From positions 1 through 44,365 of the forward strand of contig JABIGM010000021.1 in NCBI GenBank assembly GCA_018650165.1: a DNA stretch of 44,365 nt. Reading direction: 5' to 3'. The DNA comes from Methanobacteriota archaeon. GTDB taxonomy: Archaea; Thermoplasmatota; Poseidoniia; Poseidoniales; Poseidoniaceae. A model generated the notes under the pieces. It saw only the letters and a list, made by a program, of their open reading frames with translations. It did no database searches and was not told the origin of the DNA. The first letter of the stretch is position 1. Each line of letters starts with the position of its first letter. Both the position numbers and the translations under genes were made by a program. Shown here one piece after another: positions 1 through 44,365 of the stretch.

Positions 1-393
1 CAGAGATCGGCCCCGCTCTTCGCAACCTTAGTTGAGATTATGAAAACTCACGTGGGAGCTTCTCGCAATGAATCCGGATTACAATCTGCAATTGAACAAT
101 TAACAGAACTAGAAACGGCTGCAGAAAAGTTGCACCTAGATGACAACAGTCGTTTATTCAATACAAATTTGTTAGAAGCACTCAGGCTGAAAGCAGGCAT
201 CCGCTTGGCTAAAGCAACAACTCAAAGCGCCATTTCGAGAACCGAAAGCCGAGGTACACACCAGCGTTCAGATTTCGAAGACACAGACCCAAACCAACTC
301 CACCATACATTAGTCGATAATCAAGGAAACACATCGAAACTTGCAATCCGCAAAGGCGGCTCTGCAACATGGGTTCTTTCCCCCGATGCTTAA
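1..393 (+). CDS. sdhA: Succinate dehydrogenase/fumarate reductase flavoprotein subunit, C-terminal part
   Basis: The reading frame is open from base 1 and stops with TAA at 391-393, so the N-terminal part lies outside the window; 130 residues are visible. The C-terminal domain of the SdhA/FrdA/NadB flavoprotein family is recognised from the segment SRTESRGTHQRSDF followed by DTDPNQLHHT, which matches the family's conserved T-R-x-E-S-R-G-x-H-x-R-x-D-F block that borders the active site. In complex II this subunit carries covalent FAD and oxidises succinate to fumarate in the TCA cycle. The FAD-binding N-terminus is not visible, so L-aspartate oxidase, which shares this domain, cannot be fully excluded; the direct D-T-D-P linker favours SdhA. 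A class II fumarase is encoded far downstream at 39377-40768. Confidence 0.85.
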   Translation, partial: QRSAPLFATLVEIMKTHVGASRNESGLQSAIEQLTELETAAEKLHLDDNSRLFNTNLLEALRLKAGIRLAKATTQSAISRTESRGTHQRSDFEDTDPNQLHHTLVDNQGNTSKLAIRKGGSATWVLSPDA

Positions 394-399
394 CTAAAA

Positions 400-424
400 A
401 CACCCCCAATACTTTGAGGGGTGT
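400..424 (+). terminator. Hairpin downstream of sdhA
   Basis: The arms ACACCCC (400-406) and GGGGTGT (418-424) form a perfect 7-bp stem with an 11-nt loop, 7 bases after the sdhA stop codon and 16 bases before the HIT gene. There is no long T-run after it, so its role as terminator is inferred from position alone; it could also be a processing or regulatory element in a read-through transcript. Confidence 0.35.
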
Positions 425-439
425 GTATGTGCAAACAAC

Positions 440-877
440 ATGGCAGATACTACGTTGTTTGAAAAAATCCTCTCGGGAAACATTCCTGGGAACTTCGTTA
501 GTAGAGGGGAAAGTTGGGGGGCGTTTCTCGATGTATACCCGCGCTCTGAAGGCCACACATTGGTAGTGCCAGTGAACCCGGTTCAAAGGATCACAGAATT
601 ATCTAAATCGGAATTGGGCGAACTGTTTGAAGGCGTGAAAAATGTACAAAGCCTACTTTCAACTTATTATAACACGACAGATTTCACAGTCGTAATTCAC
701 GATGGCCCAAACGCAGGCCAAGAAATCCCCCATGTACACGTACACGTGATTCCAAGAATAGACGGCGACGAAGGCAGGGCACTTCCCGCTATGTTTCCAT
801 CTGCAAATCCACCAAATCCTCCCGATTTCGCCAGTCTCGCAAATTTGTGTTCAAAGATAAAGGAGGCATCACAATGA
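440..877 (+). CDS. HIT family nucleotide hydrolase/transferase
   Basis: This 145-residue protein has the length of a single-domain histidine-triad protein. The signature His-x-His-x-His-x-x is visible as HVHVHVIPR near residues 97-105, preceded by the typical NAGQEIPHVH strand and by an N-terminal block (FEKILSGNIPGNFV, then a GHTLVVPV segment) shared with HinT/Hit-type enzymes. Such proteins hydrolyse or transfer nucleotide phosphoramidates or dinucleoside polyphosphates using the middle histidine; the exact substrate cannot be read from sequence. The stop codon overlaps the start of the following acyltransferase gene (ATGA), so the two are probably co-transcribed. The N-terminal assignment is straightforward because an ATG follows the hairpin region directly. 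Confidence 0.9.
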   Translation: MADTTLFEKILSGNIPGNFVSRGESWGAFLDVYPRSEGHTLVVPVNPVQRITELSKSELGELFEGVKNVQSLLSTYYNTTDFTVVIHDGPNAGQEIPHVHVHVIPRIDGDEGRALPAMFPSANPPNPPDFASLANLCSKIKEASQ

Positions 878-2424
878 AAGGTGGAGAAGATGGAATTCGT
901 GACCATAATGGGGAGTTATTGCCCGTGCTGTCAACATCGGCAACAAAAATGGATTATGAAAAATTAGTAAACTCTCCCCTTCCTAAATTTGAAAAAAATT
1001 ACCCAGGCTCTCCCTTTTTTATGGAATTTGGATACTTTTGCCTAAGGAGAGTGCACAACACACTATTCCGAACAATCGAGGTTTCTGGTATTGAAAACAT
1101 TCCAAAAGATAGAGGGAGCATGTGCTCAGCTTGGCATACGAATGGCCTATTAGACCCCATTTCGATATTCCTAACACATCCGCGCAAATTCGTAGTTGGC
1201 GGGAGACATGATCTCGTCACTAGGCCAATTCTAGGGTTTTGGGCTCGTAAATTCGCAGTCCAGCCAGTGGTTAGAAAGGCGGAGTTATTGAGGGGAGGGT
1301 GTTCCGATGAGGAAGCAAATTACCTGAATGGGCGTTCATTACTAAACCTCGCAACCGGAATTTCACATGGCTTTGGTTGCGCATTATTCCCAGAAGGTAC
1401 AAGTCATTCAGAAAGCCATCTTATTCGTTTGAAGACAGGGCCGGTAAGAACTGTATTGGCAGCGGCAGCCCATGCAAAATCTACCGGCGTGAATATACCG
1501 GTGATAATTCCAATAGGACTCCACTTTAGAACACGTCACTTTTTCAGAACGGATTGCTGGGTTGAATATGGTGAACCGATTGAACTGCCTGTTGACGAAC
1601 TTCCAGATGAATTATTGGAGGCTGTAAAAAACGGCGACTGGAGTGAACCGCCTTCGGAAGTTGTAATCAATATACGAAATACCCTCGAAGAGAAACTAGC
1701 ACCAATGACCCCTAACCGCGAAACCTTCAGCGAAGTCCATCGTGACGGAGTAATCGCTCACGTTCAAAGTCGAATAAACAGTAAACCGTCTCTTTCATGG
1801 AGAGAAGAAGTTCTTGAAGTTCGGAGATTGAAACAAGAACCAGCATCGCAAGAAGTTCAAGAATTAGCCACCAAGGTTGGAGACACACTGAATGAAGCAG
1901 TCTTAGATGGAAGAGACATCAATTCCACATCAACAGGGCTACGGGGAATTTCACCAACAGGGGCGATAAATAATTTAGCAAAACTCATTCCAATGCTAAT
2001 TTTATTGCCCGCTATAATAATTGGAATGGGCCCACAAATAATACTTGGTAGGCTACTTGGAGATAGTACAGACGAAGGGCAAGATGCCCGAACCTCATAC
2101 CAATTATTGGCGGGAATGTTTGGCTCCCTTGGCTGGTGGCCAATATTATCTACAATTCTTACAGTGCTTTGTATAATATTTAATCCAGAACTCAATACCG
2201 AACTCGGATTGGATTGGATGTCGGCGCTTGGGAATGAAATTTGGCAGGAGGTATTCGCCGGTCTCGGCCTGTGGTTATGTTTCGTTGCAATCTTTTGGCT
2301 ATCAGGCATTTTCTTTGCCCTTGGATGGGATCCAATATCGGACGCAGCAAAGTGGTTAAGGCGAAGAAAAACCAACAAGAAAGTATCCTCCGATTTATCA
2401 AAATTACGTGAATTACTAAAGTGA
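874..2424 (+). CDS. SCT1/PlsC-like glycerol-phosphate acyltransferase with C-terminal membrane domain
   Basis: I place the start at ATG 874 because it overlaps the preceding stop (ATGA) and is preceded by AAGGAGG at 860-866; an in-frame ATG at 847 would lie inside the HIT gene. The 516-residue product has an acyltransferase domain in the first 270 residues: the catalytic block AWHTNGLLDP near residue 85 is an H-x5-D variant like that of yeast SCT1/GPT2 glycerol-3-phosphate acyltransferases, and FPEGTSHSES near residue 171 is the substrate-binding block III. The C-terminal third has about three hydrophobic segments (near residues 370, 420 and 460-480) and ends in a basic tail, so the enzyme is probably anchored in the cytoplasmic membrane. 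Family knowledge suggests transfer of a fatty acyl group to glycerol phosphate or lysophosphatidate, which is unexpected in an archaeon. Confidence 0.82.
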   Translation: MKGGEDGIRDHNGELLPVLSTSATKMDYEKLVNSPLPKFEKNYPGSPFFMEFGYFCLRRVHNTLFRTIEVSGIENIPKDRGSMCSAWHTNGLLDPISIFLTHPRKFVVGGRHDLVTRPILGFWARKFAVQPVVRKAELLRGGCSDEEANYLNGRSLLNLATGISHGFGCALFPEGTSHSESHLIRLKTGPVRTVLAAAAHAKSTGVNIPVIIPIGLHFRTRHFFRTDCWVEYGEPIELPVDELPDELLEAVKNGDWSEPPSEVVINIRNTLEEKLAPMTPNRETFSEVHRDGVIAHVQSRINSKPSLSWREEVLEVRRLKQEPASQEVQELATKVGDTLNEAVLDGRDINSTSTGLRGISPTGAINNLAKLIPMLILLPAIIIGMGPQIILGRLLGDSTDEGQDARTSYQLLAGMFGSLGWWPILSTILTVLCIIFNPELNTELGLDWMSALGNEIWQEVFAGLGLWLCFVAIFWLSGIFFALGWDPISDAAKWLRRRKTNKKVSSDLSKLRELLK

Positions 2425-2458
2425 ACGGTTCAAGTTAGTTGACCTCCTCGGCTACATT

Positions 2459-3091
2459 ATGTCGCCCGACGAAATCGAAGGCCTTGTTCGTTCATGGCTT
2501 GCCAGTGAGAGAATCGAAATCCGCGAGCAAGAGGACGAACGTGCCAATTTACATCTCTTGGTAAAGTACCCCCAAGGGAAAAACGGGCACATGTTTGCAA
2601 TTATTATTCCGAAAGGGAGGGGCCTATTGGCAATCTCCTCAATGACTAGAGTCGATGCTGGGCAGCAAAAGGCAATGAAGGAATTGATGAAGTCTGAAGA
2701 GGATGAATGGAAATCATGGATTCATGAATGTAGAATGCAATTAATCGCATCTGGCGTCGATTGGGGGATTCACTTAGGACATTCTAGTGACAAAAGAACC
2801 GGTCCACTGCAAGCATTCAATGTTAGCGAACCAGTATGGTTTGATGGACTGACCAAGAATGAAATGATGCAAAACCTCCGCCGTCTTTGGCTAGCAAAAC
2901 TTGGAATTATTCATGAAATAAAATTCATGTTTGGAACAGGTAGTGGAAAACCCGGACCCGTTGATGATTGGCAAGGAAAGAAAGACCAACGGACGCGCGT
3001 TGGCAGGCCCTCTTCGCCACCAACCGAAGAGATTCATACGGACGATTCGATGTCTTTTGGAGAAGGATTTGACCCGTCAGATTGGATATAA
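2459..3091 (+). CDS. Conserved protein of unknown function (DUF2299-like)
   Basis: This 210-residue soluble protein has no signal peptide or membrane segment. The first 150 residues form an alpha/beta domain beginning with a helical MSPDEIEGLVRSWLAS segment, followed by beta strands such as HLLVKYP and MFAIIIPKG, and a later FDGLTKNEMMQNLR helix. The arrangement reminds me of the archaeal DUF2299 family, but this is recollection rather than a firm match. The last 50 residues are polar, rich in Gly, Pro and Asp, and probably disordered. It starts 35 bases after the acyltransferase gene on the same strand, so it may belong to that transcript. No catalytic motif is visible. Confidence 0.7.
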   Translation: MSPDEIEGLVRSWLASERIEIREQEDERANLHLLVKYPQGKNGHMFAIIIPKGRGLLAISSMTRVDAGQQKAMKELMKSEEDEWKSWIHECRMQLIASGVDWGIHLGHSSDKRTGPLQAFNVSEPVWFDGLTKNEMMQNLRRLWLAKLGIIHEIKFMFGTGSGKPGPVDDWQGKKDQRTRVGRPSSPPTEEIHTDDSMSFGEGFDPSDWI

Positions 3092-3136
3092 ATTTTAGAT
3101 TTAATCTTAAGCCGAACTATGACCCGAAAGGGGCGC

Positions 3137-3145
3137 GGTTAAGTA
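3137..3145 (+). promoter_or_regulatory. Possible TATA box of the large surface-protein gene
   Basis: GGTTAAGTA lies 42-50 bases upstream of the ATG at 3187 in the only sizeable gap before the 1672-residue gene. An archaeal TATA element here would put the transcript start near 3165. The match is imperfect, and an AT-rich stretch at 3091-3110 is an alternative. Confidence 0.3.
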
Positions 3146-3186
3146 GGAGTAATGTAGCGATAGATTGTCGTTAGGATGGTCATCAT

Positions 3187-6100
3187 ATGAGTCAAAAAAT
3201 GAAGTCGGTAAGCCTTGCAGCAATAATGCTGCTCTCAACATTAACAGCAATCTTGGTTGCAGCACCCGCTGCAGCTACCCAGGTTGTAATTACAGAAGCA
3301 ATACAAGTCGTCGATGGCGGCAGTTCATCAGACCGCATGTCTGCAGTTTCTGCAGATTCTGAAGGAAACGTTCACGTGGTCTGGAGTCGTTCAAACCAAC
3401 ACTTGTATTATTCAATGATTTCACCTCGTGGCGAGACTCTAATCGATGCTACACAAGTCACAGGTTCTGGACTTCACAAAATCTACCACCCCGACATGGT
3501 AATTGATGAAAACGACATAGTACACATCGCTTGGGCAGACCACTCAGGCCAACACAAGATCATGTATACAGCACTACATCCGTTCGAAACAGCAATGGAC
3601 GGTTCAGTATCCGATGACAGTTCACTTACCGCAATCGATGACTACATCGTTGCACAGCACATCAACAACCGCGATTGGCCAGCAATCGATGTAGATAGCC
3701 AAGGCAACATCCACCTTGTATGGCAAGACAATTACGACGAACTCGACATGTTCTTCCAACAACCTCAGATTTACTACAAGATGCTACAGCCAGATTACGG
3801 AGTACAGAATGTCATCGTTCTATTCGACGATACCCTCTTGACTCCAATCATCGGGCACAAAGGACACCCAGACATAGTAGTTGACGCCAACGACTACGTA
3901 CAAATCGCATGGGATGATACCCGTGGAGGAAAGGTCGAATTGGTATTCGTAGTAGATACTTCGGGTTCTATGTATTCTGAATGGGCCGATGTTTGTACAG
4001 TAATTTACGGCGGAAATTTCCAATCTGGTAGCAACTTCAAAGGAATCAAGCCAATGCTTGAAGAAGGCAACATGACAGTATTCGAAACCATTTATGGATT
4101 AGGAAACACATTACCAGGTGCAGCAAGCCAAGGAAACTGTGCAGCTCACAACAAAAATTCAGGGCCACGCGCAACGCCTCTTGGACAGGTAGCAGGTGAC
4201 AATTCTGGCGGACTACGTACTCTACCGGGGACGGTATACAACGGAGCAACATACTCCGGCTACTCTGGTGAAGATTGGGGACCTGGTTCCAACTGGGCCT
4301 GCCTCTCTTGGAAGGACACAGTAGGCAACGTCCCAGGAAACCCCCCGACCTCTTCTGACCACCGTTGGAATCCTAATGCAACAAAGATTGTCTTGCCGAT
4401 TTCTGATGAGGGGCCAAAAGATGGTGACCCATCCCAACAAGCAGACGATACATCTTCGATTAACGAAGCACACGATAATTGTCTCAACGCAGGAGTAGTT
4501 CCTGTGGGCCTATATGGGCAATCTTACGGAGGAGCAGTAAACATTGAATCTCACATGAGAGATCTAGTACAGTGCCCTAATGGTGTAGTATCCTCGTCAA
4601 CTCGAAACTGTCCAGGCAACTCAGTCCGTTCAACCGACGCTGGCGGCCAAGCATACGAATTCCCTTCAGGATCCAGCGGTGCAACCCAGATGCAACTTCT
4701 TGTTGAAGCAATGGTTTACATTTCAACCAACAACTCTCGTGAAATTTTCATGACTGTTCTTGACCCATATGGTAAGATGGATAACGACCCACAATGGATA
4801 CCAGGAAACTCTGGGCACACAACTGTAAGCAACGGATATGCCGAAGACACAGGCCGTGGAAGCGAAGGCCACCTAGTCGTCGTTAACGACACACGTGTTA
4901 CCATTGACGATGCGTTTTCCCTACACCCTTCAATTGGAGTAGACCTACAAGGAAATACTCACATCGCATGGATGGATGGACGTGACTATGGATTCGAGAA
5001 GAATGTTCCATACGAAATCTACTACACCAAACTGCGACTCCAAGGAGCAGGAGAATGGGATGGAGTTCCAAACGGGCTTTCGACCTACGCAATCAAGAGA
5101 ATCGAAGACACACCTATCTCGGAAGTAGAAGGAATCGGGCAGATGCCACAAGGCAGTAGCCAGAATTCCGCATACCCTGCTCTCCTCACCGATCCACAGA
5201 ACAATATCCACGTTGCGTGGTTGGACTTTGGAAATGGTAGTGCAGGTGAAGAAATTCGCTATACTCGTTTGAATGCAACCAGTGAAACAGGACCCGGGGA
5301 AACCGCATTAGATGCTTGGAATTCTACTGCAGTTACATCTTGGTCATCGTTCAAACTCGGACCAAATCAAATGTCTAAACCGTCTTTAGGACAACCGCCT
5401 GCCTTTGCAAACGACCTTGGAAGCGGCGCACACATCGCTTGGTCTGACACAAACAAGTGTTCGGATGAAAGCAACGGTGGCCCTTGGACAATTTGTTATT
5501 CACATGTTTTAACAGGACAGGTTGATGTTGAATTCGATGATGGGGAGACTTACTACCACGTAATCGAACCTGGTGAGCAAACAATCTACAATCTCACAAT
5601 CAACAATACAACACCGGGTCCAAAAGATTTGGTTGCAGATACTTACAATCTAAACCTAACAGGAATGCCTGAAAACTGGACCGCAAATCTGTATTTCTCT
5701 AACAACCACACTGCAATCTTCCCAGATACTCCAATCTTCTTGGAAGGCGGAGAAATGGCCCGTATGTACCTACGTGTACGTGCACCATCAATCTACCAGG
5801 CAGATGCAGATCAATTAGCTGAAATTATAGTTTCAGCAATTTCATTAAAGGACCCAGCAATACGTTCTGAAAGATTGACTCTGACACTTATGGATGTAGT
5901 TCACGGAATAGACTTGGATACAAGTCACCGAATGGCCGATGTCGAACAGGGGCAAACTGCGATATTCTCGATTACAATTACCAACACCGGGAACGTCCAC
6001 GATTCGTATGCTTTCTATGACCCTAACAGTTTGGAAGGGCAACAGGAGTGGCTACTACCCTTTGGATGGCAAGTAGCATTCCCAATGCAGGTTTCTCTCG

Positions 6101-8205
6101 ACCCGGGGCAGTCAGTCACCAAGAACCTAGAGATTTCTGTACCTACTAGTCAAGATCCGGGAACATTCGTTCTTTATGTCAAGGGCTGGTCTGAAGGAGA
6201 ACCATTGAAGTCTCTAGAAAAAGGAACTTACGATGTTCTAGAATTATGGATTAACGTATCGATTCGTTCGATAGGCAACATAGTTTTCGAAATTTATGAT
6301 ACTAGTGAAATGATTCTACCATCGCCGAGTTCTGGAGCACCATCTTGTGCAGAGTATGATGTCAATGTCATCAAGAACTACGAAGCAGGGTATCTTGTGT
6401 TTACCACACCTGGTGCGCCGGAAGCTAAGCCAGATGAAGTCGATATGAATACATGGAGACAAGACCACTGGACCGTCGAATTAGACTTCACAAACGCGCC
6501 GGGGCAAAGAGATCCATCGGACCAGTATAGTCCGAGATTGTGGCCTATTGAGACTACCTATACCATTGGAGTATCGGTATGTGCCCCAGTTAATGCAAAC
6601 GCGGGCTTAGGGCCTGCGGTAACCGTGAAAGCCCATCTTGAAGGCTATCCGCGTGTAGCAGACTCGGTGATTCTGTCTACTAACGTGATTCACGTGTTTG
6701 CACTGGAGGCAACTGCGGAAACAACAGATTTCCTTGCAAATCCTGGCGAGACCTGGATTATCCCAACAACCGTGGCAAATACAGGAAACGGACCTGATAG
6801 GTATGATCTAAGACTAGGACGCGTTTACGACTCTAAAGGAATCGATGTTCTTTGGGACATCAATATTCCACGTAACCTTCTAACCGAATTATCCCGAGGA
6901 ACTACCCAGACTGTTGATTTGACAATCAATGTGCCACAACAGGTACCAGCGGGTGATTACACAGTAGTTATCCAAGCTTTCAGCGAAGAAGACTACCCTG
7001 ATGATTCAGGACATAGAACACGTCTTCGTGATGAAATAATGTTCCAAATTACCGTGAATGAATTCTATGATATGCAGATTAGCATGGATTCTAGTGTTGA
7101 TAATGATGTAAAGACCAGTGCCCCTGGAAGAATAGTTGAATTTGTAGTGAATATCACGAATGCTGGAAATGTACCAGACATACCATCTTTACACAACCAT
7201 ACCGCATCTAAAGACGGTTCTACGGGCAATGTTCTTTGGAATACACTACCGGGAATGGGCGCTTTAAGCGGTTGGAGTGTTGACTGGAAGATGGTCAACT
7301 ATGTAGGTAGCGATTTAATAGTTGAAACCGAGTGTTTGACAACAACTTCGACCGCAGAAGAATTCAATGAAATGTATTATCTTGATTGTCTTTACTTGGA
7401 AGATATCAATGAATGGAGGTTACCAGAAATGGCACCGTATACTACCCACACACTGATTGCAACGGTTCACATCTCTACTGGAGCAAAACTCGATACTAGA
7501 TATATCGGATTAAAGGTCACTAGTATAGCTGGCAATATGGAAAATGATGGTGACCACGACGACAGCCCCGAATGGGCTGGAGATCTATTGGACACCAACG
7601 AACTAATTGTCACATTGCGTCTACGTGCACCTAACTTGGTAATCCATGAGGTATCAGTCTCTGAAACGAGTAATGAAGTGGACAGTACTATCCCAGTCCG
7701 CGTTGTTCTTTGGAATACTGGAAACGTACATGCAACAAACATCGAAGTAATTCTTTGTGAATTTAGTGATGCTGATGATGAAGTGCTCAAGGATATTCGA
7801 AACAACGGCTGTCCCGAGGATTCTATTGTAATGCGCCAAACTGTTGGCGCATTGCTTGCTCCTGACGCGAGTGAAGATGCACAAGAAATCGAATTGTACC
7901 TACTTTACCCGGTATCGGCAGGGTCTCATGATATTGTAGTCGTAGTAGACCCATCGAACAACATCGTTGAAGTGAGTGAAAGCGACAACATCCAAGTTGT
8001 CAGCGAAGAACTATCTAGCGAATCACCGTTCCTTGATGTAGCAGGTGAAATAGTCAGCGAATGGGCTCTACCATTCGGTGTACTATTACTCACCTTCTCG
8101 TTATTCGGTGTTCTATACTTAGTAGGCCGTGGCCGTCGAGCGGACGTTAAGAACCGTCTTGCAGAACAGAGCAGTTTGATTTCAGTATTGGAAGACGATA
8201 GCTGA
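3187..8205 (+). CDS. Giant cell-surface protein: beta-propeller interrupted by a vWA domain, then adhesion-type domains and C-terminal anchor
   Basis: The 1672-residue product starts with a signal peptide (hydrophobic core around residues 8-25, cleavage after an APAAA-type site near 30). Seven propeller motifs of the form V/I-H-x-A/V-W-x-D occur near residues 61, 111, 174, 237, 591, 673 and 747. Between the fourth and fifth lies a von Willebrand A domain opening with LVFVVDTSGSM (MIDAS D-x-S-x-S near residue 256) and containing VLPISDEGPKDGD as the later acidic loop. Residues 790-1480 carry repeated NTGN-type modules typical of NEW3/alpha-galactosidase-associated beta domains, and 1480-1610 resembles a CARDB domain (VVVVDPSNNIVEVSESDN). 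A membrane helix near 1625-1647 followed by GRGRR anchors the C-terminus. It is probably an exported adhesion, sensing or polymer-binding protein; the ligand is unknown. An internal ATG at 3202 is an alternative start. Confidence 0.88.
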   Translation: MSQKMKSVSLAAIMLLSTLTAILVAAPAAATQVVITEAIQVVDGGSSSDRMSAVSADSEGNVHVVWSRSNQHLYYSMISPRGETLIDATQVTGSGLHKIYHPDMVIDENDIVHIAWADHSGQHKIMYTALHPFETAMDGSVSDDSSLTAIDDYIVAQHINNRDWPAIDVDSQGNIHLVWQDNYDELDMFFQQPQIYYKMLQPDYGVQNVIVLFDDTLLTPIIGHKGHPDIVVDANDYVQIAWDDTRGGKVELVFVVDTSGSMYSEWADVCTVIYGGNFQSGSNFKGIKPMLEEGNMTVFETIYGLGNTLPGAASQGNCAAHNKNSGPRATPLGQVAGDNSGGLRTLPGTVYNGATYSGYSGEDWGPGSNWACLSWKDTVGNVPGNPPTSSDHRWNPNATKIVLPISDEGPKDGDPSQQADDTSSINEAHDNCLNAGVVPVGLYGQSYGGAVNIESHMRDLVQCPNGVVSSSTRNCPGNSVRSTDAGGQAYEFPSGSSGATQMQLLVEAMVYISTNNSREIFMTVLDPYGKMDNDPQWIPGNSGHTTVSNGYAEDTGRGSEGHLVVVNDTRVTIDDAFSLHPSIGVDLQGNTHIAWMDGRDYGFEKNVPYEIYYTKLRLQGAGEWDGVPNGLSTYAIKRIEDTPISEVEGIGQMPQGSSQNSAYPALLTDPQNNIHVAWLDFGNGSAGEEIRYTRLNATSETGPGETALDAWNSTAVTSWSSFKLGPNQMSKPSLGQPPAFANDLGSGAHIAWSDTNKCSDESNGGPWTICYSHVLTGQVDVEFDDGETYYHVIEPGEQTIYNLTINNTTPGPKDLVADTYNLNLTGMPENWTANLYFSNNHTAIFPDTPIFLEGGEMARMYLRVRAPSIYQADADQLAEIIVSAISLKDPAIRSERLTLTLMDVVHGIDLDTSHRMADVEQGQTAIFSITITNTGNVHDSYAFYDPNSLEGQQEWLLPFGWQVAFPMQVSLDPGQSVTKNLEISVPTSQDPGTFVLYVKGWSEGEPLKSLEKGTYDVLELWINVSIRSIGNIVFEIYDTSEMILPSPSSGAPSCAEYDVNVIKNYEAGYLVFTTPGAPEAKPDEVDMNTWRQDHWTVELDFTNAPGQRDPSDQYSPRLWPIETTYTIGVSVCAPVNANAGLGPAVTVKAHLEGYPRVADSVILSTNVIHVFALEATAETTDFLANPGETWIIPTTVANTGNGPDRYDLRLGRVYDSKGIDVLWDINIPRNLLTELSRGTTQTVDLTINVPQQVPAGDYTVVIQAFSEEDYPDDSGHRTRLRDEIMFQITVNEFYDMQISMDSSVDNDVKTSAPGRIVEFVVNITNAGNVPDIPSLHNHTASKDGSTGNVLWNTLPGMGALSGWSVDWKMVNYVGSDLIVETECLTTTSTAEEFNEMYYLDCLYLEDINEWRLPEMAPYTTHTLIATVHISTGAKLDTRYIGLKVTSIAGNMENDGDHDDSPEWAGDLLDTNELIVTLRLRAPNLVIHEVSVSETSNEVDSTIPVRVVLWNTGNVHATNIEVILCEFSDADDEVLKDIRNNGCPEDSIVMRQTVGALLAPDASEDAQEIELYLLYPVSAGSHDIVVVVDPSNNIVEVSESDNIQVVSEELSSESPFLDVAGEIVSEWALPFGVLLLTFSLFGVLYLVGRGRRADVKNRLAEQSSLISVLEDDS

Positions 8206-8222
8206 GTTTGAACACAGAATGA

Positions 8223-8263
8223 TAGGTATCGACCTCATTGGTTTTGATTGGGGTCGATACCTA
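8223..8263. terminator. Perfect 12-bp inverted repeat between convergent genes
   Basis: The arms TAGGTATCGACC (8223-8234) and GGTCGATACCTA (8252-8263) are perfectly complementary with a 17-nt loop. The loop begins exactly at the stop codon of the minus-strand regulator gene (8235-8237), so the right arm encodes its last residues. The loop contains GGTTTTGATTGG. It lies 18 bases after the stop of the giant surface-protein gene, so a bidirectional terminator or RNA 3'-end stabiliser is likely; an operator is an alternative. Confidence 0.6.
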
Positions 8264-8996
8264 AAGCTGCCCACCAGGGCAACTCGATTGTTTGAGAAGC
8301 GGCAACGAATTGTCCTGATCGTTCGGCCAATTGCCGTACCATTCTTGTCCGAACTTCATCCATTAGTCGCTCACTAGCCTCAGCGCCCAATTGTAATTCC
8401 TTAGCGAATTCTTTGAAGTTGAAATGTGAGCGCGGAGCCTCAAGTATGTTGTGAACCATTAGGCGTTGTTCATAAGATTCGAAATCAGAATCCACCGTGG
8501 TAGAGACCCTTTGCTTAATCTGTTGATGAAGAGCAATCAATGCATCCCTCTCGGCATCTATTTTTTCAATAGCTTCTGAAATTGACGATAAGTGATGTGC
8601 TCCTTCACCGACACCGATTTTCTTCCGCCCACTCACCATTTCAGCAACTCTGACAATATCTCCGTTTAGTTGATTCGAGAGTTTTAATGGCCCACCCGCA
8701 GGCAAAATCCTTTGATTACACTGAAATAAATCTGGACCAAGGTCAATACGAATGGAAATTGCCTGCTGTACCGAGTAAATATTCTTTGGAGGGCCGCCCT
8801 TATTGCTTGCAACCCGCATTTTTACGACAAATGCTGCACCCTCCAACAACTTGAGGTGTTTCATAACCGCTTGTTGAGATATTCCAATTTGTTCAGCGAG
8901 TTGAAGCGGGTAATGCGGCTCCCTAACCAAACGTTCAAGAATTGCTCTACGAGCCTTGTTCTGTAGAATAGCGAGCGCCTCGTCGAGGTTAGCCAT
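8235..8996 (-). CDS. ArsR-like winged-helix transcriptional regulator
   Basis: This 253-residue protein starts with a helix-turn-helix domain: residues 1-60 contain ILQNKARRAILERL, then ISQQAVMKHLKLLEGAAF as recognition helix and following helix, and a wing with the sequence SNKGGPPKNIYSV. This is the layout of archaeal ArsR/HTH_20 regulators that sense metabolites, metals or redox state. No conserved metal-binding cysteine pair is present in the HTH. Residues 110-250 form a helical, probably coiled-coil region (EKIDAERDALIALHQQIKQ) ending in another helical domain, which may mediate dimerisation. It is transcribed toward the giant surface-protein gene and separated from it by a 12-bp inverted repeat. 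The target genes are unknown. Confidence 0.8.
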   Translation of the reverse strand: MANLDEALAILQNKARRAILERLVREPHYPLQLAEQIGISQQAVMKHLKLLEGAAFVVKMRVASNKGGPPKNIYSVQQAISIRIDLGPDLFQCNQRILPAGGPLKLSNQLNGDIVRVAEMVSGRKKIGVGEGAHHLSSISEAIEKIDAERDALIALHQQIKQRVSTTVDSDFESYEQRLMVHNILEAPRSHFNFKEFAKELQLGAEASERLMDEVRTRMVRQLAERSGQFVAASQTIELPWWAALGIDPNQNQ

Positions 8997-9053
8997 GACT
9001 TCACAACCAATGGTTACCTACCATCGGTTACCTATGAACTCGTCGGAAGAGTG

Positions 9054-9902
9054 CTAAGACTCATCCCAGTTTTTCCACGAGTCATCTGTTGGGGGGTTTT
9101 CAGGCGTATGTACGCTCGCTTTGTTGATTGAGCCTCCAACACTGATTGAATCTGGTTTCCGAATTCTAGTATCGGCATTTGCAAATGGACCTGGAACATC
9201 TATTCCATTCTCTTCAATTGTAGGGATTTCACCTCGAACCAATTGGTATAATTCATCGGTAGTTAGAATCTCTTTCTTTGGACTTAGGTCTTGATCTAAG
9301 GGAGTATCAATTCCCAAATGTTGGTTTGTAATCAATTGAACACCAGCATTTCTACCTCGGTTAATCATTACCAACATCCATCCCAGTGGAATAAAAATTA
9401 ATCCAACGCAGCACAAACCTCCAGACATCCATAACACAGGGTCAGTAAGCATCTCTATGACAACAACATCGCCATTGGTGAATAATAATGGATTAGTACA
9501 GCCATCTTCAGTTTCACAACTAATAGTAACTAAAATTTCAGACTCTTTTTCGATATCGAGTTTATCGACTGTTGAAAAATTAGTATCGCTGACTTGTGGT
9601 TGAAAATCTGAACGGCAATCATCATCAATTGCATCTCCCGCTGCCCCATCTTCGATATATTGGTAAGAAACGATGTAATCACTATCCTCTCCTTCAACAT
9701 TTACTACCCAACAACCAGCATCCAAGACAAATGTGTTTACTTCTCCATACTGGGCAGTTTCTTCCGAAGTTACCCTCGGGTCATAATAGTCCGTTAATTG
9801 GTCCCCGCTAAATGCAACAGATAGAATGCCACAAGCAGCAAGAATTACGCCAGTAATTAGAATCCGTTTTGGCCATGGCGAGGTCGTAGGAGCGGATTGC
9901 AT
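9054..9902 (-). CDS. Membrane protein with two transmembrane segments, unknown function
   Basis: I choose the ATG at 9902, which has GGGTGG a few bases upstream; an in-frame TTG at 9932 would add ten residues but has no such signal. The 282-residue protein has one helix near residues 14-32 (ILITGVILAACGILSV) and a second near 155-180 (LWMSGGLCCVGLIFIPLGWM). The acidic domain of roughly 120 residues between them has several cysteines and is probably outside the cell; the C-terminal 95 residues are polar and probably cytoplasmic. It follows top6A on the same strand with about 40 bases between, so it may share the transcript, but nothing links it to DNA topology. I do not recognise a family. Confidence 0.7.
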   Translation of the reverse strand: MQSAPTTSPWPKRILITGVILAACGILSVAFSGDQLTDYYDPRVTSEETAQYGEVNTFVLDAGCWVVNVEGEDSDYIVSYQYIEDGAAGDAIDDDCRSDFQPQVSDTNFSTVDKLDIEKESEILVTISCETEDGCTNPLLFTNGDVVVIEMLTDPVLWMSGGLCCVGLIFIPLGWMLVMINRGRNAGVQLITNQHLGIDTPLDQDLSPKKEILTTDELYQLVRGEIPTIEENGIDVPGPFANADTRIRKPDSISVGGSINKASVHTPENPPTDDSWKNWDES

Positions 9903-9941
9903 CAAACCACCCAAACAGGCACGCAACTTCAACCAAACGGC

Positions 9942-11039
9942 TCAAGCAAGACCCATTTCTTCCAACTTTTCAGGAAGATAAGTATCGGTTACGAAGTCCA
10001 AACCGTACTTCGCCAACGATTGCTGTTCAGCCTTCTTGCCAATTTCAAGCATCATATTGATTTGGTCTTGCCACCAACCATCTGCAAACCGAGGGTCACT
10101 TAATTCAGCCTTTAGAGCCTCAATATCCTTACTTGAAAGGTCATCTGCAGGGAGGTCATATGCAAGGATATCATCAGAAGTAATTCCGAGATATGATGCT
10201 GAAGGCGTAGCCAAATACTCCGAGATATGAGCGGTCTTAATCGCACCATATGCGATAGAAGCGAAAATTCGGAACGACCAAGGGTCACCATCCAGGAACA
10301 CTACTACTGGTAAATCCCATTCTTCATTCATCCTCTTGATGATTCTGCGAGTGGATCTTGCAGGTTGACCCTTCAAGTGAATTAAAGCACAATTATATTG
10401 CTCATCAAATCCGTTTTCTACCAATCGGTCGAACATACCACCAGTTTCAATTGCCATCAAGAACTTAACATCATGCTCTTTGAGTTGTATCTTCTCAATT
10501 TCTACATTATATGGTAAGCCATACCCCGAATCACCAACATCATCGCGAGCGTTAATCGTCATCCATTGGCCGCGGCGATTTAATTCCCTAAGGGTTACAT
10601 TTCCAATCATTCTCGCCCCATCTTCTTCTGGCCTTAACTTGAAATCCTCTCTCAGGCAAGAAGTTACAACTTCGAGATCTTCAGCAAGATTGTTAGATTC
10701 ATTTTGACTACCGAATTTACCTAGTCCCCAAGCTTCTGAGATGTAATACATCTCCCTCAAAGTTGAAGATTTTCCGGCTTCAATCATCTCTTCAATGAAT
10801 TCTACAACGTGTAGTGCCCTTAGCAAATTCTTTGCTGAACCTAAACTGGTAGCATCTCTAGTAGAGCGTTTTTTACCATACTTGTATACTCCAAGTTTGC
10901 TGTCAAAAGCAATATTGGTTTTTGTTCTAACTGGAAGGGTCATGGTTGGAGGCTCACCCTTAACGATTCGGTCATACATTTCTTCAACCACTAAGTGGAG
11001 GCGACTCTTTGTCAACTCAGGATCATTTACTCGTGCCAT
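9942..11039 (-). CDS. top6A: DNA topoisomerase VI subunit A
   Basis: This 365-residue protein is the catalytic subunit of the type IIB topoisomerase and a Spo11 homologue. The catalytic tyrosine lies in REMYYISEAW near residue 98, inside the winged-helix (5Y-CAP) domain. The Toprim domain is recognised from FLMAIETGGMFDRL, holding the metal-binding glutamate, and from VVVFLDGDPWSFRI with the D-x-D pair. The length equals that of other archaeal Top6A proteins. As an A2B2 complex with Top6B it makes transient double-strand breaks with two-base overhangs to relax and decatenate DNA. Its ATG overlaps the top6B stop (ATGA at 11036-11039 read on the minus strand), showing translational coupling. 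Confidence 0.97.
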   Translation of the reverse strand: MARVNDPELTKSRLHLVVEEMYDRIVKGEPPTMTLPVRTKTNIAFDSKLGVYKYGKKRSTRDATSLGSAKNLLRALHVVEFIEEMIEAGKSSTLREMYYISEAWGLGKFGSQNESNNLAEDLEVVTSCLREDFKLRPEEDGARMIGNVTLRELNRRGQWMTINARDDVGDSGYGLPYNVEIEKIQLKEHDVKFLMAIETGGMFDRLVENGFDEQYNCALIHLKGQPARSTRRIIKRMNEEWDLPVVVFLDGDPWSFRIFASIAYGAIKTAHISEYLATPSASYLGITSDDILAYDLPADDLSSKDIEALKAELSDPRFADGWWQDQINMMLEIGKKAEQQSLAKYGLDFVTDTYLPEKLEEMGLA

Positions 11040-13105
11040 CAGACATCACCTCCAAACAGTGTTGTTTGACCAGAGTCGCCATCGACAACCCCCGGGTCAA
11101 ACGAGGAAGCACCATCGGCTCCATCATCTGAAACAACATCATCAACTTCCTTGAACGCATCTTCTAGCCTACGAATCTCCTCTAGCATTTTCTCATCGAG
11201 TTTTGTAGCCCCAATTACATCTTGACTGCCACGGAAGAATACATCAGTTTCAGTCCAATCTCCCTTTTCAAGATTGGAAAGAGAATATTCGATTATCGCT
11301 TGAGTGCCCGGTTCAAGGGTTTCAATCTTCCATCCCCAAATTCCCATGGCCTCTTTCCTGCCACCTCTTTCATTTCCAACCATTTCACCACCTGCCTTTT
11401 CAGGCCAGTTTACTAAAACCGAGTAACTTCTAGCCCTCGACGTATAATTGAATAACGTGATTGAAACATTGGTTTGTTTTGTTTCTTTATTCCATTCTGT
11501 TGTTTCATTACAAATCACAGCACTCATAATTCTGGTAATAGAACCCGAGAGGTCTGGAACAGGACGGTCCAATATCGAAGCAGATTTTTCAGCGATGGCA
11601 GGTAAAATATCGTTTATCAATTCGAATTTTTCACGAGTCTTCGCCATCTTTTTCTTCTTCTCTAGATGCTTTCTAAGACCACGTCCCATTTCCAGCATCG
11701 CTTTGCGAGTTTCTTCAAAGACATTTGAATTATCGGAAAGAGCCTCTTTTGCTTCAGAAGTAAATTGGACGTTTGTACTTGCAAGATGTACCAATATTGC
11801 AGCCGGTCCTTTAGGGACTCCTCGGCCTCCAGCCTGCTCCAAACCATATTGCCGCCAATCAATACTTTCGATCGCCTTGGTTAGTAAACAGCCACCTTGC
11901 TGATACATCAACGGAACACGGTTTGCGAATCGAAGAACCTCAACATGTTTGTCACCCGCCATTCCTTCTCCAAAAATCAATCCCACTTCAACTTGGAAGG
12001 GATTGCCGTGACTTACCGAAGGCGCCCTTGTCATCGTTGCAATGAATTTGGAATCAATTGTTTTTGAAAGGCCCTTTTTGATTAGCATTTCTTCAATAGG
12101 CGAAAGACAGGTAGTTGGGGGTGCGAGTAGTTTCACAATCTTGCCAGAAACCATCCTCTCTCCTTGAAACGCTTCAAGCAATGCACGAACATCATCGGGT
12201 TTCATTGATTTTGGCTTAACAGATACATCTAGTTCGGCAGCTTCGCACAATTCTTTAGCAGCTCTCATCGAAACACCAGAGAAATTTTGTCGTAGGAATA
12301 CCGATAATCTAGAATCTTTAGAATCGCGACACATTCTTTGCAATTGTCCAAGTTCAATACCGTGAGGGTGCGGTTTGATTGAATCAACTTTGGTTGGCAA
12401 ACGCTCTGTTACACGGGGCCAATGAAAACGCTCGCCATCGGGGTCGATGAAAGTAATCTCTGCGTGTGGATTAACTATGCTTGTCATTCGCAAGTATTGG
12501 AAAACAGACTGCCTTCCTCGCTGGTATTTACCCTTCATCCGTGTTGTAACTCGAAGACCATGCTCCTTCAACGTAAGATCTTCATTCTCCCAAATAATAC
12601 GATTCTGCTCACTCTTCACAGCTTTATTTTTCCGGGTGTCTAAACCAATTTTTACACTGGTTGCAGTAGGCTCACTTGCAATTTTTGATAATACATGTGT
12701 GGACTTTCCAGTAGTCAATTGAGAGTACATAACCACGCCAGTGATTCCTATACCCTGTTGACCACGGCTTTGTCGAATCGCATGGAACCTTGAACCGAAT
12801 AAGAGTTGACCAAAGACCTTCTCTATACTGGTTTGAGGAATACCGGGACCATTGTCTTCAGAAACTAATTCCAAAATATCTTTCTTAGAATCAATTTTTG
12901 AAATTTTAATATGAATGTCAGGAAGGATTCGCGCCTCTTCACAAGCGTCTAGTGAATTGTCAACAGCTTCTTTGACCGCAGTAATGATTGAACGTGGTAA
13001 AGAATCGAATCCTAAAAAATGCTTATTTTTCTCAAAAAATTCAGAAATTGCAATTTGTTTTTGGTTGCTTGCCATCTTTTCTGCAATGCCTGCCACGAGT
13101 CTCAC
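11039..13105 (-). CDS. top6B: DNA topoisomerase VI subunit B
   Basis: The 688-residue product is the GHKL ATPase subunit of topoisomerase VI. The N-box AVKEAVDNSLDACEEA lies near residue 45, the G1 motif EDNGPGIP near residue 83 and the glycine-rich lid SRGQQGIGITG near residue 110; these bind ATP and magnesium. A helix-two-turn-helix region and the transducer domain follow, and the last 50 residues form an acidic, probably disordered tail. ATP-driven dimerisation of this subunit clamps the second DNA duplex. The GTG start at 13105 has a GGGGG stretch about 4 bases upstream; ATG 13075 is an alternative that leaves the conserved ISEFFEKNKHFLGF segment intact. It precedes top6A in an overlapping operon. 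Confidence 0.97.
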   Translation of the reverse strand: MRLVAGIAEKMASNQKQIAISEFFEKNKHFLGFDSLPRSIITAVKEAVDNSLDACEEARILPDIHIKISKIDSKKDILELVSEDNGPGIPQTSIEKVFGQLLFGSRFHAIRQSRGQQGIGITGVVMYSQLTTGKSTHVLSKIASEPTATSVKIGLDTRKNKAVKSEQNRIIWENEDLTLKEHGLRVTTRMKGKYQRGRQSVFQYLRMTSIVNPHAEITFIDPDGERFHWPRVTERLPTKVDSIKPHPHGIELGQLQRMCRDSKDSRLSVFLRQNFSGVSMRAAKELCEAAELDVSVKPKSMKPDDVRALLEAFQGERMVSGKIVKLLAPPTTCLSPIEEMLIKKGLSKTIDSKFIATMTRAPSVSHGNPFQVEVGLIFGEGMAGDKHVEVLRFANRVPLMYQQGGCLLTKAIESIDWRQYGLEQAGGRGVPKGPAAILVHLASTNVQFTSEAKEALSDNSNVFEETRKAMLEMGRGLRKHLEKKKKMAKTREKFELINDILPAIAEKSASILDRPVPDLSGSITRIMSAVICNETTEWNKETKQTNVSITLFNYTSRARSYSVLVNWPEKAGGEMVGNERGGRKEAMGIWGWKIETLEPGTQAIIEYSLSNLEKGDWTETDVFFRGSQDVIGATKLDEKMLEEIRRLEDAFKEVDDVVSDDGADGASSFDPGVVDGDSGQTTLFGGDV

Positions 13106-13121
13106 CTATTCCCCCGGTCCT

Positions 13122-13142
13122 CCTTCGTCCCATTGACGAAGG
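13122..13142 (-). terminator. 8-bp hairpin between the TVP38-like gene and top6B
   Basis: CCTTCGTC (13122-13129) and GACGAAGG (13135-13142) pair perfectly around a 5-nt loop. It lies downstream of the minus-strand TVP38-like gene and just upstream of top6B, so it could end the upstream transcript or sit in the top6B leader. No T-run supports classic termination. Confidence 0.4.
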
Positions 13143-13190
13143 GCCTTGAGCGACCTTACCCCAACGCCCAAGGTTCTTGAATCATAGCGT

Positions 13191-13877
13191 TCATTCTGAA
13201 GTTTCAAGGGCAATGTGGGCAAGAGTTATTCTACGCAAATAGACAATTATCCAAATTGTTAGAAGGACAGATGCTACAATTGCGGCCCAATAAGTCCAAT
13301 CTTTCCCTTCGTTAACAGCAACTGGAAGATCGGCGGCCCGAGAACCCCAATAGGCATAGAGGGCACCCGGCACAATCATTCCAGAATTTCCAATTAGGTA
13401 GTCCTTCCATGTAACATCTGTTAATCCCAAACCATAATTCAGAAACGGATATGGAATTACTAGGCTTATTCTTGTAAGGAACACACACCTGAGACCATCC
13501 TCTCCAACCGCTTTCCTTAGAGCATTTAGAGTTGGCTTTTTGTCCAATTTATTTTCAACCCAGTTGTATAGGTATTTTTTTGTTAAAAAGAATGGCAAAA
13601 TCGCACCTAAACAGGCGCCTATGAATGCTATTGCCCAACCAGCCCAAAATCCAAAAAGAACGCCAGAAATGAATTTATGGAGACTCGCTGGAGCGACAAG
13701 AAGAGCGAGAACCACATACAATAGTAACCATGCAAGAACTCCTACTATTCCGTTATCGGGGAACCAGTTTGCCTTTTCGATTAAAGGGGCCAACAAGGTC
13801 TGCGTGAGGAAAATAGTGAATGCGATTCCACCGATTACGCCACCAACGCTAATGGCGGCTACAAAACGATTAGACAA
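13191..13877 (-). CDS. TVP38/TMEM64 (DedA superfamily) membrane protein
   Basis: The 228-residue protein has about six hydrophobic segments. The VTT-domain signature is visible as GVLFGFWAGWAIAFIGACLGA followed by a basic KKYL segment, then CVFLTRISLVIPYPFLNYGLGLT, the conserved F-L-x-R-x-S-x-x-x-P-x-P-x-x-N-Y-x-x-G-x-T pattern of this family. Members act as lipid scramblases or small-molecule transporters in the cytoplasmic membrane; substrate assignment is not possible here. The TTG start at 13877 lies 9 bases after the aconitase-family stop codon with AAGTGG in between as a likely ribosome-binding site, so the two genes are probably co-transcribed. Confidence 0.87.
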   Translation of the reverse strand: MSNRFVAAISVGGVIGGIAFTIFLTQTLLAPLIEKANWFPDNGIVGVLAWLLLYVVLALLVAPASLHKFISGVLFGFWAGWAIAFIGACLGAILPFFLTKKYLYNWVENKLDKKPTLNALRKAVGEDGLRCVFLTRISLVIPYPFLNYGLGLTDVTWKDYLIGNSGMIVPGALYAYWGSRAADLPVAVNEGKDWTYWAAIVASVLLTIWIIVYLRRITLAHIALETSE

Positions 13878-13886
13878 GTTACCACT

Positions 13887-15872
13887 TCAGTCAAAGAAAT
13901 CACTTTTCCAGGCAGTAATTTGTCCTGTAAAAGCACTAGTGGCAACTGTTAACGGGCTAGCAAGATACAATTTGCCTGGGCCTGAGCGCCCTTGGAAATT
14001 TCGATTAATAGCGGACACAGTCACTTGTTCTGGGGTAATAGAGACCCCCGGGCCTGCGCCAATACATGCTCCACAACCAGGGTCGATGAGGTTTACACCT
14101 ACTCTTTCGAATAAACTGTGCCATCCTTTCCTAACTGCTAAATCCTTTACTTGGCCACTGCCATATTGAATGTAAAATTCAACACCCTCCTTAACCAATA
14201 GCCCTGCCTTTTCAGCGGCTTCACATACCATTGCATAGTAGGCAACATCATCTTCTTTTCCGGCAGTACAAGAGCCACCGTATGCGATATCTATTGCGAC
14301 ATCACCGATATCTGAAATGTCGGCACCGTTGGTTGGGTCTGAGGGAACTCCTTTGTCAGGATCCCCGGGGTGCGCAACCATTGGAACGATATCTGCAAGA
14401 GAAATAACATGAATTCCTCCATGGTATGATGCCTCCGAATCAGGCATTACTGCCATCTTTTCCATTTGTGAACGCTCGATTCCCTGTGCGTTCTCCATCC
14501 AATCAAACAATATATCATCAGGCTCACAAATTCCAGTACGACCACTACATTCTGTAGCCATATTACACAGAGTAGCTCTTTCATCAATAGATAACGAGGG
14601 GAGCCCAGTGCCTCCGAACTCCATCGAACGGTTAAGTGTCAATTCTTCACGAGCATGATCAGATAAAATATACAGAATGATATCCTTGGCAGTACAACCA
14701 TCATTCAAAGTTCCAATTAACTCAAATCTAATTGATTCTGGCACCTTGACGAAGGTAAATCCAGAATATATCAAGCTCGCATATTCAGTCGCACCCACCC
14801 CATAGGTAAGGGCATTCGAAGCACCACCCATGCATGTGTGTGAATCAGTGGCTTGGATGAAATCTCCCACTTCGATAAATTCCTCTCTAGCAACTTGGTG
14901 ACATATACCGGGCGACACACCATCTTTCGCAGAATAATCTCGAACTCCCGTGTGCTGTTGGAACTCAACTTGGAGGTCGCGTAAAGTTTGCACCTTTTGC
15001 ATATGCGGCACAAACTTCGGATTATGCGCGGCATACAACAAGTGGTCTTCGAAAACTGCGAATTTCCCTGGGTTCGGAAGCGAATAATCCGCACCATACT
15101 CTTCTTTCAAAAACGTATGAACCTGAGCAGTAGTAAATTCGTGGCTGTAGCCTCCTTGTACCTGGGCGATAACAGGGTCGTGCGGCTTTACACATTGATT
15201 ATCGGTCTGGCCTACCAAATTACGTGCAATGATTTTTTCAGCCATTGTCATAGGTCCATTGGGAGTGTTTAGTGGAGGGAGGGTGATTTCACCACTCTTC
15301 AATTTCAATGCAAAGGGAAATAATCCCCCATTTTCAATAATCAATTTAGTTACTGGGTCATATCTAGATGTGAACTCATCTAATGAAATACTTTCACCAT
15401 TTTGTAATCGTTCAAGCATTTGGTAATCCCCCATCAACTGTCCAAGGTTGATATTATTTCTTTCATGAATTGGTGCGAATGAAGACGCGATAACAATCCT
15501 TATTCCGCCCCAGCGTTCACACTGGGCAGCAGTTTCACGAGAGGAGCCGGTGCCTTTACGCTGACCAGATACAATAACTTCGAATTCACCATTGATTAAT
15601 GCATTTTCATTGAACACTCTCATACCATCTTGCATTAAGCCCGCATAAGCATTCTTTGCAATTTCAGAAGGGCTGTGATCAAAACAAACCCAAGCAGGAG
15701 TCATAACATCGGTATTGATGTCATCGAGAAGACTATCTGGAGATATATCGCTCATTTTTAGATTGAGTCCATCGTATAATTGACGCTTGATTAGACTCAA
15801 ATCTTTGGTCAAGAATAGTATCCTTTTACCCGGCGAAAGCCGAATATCTTCTGGAGGCCAAATCTCGGACAT
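13887..15872 (-). CDS. Aconitase-superfamily hydro-lyase with swivel domain at the N-terminus
   Basis: This 661-residue protein joins the two parts of an aconitase-type enzyme in reversed order. Residues 40-180 form the small swivel domain with the substrate-binding loop SGQRKGTGSSRETAA; residues 215-660 form the catalytic 4Fe-4S domains with cysteines in TDSHTCMGGASNA and DPGCGACIGAGPG, and the NRNFQGRSG loop near the end. It could act as isopropylmalate isomerase (LeuC plus LeuD), homoaconitase or aconitase; the YLASP end resembles archaeal LeuC/homoaconitase. A LeuB-like dehydrogenase is encoded at 30139-31320. AcnB also has its swivel before the catalytic domains but carries a HEAT-like domain that is absent here. 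The cluster ligands and the G-S-S-R-E arginine are intact. Confidence 0.88.
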   Translation of the reverse strand: MSEIWPPEDIRLSPGKRILFLTKDLSLIKRQLYDGLNLKMSDISPDSLLDDINTDVMTPAWVCFDHSPSEIAKNAYAGLMQDGMRVFNENALINGEFEVIVSGQRKGTGSSRETAAQCERWGGIRIVIASSFAPIHERNNINLGQLMGDYQMLERLQNGESISLDEFTSRYDPVTKLIIENGGLFPFALKLKSGEITLPPLNTPNGPMTMAEKIIARNLVGQTDNQCVKPHDPVIAQVQGGYSHEFTTAQVHTFLKEEYGADYSLPNPGKFAVFEDHLLYAAHNPKFVPHMQKVQTLRDLQVEFQQHTGVRDYSAKDGVSPGICHQVAREEFIEVGDFIQATDSHTCMGGASNALTYGVGATEYASLIYSGFTFVKVPESIRFELIGTLNDGCTAKDIILYILSDHAREELTLNRSMEFGGTGLPSLSIDERATLCNMATECSGRTGICEPDDILFDWMENAQGIERSQMEKMAVMPDSEASYHGGIHVISLADIVPMVAHPGDPDKGVPSDPTNGADISDIGDVAIDIAYGGSCTAGKEDDVAYYAMVCEAAEKAGLLVKEGVEFYIQYGSGQVKDLAVRKGWHSLFERVGVNLIDPGCGACIGAGPGVSITPEQVTVSAINRNFQGRSGPGKLYLASPLTVATSAFTGQITAWKSDFFD

Positions 15873-16067
15873 ATCTCTCGCCTATTCCATTTCAAGGGGC
15901 AATGAGGTATAACGGGTTCGGATTGTGAGCAACTGTACGGGGGAGAAAATTATTTGATAGTAATGCAAAACCAAATGGTGGTTTTATTAAAATTTTATTC
16001 AAAAAGAATAAAGGCAACACTGCAAGCCATAACCTATCGAAACCGTATTAACCATGCCGGCAAACAG

Positions 16068-16076
16068 TTTAAATAA
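16068..16076 (+). promoter_or_regulatory. TATA box of the tfb gene
   Basis: TTTAAATAA lies 69-77 bases upstream of the TFB start codon in the 272-bp gap between the divergent aconitase-family and tfb genes. A transcript starting about 25 bases downstream, near 16100, would have a leader of about 45 bases that includes GGAGGG. The match to an archaeal TATA box is good. The rest of the gap, 15873-16067, is AT-rich and holds no gene; it should contain the minus-strand promoter as well. Confidence 0.6.
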
Positions 16077-16144
16077 CCCACGCTGGAGGCCAAACTAATA
16101 ATTCGGCATAGCAAACCGTGCTATTTCCGACTGGAGGGATACAT

Positions 16145-17074
16145 ATGGATAACAATCAACACGTAGAAGATATTGTCAAATGCAGCGACTGTGGAAGTCG
16201 TTCGTTAACCCGCGACGAGACACGCGGGGAAGTCGTCTGTGACGACTGCGGTCTTGTTTTAGAAGACAACGTAATCGATCAAGGCGCAGAATGGAGAGTT
16301 TTCTCCCCAGAGCAAGGAGACCAGCGCGCACGAACTGGTGCGCCAATGACTGTAATGCTCCACGACAAAGGATTGTCAACAGATATCGACTGGCAAAACA
16401 AAGATTATTCTGGAAAGACAATCAATTCTAGGTACCGTTCCCAATTCTATCGAATGAGGAAATGGCAGAAGAGATCTCGTGTTTCAAATGCAACTGAAAG
16501 AAACCTCGCAATGGCACTTGCTGAACTAGACCGTATGGCAAGCCGCCTCGAACTTCCAAAATCAGTTCGCGAATCTGCAGCTGTAAATTACAAGAAGGCT
16601 GTTGAGAAGAGACTGATCCGTGGCCGTTCAATCGAAGGGGTCGCAGCAGCGTCTTTGTACGCAGCATGCCGCCAATGTGGCGTACCTCGTACACTTGATG
16701 AAATCGGCCAAGCAAGCCGAACAGGCCGTAAGGAAATCGGTAGAACTTACAGGTTCATGGTCAGGGAATTGAAGATGAAAATAATGCCAACTGGCCCAGA
16801 AGATTACATCTCACGTTTTTGTTCTGGACTGGGGCTGGATGCTGAAGTCGAGGCAAAGGCTCACGAATTAATCAAGGCAGCTCAAGAAAAAGAACTGACT
16901 AGTGGACGTGGACCTACAGGTATCGCAGCATCGATAATTTACATCGCAAGCGTCCTTTGTGGCAAACGTCGAACGCAACGCGAAGTAGCCGAAGTAGCAG
17001 GCGTAACCGAAGTCACAATCAGAAACCGATACAAGGAACTAATTCAGAACCTCAACATCGAGTTAGACATCTGA
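16145..17074 (+). CDS. tfb: Transcription initiation factor IIB (TFB)
   Basis: This is a full-length archaeal TFB of 309 residues. The N-terminal zinc ribbon has CSDCGSRSL and [10 protein letters not shown] (two C-x2-C pairs, residues 13-37), followed by the B-reader/B-linker with EWRVFS. Two cyclin folds follow; the first includes [27 protein letters not shown] and the second [20 protein letters not shown], and the C-terminus carries the BRE-recognising helix-turn-helix ([16 protein letters not shown]). TFB recruits RNA polymerase to TATA-bound TBP. I use ATG 16145, which has GGAGGG six bases upstream, rather than the in-frame GTG at 16118. A TATA box at 16068 precedes it. Confidence 0.96.
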
Positions 17075-17116
17075 GAGTGACTTCACACAATCCGTGCACT
17101 CACAAGGGTGAATTAG

Positions 17117-18583
17117 ATGAAAAGTAAGCGCAGGGTTTCCGAAAAGGTTCTAGAAGCATTAGCTGAAAGACTAGCCCTTACTTTAGAAACAGGCTCTGAA
17201 TCATGGCCATTACCATATCCTCCACAATCCGACCCCGACTTCCCACCGGTTCATCCAAAAGATAAGCAACAAGTAATCGACCTAGGAATTGGTCTTCTTC
17301 AAGCAGACAAGGGAATGTTTGACAGACATCTGTCGATTGTAGTCGACATGATAGTTCCGCACAGAATGAACTTGTCAGACGACCCGTTCGAGATACACGA
17401 ACGATGGCTGCTAAAGAGGCTAGATGTGCTAACCGAACGACTTTTGTTTGCGATTGCTACAGAGTGGCTTGCTCAAGCTTTAGACCGCTCAAACCCTTCT
17501 CCAGATCGTTGGTGGTTATCCGTCGTAATGGTAAATGGATTATGTGGTGCATCACACGGACAACCCGTACACCAAGGATATCATCTCGTCGAATCCATCG
17601 CTTTAGCAGAAAGGCCAGGTACTTGGCACACCCAACCGGATGTATCCAACGCAAATATGGATTGGAATCCGCATGGAATGGTGCCACGAACAACTTCAGT
17701 TGTAGCACATGAGGCGGGTGCAGAAGCCGCAGTATGGCTCATGACTCAGTTAGAAAACAGTGGGGAAGAAAGGCGAAAATTACTAATTGAATGGTGCCGC
17801 TTATTGCTTGAGAGAAAGGAATTAATTGTCCCATTGGGAATATCTCAGATACTTATTCGCAGAGCAAGCGACTCTTCCCAAGAAGTATCTAGCCGTGTAG
17901 TAGTCTGCCTTGCTAAGCTAATTGAGGGCGACAAAGACTCGGGTCTTGAGTGCATTAGAATACTTAATTCAAGAGAAGATTTGCTTACAAGAAGAGCTAT
18001 GGCTGATGTATTAACAAGATTATTCAGAAGAATAACAACCGATGCAATACCTTTGCTAAACAGCATGTTAGAGGATGAAGACGAAAGTGTCCTTGCAGCA
18101 GCAAGCGCTACAATCGGTGACTTACGGTTTTTGGACAAAGAGATGTGGGCGGACAAAATCAGAGAATTATGTGATCACAAATCACAAACAGTTCGTCGAA
18201 ATATCGTATATACAATTCGGGACTATCTTGAAGAATATTCTGACGACAAGCGCCAAATAATTCCAAAATTATGGGGAGATGGCGACGAAACCGTAATCAC
18301 CAGGCTACGCGAATTACTAATGCGAATGGATGAAGTAGATGCCGACCGGTTTGCACGCACAATCCGCTCCCTTGAACATCTAAACATAGATGGCCTATGG
18401 GCGCCAATGAAAATTCGTAATCAAGAACGTGCTGAGCAATGGCAACTTTGGTTGGAGGGTAAAGCAGAGCAACCCGAAACTCCACCTGCCCCGGAAATTC
18501 ATATTTCGAATATGACTGAAGGAGAATTACCCGAACTCAGCGATGCCTTAGATACCCTTGATGACATGGGCTTTCTAGATTGA
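17117..18583 (+). CDS. HEAT-repeat-like helical protein, unknown function
   Basis: This 488-residue soluble protein follows tfb by 42 bases on the same strand. Residues 210-420 are made of repeated helix pairs of HEAT type, for example GISQILIRRASDSSQEVSSRVVVCLAKL, then DLLTRRAMADVLTRLFRR, ESVLAAASATIGDLRFLDK and QTVRRNIVYTIRDYLEE. The N-terminal 200 residues are rich in Trp, Pro and His and are unlike anything I recognise. The C-terminal 60 residues are acidic and Pro-rich. HEAT arrays usually act as protein-binding scaffolds, so a partner in the same transcript is possible, but none is identified. The start is ATG 17117. Confidence 0.75.
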   Translation: MKSKRRVSEKVLEALAERLALTLETGSESWPLPYPPQSDPDFPPVHPKDKQQVIDLGIGLLQADKGMFDRHLSIVVDMIVPHRMNLSDDPFEIHERWLLKRLDVLTERLLFAIATEWLAQALDRSNPSPDRWWLSVVMVNGLCGASHGQPVHQGYHLVESIALAERPGTWHTQPDVSNANMDWNPHGMVPRTTSVVAHEAGAEAAVWLMTQLENSGEERRKLLIEWCRLLLERKELIVPLGISQILIRRASDSSQEVSSRVVVCLAKLIEGDKDSGLECIRILNSREDLLTRRAMADVLTRLFRRITTDAIPLLNSMLEDEDESVLAAASATIGDLRFLDKEMWADKIRELCDHKSQTVRRNIVYTIRDYLEEYSDDKRQIIPKLWGDGDETVITRLRELLMRMDEVDADRFARTIRSLEHLNIDGLWAPMKIRNQERAEQWQLWLEGKAEQPETPPAPEIHISNMTEGELPELSDALDTLDDMGFLD

Positions 18584-18619
18584 CACAAACCCTTTCAACG
18601 CGGCCTATATTCAGTGGTC

Positions 18620-20524
18620 ATGCGCAGCGCTCTGTTGTTTACCACAATCCTTCTTTTTGCGATTGTCCCTTTCTCAAACCCGGTCACAGCAGACGGTTTA
18701 GATGAAAATTCAGGAATTACAATTTCCGCATCATTCGACAATTCTACAGAAATGACCGCCATTAACATCACAATGCCATTAACCAATAATGCAACCCTCC
18801 TAGACGAAATGAAAGACACGACTTTCTCAATTTACAGAATCTTTGCAGGAGATTGGCCAGTATTGGCAGAAACAATTGCATCAGAAATACAATTTTGTAC
18901 TCAAGGCTCGTCAAACTCTGAGTGTTCGGGAAGTAGTTTTGAAATAGAATATTATCCTCTACTTCTCGACTCTCATACCGAGTATGAATATGTTTTAGCA
19001 TTCAACAGCGTCTTCATACTAAGCAACACATTAGAAGAAATAATTACCCCTAGTTTCGCAGTAGAAAATCTATCAGGCGCATATTCCGATGATGTGACAA
19101 CCCTTACATGGGATTATCCCGAAGGAATCCCAATGAACCATTCTGTAATGATTTACAGTCACGATTCTCCAGCAACAAGAGAGAACTGGAATGGAATGGC
19201 AAAAACAATCGTTAGTAGCAGCGTATCTGCTGGAACTACAAGTTACGATATCAACTACTCCGAAGAATCCGTGGAAAGAGAAATTTTCTATTCGGTCACA
19301 TTATTGTATGAAACTTCAGAAGATACCCGATTTATTGGAACTAACACGCTCTCCGAGTCAGTAAAGGAAGATAATACAGCCCCGCTATTTATTGGAGAAT
19401 TATCGGCAAGTTTCAACCCAAATACCGATACTACACTCATAGATTGGGGGGAAGGGGTTGCGGATGAAGATCTAACGATAAACATCTACAGGTCTGAACT
19501 AGAATTACAAGCATTGGATCCCAATAGCATGGTTGCGGTAGTCGATGCAAGCATGAGTTCCTATGAACTACAAATTCCAATCGGAGAACATCGCCAATCG
19601 TGGTATGCAATATCTTTGGCCGATTCACAAGGAAATGAAATTCTCGAATTAACCGAAGCTTCTCCTGTGGCAGAGCCGATAATCGAAACAACAACGACAG
19701 CGCCTTCAGTATCAGATATTTCAGCCGAAAGGTTTGCAGATGGAACAATTACCATTTTTTGGGAAGACAATACACAAAACCCAAACACAATTGCAAGATT
19801 ATGGCGCTCCATCGAAGGACCAATTCAATCATTGGATAATGTTCAAGAATTAACTCCTATCAATGCTAGTGCTGGGCAATTTTCACATAACCCGCTTAAT
19901 GCTGCAGACCAAGTTTGGTATGCAATTACCATTGAAGGCACCTGGGGTACAAGCACAATACCTTGGCATTATGAAGAGTTGAACATTGGTTCTAATTCTA
20001 TGAGTAGCCCATTTAGGGAAACAGAAAACATATCGACTGATGAACCAACCTCTGGCATATTAGCTCAAGTCCAATCTTCTACTGGCGTTGGCGGTAACAT
20101 AAGTGACGGTTCTTTGATTTCTTTGGGAGCCATGTATGAGGGCGACATAATTATTATTTCAACATCTTCTATAGTAACTAACATCTCTTGTCACGAAATT
20201 GCAGGACAGGGCACCTCGATAGGTTCAGGGCTAGATTGGACACTATCTTTCAGTGCCAATCAAACAGGTGAAACATGCCTAGGAACTATTGTTGATGGTC
20301 AAGATGAAATTGGTTTTACTCTAACTTGGAATTATATCGAAACAATTGCAAATAACAGTGAAGACACAGATGTTGATGATAGTGACAATGCTACTGAAAA
20401 AGATGATACGAAAGGAAAGAATAAAAATTCAGTCTCTGAAATAATATTGGCAATAGTAATTGCAGCATTACTACTGTATCTATTTGTCATGTTGCGCCCG
20501 CAAAACCATGACGAGGAAGAGTGA
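18620..20524 (+). CDS. Secreted, membrane-anchored protein with fibronectin-III-like beta domains
   Basis: I prefer ATG 18620 over the in-frame GTG at 18614, since the signal peptide MRSALLFTTILLFAIVPFSN starts directly there. The 634-residue product has a cleavage region near residue 25 and then repeats of about 90-100 residues with FN3-like features (for instance VTTLTWDYPEGIP, TTLIDWGEGVADED and GTITIFWEDNTQNPN, each a strand ending in a conserved Trp). A short acidic, Asn/Asp-rich linker leads to one membrane helix (ILAIVIAALLLYLFVML) with a short cytoplasmic tail. It is thus exposed outside the cell. It lies 36 bases after the HEAT-like gene and ends immediately against the stop of the next, convergent gene. 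No catalytic motif is visible. Confidence 0.8.
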   Translation: MRSALLFTTILLFAIVPFSNPVTADGLDENSGITISASFDNSTEMTAINITMPLTNNATLLDEMKDTTFSIYRIFAGDWPVLAETIASEIQFCTQGSSNSECSGSSFEIEYYPLLLDSHTEYEYVLAFNSVFILSNTLEEIITPSFAVENLSGAYSDDVTTLTWDYPEGIPMNHSVMIYSHDSPATRENWNGMAKTIVSSSVSAGTTSYDINYSEESVEREIFYSVTLLYETSEDTRFIGTNTLSESVKEDNTAPLFIGELSASFNPNTDTTLIDWGEGVADEDLTINIYRSELELQALDPNSMVAVVDASMSSYELQIPIGEHRQSWYAISLADSQGNEILELTEASPVAEPIIETTTTAPSVSDISAERFADGTITIFWEDNTQNPNTIARLWRSIEGPIQSLDNVQELTPINASAGQFSHNPLNAADQVWYAITIEGTWGTSTIPWHYEELNIGSNSMSSPFRETENISTDEPTSGILAQVQSSTGVGGNISDGSLISLGAMYEGDIIIISTSSIVTNISCHEIAGQGTSIGSGLDWTLSFSANQTGETCLGTIVDGQDEIGFTLTWNYIETIANNSEDTDVDDSDNATEKDDTKGKNKNSVSEIILAIVIAALLLYLFVMLRPQNHDEEE

Positions 20525-20935
20525 TTATTCTTCTTCAAAATTAGCTAGAGGCCCCGCCGTAGACATCCACACGTAAACTCCGTTTGTGGTCACCAGTAGC
20601 CCTACTAAGGACAGAACCAGCCCAGCGGGCTCTGGAAAAAAATCCAGTCTTCCCACAGCATAAGAGATACCCAGCAAGACCAACCCAGTAGTCACAACTA
20701 GAGGGGATGTGCTGGCAGGGTCTTTCCATAAATCCAGAGTCGGAACAACCCCTTTGATGCTAAAAGTAACCCGAAACCATGCCAGATAGAGTAGCATCAT
20801 TCCAGACAAACCCAATGCTCCAGAGGTAAATGTTGAATCATCCCATGGACCGTTAGGGGAAATATCTGTGAATGTAATTCCAACCAATATCAGACCGAGA
20901 GCGGCAAAGTGTCTCCACTCAGCCTTTGCGCCCAT
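20525..20935 (-). CDS. Small four-helix membrane protein, unknown function
   Basis: The product (136 residues from ATG 20935; an in-frame TTG at 20968 would add 11) has four predicted membrane helices: HFAALGLILVGITF, LGLSGMMLLYLAWF, LVVTTGLVLLGISYAVG and GLVLSLVGLLVTTNGVYVW. The loops are short, and the C-terminus is acidic. No family is recognised. The gene is convergent with the secreted-protein gene, with no intergenic base, and divergent from the GalU-like gene, whose start lies 52 bases away, so the two promoters must overlap. Confidence 0.65.
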   Translation of the reverse strand: MGAKAEWRHFAALGLILVGITFTDISPNGPWDDSTFTSGALGLSGMMLLYLAWFRVTFSIKGVVPTLDLWKDPASTSPLVVTTGLVLLGISYAVGRLDFFPEPAGLVLSLVGLLVTTNGVYVWMSTAGPLANFEEE

Positions 20936-20987
20936 GAAGGTGCTACGGGCCGCGACCCTTGAAAGCAATGGGGCCGTGAGGGGGGCA

Positions 20988-21845
20988 ATGGCAGCGGTTC
21001 AAGACGCATTGTTGGTAGCAGGCGGCATCGGTTCGCGAATGCTACCTGCAAGTGCCGCTATTGCAAAGGAAGCACTCCCTCTTGTCGACATCCCTGCTCT
21101 TTCACATTTAGCCCGTGAGGCTGTAGCAGCCGGCGCTAAGCGAATACATATCATCACTTCACCACGTAAAGATTTGAGTGGATTATTGAAAGACAATTCT
21201 TGGCTAGAAAACAAGAGAGCCGACATCGATAAAGAGATACTCTCGCCATTTTTAGATATCGAGGTCCATGTCCACGTACAAGAAACACCAAGGGGCTTTG
21301 GAGATGCTCTTAGTTGTGCATTACATGCCATCGAAGGCCCTTTCATGGTACTATTGGGAGATAATATCTTACTAGATTCCTTTTCATCAAGTACAAATTA
21401 CACACCCTCAAACGCTTCACGACTATTAGTTGAAGCATTCGAAAGGACCAATCTTCCTTGTGTTGGACTAGCATCGGTTTCAGATCCCGAGAACTACGGA
21501 GTAGTATCTATGGAAGGGGAGTTAGTGAAAGAAATTGTCGAAAAACCACAGGCTGGCACAGCCCCCTCAAATCTGGTTTTGTGTGGGAGATACATATTCA
21601 CTTCAGATACATCTCAACTACTTGAAAAATACAATTTTGAGGAATATGGAGAATTACAATCGATTGCTATTCAACAGCATTGGATGCAAACCAATGGACT
21701 TGTAGGCGTCGAACTCAAGGGATACCAATGGTATGATTCAGGAGCACCACTTCCTTGGTTAAAGAGCCAAATAGACTATGCATTACGAAGAGAAGACATG
21801 AGTCAAGAAATCAGAGATTGGTTAAATGATAGACTTCAGCGCTGA
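20988..21845 (+). CDS. galU: GalU-like UTP--glucose-1-phosphate uridylyltransferase
   Basis: I start at ATG 20988, preceded by the GAGGGGGG ribosome-binding site at 20979-20986; the longer open frame lacks this signal. The 285-residue protein has the nucleotidyltransferase signature ALLVAGGIGSRMLPASAAIAKEALPLVD at its N-terminus, where the G-G-x-G-S-R loop and the lysine in KEALP bind the nucleoside triphosphate. VLLGDNIL gives the metal-binding aspartate, and YGVV, EIVEKP, APSN and GRYIF are blocks shared with GalU rather than with RfbA. GalU makes UDP-glucose for glycans and glycolipids. The last 10 bases overlap the 3' end of the convergent RNase HI gene. Another nucleotidyltransferase is at 27287-27985. 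Confidence 0.85.
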   Translation: MAAVQDALLVAGGIGSRMLPASAAIAKEALPLVDIPALSHLAREAVAAGAKRIHIITSPRKDLSGLLKDNSWLENKRADIDKEILSPFLDIEVHVHVQETPRGFGDALSCALHAIEGPFMVLLGDNILLDSFSSSTNYTPSNASRLLVEAFERTNLPCVGLASVSDPENYGVVSMEGELVKEIVEKPQAGTAPSNLVLCGRYIFTSDTSQLLEKYNFEEYGELQSIAIQQHWMQTNGLVGVELKGYQWYDSGAPLPWLKSQIDYALRREDMSQEIRDWLNDRLQR

Positions 21846-22360
21846 CCTGGTTTCCAGAAAGAAAGAGAAAGCGGAACCTCTCCAGTTGCCGCACGAATAG
21901 CAAGATGGTCAGCGCGTTCATTCCAACGATGGCCACTATGAGCTTTGACATGCTCCCAGGATATTTTTCTTAGTAACGACACCTCGTCCCAAAGAGAACG
22001 AATATGAGAAACTAACCGTTTGTTAGCCTTTGCTTTCCAAGCGCCTGTTGCCTGATTTCCAGCATATTGAGAGTCGGTTTTAATCACAATGTCTGAATCA
22101 CCGCCCTCTGTTAATATCCAACGTAGAGCAGATGCAAATGCGGAAAGTTCAGCAGTATTGTTTGAACCCACCTCTGCGCCAATAAACGAATCAGCATCAG
22201 GGTCGGTAATCACCTTTCCATGAAATTCATGTAGAATTTCTCCATTACCTCGACCTAAATCATTAGATCCAGTAATGATTACAACACCCCAGCCTGCAGG
22301 CGTTTCACTATCCACATTTTGATTCCCAATACAAGAACCATCAACATAGACGTGGAGCAT
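21836..22360 (-). CDS. rnhA: Ribonuclease HI
   Basis: The catalytic D-E-D-D residues of type 1 RNase H are visible: YVDGSC at the N-terminus, NNTAEL near residue 66, KTDSQYAGN near 93 and HVKAHSGHRWNERADHLA near 135-152, which also holds the catalytic-loop histidine. The 174-residue length fits RNase HI with a small insertion after the first strand. It cleaves the RNA strand of RNA-DNA hybrids at primers and R-loops. ATG 22360 is favoured because GGTGAG lies upstream and the protein then starts next to YVDGS; GTG 22375 or TTG 22378 would overlap the gcvH stop. It is coupled to gcvH on the minus strand. Confidence 0.93.
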   Translation of the reverse strand: MLHVYVDGSCIGNQNVDSETPAGWGVVIITGSNDLGRGNGEILHEFHGKVITDPDADSFIGAEVGSNNTAELSAFASALRWILTEGGDSDIVIKTDSQYAGNQATGAWKAKANKRLVSHIRSLWDEVSLLRKISWEHVKAHSGHRWNERADHLAIRAATGEVPLSLSFWKPGQR

Positions 22361-22367
22361 TGGAATT

Positions 22368-22751
22368 TCACTCACCAATCTCAGCTTTGTAATCTGCAGC
22401 CGACATCAGATTTGAAATTGCAGAAGCATCATCTAATTTCATACGAACAATCCATCCTTCGCCGTATGGATCGGTATTCATTAATTCAGGAGCATCGTCA
22501 AGGTCATCGTTTACCGCGGTGATTTCACCAGAAAGCGGTGCAAAAATCGGAGATGCTGATTTCACGGATTCAACTATTGCAAACTCTTCCATTTCAGCAC
22601 AAACTTCACCCTCTTCAGGTAATTCGATATAGACAATATCTGTTAGTGCGTTTTGAGCATGATCGGTAATTCCGATAGTAATCTCGTCACCGTTAATCAA
22701 CATCCATTCATGCTCTTTAGTATAGTACAGACCTTCTGGGACCTCGCTCAT
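22368..22751 (-). CDS. gcvH: Glycine cleavage system H protein
   Basis: The 127-residue protein is a full-length H protein. The lipoylated lysine lies in AIVESVKSASPIFAP near residue 65, inside the lipoyl domain, and the N-terminal KEHEWMLINGDEITIGIT block is highly characteristic, as is NTDPYGEGWIVRMK near the end. It shuttles the aminomethyl group between the P, T and L proteins of the glycine cleavage complex, or serves as a lipoyl carrier. None of the other subunits is in the window. GGGAG precedes ATG 22751. It is followed at once by rnhA. Confidence 0.96.
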   Translation of the reverse strand: MSEVPEGLYYTKEHEWMLINGDEITIGITDHAQNALTDIVYIELPEEGEVCAEMEEFAIVESVKSASPIFAPLSGEITAVNDDLDDAPELMNTDPYGEGWIVRMKLDDASAISNLMSAADYKAEIGE

Positions 22752-22799
22752 GTCTCTCCCTCTGGTTTGCTGCAGACAGTTAAAGGCATCAAACCTTTC

Positions 22800-23618
22800 T
22801 CACAATTGATTAGAGCAATGCGGGCAAATATTCCATGAAGGGTCGGCGGTATTTCCACAACTAGGACAGGTTTTATGGGTGCTATCTGCAATCATGACAG
22901 AATCATTTAGCACAGTATTACCTACTTGTCCAATTTGAACAACCGGTTGATTTTGTTCTAGGTGCTCTTGTCTAATTCTTCCGGCTTCAGCAAACATTTC
23001 AGCTTTCTGATAAGCCTCAGCAGCACCTTCCCAATTGCGAGCTAATTCGAGATTTCGCGCCTCTTTAATCCATGTTTGTTTTGCCTTTCCTGGCCCAGCA
23101 GGCACGCTAGGGGCGATTTGTTGAATAGGAGGTGATTGAATAGGCGTTCTAACCTGGGGCACAGGGATATACTGTGGTTGAGCAACTGGTACGTATTGCG
23201 GTTGTTGTTGAATAATTACAACCCGCTGGTCATCTGTCCTAGTGCTCAATGCACTAATTCCGAATATAACAGAGAAGCAACACGTTGAAGATCCAAGCAT
23301 TGAGTAAATTGGGCTATCACCATCGATTTCATCAGAACCATCGTCACAATCCTCTTTGCCATCATTTTCAATACTATCAGCGTATTCTAAACTACCATCG
23401 GGATTTGTAGTGCCTTCGCCCCTAATTATCTCCCCATCATCGCATTCATACACCCAGTCCCAATTGTTCGTTCCATGCCCATATCGATAGCTTCCCGAAT
23501 CGCTCGAACTTCCAGAGATCCCAAGAAAAATGATTGCAATAATACCCAAAACAATACACACATTCCAGTACATTTGTTTCTTTTTTGCACCTTCGCTTTT
23601 TGGTAGGTTGATGTTCAT
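22800..23618 (-). CDS. Membrane protein with acidic DCDDGSDE motif and C-terminal zinc ribbon
   Basis: This 272-residue protein has a membrane helix at residues 18-36 (NVCIVLGIIAIIFLG), an acidic outer loop with CDDGEII and GKEDCDDGSDE, and a second hydrophobic segment (SSTCCFSVIFGISAL). Residues 130-180 are rich in Gln and Pro, 180-225 form a helical TPR-like stretch (NLELARNWEGAAEAYQKAEMF), and the C-terminus is a zinc ribbon with CPSCGN and ICPHC. The outer loop resembles the calcium-binding end of an LDL-receptor class A repeat but lacks the full set of six cysteines. The cytoplasmic part has the layout of a zinc-ribbon/TPR adaptor. It overlaps the gene upstream on the same strand by four bases. 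Confidence 0.7.
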   Translation of the reverse strand: MNINLPKSEGAKKKQMYWNVCIVLGIIAIIFLGISGSSSDSGSYRYGHGTNNWDWVYECDDGEIIRGEGTTNPDGSLEYADSIENDGKEDCDDGSDEIDGDSPIYSMLGSSTCCFSVIFGISALSTRTDDQRVVIIQQQPQYVPVAQPQYIPVPQVRTPIQSPPIQQIAPSVPAGPGKAKQTWIKEARNLELARNWEGAAEAYQKAEMFAEAGRIRQEHLEQNQPVVQIGQVGNTVLNDSVMIADSTHKTCPSCGNTADPSWNICPHCSNQL

Positions 23619-23953
23619 TCCTCACCCTCCAATTCCTTCGATAGTACTGTATGTTCAAGTCTAGCCCAAGCATTTCCAACATCATTATCGGTTTTCGTTT
23701 GAGTCAATTCCGATTCAATGCGCGATGCCATCGTAGAACGATTTTCGTTAGGAAACACTCTGCCCAAAACCCCTTCTCCACGACCAGTCGGCACAGATAA
23801 CATTAACATTAAAATTCCAATAAAAGGAACTGCAAAACCGATCTCTGGGGTTTCTATTGTTAAGATGCCAGAAATAAAACCCAATCCACTTGCTAAAAGG
23901 AGACCTAAGCCGGTCCCAACCAGTAAGCGTTGTGCGCTGGCAGCGGGGGTCAT
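23615..23953 (-). CDS. Small membrane protein, unknown function
   Basis: I choose ATG 23953 because GGAG lies five bases upstream; a TTG at 23968 is the alternative. The 112-residue product has two membrane helices (LLVGTGLGLLLASGLGFISG and FAVPFIGILMLMLSVP) joined by a short acidic loop, then a polar C-terminal tail with a helical region. The stop overlaps the start of the following zinc-ribbon membrane protein (ATGA), so the two are translationally coupled and may work together. No family is recognised. Confidence 0.65.
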   Translation of the reverse strand: MTPAASAQRLLVGTGLGLLLASGLGFISGILTIETPEIGFAVPFIGILMLMLSVPTGRGEGVLGRVFPNENRSTMASRIESELTQTKTDNDVGNAWARLEHTVLSKELEGEE

Positions 23954-23995
23954 GCTCACTCCAATCAATTATAGTGAATGAACCCAACGCCTAAA

Positions 23996-24589
23996 TCAGT
24001 ATGTTTCACGCATCAATTTATGAATTTTGTAAGGCAACAAGGCACGATTCACAGGTGTCACTTCGAGAATTCGCGCATCGTCTCTTCTTCGAATATCTTG
24101 CAGTAATGGATGGCGACTCTTTTTGTGGAGTGCCAATAAAGTTGGTTTATCGACTTCTAGTGCAGACCTAACTACATTGACGAAACCTTCAGATTCAACG
24201 GTAAACTTTCCAATTTCATCGATGACGATAACTTCTGAGTAATCCCTTGCATGCTCTATTGCAGGTATTGCAACACTATCCAAGGAGTCGGTATCGATAC
24301 CGTAGCCTAATACGCGAAGCCTACTGTCTATGCTTTTGTGAGCCATAACAGCTTCAGCCCCGGTATGAATATCTATTACTTTGTATCCAACGCGTTCTGA
24401 ATTTTCCATAATTGGTTCAGTACGTAACCCCCCAATGAGGTCGGTATTGGCACCATCTCCTCCCCTAGCGTTTATTTCGCGCCTTCTTTCTTCTTCAAGC
24501 ATTTCTACCACTTTTGATAAAACTGCAGATTTGCCAGACCTCGGGAGTCCGGTAATTCCTATTTTTGGATGTATTCCCACTATAACCAC
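23996..24589 (-). CDS. THEP1-type nucleoside-triphosphatase
   Basis: This 197-residue P-loop protein matches the THEP1 (NTPase_1) family in order and spacing: Walker A GITGLPRSGKSAV at residues 11-23, GGLRTEPI and ERVGYKVIDI in the conserved middle, and a Walker B region VIVIDEIGKFTVES near residue 120. Members hydrolyse NTPs slowly in vitro and are related to small nucleotide kinases; the cellular substrate is not known. The GTG start at 24589 lacks a clear ribosome-binding site. Upstream, 24590-24790 is a 200-base gap with G- and A-runs that I cannot assign to a gene. The gene runs in the same direction as the flanking minus-strand genes. Confidence 0.82.
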   Translation of the reverse strand: MVIVGIHPKIGITGLPRSGKSAVLSKVVEMLEEERRREINARGGDGANTDLIGGLRTEPIMENSERVGYKVIDIHTGAEAVMAHKSIDSRLRVLGYGIDTDSLDSVAIPAIEHARDYSEVIVIDEIGKFTVESEGFVNVVRSALEVDKPTLLALHKKSRHPLLQDIRRRDDARILEVTPVNRALLPYKIHKLMRETY

Positions 24590-24790
24590 TCACTGAAATT
24601 CGGGTTCACGAATTGCACTGGTTGCTTCGAGGGCGGTACTGATAATAAAGCATGGGGGGGAAAACGTGTTTTTTCTTGATTCCGGAAACGTCAAACCCGC
24701 ATCCGACAAAAAACCCAAGGGGAAAATTAGTACAGTTTGTTGGGAAAGTAATTCCTAAAGAGTCCGTTTTGAGCAAAAAACAATTCGAAA

Positions 24791-25249
24791 TCACAGTATG
24801 GACTCGTCACCAGGCATTGGTAAAGCAATGATTGAACGACCTAATGCTCCATGCTTCCATGACAGTGAAACCCAATCTAAAATACTAGATAATTCGTTTT
24901 CAGAGAGTCCTCCGGCATCTGAAACTCTTCGTAAAGCCCACAATTCAGCCTCATCATATTCTCCATCAACAGAAGCTAACAAAGCCGAATCCCTTAATGC
25001 GATTCTTATTGCAGAAACTTCCATTCCATCAAGGATAGATTCTAGTTCTGGAGGCTGTGTTAGAAGTTGTCTTACTTCTTCACGACTTTCCGGATGTAAC
25101 ATCATGGAACCCATAGCTGCTTCAATGCCTGAAATTTCTTCGCGGACCAATGCACCATCTGATGCGGCCACAAGAACAAGAATACACGCAATCTTTCGGC
25201 GCTGCTCTTCTGGAAGAGACAGTGCAGCATCTGGTAACAGACCAATCAC
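24791..25249 (-). CDS. TerB-like helical protein, copy 2
   Basis: The 152-residue all-helical protein resembles TerB/DjlA-type domains: ILVLVAASDGALVREEISGIEAAMG at residues 26-50 has the conserved A-x-D-G-x-V/L-x-x-E-E helix pair, and ALLASVDGEYDEAELWALRRV repeats it near residue 90. These acidic helix pairs may bind metal. It is clearly paralogous to its upstream neighbour, sharing an N-terminal LLPD-LP block, a QPPELESILDGM/NPPTLEKCLENL block and a final ILDWVSLSWKHG/LLSWTVEGYAWMQSG segment. It overlaps that gene by four bases (ATGA). The function of this family in archaea is unknown. Confidence 0.75.
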   Translation of the reverse strand: MIGLLPDAALSLPEEQRRKIACILVLVAASDGALVREEISGIEAAMGSMMLHPESREEVRQLLTQPPELESILDGMEVSAIRIALRDSALLASVDGEYDEAELWALRRVSDAGGLSENELSSILDWVSLSWKHGALGRSIIALPMPGDESIL

Positions 25250-25728
25250 CTTGACAGGTCATTTAGAAGATCGTATCCAGATTGCATCCAAGCATAACCT
25301 TCTACAGTCCAAGACAATAACCGATTGACAGCATCCGCTTGAAGTCCAAGATACTCAGCGATTTCATCTAGAACTTCCCGCTCATCTTCATCTACAGTTC
25401 CATCGGCTGCAGCCATAAGAACAGCATCTCTAAGTGCCAATCGTCCAGATTCTTCACCAAGATTTTCTAAACACTTCTCCAGAGTAGGGGGATTTTTCAA
25501 TGAAGCACGAATCATGTCACGCTGTTTTGGTGACAATAGGGCTGTACCTAAACGCTGTTCAAACATTGACATCTCTTCAACAGTTAATTCGTTGTCGACC
25601 CGCGTCATATAAGCCAACAGCATAGCATATGCGAATCGTTCGGACTGTGGTAATTTGTGCACCGTATCGGGTAGCATGTAGATGGCGTAAGCGTTGCATG
25701 ATTTCAATGCCTCGCTTCGATGGAACAT
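25246..25728 (-). CDS. TerB-like helical protein, copy 1
   Basis: This 160-residue protein precedes its paralogue in a two-gene operon. Two TerB-type helix pairs are visible: YAMLLAYMTRVDNELTVEEM near residue 33-52 and ALRDAVLMAAADGTVDEDEREVLDEI near residue 100-125, the second with the classic A-A-D-G-x-V-D-x-x-E pattern. The conserved region aligned with the paralogue begins near an internal methionine (ATG 25677), so the true start may be there rather than at 25728; neither has a clear ribosome-binding site. It is divergent from the glutaredoxin gene, with a gap of about 28 bases. TerB-like proteins are associated with membrane stress and phage-response operons, but no partner of that kind is seen here. 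Confidence 0.75.
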   Translation of the reverse strand: MFHRSEALKSCNAYAIYMLPDTVHKLPQSERFAYAMLLAYMTRVDNELTVEEMSMFEQRLGTALLSPKQRDMIRASLKNPPTLEKCLENLGEESGRLALRDAVLMAAADGTVDEDEREVLDEIAEYLGLQADAVNRLLSWTVEGYAWMQSGYDLLNDLSR

Positions 25729-25756
25729 TCAAATGTAACCATTGGTACGAAACGGT

Positions 25757-26077
25757 GTGGCGGAAATAGAGGTTTACACGAACAAAGGGTGCCCGGCCTG
25801 TGTTAGCGCTAAACACTATCTTGACAAGAAAGGCGTAGCATATGATGAAAAAAAATTAGGCAAATCTAGGAAGGTAGATGCCGAATTTTCAATTAGAACC
25901 CGTGGTGCAAAAAGCATCCCTCAAATTTTCATAAATAACGAGTACATTGGCGGTTTCGATGATTTGGTACAATACGATAAAGCCGACGAATTAGATTGGC
26001 GACTCGGACTTTGCAAACGGCCACGCGTGGGTATTTTGAAAGCATTAATCCGATTTATGAAAGGGGAGAGATACTAA
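25757..26077 (+). CDS. Glutaredoxin
   Basis: A thioredoxin-fold protein of about 106 residues with the active site CPAC in NKGCPACVSAKHYLDKKGV near the N-terminus, the cis-proline in SIPQIFINNEYIGGFDDL and the glutathione/thiol-binding GGFDD turn. Glutaredoxins reduce protein disulfides; in archaea, which generally lack glutathione, another low-molecular thiol or a thioredoxin-reductase-like partner is likely. The GTG at 25757 places the first strand (AEIEVYTN) right after the start; a TTG at 25742 would add five residues. The C-terminus is extended by a basic tail of about 20 residues (KRPRVGILKALIRFMKG). The 3' end overlaps the convergent GtrA-like gene by 23 bases. Confidence 0.9.
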   Translation: MAEIEVYTNKGCPACVSAKHYLDKKGVAYDEKKLGKSRKVDAEFSIRTRGAKSIPQIFINNEYIGGFDDLVQYDKADELDWRLGLCKRPRVGILKALIRFMKGERY

Positions 26078-26465
26078 TTTGTTTGAAGGCGATTTCCCGT
26101 TGCCCGATATAATTCAGTACGCCCCACAGACTAGAATTAATGAAGAACACAACCCAGGTGTTTATTCCCCAACTCACAGTTCCGATGTAATAGCAAGCAG
26201 AGGAACCAATCCACCCGATGGTGTATAACCCCATACTCGCTGGAATTGTCCACTTAGTATCTCTTTGCGAATGAAAGGTCCAAATTCTATGCGTCCAATG
26301 TGCGATAAACGAACCTAGAATCCAAGCAATCGACCAAGTTATAGTCGGCCAATAATTATCCTCTGGTAGGATTAACAAGAAGATTAGGAATAGTAAATAG
26401 AATGCTAAAAAGTTGACACTAGCAGTTAACAAATATCTTCGGAACGACCCATGCGCCCCTAGCAT
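26055..26465 (-). CDS. GtrA-like membrane protein
   Basis: This 136-residue protein has four membrane helices (SVNFLAFYLLFLIFLLIL, ITWSIAWILGSFIAHW, MGLYTIGWIGSSACYYIG and TWVVFFINSSLWGVLNY). The pattern fits the GtrA family: an R-Y-L-L-T-A-S helix start and the H-R-I-W-T-F motif between helices two and three, and a final N-Y-x-x-Q-R-E segment resembling the family's N-F-x-x-x-R-x-x-x-F ending. GtrA proteins move lipid-linked sugars across the membrane or assist glycosyl transfer in surface polysaccharide synthesis. ATG 26465 overlaps the stop of the sugar dehydrogenase gene (TGATG), so it ends a three-gene glycan operon. Confidence 0.82.
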   Translation of the reverse strand: MLGAHGSFRRYLLTASVNFLAFYLLFLIFLLILPEDNYWPTITWSIAWILGSFIAHWTHRIWTFHSQRDTKWTIPASMGLYTIGWIGSSACYYIGTVSWGINTWVVFFINSSLWGVLNYIGQREIAFKQISISPLS

Positions 26466-27286
26466 CAATCGTCCTCCGTAATTACGTCAGAAGATTCACC
26501 AGTGGACTTTTCTCTCAGTGCTGTATTGTCGGTTTGAATAGCATCTAACAAGGCGTAATTAACACCGTGATTACGTGCCAATTCTCGTAAAGCCAAGGAA
26601 TCCTTCGGCAAACACTTACCGCCAAATCCACGATTCAAACCCATCAAAGGCTCAAGGTGAGATTCACCTATCGGTTGATCCTGAGGGGTAGTAATGATGT
26701 CCCTAATTTTGGACCAATCAACTCCAATGGCTTGACAAATATCGTACATTTGGTTTGCAAAAATTACTTTCATAGCATAGAAATTATTTTTGGTATACTT
26801 CACCATCTCGGCTTCAGTACAATTTGTATGAAATGTATTGTTTCCTATCAGCACACCCGCCGAGTAGTGATGTTGAAACACGATTTCAGCAACATCGGTA
26901 TGTTCAGTACCTACAATCAATATTTTTTGATTACCAAAATCCTCTAGGCGGTTTCTCTCAACTAAAAATTCAGGCGAATATGCTAATTTTAAGTGAGGAT
27001 ATTTTTTTTGCAACATCGTTGTAGTTCCTGGAATAACAGTACTTTTGATTACAGCGATGAAACCAGGGGGCAACTGCGATAGAATTTCTTCAACTATGCG
27101 TGTATCGCAAGAACCATCATCGTTCGCAGGAGTTGGAACTGCAATATATGCCAAATCACAGTTTTTGGTGACATGGGCCAATTCGGTGTTACGCATAGGG
27201 TCGTGAACAAACAACTCGTGTGTGTCGCTAAAGCAGTGCTCAATAGCGCCACCAACCATTCCCGCACCAATTATTCCAATCTTCAT
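26465..27286 (-). CDS. Short UDP-glucose/GDP-mannose dehydrogenase-family protein lacking the C-terminal domain
   Basis: The 273-residue protein starts with a Rossmann fold ([18 protein letters not shown]) and continues through the dehydrogenase core: [13 protein letters not shown], the STVIPGTT loop, [10 protein letters not shown], and the catalytic cysteine in [12 protein letters not shown] near residue 225. Full-length relatives have about 430 residues; this one ends some 50 residues after the catalytic cysteine and so lacks the C-terminal sugar-nucleotide-binding domain. The end is genuine rather than a recent frameshift, as the GtrA gene begins inside its stop codon. It may oxidise a sugar nucleotide to a uronic acid, or have changed substrate. 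It follows the nucleotidyltransferase gene within one base. Confidence 0.88.
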
Positions 27287-27985
27287 TTAATCCACTCCAA
27301 TCGAAAATAAACCCTCTTCCACCATTTGGGCAGCACGCATGAGGTTTTCAGGTGTTCCACAATCAATCCACGTATTTTCTCCAACAGAGATAACCTTTGC
27401 ACTACCTTCTTTGATGTATTGTTTAGTAATGTCTGATATTGAAAAATCAGATAATCTCTGGGCGGCATCTAATCTCTGCCAAAATGTTGCATCAAACATG
27501 TAAATTCCACCAATTGCAAGTTTATTAGATGAATTAACTGGCTTTTCAACAACATCAACAATCTCTCCATTTTTCATAATCGCAATTCCAAAATCTTCTG
27601 GATTTTCAACCTCTCTTGTCAATAATACAGCGCCATGTGAAAAGGTACGAACCTCGTTTTTCAAATTGAGATTAGTAATATTATCTGAAAACCAGATTAG
27701 TAATGGGCAATTTTCATTATGCTCTCTAGCTAGTTGAAGGGCTGCAGCAACACCCTTCGGCTCACTCTCAAGGACATAATTTACATCATGACCCACATGA
27801 GCTCTAATTTTATCAATAAATTTGTTACCAATTATTGTAATTTCAGTAATGCCCGAATTTCGTATAGTTGCAAGGGCATAATCAATAATTGGTTGGCCAC
27901 ATAGAGGGAGCAATGTTTTGTGAGTATGGTTAGTCATGGGCAACAATCTGCTCCCATGGCCTCCCGCTACTATGATGGCCTTCAT
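27287..27985 (-). CDS. Sugar-1-phosphate nucleotidyltransferase
   Basis: This 232-residue enzyme has the pyrophosphorylase signature IIVAGGHGSRLLPMTNHTHKTLLPL at residues 4-28, with the nucleotide-binding G-G-x-G-S-R loop and the lysine in HKTLLP; the WFSDNI segment carries the metal-binding aspartate, and VVEKP, GGIYMFD and WIDCGTPENL are shared with glucose-1-phosphate thymidylyltransferases (RfbA/RmlA). It should activate a sugar-1-phosphate with a nucleoside triphosphate for surface glycan synthesis. The nucleotide and sugar cannot be read reliably. It is the first gene of a tight operon with the short dehydrogenase and GtrA; these genes look more AT-rich than their neighbours. Confidence 0.87.
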   Translation of the reverse strand: MKAIIVAGGHGSRLLPMTNHTHKTLLPLCGQPIIDYALATIRNSGITEITIIGNKFIDKIRAHVGHDVNYVLESEPKGVAAALQLAREHNENCPLLIWFSDNITNLNLKNEVRTFSHGAVLLTREVENPEDFGIAIMKNGEIVDVVEKPVNSSNKLAIGGIYMFDATFWQRLDAAQRLSDFSISDITKQYIKEGSAKVISVGENTWIDCGTPENLMRAAQMVEEGLFSIGVD

Positions 27986-28016
27986 CCTTCAACCCTCGGC
28001 GCCTACGCTTATTGAA

Positions 28017-28688
28017 TCACTGGGACTCATCATTATCCTGAACGAGTTTAGTAAACACGCCATCTTCGGCATTTTTCTCAAAATATTCAGTTCGAACAAG
28101 ATCTCCCAATCGCTCAACTCCATACTCTACAAGGTCGGGGTCGTTTGCCTCAGCCTTTTCCCATCGCCGTTGAGCAACACCGGCATAGTCGACATTTGCT
28201 TGTTCAACTAATTTTTCTCCAGGCGTCAATTCTCCTTCAAGTCCAGAGTATTTTTCTCCTTCAATAATTGCATCTCGGCGTGTTGGCTCATGGCCCAACT
28301 TGAAATCGGTCTTCCCCCAATCCGGCCCGGATGGGTCGCCGCCCCTTGTCAATGTTGGATTAATATCCTCCATTCCCGGCTCAATCCAGTCCGACAAATG
28401 TTCTAAATAGGCTAGATAGCGTTCTTCTTTGTCATCAATATCCAAAATATGCGTCATATCATATCTCGAAGCAAATGTTTCTTCATTTGCATGAAAGAAG
28501 GCGGCAAAAAGAATTAACGTACAACCAATAGCGAGTGCGATGAAGTGCCCTCCTGTAGACAACGGATCTGCGGCACCCAACCCTAAAATAACTGCAAACG
28601 CAATTGAAATAATTCCTATACTTAGACAAATACTAAACGCAGTTGAACGTAATTTGAGATGTCTTAATTCTCGGATTGAGTCGACCAT
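28017..28688 (-). CDS. Membrane protein with acidic cytoplasmic domain, unknown function
   Basis: The 223-residue product has two membrane helices close to the N-terminus (residues 16-38, FSICLSIGIISIAFAVILGLG, and 47-64, FIALAIGCTLILFAAFF), followed by an acidic 155-residue cytoplasmic domain with a D-x-E-E-R-Y-L-A-Y-L-E helix and several Gly/Pro-rich loops (TRGGDPSGPDWGKTDFK). No conserved catalytic pattern is recognised. It ends the three-gene minus-strand group 28017-29951, starting 9 bases after the stop of the coiled-coil membrane protein gene, so it is probably co-transcribed with it. Confidence 0.65.
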   Translation of the reverse strand: MVDSIRELRHLKLRSTAFSICLSIGIISIAFAVILGLGAADPLSTGGHFIALAIGCTLILFAAFFHANEETFASRYDMTHILDIDDKEERYLAYLEHLSDWIEPGMEDINPTLTRGGDPSGPDWGKTDFKLGHEPTRRDAIIEGEKYSGLEGELTPGEKLVEQANVDYAGVAQRRWEKAEANDPDLVEYGVERLGDLVRTEYFEKNAEDGVFTKLVQDNDESQ

Positions 28689-28697
28689 AAAACCACA

Positions 28698-29273
28698 TCA
28701 AGCCAGTAGGGATATGATGTCGTCAGTCATTGCAGGTGTTGAATTGTTCTCTTGAGTGAGTACAGAATCCCTCATATTGATGTGTTGACGAGGTTCTAGG
28801 GCTAACTTTTCAAGAACTATCGAAAGAACTTCCTGTACACGAGATGTTTGTTGGCCCTGTGATATAATCATGCGCTCAAGGGATTCAAGAGTTTCGAAGG
28901 AACGGTCAGTAGAACGATCTAGAGCAACTCTCTGCGCATCCATTGCTTCTTCTTGTCGCGCTAATAATTCTCTGGCCGCAGGACTCCCAATGGCATCTCT
29001 GCGGTAAAGTTCTTCTAATGCTGCTCGAAGATCAGTAGTAGTGACATCCAGGGCTCTTTTCATGTCACTGATTTGATGTATTGCAATGTTTAGCTCAGTC
29101 TGCAGCCCACTAGCCTTGTGTTTTAGATGACTCCTTGTGCTAGCTTGAAATATTGATTCCATGATGAATGCAGTAGAGATGCCTATACCGATTGCAAATT
29201 TCGGCGGGGTATCCATCATAGACATGAGCGCCCAAGCGGCAACTCCAATTATTATCGACCTTCCAATTCCCAT
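28698..29273 (-). CDS. Membrane-anchored coiled-coil protein, unknown function
   Basis: This 191-residue protein begins with two short hydrophobic segments (RSIIIGVAAWALMSMM and FAIGIGISTAFIMESIF), which probably form a helical hairpin anchor, followed by about 110 residues of uninterrupted amphipathic helix (for instance LQTELNIAIHQISDMKRAL, then AALEELYRRDAIG and RSFETLESLERMI), suggesting a coiled coil in the cytoplasm. The tail (STPAMTDDIISLLA) could be a protein-binding peptide. It lies between two other genes of unknown function in a tight minus-strand group. I do not recognise the family. Confidence 0.65.
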   Translation of the reverse strand: MGIGRSIIIGVAAWALMSMMDTPPKFAIGIGISTAFIMESIFQASTRSHLKHKASGLQTELNIAIHQISDMKRALDVTTTDLRAALEELYRRDAIGSPAARELLARQEEAMDAQRVALDRSTDRSFETLESLERMIISQGQQTSRVQEVLSIVLEKLALEPRQHINMRDSVLTQENNSTPAMTDDIISLLA

Positions 29274-29336
29274 ACCAATAGATATGTTGCCGCACTATAT
29301 TGAGAAGTAGTAGGGTATCCGTGGGCTCCCACGTTT

Positions 29337-29951
29337 TTACTCATCGGGGACGAAGCAATTGTCATCAACTTCGTGAATTTGACCAGTCATTAACAAGTGG
29401 TCCAGTGCTTCTTCACACTCTTCAGGAGCAATTCCATTGCCCAATAACGGTGAAAACAGGTCATCTAGGTCAGCCCAACTTGCTCCGCTGCCAACTTTTT
29501 CTTGTACAATAATCAACATCATTTGGGCAGTTACTGCTAGGAGAGGGTCATCACAATTATCATCGGGAAGTAGATTGATGAACGTGCCTGCAGGATGAGG
29601 CTCAATATCGACGATTTCTTCGATACGGTTTGTCAGATGCTTTAAGGAGAGAGGTATATCGAAGCAATCGAATAAATTGGTTTGCCCCTGCGGGATTTCA
29701 CGGATATCTTCAGGCGCTAGGCGATTAGCTAGGGATGTTAGACGATGTATTCGCTGCTCAAGTTGCAACTTTTCTCTATCAATATCCATTTCAATTAATG
29801 CAATATCTTCATTGGCTTTTTTTATGAGCCAATCTTCAATATTAAAATTGGAGTCAATTCCAATCATCACATCTACCAATCGCTTTACGGCTAGAGGCAT
29901 TTGCTCAATTCGCAATTTCGCTTCCGTCTTATCGCGAGAGTCCTCAGCCAT
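29337..29951 (-). CDS. Acidic helical protein, unknown function (possible ScpB- or HTH-like end)
   Basis: I place the start at ATG 29951, giving 204 residues; an in-frame TTG at 29996 would add 15. The N-terminal half is helical with a coiled-coil region (IALIEMDIDREKLQLEQRIHRLTSLANRL, residues 50-78). The C-terminal part has ADLDDLFSPLLGNGIAPEECEEALDHLLMTGQIHEVDDNCFVPDE-like order: two helices and a wing-like hairpin that resemble a winged helix. This is a structural guess. It is divergent from the LeuB-like gene, with 187 bases between their chosen starts, and it precedes the two membrane-protein genes of the minus-strand group, about 63 bases upstream of them. Confidence 0.6.
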   Translation of the reverse strand: MAEDSRDKTEAKLRIEQMPLAVKRLVDVMIGIDSNFNIEDWLIKKANEDIALIEMDIDREKLQLEQRIHRLTSLANRLAPEDIREIPQGQTNLFDCFDIPLSLKHLTNRIEEIVDIEPHPAGTFINLLPDDNCDDPLLAVTAQMMLIIVQEKVGSGASWADLDDLFSPLLGNGIAPEECEEALDHLLMTGQIHEVDDNCFVPDE

Positions 29952-30138
29952 GATAGTAAGCGGTGTTGTGGCGCTCCATAAAGATACAGTATGCAATAGC
30001 GAGGTATACTTCGATTGGAGTTGTGATGTACTGCGCGGATATCATCTCTCAAAGCGTCTTCCAGTGGACAAGAACCTCAAATATGTTCCAAAGTTAACAT
30101 GGGAGCGCGTTCATGTAGGGGCGACTTATGGCACGGAT

Positions 30139-31320
30139 ATGAGCGACCACCGTATCGCAATCTTGCCCGGAGATGGAACTGGCCGAGAAGTAGCGGTTGA
30201 AGCGATGCGAATTTTGGACACCGTCCAAACTCATACCAATCATGGGTTTGAACAGGTTGTAATTCCATGTGGTGGGCAACACTACAAAAAAACCGGCGAA
30301 GAATGGGCAGAAGGGTCATTTGAATTTTGTCGAGATGAGGCCGATGCAATTTATTTAGGCGCAATCGGCCATCCTGGCGCAACGTTACCCAACGGCGATC
30401 TTGCCGGGGGCTCAGTAATTTTAGGTATGCGAAGCGGCTTAGACCTATATGCAAATGTTAGACCGATCAAACTGTATGAAGGTGTACCGCATAAGATTCA
30501 TGGTAAATTTACACAAGTATGGCAACCGGGTATGGTTGATATGACTATCCTGAGAGAAAATACAGAAGGATTGTACCATTCATTGCTGAGAAGAAGCGCT
30601 GACCGAGCATTAGGCAGAGACCCATACGAACCCCCGGAACTTAATTTCCCTGGTTTGTCGGGAGAAGTTGCTTATGATCCACGACCAATTTCCTCCGACG
30701 GTAGTGAACGCCTGATTCGCATGGGTTTTGAAATTGCAGAAACCAGAAACGGCGCGCCAGTAGATGGGGTTCAAAGAGTAACCTGTGTCGATAAATCAAA
30801 TGTCACTAGAGGATGTCAATTATTCCGCCGCGTATTTGATAGCGTCGCAACAAATTACCCAAATAGCGAACTAGATTACAGTTATATCGACGCTTTCATG
30901 CAATGGCTAACCCGCTCTCCTGAGTACTACGATGTGGTTGTCACTTCCAATATGTTTGGAGACATTGCAACCGATTTGGGTGCAGTATTACAGGGTGGCA
31001 TGGGAATGGCTGCTTCTGGAAATATTGGAGACGAAAGAGCATTTTTCGAACCAGTCCATGGCTCCGCCCCCAAACATGCAGGCAAGAACAAGGTCAACCC
31101 TATCGCTTCAATTAATTCCATCCAAATGATGCTTGATTGGCTGGGCCGTAAAGACGATGAAGAAGAATTGGTAATGATTGCAAAACTCATTGATGATAGT
31201 GTTGCAGACCACCTTCGTGATGGCAAATCTCTGACCTATGACCTTGGCGGCACAGCCACCTGTTCCGATGTCGGAGAATCTATTTCGGACCGCCTTTCAG
31301 TCAAACTCAAAGAATTGTGA
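30139..31320 (+). CDS. Isocitrate/isopropylmalate dehydrogenase family enzyme (LeuB-like)
   Basis: I choose ATG 30139, so that the protein starts two residues before the first strand RIAILPGDGTGREV; the frame is open far upstream but overlaps a divergent gene. The 393 residues show the family features: the substrate loop with SGLDLYANVRPIKLYEGV, RENTEGLYHS, TCVDKSNVTRG with the catalytic lysine, DAFMQWLTRSPEYYDVVVTSNMFGDI with the metal-binding aspartates, and the NAD-binding EPVHGSAPKHAGKNKVNP. It decarboxylates a 2-hydroxyacid: isopropylmalate, homoisocitrate, tartrate or similar. The H-G-S-A-P-K block favours NAD over NADP. It could use the product of the aconitase-family enzyme at 13887-15872, though the two genes are 14 kb apart. 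Confidence 0.88.
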   Translation: MSDHRIAILPGDGTGREVAVEAMRILDTVQTHTNHGFEQVVIPCGGQHYKKTGEEWAEGSFEFCRDEADAIYLGAIGHPGATLPNGDLAGGSVILGMRSGLDLYANVRPIKLYEGVPHKIHGKFTQVWQPGMVDMTILRENTEGLYHSLLRRSADRALGRDPYEPPELNFPGLSGEVAYDPRPISSDGSERLIRMGFEIAETRNGAPVDGVQRVTCVDKSNVTRGCQLFRRVFDSVATNYPNSELDYSYIDAFMQWLTRSPEYYDVVVTSNMFGDIATDLGAVLQGGMGMAASGNIGDERAFFEPVHGSAPKHAGKNKVNPIASINSIQMMLDWLGRKDDEEELVMIAKLIDDSVADHLRDGKSLTYDLGGTATCSDVGESISDRLSVKLKEL

Positions 31321-31326
31321 GAATAA

Positions 31327-32073
31327 TTATTCGAATTTCTTCGACATGGTTTTTACTATATGGTTTAGAGCATCTTGTAGAGCTTGGTCATTATTCCAAT
31401 CAGTGATTTCTGGTTTTTGTGGTATTAGTTGCACCAAGTTCTTTGCAACTCTTGTAACTTCATCTACGACTGCCACAGTTCCAGTTCTGGCTGAGCGTGA
31501 AAGTGGATTAAGATCGATAACTAGTACCTCTTTACCCATTGCAATTAGCGCTTCACACCTATCACCATCTTCCAATGGTACAAGGATTGTATCGGCTTCA
31601 AAAATCCCCTTCTGTTGGCAGGCTGCTCTCGGCCCTTCTAGTCCAGGAATGCGGGCATCAGGAACCCCTCCAAGAATTTCAACATCTAAATCAAGATTGG
31701 TATTCAATAATTTAAGATGGGCTAATAGAGCACCCATTCTTTGTGGTGTACGATAAAAGATATTGATTTCAATAGGGCACCCTAGTTGACTTGCAATTAG
31801 TAAAAACTCTCGAGCAGCGAGTGCAATTGCATTACCATTTAATGATAAAACAGGTTTTTTTGCTTTGACAAGCCTTGCAGCAACTTCCTTTGTTGCCGCA
31901 AATGCAGAATCAATAGTTTGCTCACTAAGGAGGTAATCAAAAGCCTCACCCCTACCATGCGCAATCATTGCAGATTCGGCCAACATTCCTTTTGCTCCAG
32001 CGTCTGAAACCTTCTTTCGCATCATTAGAGATTGGTAACGTGGATGGCTCGGGTCTGCAATTTCTTCAGTCAT
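31327..32073 (-). CDS. 4-phosphopantoate--beta-alanine ligase (archaeal phosphopantothenate synthetase)
   Basis: This 248-residue protein matches the archaeal phosphopantothenate synthetase in full length. Recognisable blocks are SHPRYQSLMMRKKV at the start, IAHGRGEAFDYLLSEQTI, LSLNGNAIAL, EINIFYRTPQR, DARIPGLEGPRA, LVPLEDGDRCEALIAMGKEVLVIDLNPLSRSARTGTVAVVD near the C-terminus. The enzyme joins 4-phosphopantoate to beta-alanine with ATP, the archaeal route to coenzyme A that replaces bacterial PanC/PanK. It is downstream of nadC with a 9-base gap, forming a cofactor pair, and convergent with the LeuB-like gene; the two stops are separated by six bases within a GAATAATTATTC palindrome. Confidence 0.93.
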   Translation of the reverse strand: MTEEIADPSHPRYQSLMMRKKVSDAGAKGMLAESAMIAHGRGEAFDYLLSEQTIDSAFAATKEVAARLVKAKKPVLSLNGNAIALAAREFLLIASQLGCPIEINIFYRTPQRMGALLAHLKLLNTNLDLDVEILGGVPDARIPGLEGPRAACQQKGIFEADTILVPLEDGDRCEALIAMGKEVLVIDLNPLSRSARTGTVAVVDEVTRVAKNLVQLIPQKPEITDWNNDQALQDALNHIVKTMSKKFE

Positions 32074-32082
32074 ATTTATTCC

Positions 32083-33027
32083 TCAATTATTTTCAACTAG
32101 CATTGATATATCTAGTGGAGTAGTTCCGCGATTAATTGTACTGGTCGAAAGAACATCCAACCCACATTCGCGCCAATCTTCTAGATTTTCAAGAACAACG
32201 CCTCCACTTGCTTCAAGCACCACATGTTCTCGCAATCCCATTTCAGTAAGTTCATTGGCAACAGCCTTACAACGTTCTGGGCCAAAATTATCCAACATGA
32301 TTACCAATCGGTCACATCCCTCAATCATTCTCTTTTCTGACCAAGCAAATGCCGCCATTATTGCTTCCTTTTCGTCGCGAACTTCTATTTCTAGAAAGGC
32401 ACCGCACTCATCAATATTGACCTCAGCAAGATATTTGGTAATACGAGCAGCATTGCCTTGAATTTCAGGATACATTACGGCAATATCGTTTTCTTTAATC
32501 ATAAGAGCATCTTGTTTCGTAAGCCTATGTGTTAGTCCGCCACCCATGTGAACGGCCCACTTGTCTAGCAATCCCCAAATTGTTTTCCTTGTACAGGCAA
32601 TTTGACCCGGGGCTTTAGATGACCAGCGCTTAGATTCGGTGGCAATACCCGATAATTGACCTAGAATATTGAGAATAGTTCTCTCCATTGCTAATACAGC
32701 GCCTTTTTCACCACTTAAGATTGCAATTTCATCTCCCGGCGTGACTCTGCGCCCTTCGCCATGAGACCAAGAAATCTGTAAACTTCCTGCCCAAATTTGT
32801 AGCATATGTTCAACAGCTGCACACCCAACTAAAATGCCATCACTGCGAGCCACAATTTTAGCATCAATTGAATCAGAGCCGCCCATGAATGGCATATCAA
32901 TACCATCATCGGCAAGAAGGGAACTAGTCCATCTGTCAATACTAGATATCAGCATCCGTGTAGGCCCAGCAGAAGGGTCCCATAAAACCGCGCCCCTATC
33001 ATGAGGGGGAGGAGATTTTCCAGCCAT
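32083..33027 (-). CDS. nadC: Nicotinate-nucleotide pyrophosphorylase (carboxylating)
   Basis: The protein (314 residues from ATG 33027; a GTG at 33066 would add 13) is a quinolinate phosphoribosyltransferase. CTRKTIWGLLDKWAVHMGGGLTHR with the catalytic R-K-T and the H-R pair, KENDIAV and the barrel end VLEASGGVVLENL are diagnostic. It converts quinolinate and PRPP to nicotinate mononucleotide, the entry to NAD synthesis. Most sequences have R-x-L-x-K-x-A-V-x-x-G-G-G at this place; here L-D-K-W-A-V-H-M-G-G-G keeps the pattern. The start overlaps the upstream region of the divergent FAD-oxidoreductase gene, so both transcripts probably have very short leaders. Confidence 0.93.
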   Translation of the reverse strand: MAGKSPPPHDRGAVLWDPSAGPTRMLISSIDRWTSSLLADDGIDMPFMGGSDSIDAKIVARSDGILVGCAAVEHMLQIWAGSLQISWSHGEGRRVTPGDEIAILSGEKGAVLAMERTILNILGQLSGIATESKRWSSKAPGQIACTRKTIWGLLDKWAVHMGGGLTHRLTKQDALMIKENDIAVMYPEIQGNAARITKYLAEVNIDECGAFLEIEVRDEKEAIMAAFAWSEKRMIEGCDRLVIMLDNFGPERCKAVANELTEMGLREHVVLEASGGVVLENLEDWRECGLDVLSTSTINRGTTPLDISMLVENN

Positions 33028-33080
33028 GTTTGGCGCTAGAGGTACGAGGACTTCATGGTTATGCACTACTTGGCATGTGC

Positions 33081-33974
33081 ATGAAGCGGGTTCTCGTAGT
33101 TGGCGCGGGCATCCGAGGATTAGTTACTGCGGCACGTGAACATCTCGCTAACAATCAAGTATTCATTATTGAAAAACGAAAGAGAATAGGGGGCAGGGGG
33201 ACCAGCGAGGAGTCCCACGGCCATCAATTAGAACATGGTCCCCATCTTTTGTTAAAGGGCGGAGAATTGCATAAAATGATCAAAAAGGTCAGCCGAGTAA
33301 AGCCATCTTTAAGACCAATAATGCCGCACAAAGTACTGATTGTTGACCATGGTATGCTTCAACCGTTGAATAACCCAAAACAAATGCTGGCCCATAAATT
33401 AGGAAAAGACCCAATCAGAGATGAAGCAATTCTTCTTCTTTCTGGATGGGGGCAAGATCACCCTGAAAGGCGTAAGGCTCTGATGAAAGGTAGATTGTGT
33501 GTTGTAGGAGAAGGCTGGGCTGGATTAATTGGAAGGCTTGCATCAACTCTTGAAGAAGTCGGAGTCCCGATTCAAACCGGAATGAAAATTGTCGAGCAAT
33601 ACGATGGTGGCGTTGTTACTTCAAAGGGTCTGAAAGTTGAAGCAGATATTGTGAAAATGTGTGATGGCTCTCCCGAGGGCGAAGCGATCAAAGTATCTAC
33701 ACTAGATGTTGTTTTAGATAACAAACCACTCAAGGGGTTACACGGGATAATCAAAGAAGATGTAGCAATAATTGATCTCGCAGCAATACATTCGCTAAAA
33801 GCTCCAGGAATGTCACACTTCTCATGCATATCTCTTACCAGAGGGGTCTCAGCGATTGAGGATTTACTCGATGAAAGAGTATCAGGCTGGCGTTCTCATA
33901 TAATCACAAAAAGGGCCAATGAATCGATTACACTTACCGATTCAACAGGCCATCTTTCAGATGGTGTCATTTGA
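33081..33974 (+). CDS. FAD-dependent oxidoreductase (phytoene-desaturase-like NAD(P)-binding fold)
   Basis: The chosen start ATG 33081 puts the dinucleotide-binding fold RVLVVGAGIRGLVTAAREHL at the N-terminus with the acidic end of strand two in IIEKRKRIGGRG. The 297-residue length is short for the amine-oxidase/phytoene-desaturase class (usually 400-500 residues). HGHQLEHGPHLLLKGGELHKM corresponds to the substrate/FAD segment after the G-G-R motif. The middle part contains the conserved VVGEGWAGLIGRLASTLEEVGVPIQTGMKIVEQ block typical of this class. The substrate is unknown. It overlaps no neighbour; its stop is 25 bases before the exonuclease start, so the two genes are probably in one operon. 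Confidence 0.75.
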   Translation: MKRVLVVGAGIRGLVTAAREHLANNQVFIIEKRKRIGGRGTSEESHGHQLEHGPHLLLKGGELHKMIKKVSRVKPSLRPIMPHKVLIVDHGMLQPLNNPKQMLAHKLGKDPIRDEAILLLSGWGQDHPERRKALMKGRLCVVGEGWAGLIGRLASTLEEVGVPIQTGMKIVEQYDGGVVTSKGLKVEADIVKMCDGSPEGEAIKVSTLDVVLDNKPLKGLHGIIKEDVAIIDLAAIHSLKAPGMSHFSCISLTRGVSAIEDLLDERVSGWRSHIITKRANESITLTDSTGHLSDGVI

Positions 33975-33999
33975 AAGACTAACAGGAGGTGGGCCGACT

Positions 34000-34776
34000 A
34001 TGCGAATTGTTACATGGAACGTTAATGGAATACGAGCTGCAATTCGCAAGGGCTTAGATCGATTCATCAAGAATATCGATGCTGATATCTGGATGCTACA
34101 AGAGACCCGCTGTCTAGAAGAGCAACTACCCAAAGAATGGGCCATTCCAGAAGGCAGTGAAATGATACTCCACCCTGCGCAAAAGAAAGGGTATTCTGGG
34201 GTTGCAACAATTTCTAAATCATCAATGATAGAAGTTGAAAGAGGAATGGGGGGAGACATTGATCCAAATGATTCTGAAGGCCGAGTACTAGTTACAAAAC
34301 ACGGCGATATTACATTGGTAAACACATACCTTCCAAGCGGCTCTTCAAAGGAAGAACGTCAGAACTACAAAGAAACTTGGATGGCTCAGTGGAGAGAATA
34401 TATTAGGCCATTTCTTGAATCTGAAGAAGCGGTTATAGTAGCAGGCGACCTTAATATCGCACATACAGAAAATGATATTTGGAATCCCAAAGGAAATGCA
34501 AAAAGTAGTGGTTTTCTCCCCCATGAGCGTGAATGGTTTAGTGATTTACTCAATGAAGGGTGGCACGATTTATTCAGAGAGCATGTAGGAGAGGATGCGA
34601 AAATATTCTCTTGGTGGTCAAACCGTGGTCAAGCAAGAGCCAAGGATAGGGGTTGGAGAATTGATTATTTATTGGGGAATCAAGTTGCAGCAGACCGGTT
34701 AAAATCTGTAAAAATCGACAGAGATGGTGGCTTAGAAGTGAGTGACCACGCACCAGTTATTCTTGATTTAAATTAA
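34000..34776 (+). CDS. xthA: Exodeoxyribonuclease III / AP endonuclease
   Basis: The start ATG 34000 follows AGGAGGT at 33984-33990. The 258-residue protein has the complete endonuclease/exonuclease/phosphatase fold: MRIVTWNVNGIRAA (Asn), MLQETR (metal-binding Glu), YSGVATIS, GRVLVTKHGDITLVNTYLPSG (catalytic Tyr), VAGDLNIAHTENDI (Asp/Asn), WRIDYLLGN and the C-terminal SDHAPV with the catalytic histidine. ExoIII family enzymes cut the backbone at abasic sites in base-excision repair and trim 3' ends. The last bases of the stop overlap the stop of the convergent Pcc1 gene (TTAA). Confidence 0.95.
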   Translation: MRIVTWNVNGIRAAIRKGLDRFIKNIDADIWMLQETRCLEEQLPKEWAIPEGSEMILHPAQKKGYSGVATISKSSMIEVERGMGGDIDPNDSEGRVLVTKHGDITLVNTYLPSGSSKEERQNYKETWMAQWREYIRPFLESEEAVIVAGDLNIAHTENDIWNPKGNAKSSGFLPHEREWFSDLLNEGWHDLFREHVGEDAKIFSWWSNRGQARAKDRGWRIDYLLGNQVAADRLKSVKIDRDGGLEVSDHAPVILDLN

Positions 34777-34982
34777 TCATAATCTGAAAAAAGTGCCAAC
34801 GTTGCATCAACACTTTCTCTTAATTGCTCTAAACTATCTCCCTCAATAGTGATTGTTAAGGTTGCTAAATCATTGGAAACAACTAATTCTGATTTCACAT
34901 TATCCGGTACAAGATTGGAAAGGCGTTGCCCGATTTCAACCGAACCACTCCATTCTAGAACGGCGGTGAATTTCTCGGCCAT
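34773..34982 (-). CDS. pcc1: KEOPS complex subunit Pcc1-like
   Basis: This small protein (69 residues from ATG 34982; a TTG at 35006 would add eight) fits archaeal Pcc1: FTAVLEWSG as first strand, VKSELVVSNDLATLTITIEGDSLEQLRESVDATLALF with the conserved L-R-x-S-V-D/N helix near the C-terminus. Pcc1 is the dimerisation subunit of KEOPS, which makes the t6A modification of tRNA together with Kae1, Bud32 and Cgi121; none of those is in the window. The gene is divergent from hflX, with starts about 25 bases apart, and convergent with xthA. Confidence 0.8.
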   Translation of the reverse strand: MAEKFTAVLEWSGSVEIGQRLSNLVPDNVKSELVVSNDLATLTITIEGDSLEQLRESVDATLALFSDYD

Positions 34983-35006
34983 ACTACAAACTAGCGACTC
35001 TACCAA

Positions 35007-36386
35007 ATGAGAGTTGCGACTCTTGGCATGACTCTTTCAACCAAACCTCTTCACAGTTACATGGATGAGCCAATTCCAGTTCTAGCCGGTACCGGCGGAG
35101 TTGCACTTGGTGAAGCAAGAACAAACCATGAAGGCCGCCGCGCAATTCTATTGCATAAAGAGGGGGAGCCATCTGAGTTGATCGCATTAGCAGAAACAAT
35201 GGGAATAAAAATTGTTGATATCCAACATCAAAAAGGAGTTGAAAACCCCCGCACATATTTTGGGAAAGGGCGACTTCAAGATGTAGCAGATGAGATTTCT
35301 AGTGCGGTTGAAGGCCACCCATGGCATGGCGTAGATTTGGTTATAATCCATTCCAATGCTTCGCCTGGGCAATTGGTAAGCGTCCATGAATTCGTTCAAG
35401 TCGAAGTATGGGACCGAGTGCGATTACTCCTTTCTCTGTTCATTTCTCATGCTGGTAGTGTAGAAGCACGAACCCAAGTTAGAATTGCTCAATTACAAGC
35501 AGATAGGACAGTCTTGAGAGAATTAGTAAATCAACAAACTACCGGAGAAAGAGCAGGATTTGGCGGGGGGGGTAAACAAGCGATTCAAGGTGTGCTGACT
35601 ACAGTTTCAAGGGAATTGACTCAATTAAAAAAGAAGCAACAAAAACACGCCATAGCTCGAAAAGAACGCCGTAGACAACGGATTAAAGGTGGAGCGAGAA
35701 CCGTGGGCCTTGCAGGTTATACAAATGCAGGCAAATCTTCGTTATTCCACGCGCTTTCAGGCAAAAAAGTCCTTGTAGAAGACAAACTGTTTTCCACTTT
35801 GGAAACCACAGTTGGTAGGATGGAAATGAGCCCAAGGATTCTTCTTGCAGATACGATTGGATTCATAGACGAACTTCCTTCAGATCTTCTAGATGCATTC
35901 CACGCAACTCTTGATGAATCATTACGCTGCGACCTCCTTCTTTTACTTGCAGATAGCAGTGATGAAACTAGCGAATTAAAAAGGAAACTTTCCACATCGC
36001 GACGAGAAGTTCTCGATAGAAACACCGGCGAGGCACTTCACATGAAAGTCGTTCTAACCAAGAGCGATAAAGGAGGAGACATCGAAGAAGCCCAGGAAGT
36101 AGTCAGAACAATGGGCTTACCCGATGCATTGGTTGTATCTTCTCACATAGGCCAAGGTTTGGAGGAATTGAGAGAATCGATAATGTATTCATTATATGGA
36201 CCTAAAACCACGTTAATTGTTTCACAAGGCCTCCCCGGTTCTAGAAGCCCGGAAGCCTACGTAAGCCAAATCTATGACCTAGGAATCGTGACAGATAAAA
36301 TCGGATTCGAACTTACATTGTGGTGTGGCCAAGCCGAACTTCAGCGATTAATCGCTAATTCTGAGGGACGCGTCTCTATCAAGTAG
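35007..36386 (+). CDS. hflX: GTPase HflX
   Basis: The 459-residue protein is a full HflX. The N-terminal domain includes NPRTYFGKGRLQDVADEI and the GAGKGQ-like turn; a coiled helix (VRIAQLQADRTVLREL) and the GFGGGGKQAIQ glycine-rich segment lead to the G domain: G1 GLAGYTNAGKSSL, G2 TLETTVGRM, G3 DTIGFIDELP and G4 LTKSD. HflX binds the large ribosomal subunit and can split stalled ribosomes after stress. ATG 35007 is the longest start; ATG 35061 would place the first conserved segment at a more usual distance. The 20 bases before 35007 overlap the divergent pcc1 5' region. Confidence 0.93.
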   Translation: MRVATLGMTLSTKPLHSYMDEPIPVLAGTGGVALGEARTNHEGRRAILLHKEGEPSELIALAETMGIKIVDIQHQKGVENPRTYFGKGRLQDVADEISSAVEGHPWHGVDLVIIHSNASPGQLVSVHEFVQVEVWDRVRLLLSLFISHAGSVEARTQVRIAQLQADRTVLRELVNQQTTGERAGFGGGGKQAIQGVLTTVSRELTQLKKKQQKHAIARKERRRQRIKGGARTVGLAGYTNAGKSSLFHALSGKKVLVEDKLFSTLETTVGRMEMSPRILLADTIGFIDELPSDLLDAFHATLDESLRCDLLLLLADSSDETSELKRKLSTSRREVLDRNTGEALHMKVVLTKSDKGGDIEEAQEVVRTMGLPDALVVSSHIGQGLEELRESIMYSLYGPKTTLIVSQGLPGSRSPEAYVSQIYDLGIVTDKIGFELTLWCGQAELQRLIANSEGRVSIK

Positions 36387-36401
36387 GACGGACGTATAGG
36401 C

Positions 36402-37277
36402 ATGACAATGGCAGAACTCCTCGAAGACATAGAAGGTCTGCCTGAGGCGGAACCTGTTTTCCAATCAAGCGGAGTTGTATTCGAAGTAAAGAGCGAAGAC
36501 GGCCACCCCGTATTACGGATGATTGGTATTTTTGTATTCATTATCTGTGGCCTTGGAATTGCAAACGGACTTGATTTTATCAGTCCAGAATCTGGATTAG
36601 TTCGTCCACATGAATGGATTAACGGAATGGCAAAAGGAGCACCCTTTGACTCAGCAGACTTTTCTGGCACGGTATATTCAGACGGCAACCCCGTAGTAAA
36701 TGCAACTGTTGTTATTGAAATCACCCATGAAGATGGAACGTTAGATGCAATGAGAATTCAAACAAACGAACAAGGAGAATTTTCGTTCTCTGGAGCCACG
36801 CCCGGGCTAACCTCAATAAAGATCACGAGATGGAATTCTGATGATATGCACGATACAGTTTATCACAGAATTATTCTCAACCCCCCCTCGCCAATGGAAT
36901 CTAGAGGATTCAGTACAATTAATTTCGACTTACCAGTAACTACCGATTTTGATAATGAGGATTGTGCAAATGAAAATTTGAATGGTTCTTGCTTTAGAGA
37001 AATAAACTATCACGATGAGGAAATGGAATTTCCTCTAATCGATGAATCCGCAGCAGGATTGTATATTACAGTCGGATGGGCAATGATTGGCCTATCATTA
37101 ATCGCCTCAGGCTTCGCCTTTGTTGGAATAAAGAAAGGGTCGAGAGGTATGATTCAAACCTCTTGTGTTCTTGTCTTTTTCACTGCTGGACACTACTACA
37201 GCGCATGTTTATTTTCGATAATGGCCTTCGCCCTGACATTTACAGTACCTCGTAAGTCGCTAATTATAGATGCTTGA
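36402..37277 (+). CDS. Membrane protein with carboxypeptidase-regulatory-like domain
   Basis: This 291-residue protein lies 15 bases after hflX. A polar N-terminus of about 40 residues is followed by a membrane helix (LRMIGIFVFIICGLGIANG). The next 150 residues, probably outside the cell, start with a carboxypeptidase-regulatory-like beta sandwich (FSGTVYSDGNPVVNATVVIE, then TNEQGEFSFSGATPGLTSIKI), a fold common in surface proteins. Three C-terminal hydrophobic segments (LYITVGWAMIGLSLIASGFAFVG, MIQTSCVLVFFTAGHYY and LFSIMAFALTFTV) complete the anchor. The role is unknown. The start ATG at 36402 has GGACG and TAGG upstream; ATG 36408 is two codons further. Confidence 0.72.
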   Translation: MTMAELLEDIEGLPEAEPVFQSSGVVFEVKSEDGHPVLRMIGIFVFIICGLGIANGLDFISPESGLVRPHEWINGMAKGAPFDSADFSGTVYSDGNPVVNATVVIEITHEDGTLDAMRIQTNEQGEFSFSGATPGLTSIKITRWNSDDMHDTVYHRIILNPPSPMESRGFSTINFDLPVTTDFDNEDCANENLNGSCFREINYHDEEMEFPLIDESAAGLYITVGWAMIGLSLIASGFAFVGIKKGSRGMIQTSCVLVFFTAGHYYSACLFSIMAFALTFTVPRKSLIIDA

Positions 37278-37316
37278 GGCCGACACCCTATTCCCTTCAT
37301 CCCAGTTGGCCATAAC

Positions 37317-38342
37317 ATGGATTTGGTTCAAGCGGCGTGGATGATTCGCGATCTCGGCCAACCAGTTAGCGCTTTACACATCGGCGAGGACGCGTCCATA
37401 ATCGCCGGGGGATGGGACGGGGCCCTCAAAAAATGGGACCACGAAGGTACTCTATTGTGGGGGACACAATGCGAAGACCGAATTGAATGTATTTTGGTTG
37501 ATGGTGAATTAGTCGTAGTCACGTCAGGCCTGCATATCACTTGCGTAATCGATGGAGAAATTCAATGGAGCCATGCATTGGAAGGTTCAGCAGACTTACT
37601 TACCACTTTCAATGACCAAATTATAGCTACCTCAAGCGTGTACGATATCGAGCATGGCGATTTTATGGAAAGCGGGATTTGGAACTTCACACGTGAAGGA
37701 GAATTACTGAATGTTAATCGCATGGACGAAAGACCATGGTTCATTGCTTCTGAAGCGGACTTAATCGTAGGGCTTGGTCGTCCGAAGTGCGGCGTACTGA
37801 TTGGAAACGAATATCACAATTTGGCAACCGAGTCTCCGGTAACATGCGGAGTTTCGGGTAGAGAAAGAACACTATTTGGTCATGCAGACGGAACCGTATC
37901 GTCATTAGATGGCGCAAAGGTTTCCAAAGAAGAAACTTCGATAGATTCTGTATTGTGTTCTGAAAGCGGATTTGTCATTGCATTAGAAAATGGGACATTA
38001 GTTGCCCGTTCACCCGACTCAACTGAATTATGGAAAGCACCAGGCTCTCAAATTACAACCCAAGTATCTGGTTTCAATGAATTACATTGGTGCGGCCGGT
38101 GGCAAATTACCACGGGCGTTGTTGAGGTTAGAGGCTCAGATGGCAAATTAATCACTTCAGCTTCAACTTCACGGCCAAGAGTTTCGACTTCATCTGAATT
38201 AAGAATCGGTATCGGTTTTGACGATGGCCAAATCCTGGTATGGGAAAAGGAATTGTTTGAACGCCGTTCATCTGAAAAATCATCATCTACGGATGGTCGA
38301 AAATCTGCCTTGGCTGCTAAACTTCGATCACTACGAGAATGA
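37317..38342 (+). CDS. Beta-propeller protein (WD40/PQQ-type)
   Basis: The 341-residue soluble protein is built of repeats ending in W-D or similar: ASIIAGGWDGALKKWDHEGTLLW near residues 26-48, IDGEIQWSH near 82, and later RTLFGHADGTVSSLDG, FVIALENGTLVARSPDSTELWKA and IGIGFDDGQILVWEKEL near the end, which gives a likely seven-bladed propeller. No signal peptide is present, so it is cytoplasmic, presumably a protein-binding platform. The last 25 residues are basic and Ser-rich. It follows the membrane-protein gene by 39 bases and is the last gene before the structured non-coding region. Confidence 0.8.
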   Translation: MDLVQAAWMIRDLGQPVSALHIGEDASIIAGGWDGALKKWDHEGTLLWGTQCEDRIECILVDGELVVVTSGLHITCVIDGEIQWSHALEGSADLLTTFNDQIIATSSVYDIEHGDFMESGIWNFTREGELLNVNRMDERPWFIASEADLIVGLGRPKCGVLIGNEYHNLATESPVTCGVSGRERTLFGHADGTVSSLDGAKVSKEETSIDSVLCSESGFVIALENGTLVARSPDSTELWKAPGSQITTQVSGFNELHWCGRWQITTGVVEVRGSDGKLITSASTSRPRVSTSSELRIGIGFDDGQILVWEKELFERRSSEKSSSTDGRKSALAAKLRSLRE

Positions 38343-38436
38343 TGTTATTTATTGAACAAATCTTCCAGTGGATACAGTGGAAAGCATAGCCGTAGACCCC
38401 CGTTTCGCATGGAAAACAGCCGAAAAAAGCGTAAGG

Positions 38437-38444
38437 TTTATTTG
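38437..38444 (+). promoter_or_regulatory. Candidate TATA box of the structured non-coding RNA
   Basis: TTTATTTG, preceded by CGAAAAAAG at 38421-38429 as a possible BRE-side purine stretch, lies about 25 bases before the first strong hairpin of the non-coding region. A transcript from near 38465 would begin just before the CCGCTC/GAGTGG hairpin. The match to an archaeal TATA element is moderate. Confidence 0.45.
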
Positions 38445-38464
38445 CCGCCTCTGCACACATGAAT

Positions 38465-39345
38465 ATTGCCGCTCTGAAAGGAGTGGTGGAGGACTTCTCC
38501 GGAAGCCCTCTGGGACCCTTGCCAACCGGACGCTCAAACCGAGCAAAGTGTTGGTCACAAACTCTGGAGACGGAGCGAGTGAGGCGATCGGGGAGATTGT
38601 GAACTTTCGAGTTCAGAAAGTCCCTCCGCCCACAGGATGATACGGAGCTTCGGCGAAGAATCAGCCACATATCTTTCGAGGAATGTGGTATAGGGAGGGC
38701 CACAACTTGTTGTGGAATTACCAAAGACTGTGCAACAGCCGGGAGGAGTAGCAGTAACAGTTCTTCGGAACAACCTCTGTTACAACAAACGGCTTGGTGG
38801 AAAAGTTTCGGCTTGGAAACCACGGGCGGAGACCGAATCAGGGATGCAACCTTCGGGATGCAAAACTGGAAACGGACCAACCACGGACGGAAACCGCGCA
38901 ACCCACTTCTTCGGAAGTGAGTTGAAACGGACCTCCATGGCCAAGACCGAATTGGAGAGCAACCTTCGGGAAACTCGAAAAAAACGGATGGCCACCGTTG
39001 GAGGAAGCACGATCACTTCGGTGAGAATGTGAAAAACAACACCGGTAGAGAGGAAACAGGACCTTCGGGCGATGTGAAATCAATACCACCCTGGGAATCT
39101 ACCATTTCGGTGGAAGATGAACAGTACCCGGCTGTTGAGAAGAAGGCACCTTGGAAACAAGATGTCAACGAACTGGAAAGCACTTTTCGGAGTGAAGAAA
39201 GGTGACGACGACTCGACGGCCACCAGCGGAGGCTGGCAGGGGGGCGGATATCCCACCCGGATGAAACCCCCCTGCCAGTTCTCCCATCCTGCTTTCACAG
39301 GTAAACGGGTGCCAGTGCATTCCGCTTATGACTCTTAAGGACGTA
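38465..39345 (+). ncRNA. Large structured non-coding RNA, about 880 nt, unidentified (RNase P RNA considered)
   Basis: No convincing ORF occupies 38343-39376, while hairpins are dense. I count twelve TTCG sites, most in hairpin loops: GAACT-TTCG-AGTTC (within 38583-38630, which also pairs GGCG with CGCC and GGGGA with TCCCT), CCACAT/ATGTGG (38665-38688), GTAACAG-TTC-TTCG-GAAC-CTGTTAC (38754-38783), CACTTC-TTCG-GAAGTG (38904-38919) and others. A perfect 12-bp helix pairs 39233-39244 with 39267-39278. CTTG-GAAA-CAAG adds a GNRA loop. The C-UUCG-G orientation shows plus-strand transcription. The segment 38921-38957 (TTGAAACGG, then CTCCA/TGGAG closing GGCCAAGACCGAA) resembles the P11/P12 region of archaeal RNase P RNA, and GCTTATG near 39323 resembles its 3' conserved block, but no matching P4 helix was found and the length is more than twice normal. 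Ends are approximate. Confidence 0.7.
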
Positions 39346-39376
39346 AATCTTCTTCGCGACCACTTTTGATTGGTGA

Positions 39377-40768
39377 TTAATTTACGCCAGTCATTTCTTC
39401 AGGCCTAACCCACTGGTCGAACTCTTCATTGGTAAGGAACCCTAATTCAAGAGCGGCTTCCCTCAGAGTCGTGCCTTCCTGGTGTGCCTTTTTAGCGATC
39501 TTTGCAGATTTATCATATCCGATATGATTATTCAAAGCTGTAACTAACATTAGTGAATTCTCTAGATGATTTTTGATAACATCCCTATTTGGCTCAATAC
39601 CTTCCACGCACTTTTCTCTAAACGCGCGCATTGAGTCTGATAGAATCCGTGCACTATGCAATAGATTGTGAATCATCATTGGTTTGAATACATTCAATTC
39701 GAAATTACCTTGGCTTCCTCCGATTGTGATGGCCGTGTGATTGCCCATCACTTGACAGCAAACCATTGTTAGGGCCTCGGATTGAGTTGGGTTTACCTTT
39801 CCTGGCATAATAGAGGATCCTGGCTCATTAGCGGGAAGTGATAATTCTCCAAGTCCACATCTTGGCCCAGAACCTAGCCAACGTACATCGTTGGCTATTT
39901 TCATCAAACTTACAGCCAAGGTGTTGAGTGCGCCACTCGCAGATACAACAGCATCATGAGCGGCTAATTGTGAAAATTTATTTGGCGCTGAAACAAACGG
40001 CAGACTCGTTTTCAATGCGATGGCAGCAGCCACTCTATCTGCAAACTCGGCATGAGTATTGAGTCCGGTACCCACTGCAGTACCTCCTAATGCCAACTCG
40101 TGTAAATCTTCTAACACAAATTCAATTCTTCGAATATCAGCATCTAATTGTGCAACCCAGCCACTTGCTTCTTGCCCGAGTGTTAAAGGTACAGCATCCA
40201 TTAAGTGAGTACGTCCAATTTTTACAACATCAGACCATTCATCCGATTTTATCGCTAGTGCATCTCTCAAATTTGCAAGGCTGGGCAGTAACTCATGAGT
40301 GAAAGCTTCAGCACTGGCAATATGCATCGCAGTTGGAAAGGTATCGTTGGAGGACTGTGCGCGATTAACGTGGTCATTTGGATGAACAGGACTCTTGGAT
40401 CCAAGTACCCCACCCGCCATTTCTATTGCACGGTTTGCAATAACTTCGTTTGAATTCATATTCGATTGTGTTCCAGAACCGGTTTGCCAAATGCGTAAAG
40501 GAAAATGGTCATCCAATTTCCCATTAACAACCTCTTCAGCAGCAGCAATAATTAATTTTGAAACATCAGAGTCTAGTTGTCCCAAATCAGCATTGACTTT
40601 TGCCGCCGCTTGCTTGAGTATTCCAAACGCCCGAACGATTTCTCGCGGCATTTTGTCATCACCAATATCGAAGTTGATTAGGGACCTCGCGGTCTGGCAT
40701 CCGTAGTAACGATCTGCAGGAACTTCCAACTCTCCCATGGTATCGGACTCGATTCGAACATCTCTCAT
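39377..40768 (-). CDS. fumC: Fumarate hydratase, class II
   Basis: ATG 40768 gives 463 residues, near the family's usual 460-470; a GTG at 40840 would add 24 residues without homologous features. Family blocks are visible along the whole length: [76 protein letters not shown], and the signature [16 protein letters not shown] with the flexible catalytic serine loop, then [11 protein letters not shown]. It hydrates fumarate to malate in the TCA cycle without an iron-sulfur cluster. The alternative, a class II aspartase, is less likely given the start and the loop sequence. It is convergent with the structured RNA region and divergent from the sulfotransferase-like gene. Confidence 0.95.
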
Positions 40769-40846
40769 ACCCGTAGGGGCGTAGGTGGTTGTCCATGTCC
40801 CTTTCCCCTCGCAACCGTCAAAGGGGTGAATCCAGAGCACTACCTG

Positions 40847-41563
40847 ATGGCAAGTTATCGCCTAGTATGGTTTCAACATCTGCATAAGGCAGCAGGAACC
40901 TATGTGATTAGACGTGCAATGGCCAACGGCGAGACATTTTGGCCGACTCATGAAAACGGAAACCCAGTGAGAGAGGGAGAAGTAATTCCCCTTTGGAAGA
41001 TGGAAGGAAACGATTTGACAGCATTTATTGACGAATGTGAAAATAGTGGAGTCACATTTGTTGCTTGTGAATGGGGCGGGGCCGACTTTGAAATCCTGGC
41101 AAACGACGAAAGAGTAACACTACTAACTTGTTTGAGACACCCGATTAAGCGATTAATTTCTAACTACAATTATGACCATTATTGGATGTGGACAAAGGCA
41201 ACATCCTATGCCGAATATCTGAATGAAGGCCATCTACATTCTTCATCAGAATATTATACTCGAATTTTTGCACGTGGAAAAGAAGATTTAGCAATCGCCA
41301 AATCAAATATTTCCCTCTTCGATTACATCATTATTGCAGAAGATGGTATGTCTGCATTAGACGAATTAGGATGGTCCAAAGAAAGCGATACTACGCACCC
41401 AACATTTGGCGACAAAAAAAGAGCATCAATCCTCCTTTTGAAGTTAAGGTGGATTAGATTATTCAACTATCTCAAACAACGAAAACACCTCCCGCCTACA
41501 GAATTACAAATCGAAGAAAAAAATAAATTAGACATGGATTTATACAATTCAATGCGTGATTAA
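40847..41563 (+). CDS. Sulfotransferase-like protein
   Basis: From ATG 40847 the product has 238 residues (a GTG at 40826 would add seven). The N-terminal [16 protein letters not shown] resembles the PAPS 5'-phosphosulfate-binding loop of membrane-type sulfotransferases (H-I-P-K-x-A-G-T in relatives), and [19 protein letters not shown] near residue 95 resembles the 3'-phosphate-binding block with the conserved R-x-P-x-x-R-x-x-S. Such enzymes transfer sulfate to carbohydrates or proteins. Here the first loop has Leu-His-Lys in place of Ile-Pro-Lys. No membrane segment is obvious. It starts a more accessory stretch of the window and is divergent from fumC; the two genes' starts overlap in the longest reading. 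Confidence 0.72.
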
Positions 41564-41611
41564 AACCCATTACAAAAGGGGAGCCCTTTGATTGGATATA
41601 ATGAAATATCA

Positions 41612-41620
41612 AAGGGAGGA
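41612..41620 (+). promoter_or_regulatory. Strong ribosome-binding site of the FAD-linked oxidase
   Basis: AAGGGAGGA at 41612-41620 lies 9 bases upstream of GTG 41630 and decides that start over the TTG at 41588. It is stronger than most sites in the window, where leaders are short or absent. Confidence 0.55.
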
Positions 41621-41629
41621 GATAATGCT

Positions 41630-43048
41630 GTGCCGGGAGACAGAAAGCGTAACTTCGGCCGCAACCGTGTGCTTCAGCCTTCGGCAGCCTATACTCCAGT
41701 CAACGAGCAGGAAGTATTGGAAATCCTCGACCGGCATCAGGGCCAGAGTATTCGTGCCGTGGGGAGATTGCATAGTTGGAGCGAGGCTATACTGGGCGAT
41801 GGTGTGCAACTAGATTTGCGTCGATTGAACGATGTATTACTCGAGCCAGATGGTGATCAGTTTGTTGCCACAGTAGGGGCTGGTTGTCAAATCAAGCGTC
41901 TTCTCAAGGAACTGAATCGCGGCGGTGCCACCTTACATTCACTAGGGCTAATCGATGTACAGACTATAGCGGGAGCTATCTCCACAGGTACTCATGGGTC
42001 GGGTCGCCACAGTATGTCGCACTATGTCGAAGAAGTGAGACTGGCAAGATATGACGAATCATCTGGGAAGGCGTTCATCGATGAGGTAAGTGCGGGAGAT
42101 GAATTGTTGGCAGCTCGTTGTTCACTGGGTTCACTTGGAATTATTCTGTCCGTGAAACTTAGATGCCGCGCACAGTACAACGTGCAGGAGCATTTCACGG
42201 AGTCTCGAAGATTGGAAGACGTTCTGAGTGCAGAAGAGTCGTATCCACTCCAGCAGTTTTACTTCATCCCATGGCGCTGGTCATACTTCACTCAACACCG
42301 GTTTGAGGATACTGGTAAACGGTCCTTCCTTTCCAAGATGTATCGTCTCTACTGGATGGGAGTGATGGACTATGGGCTGCATTTGAAGATATTATTCCTA
42401 AAGCGTGTTTTGCGAAGCCGACGCATGATTCGGTTTAGTTTTCGCCGCACAGTATCTCTATTCCTTATTCGCAAGTGGAAAGTCACAGACCGCTCCTCGT
42501 CCATGTTATTGATGAAGCACGAGGCGTTTAGGCACATCGAGATTGAATTATTCGTACCCCGAGACCAGTTGCCTGAAGCCCTCAGATTTACCAAAGAAGT
42601 CATCGAGGTTGCAGGGAGTAAAGATACCTCATTATCAGAGGTCAATCAGCGCCGAATCGATGATCTTGGCATGCAAGAGGACTTAGACGAACTTCAAAAT
42701 CAGTACTGCCACCACTACCCTATCTGTGTGCGACGAGTACTTCCTGATGACACTTTGATTTCAATGGCTAGTGGTGAAGACCAAGACTGGTATGCGGTGA
42801 GTTTCATCAGTTACGCAAAACCTTCACGCAGAGCGGGGTTCGACCTATTTTCTAGGTTCATGGCCCGAAGTATGTCTAAACAATTCCAAGCTCGCCCTCA
42901 TTGGGGCAAAATTAGCCCCCTAGAAGCTAGTGAACTGACTTCCTTGTATCCTAAGTTCGATACTTTTCGCTCAGTCAGTAAGGCGCTTGACCCACAAGGT
43001 GTATTCCAAAATGAATGGACAACTGCGTTGCTAGATGCAGATGATTAG
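41630..43048 (+). CDS. FAD-linked lactone oxidase (D-arabinono-1,4-lactone oxidase-like)
   Basis: The 472-residue protein (GTG start with strong ribosome-binding site) has the two-domain layout of aldonolactone oxidases: an FAD-binding PCMH domain with RAVGRLHSWSEAILGDGVQLDLRRLN, VGAGCQIKRLLKELNRGG and AISTGTHGSGRH near residues 45-130, and a C-terminal ALO domain ending with RPHWGKISPLEASELTSLYPKFDTF and DPQGVFQNEW. The H-W-G-K block and the final N-x-W are diagnostic. No histidine for covalent FAD is obvious at the N-terminus. It oxidises an aldonolactone or sugar alcohol. Codon use is richer in CGC/CGT/CTG and the GC content higher than in neighbours, suggesting horizontal transfer. A single membrane-proximal basic region follows the FAD domain. 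Confidence 0.88.
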   Translation: MPGDRKRNFGRNRVLQPSAAYTPVNEQEVLEILDRHQGQSIRAVGRLHSWSEAILGDGVQLDLRRLNDVLLEPDGDQFVATVGAGCQIKRLLKELNRGGATLHSLGLIDVQTIAGAISTGTHGSGRHSMSHYVEEVRLARYDESSGKAFIDEVSAGDELLAARCSLGSLGIILSVKLRCRAQYNVQEHFTESRRLEDVLSAEESYPLQQFYFIPWRWSYFTQHRFEDTGKRSFLSKMYRLYWMGVMDYGLHLKILFLKRVLRSRRMIRFSFRRTVSLFLIRKWKVTDRSSSMLLMKHEAFRHIEIELFVPRDQLPEALRFTKEVIEVAGSKDTSLSEVNQRRIDDLGMQEDLDELQNQYCHHYPICVRRVLPDDTLISMASGEDQDWYAVSFISYAKPSRRAGFDLFSRFMARSMSKQFQARPHWGKISPLEASELTSLYPKFDTFRSVSKALDPQGVFQNEWTTALLDADD

Positions 43049-43205
43049 CAATGGTGTGAATGAAGAAAGGAGGGTATAGTTATTGACCCAGCACGAGCGT
43101 TATGCTTTGAATTGCAAGGGTCCCCCAGTACATTCGCTAGGCTATGAAAAAGCTCACTGCAAGCCCTTGCAACTCATCCGAATCGTTTGGTGTAATCACC
43201 GCACA
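43049..43205. other. Short non-coding gap with 9-bp inverted repeat
   Basis: The gap after the lactone oxidase contains TTGCAAGGG (43112-43120) and CCCTTGCAA (43164-43172), a perfect 9-bp inverted repeat separated by 43 bases, and a strong AAAGGAGGG at 43067-43076 followed by a TTG-started 77-codon frame that runs into the convergent gene. I see no recognisable protein or tRNA. It may be decayed coding sequence or a 3' structure of the oxidase transcript. Confidence 0.4.
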
Positions 43206-43472
43206 TCAGATTCGACGAAGAGTGCCCATGTCATCACGAAAGAATACATCGTCAAGACCATCGGGATGAGCAGGATTTGTCGTTTCCCTACTTTCAACCG
43301 TGATTGTCATTCTTGACATTCTCTTTTCATACGTAGTTCTTTCAAGATTATAATGAGAAAAATTCACTTCGCACCAATCCACAATTTCCTGTGTGTTGAC
43401 TGTATCTCTACTTTTCACATTGAATGTGGATAAGTAGGAAAGAATTGCATCCCGTGAACGACATTTAGCCAT
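43206..43472 (-). CDS. Small hypothetical protein, possible winged helix
   Basis: The 88-residue product has two helices (RDAILSYLSTFN and TQEIVDWCEVNF), then basic and polar segments and a C-terminal hairpin DDVFFRDDMGTLRRI. This ending resembles the wing of domains found at the C-termini of restriction-associated and phage-related proteins with a D-L-F-Y-x-x-G-x-G-x-F-R-x-Y pattern. The likeness is weak. It starts with ATG and the stop lies at 43206; it is isolated, with about 120 bases of AT-rich sequence on its upstream side (43473-43589). It may be a real small DNA-binding protein or a fragment. Confidence 0.55.
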   Translation of the reverse strand: MAKCRSRDAILSYLSTFNVKSRDTVNTQEIVDWCEVNFSHYNLERTTYEKRMSRMTITVESRETTNPAHPDGLDDVFFRDDMGTLRRI

Positions 43473-43589
43473 GAACCACTGAAACGCTTTATCCTAATCA
43501 ATTGTTCGTATATATTGGAGAAAATATAGAAAGGGGCTCTTTAGAGAGGCGAATTTTTCAAGTTAATGATGAACCGCTTTGAGCGGGAT

Positions 43590-44093
43590 CTAGTTCAAAT
43601 GCTTCAAATGTTGATCCAATTTGTTAACTTGCTTTGCTAATGTCATTGTCATCACTGGAACACTACTCCACATTACTAGATTTGAAATTATCAATACCCA
43701 CCAGGTATCATAAAAAACTTCCAACCCGTGAGCTAGAGGGCCGCTTACCATAGCAAAAAATATCCATAATTGTATAACTGCAGGTATGAAAAACATACCC
43801 AGCCCTATTCGAAAGGTGTCGAATTCTACTTCTTTTGAAGACTTTATCCTTGCACCTTCTAACCACATGATGCGCTGCTCTTCTTCAAATTTAAGCAGTG
43901 TTAGTATCTTACTTTCTTCTTGTTTTATCTTTTGAGATAATTGATTTTTTTCATCAACTGCCTGTTTTAGACGTGTAATATCCCATCCACCATTTGGCAG
44001 ACGAAAGAATTGTTCATCCAAGTTAGGGTTATCCTTTTTCAAGGATTTCCAGAGCCTCGAAGGATTAGAATTGTGTGATGTCCATTCATCCAT
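43590..44093 (-). CDS. Coiled-coil membrane protein, unknown function
   Basis: This 167-residue protein has a polar N-terminal region, a coiled-coil stretch (residues 40-78: LKQAVDEKNQLSQKIKQEESKIL) and two membrane helices (GMFFIPAVIQLWIFFAMVSG near 99-118 and TWWVLIISNLVMWSSVPVMTM near 130-150). The short C-terminal tail (LAKQVNKLDQHLKHLN) is again amphipathic. The two long helices on either side would place both coiled regions in the cytoplasm. I know no function. Between this gene and the next (44094-44263) 170 AT-rich bases hold no recognisable feature. Confidence 0.6.
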   Translation of the reverse strand: MDEWTSHNSNPSRLWKSLKKDNPNLDEQFFRLPNGGWDITRLKQAVDEKNQLSQKIKQEESKILTLLKFEEEQRIMWLEGARIKSSKEVEFDTFRIGLGMFFIPAVIQLWIFFAMVSGPLAHGLEVFYDTWWVLIISNLVMWSSVPVMTMTLAKQVNKLDQHLKHLN

Positions 44094-44263
44094 GAAAACC
44101 CGTGCAAATGGCGGTGATTAAACAAATCGCAGAATCTTGTGCATCGGACAACCGTTCATTCTTTTCTGCGGACTGTCCTACATTCAATTTCTTCAGTTTG
44201 ACTTTTAACATCGTGTTTAATTCTATGCTGTTGAAAAATCAAACTGATTAATTCGACAATTAT

Positions 44264-44365
44264 TCAACGGCGACGCTTGTTTTTCTGACTGCGTCGCGCA
44301 CGTGCTTGAACTGCCATCGCTTTGTTCGTGCCCTTTCTTTGAGAACGTGCACGCTTATCTCCAAC
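44264..44365 (-). CDS. C-terminal end of a very basic protein, truncated by the window edge
   Basis: On the minus strand an open frame enters from the window edge and ends at the TGA at 44264-44266. The 33 visible residues are rich in Arg, Lys and Gln (KRARSQRKGTNKAMAVQARA, then RRSQKNKRRR at the end), typical of a ribosomal or other nucleic-acid-binding tail. The family cannot be named from so short a piece. Confidence 0.55.
   Translation of the reverse strand, partial: VGDKRARSQRKGTNKAMAVQARARRSQKNKRRR

Follow-up and report, generated by a model that had tools for sequence, protein, structure and literature searches.

The window, by which we mean the whole stretch of DNA analysed (44,365 nucleotides from a genome of the archaeal order Poseidoniales), carries on its plus strand a gene for a predicted structured RNA of about 850 nt, at approximately 38462-39311. 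The gene lies between a WD/beta-propeller-like gene and a convergent fumC (Table 1). The gap between these two (38343-39376) is the largest intergenic gap of the window once a spurious minus-strand ORF of 194 codons (38317-38901), which overlaps the RNA locus, is set aside; an earlier reading made from the sequence alone (the sequence-only reading) had likewise placed the RNA between two protein genes in a stretch with few other gaps. The start of the RNA falls near 38462-38468, the first of these positions being inferred from the spacing to the TATA box. The consensus fold closes at about 39310, and the end given here is that of the closing helix rather than a mapped 3' end, with conservation of the DNA extending to about 39340. 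The span originally proposed was 38465-39345. With regard to the neighbouring fumC, the ORF as listed encodes 487 aa, homologs mostly align from residue ~24-28, and an in-frame TAG is found in several of the homologs whose alignment reaches further upstream. As judged from these alignments, the start of ORF 39377-40840 on the minus strand is probably set too early, the likelier start being a Met near residue 25.

Table 1. Positions in the window of the RNA gene, its promoter elements, the parts of its predicted fold and the flanking genes.
Feature	Position	Strand	Basis
WD/beta-propeller-like flanking gene	37317-38342	+	ORF list; syntenic; outside the RNA
Distal dyad region CTTCCAGTGGATACAGTGGAAA, twin-dyad promoter element	38362-38383	+	Dyads in 107/107 homologs; match in own genome
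Proximal dyad TTTCGCATGGAAA, 1 mismatch to TTTCCnnTGGAAA	38403-38415	+	Homolog comparison; match in own genome
BRE/TATA box CGTAAGGTTTAT	38430-38441	+	Conserved across the order as CGAAAGGTTTAT
Structured RNA	38462-39311	+	Consensus fold compared with null alignments; order-wide homologs
5' hairpin GCCGCUCU-GAAA-GGAGUGGU	38468-38487	+	Most conserved 5' element; near the RNA start in most homologs
Second hairpin, 38488-38497 with 38502-38511	38488-38511	+	10 pairs, 5 changed on both sides
Long-range closing helix	38515-38523 with 39300-39310	+	Consensus fold of 12 congeneric sequences; 0 double changes, weakly tested
Three-part UUCG hairpin	38583-38630	+	Two stacked helices; double changes in 14/17 pairs
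Long-range helix, CAGGA with UCCUG	38633-38637 with 39287-39291	+	Consensus fold; 0 double changes, no covariation test
Central-domain helix	38691-38698 with 39086-39093	+	7 pairs, 1 double change
CUUCGG hairpin	38899-38924	+	11 pairs, 9 double-changed, 3 significant
CUUCGG hairpin	39058-39073	+	6/6 pairs double-changed, 1 significant
Penultimate domain, helix 39130-39142 with 39209-39221 and hairpins 39145-39166 and 39181-39194	39130-39221	+	
3' terminal hairpin, [A/U]GCGGAG-helix-C-rich apical hairpin-GAACCC-helix-CUCCCA	39220-39286	+	Covariation; R1 and R2 matches
fumC flanking gene, convergent	39377-40840	-	ORF list; syntenic; outside the RNA

The absence of any convincing ORF, already remarked on in the sequence-only reading, is borne out by comparison within the genus. 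Among 12 congeneric sequences, 147 of 159 indels have a length that is not divisible by 3, and from congener to congener the longest ORFs vary in both strand and frame. On these grounds the 194-codon ORF was dismissed and a protein-coding locus rejected.

The RNA is preceded by a BRE/TATA box and by two dyads further upstream. The TATA-like element that had been suspected at 38437 is real, and boxes resembling CGAAAGGTTTAT are found near -26 of the aligned 5' block in nearly all of the listed homologs, beginning 38 nt ahead of the 5' hairpin in those where both elements were located. Dyads of the TTTCCnnTGGAAA type, with up to 3 mismatches allowed, are present in all 107 homologs whose upstream sequence was read, most often around -85 and -52, that is, 33 bp apart. 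Within the window's own genome the twin-dyad pattern occurs at the RNA promoter and at one other place, inside a GTPase-like reading frame, where the match is taken as chance. As far as sequence can establish it, then, the promoter is conserved and dedicated to the RNA gene; the twin dyads are probably bound by a dimeric regulator.

Twelve TTCG sites are found in 38465-39345, an excess over chance that had been noted at the outset and that withstands shuffling (mean 3.0, with 0 of 500 shuffles reaching 12). That most of them sit on perfect stems is a fair description: seven of the twelve close uninterrupted stems of at least 4 bp, for which the shuffled mean is 0.06, but four have just 2 contiguous loop-adjacent pairs. 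Stem-closing sites of at least 4 bp number only 2 elsewhere in the window (43.5 kb) and 0 on the minus strand of 38465-39345. Relative to shuffles the plus strand also folds better than the minus strand (z-scores -4.15 and -2.98, respectively). UUCG loops do not, however, serve as a hallmark of the family, since copies from the window's genus have 10.5 on average but those from most other genera only 0.6-4.5. The capping loops exchange among UUCG, UUAG and others across homologs, as is to be expected of capped stems.

The RNA is predicted to be an array of tetraloop-capped helices held inside long-range pairings. The 5' hairpin and the 3' terminal hairpin hardly vary; the interior is variable, and the sequence of the single-stranded stretches is poorly conserved from one genus to the next. 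The 3' terminal hairpin is the family-defining 3' core, and it is exactly here that both of the covariance models described below, R1 and R2, find their match. The 12-bp helix first seen at 39233-39244 with 39267-39278 is present and is longer still, running to 18 pairs (39226-39244 with 39267-39285), and its tip is formed by a small C-rich hairpin. In the second family of the order (f2, Thalassarchaeaceae to judge by record titles) the apical loop of the core reads UCCCCCAU, or a near variant, in most copies, and a search within the RNA for a conserved internal partner of this loop found none. The three-part hairpin that had been proposed is also recovered in the consensus fold, with 20.8% unpaired cells in the alignment of its longer helix, and the helix and two hairpins of the penultimate domain contain 5, 4 and 4 double-change pairs, respectively. 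The window copy meets both features of membership, namely the 3' core GCGGAG-helix-CUCCCA, with covariation, and the 5' hairpin GCYGCUYC...GRAGUGGUG at a fixed distance past the BRE/TATA box.

Covariation was assessed with our own simplified, R-scape-like script, which applies a G-test with APC. In the null alignments the substitutions were re-dealt along a FastTree tree, per-column rates not being preserved, and the fold under test was predicted by RNAalifold from the same alignments that were used for covariation. A single-set test over all column pairs yielded no significant pair, either with 30 sequences or with 81 (best E about 0.2), and for this reason a two-set test was adopted and calibrated on nulls. 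With 81 f2 sequences the two-set test gives 19-20 significant pairs, four null alignments put through the same folding and testing giving 0, 0, 1 and 0, and with the 12 sequences of the window's genus it gives 15, compared with 0, 0, 0 and 0. Among the 150 top-scoring column pairs of the f2 set, 29 lie inside the 147-pair RNAalifold fold, where about 0.1 would be expected. The consensus energy is -254.8 kcal/mol for f2 (nulls, -37 to -57 kcal/mol) and -474.8 kcal/mol for the window's genus (nulls, about -219 kcal/mol). The helix of the 3' core shows compensatory changes in both families, with a covariation score matched by 0 of 500 shuffles and a signal that drops when the partner strand is slid. 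Several of the long-range helices are nearly invariant, so covariation does not probe them. Covariation among homologous regions beside fumC, gathered from across the order, which the sequence-only reading had named as a check, is strong.

When 293 genomes of the order were searched at the DNA level, homologs turned up in 30. Many congeneric genomes align over the whole of the ~900 nt (74-85% identity); in other genera and in the other family it is a short 3' core that aligns (75-89% identity). In nearly all of these genomes the RNA follows the WD-repeat gene and faces fumC, the arrangement being syntenic across the Poseidoniales, and the WD/fumC gaps of other genera hold the same RNA, diverged past detection by BLAST. 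Two covariance models reach further: R1, a model of the 3' core, matches 53 of 319 genomes, and R2, built from f2 only, matches 59 of the 80 genomes queried. The match of R2 to the window copy (39220-39289, 30.4 bits, E 6.6e-4) provides independent evidence of homology, as R2 contains no sequence from f1, the family of the window. Altogether, homologs are found in over a hundred separate assemblies, usually as a single copy per genome.

Among the genera sampled, the RNA is present in all 11 of f2 (g12-g22), where the 5' hairpin and 3' core are of the kind seen in the window copy, and in 3 of the 11 of f1 (g1, g6 and g11); in g2, g3, g4, g5, g7, g8, g9 and g10 no copy was found at the locus. 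The WD gene and fumC are retained close together, without the RNA, in g5, g9 and g10. Apparent protein reading frames fill the WD-fumC gap, in the RNA's place, in g3 (L118) and g8 (L124), and these may possibly represent a replacement at the RNA locus. A FumC tree places g1 with g5, and g6 with g10; if FumC follows the species, several losses of the RNA in f1 are likely, though a single-gene tree is a weak basis for such an inference. Some loci of g11 and g19 keep the RNA without an adjacent fumC. The description of the RNA as lying upstream of fumC is accordingly sound as a statement of adjacency but not with respect to regulation: in most genera fumC is convergent, on which account a riboswitch or leader was rejected, and the RNA persists without fumC in some.

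The distance from the 5' hairpin to the core ranges from ~430-440 nt, in short forms of g19, up to ~870 nt. In g15 a 3' module of ~330 nt occurs twice in tandem, so that there are two 3' cores, and one member spans ~1200 nt; the loci with the duplicated module are L064-L069 and L076, and the sequence between the cores is N-masked in some assemblies. In g16 (L172, L129, L130 and L174) a purine-rich repeat unit like GGACGCAAGGAAGGGGAAGG is expanded within the RNA.

Outside the order, neither R1 nor R2 has a match in phylum samples of 390 genomes, nor does R2 in 119 genomes of the class, and occurrence beyond the Poseidoniales was rejected. A pattern scan of the whole of GTDB for the f1-type 3' core returned 41 stretches, 34 of them in records titled Euryarchaeota, Poseidoniales or related archaea. 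The remainder carry bacterial titles, and with ~7 chance matches expected by estimate these are regarded as chance level, L297 aside. This record (L297 / L080, 'Deltaproteobacteria bacterium AH-558-G13') carries the RNA core, its match lying in the same position as in a genome of the window's family (G317), and its title is probably wrong. A scan of GTDB for the 5' hairpin returned zero matches, with known Poseidoniales carriers also missed by the pattern. In viral contigs the f1 core pattern has no match and the 5'-hairpin pattern has two, in contigs with neither the flanking genes nor the 3' core, where the sequence past the hairpin looks unrelated; a viral origin was rejected.

A search of the whole window and 16 homologous loci with cmscan and Rfam 15 found no family at gathering score, and weak matches (E<=10), sought in the window copy and two divergent homologs, included none that is credible, so that this check, too, falls out as the sequence-only reading had supposed. 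OLE, GOLLD and ROOL, specifically, are found neither at gathering score in the window and the 16 loci nor at E<=10 in the window copy and the two homologs. Archaeal RNase P RNA (RF00373) and SRP RNA (RF01857) are, like the Poseidoniales RNA, stable structured archaeal RNAs, and both have separate copies in the genome. The former was rejected at the locus, where it scores 10.8 bits against 84 required, its true gene being on contig C49 (223.7 bits); the latter has no match in the window and is encoded on contig C1 (106.3 bits). The exclusion of these known archaeal RNAs therefore stands. A tRNA or tmRNA was rejected for want of any ARAGORN gene in the window, and a Y RNA for want of its Ro60 partner, the TROVE domain (PF05731) being missing from 41 genomes, 25 of them of the window's genus. 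No described, testable RNA family matches the Poseidoniales RNA. Comparison thus establishes, as far as it can without transcript data, a conserved noncoding structured RNA with a conserved promoter and locus, usually in single copy, and the original proposal of a large structured RNA without a known family is supported to the same extent.

The reading that we favour, with moderate confidence, is that this is a stand-alone gene for a large structured noncoding RNA, with its own twin-site promoter, whose product acts in trans as the scaffold of an RNP. The RNA would be transcribed on the plus strand from the BRE/TATA promoter, and the twin upstream regulator sites suggest that its level may be switched by a growth or stress regulator. 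Action in trans is inferred from the persistence of the neighbours without the RNA and, at some loci of g11 and g19, of the RNA without an adjacent fumC. A scaffold fits best because both ends are fixed and the interior is free in length and sequence while its helices remain, having been shortened in one genus (g19) and enlarged by duplication of the 3' module in another (g15). The two invariant ends could serve as sites for protein binding or for processing and end formation, and the fast-changing, length-variable interior as an architectural spacer or assembly surface; these roles are inferred from the pattern of conservation only, with no partner data. The absence of the RNA from several f1 genera suggests that it is useful but dispensable. 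A scaffold would, in terms of such sequence evidence, look much like a ribozyme or a molecule acting through RNA-RNA contacts.

The alternative that survives best, and that we consider possible if rather unlikely, is that the RNA is the full-length form of Tan1, an unassigned noncoding RNA of 229 nt that ranked fifth by RNA-Seq in MGII ('Thalassoarchaea'), that has homologs at 75-79% identity in Thalassoarchaea only, that has a complex fold and that belongs to the most abundant transcripts of MGII in Red Sea metatranscriptomes (PMC5069720). Tan1 and the Poseidoniales RNA are both unassigned, structured and from the same archaeal group, Tan1 being abundant in situ, and every sampled genus of f2 carries the RNA with its conserved promoter. 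Their sizes do not agree, however, as members of the Poseidoniales RNA span ~430 nt upward. Should the two be identical, the RNA would be new as a large class, but as a transcript it would already be known in part.

An RNA-only homo-oligomeric assembly, a cage or dimer like those of GOLLD, ROOL and OLE, seems quite unlikely. These RNAs resemble the Poseidoniales RNA in their size (600-900 nt), in an elaborate fold supported by covariation and in their lack of a known function, and in GOLLD, too, a terminal region is conserved and the rest less so (PMC12286853), as in the Poseidoniales RNA; the C-rich apical loop, having no conserved internal partner, would be free for intermolecular contact. 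However, GOLLD, ROOL and OLE belong to bacteria and phages, whereas the Poseidoniales RNA occupies a fixed locus beside fumC on an archaeal chromosome, has an archaeal promoter of its own, matches none of these families in Rfam, has no tRNA near it in the window, and gave no sign of its presence in viral contigs. Nor is any self-complementary loop conserved family-wide.

We regard a catalytic function as improbable. Size, elaborate fold and conserved terminal segments would suit a large ribozyme, but conservation peaks at the ends and both the sequence and the length of the interior are free to vary, unlike RNase P and the group I and II introns, which have conserved core nucleotides. There is also no Rfam ribozyme match above chance. 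No less improbable is a base-pairing regulator or RNA sponge that would act through purine-rich segments and the C-rich loop: purine content is 0.57-0.71 by genus and the unpaired loop of the UCCCCCAU type is conserved, but the RNA is far above the usual size of such molecules and its single-stranded stretches are only weakly conserved between genera. There is very little room for a cis element (a 3' UTR of the WD gene, a leader or a fumC antisense), as might be suggested by a position directly 3' of the WD gene and, in most genera, converging on fumC, given the RNA's own conserved promoter, the survival of both flanking genes without it in g5, g9 and g10, and its own survival at some loci of g11 and g19 where fumC is not its neighbour. 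Protein-coding sequence or assembly noise, for which only the overlapping minus-strand ORF speaks, can practically be discounted in view of the frame-breaking indels, the inconsistent ORFs of the congeners and the number of separate assemblies with homologs.

Marine group II (MGII) archaea rank with the most abundant archaea of the plankton and remain uncultured. We know of no other archaeal RNA so large whose fold has covariation support, rRNA and the RNase P and SRP RNAs excepted. Beyond the trans-acting RNP scaffold favoured above, we would suggest, more tentatively, that the Poseidoniales RNA may represent an undescribed, order-wide class of large ornate archaeal RNA, with nearly invariant ends, which would form an RNA-based particle (either an RNP or RNA-only) whose synthesis is regulated through the twin sites, in an archaeal group that is one of the most abundant in the surface ocean. 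It offers an archaeal case for a question still unanswered, namely the function of large ornate RNAs. Should Tan1 prove to be part of it, the RNA would be among the most abundant transcripts of MGII cells. An order-wide and usually single-copy structured RNA with its own, apparently regulated promoter points to a component of these cells that has yet to be described.
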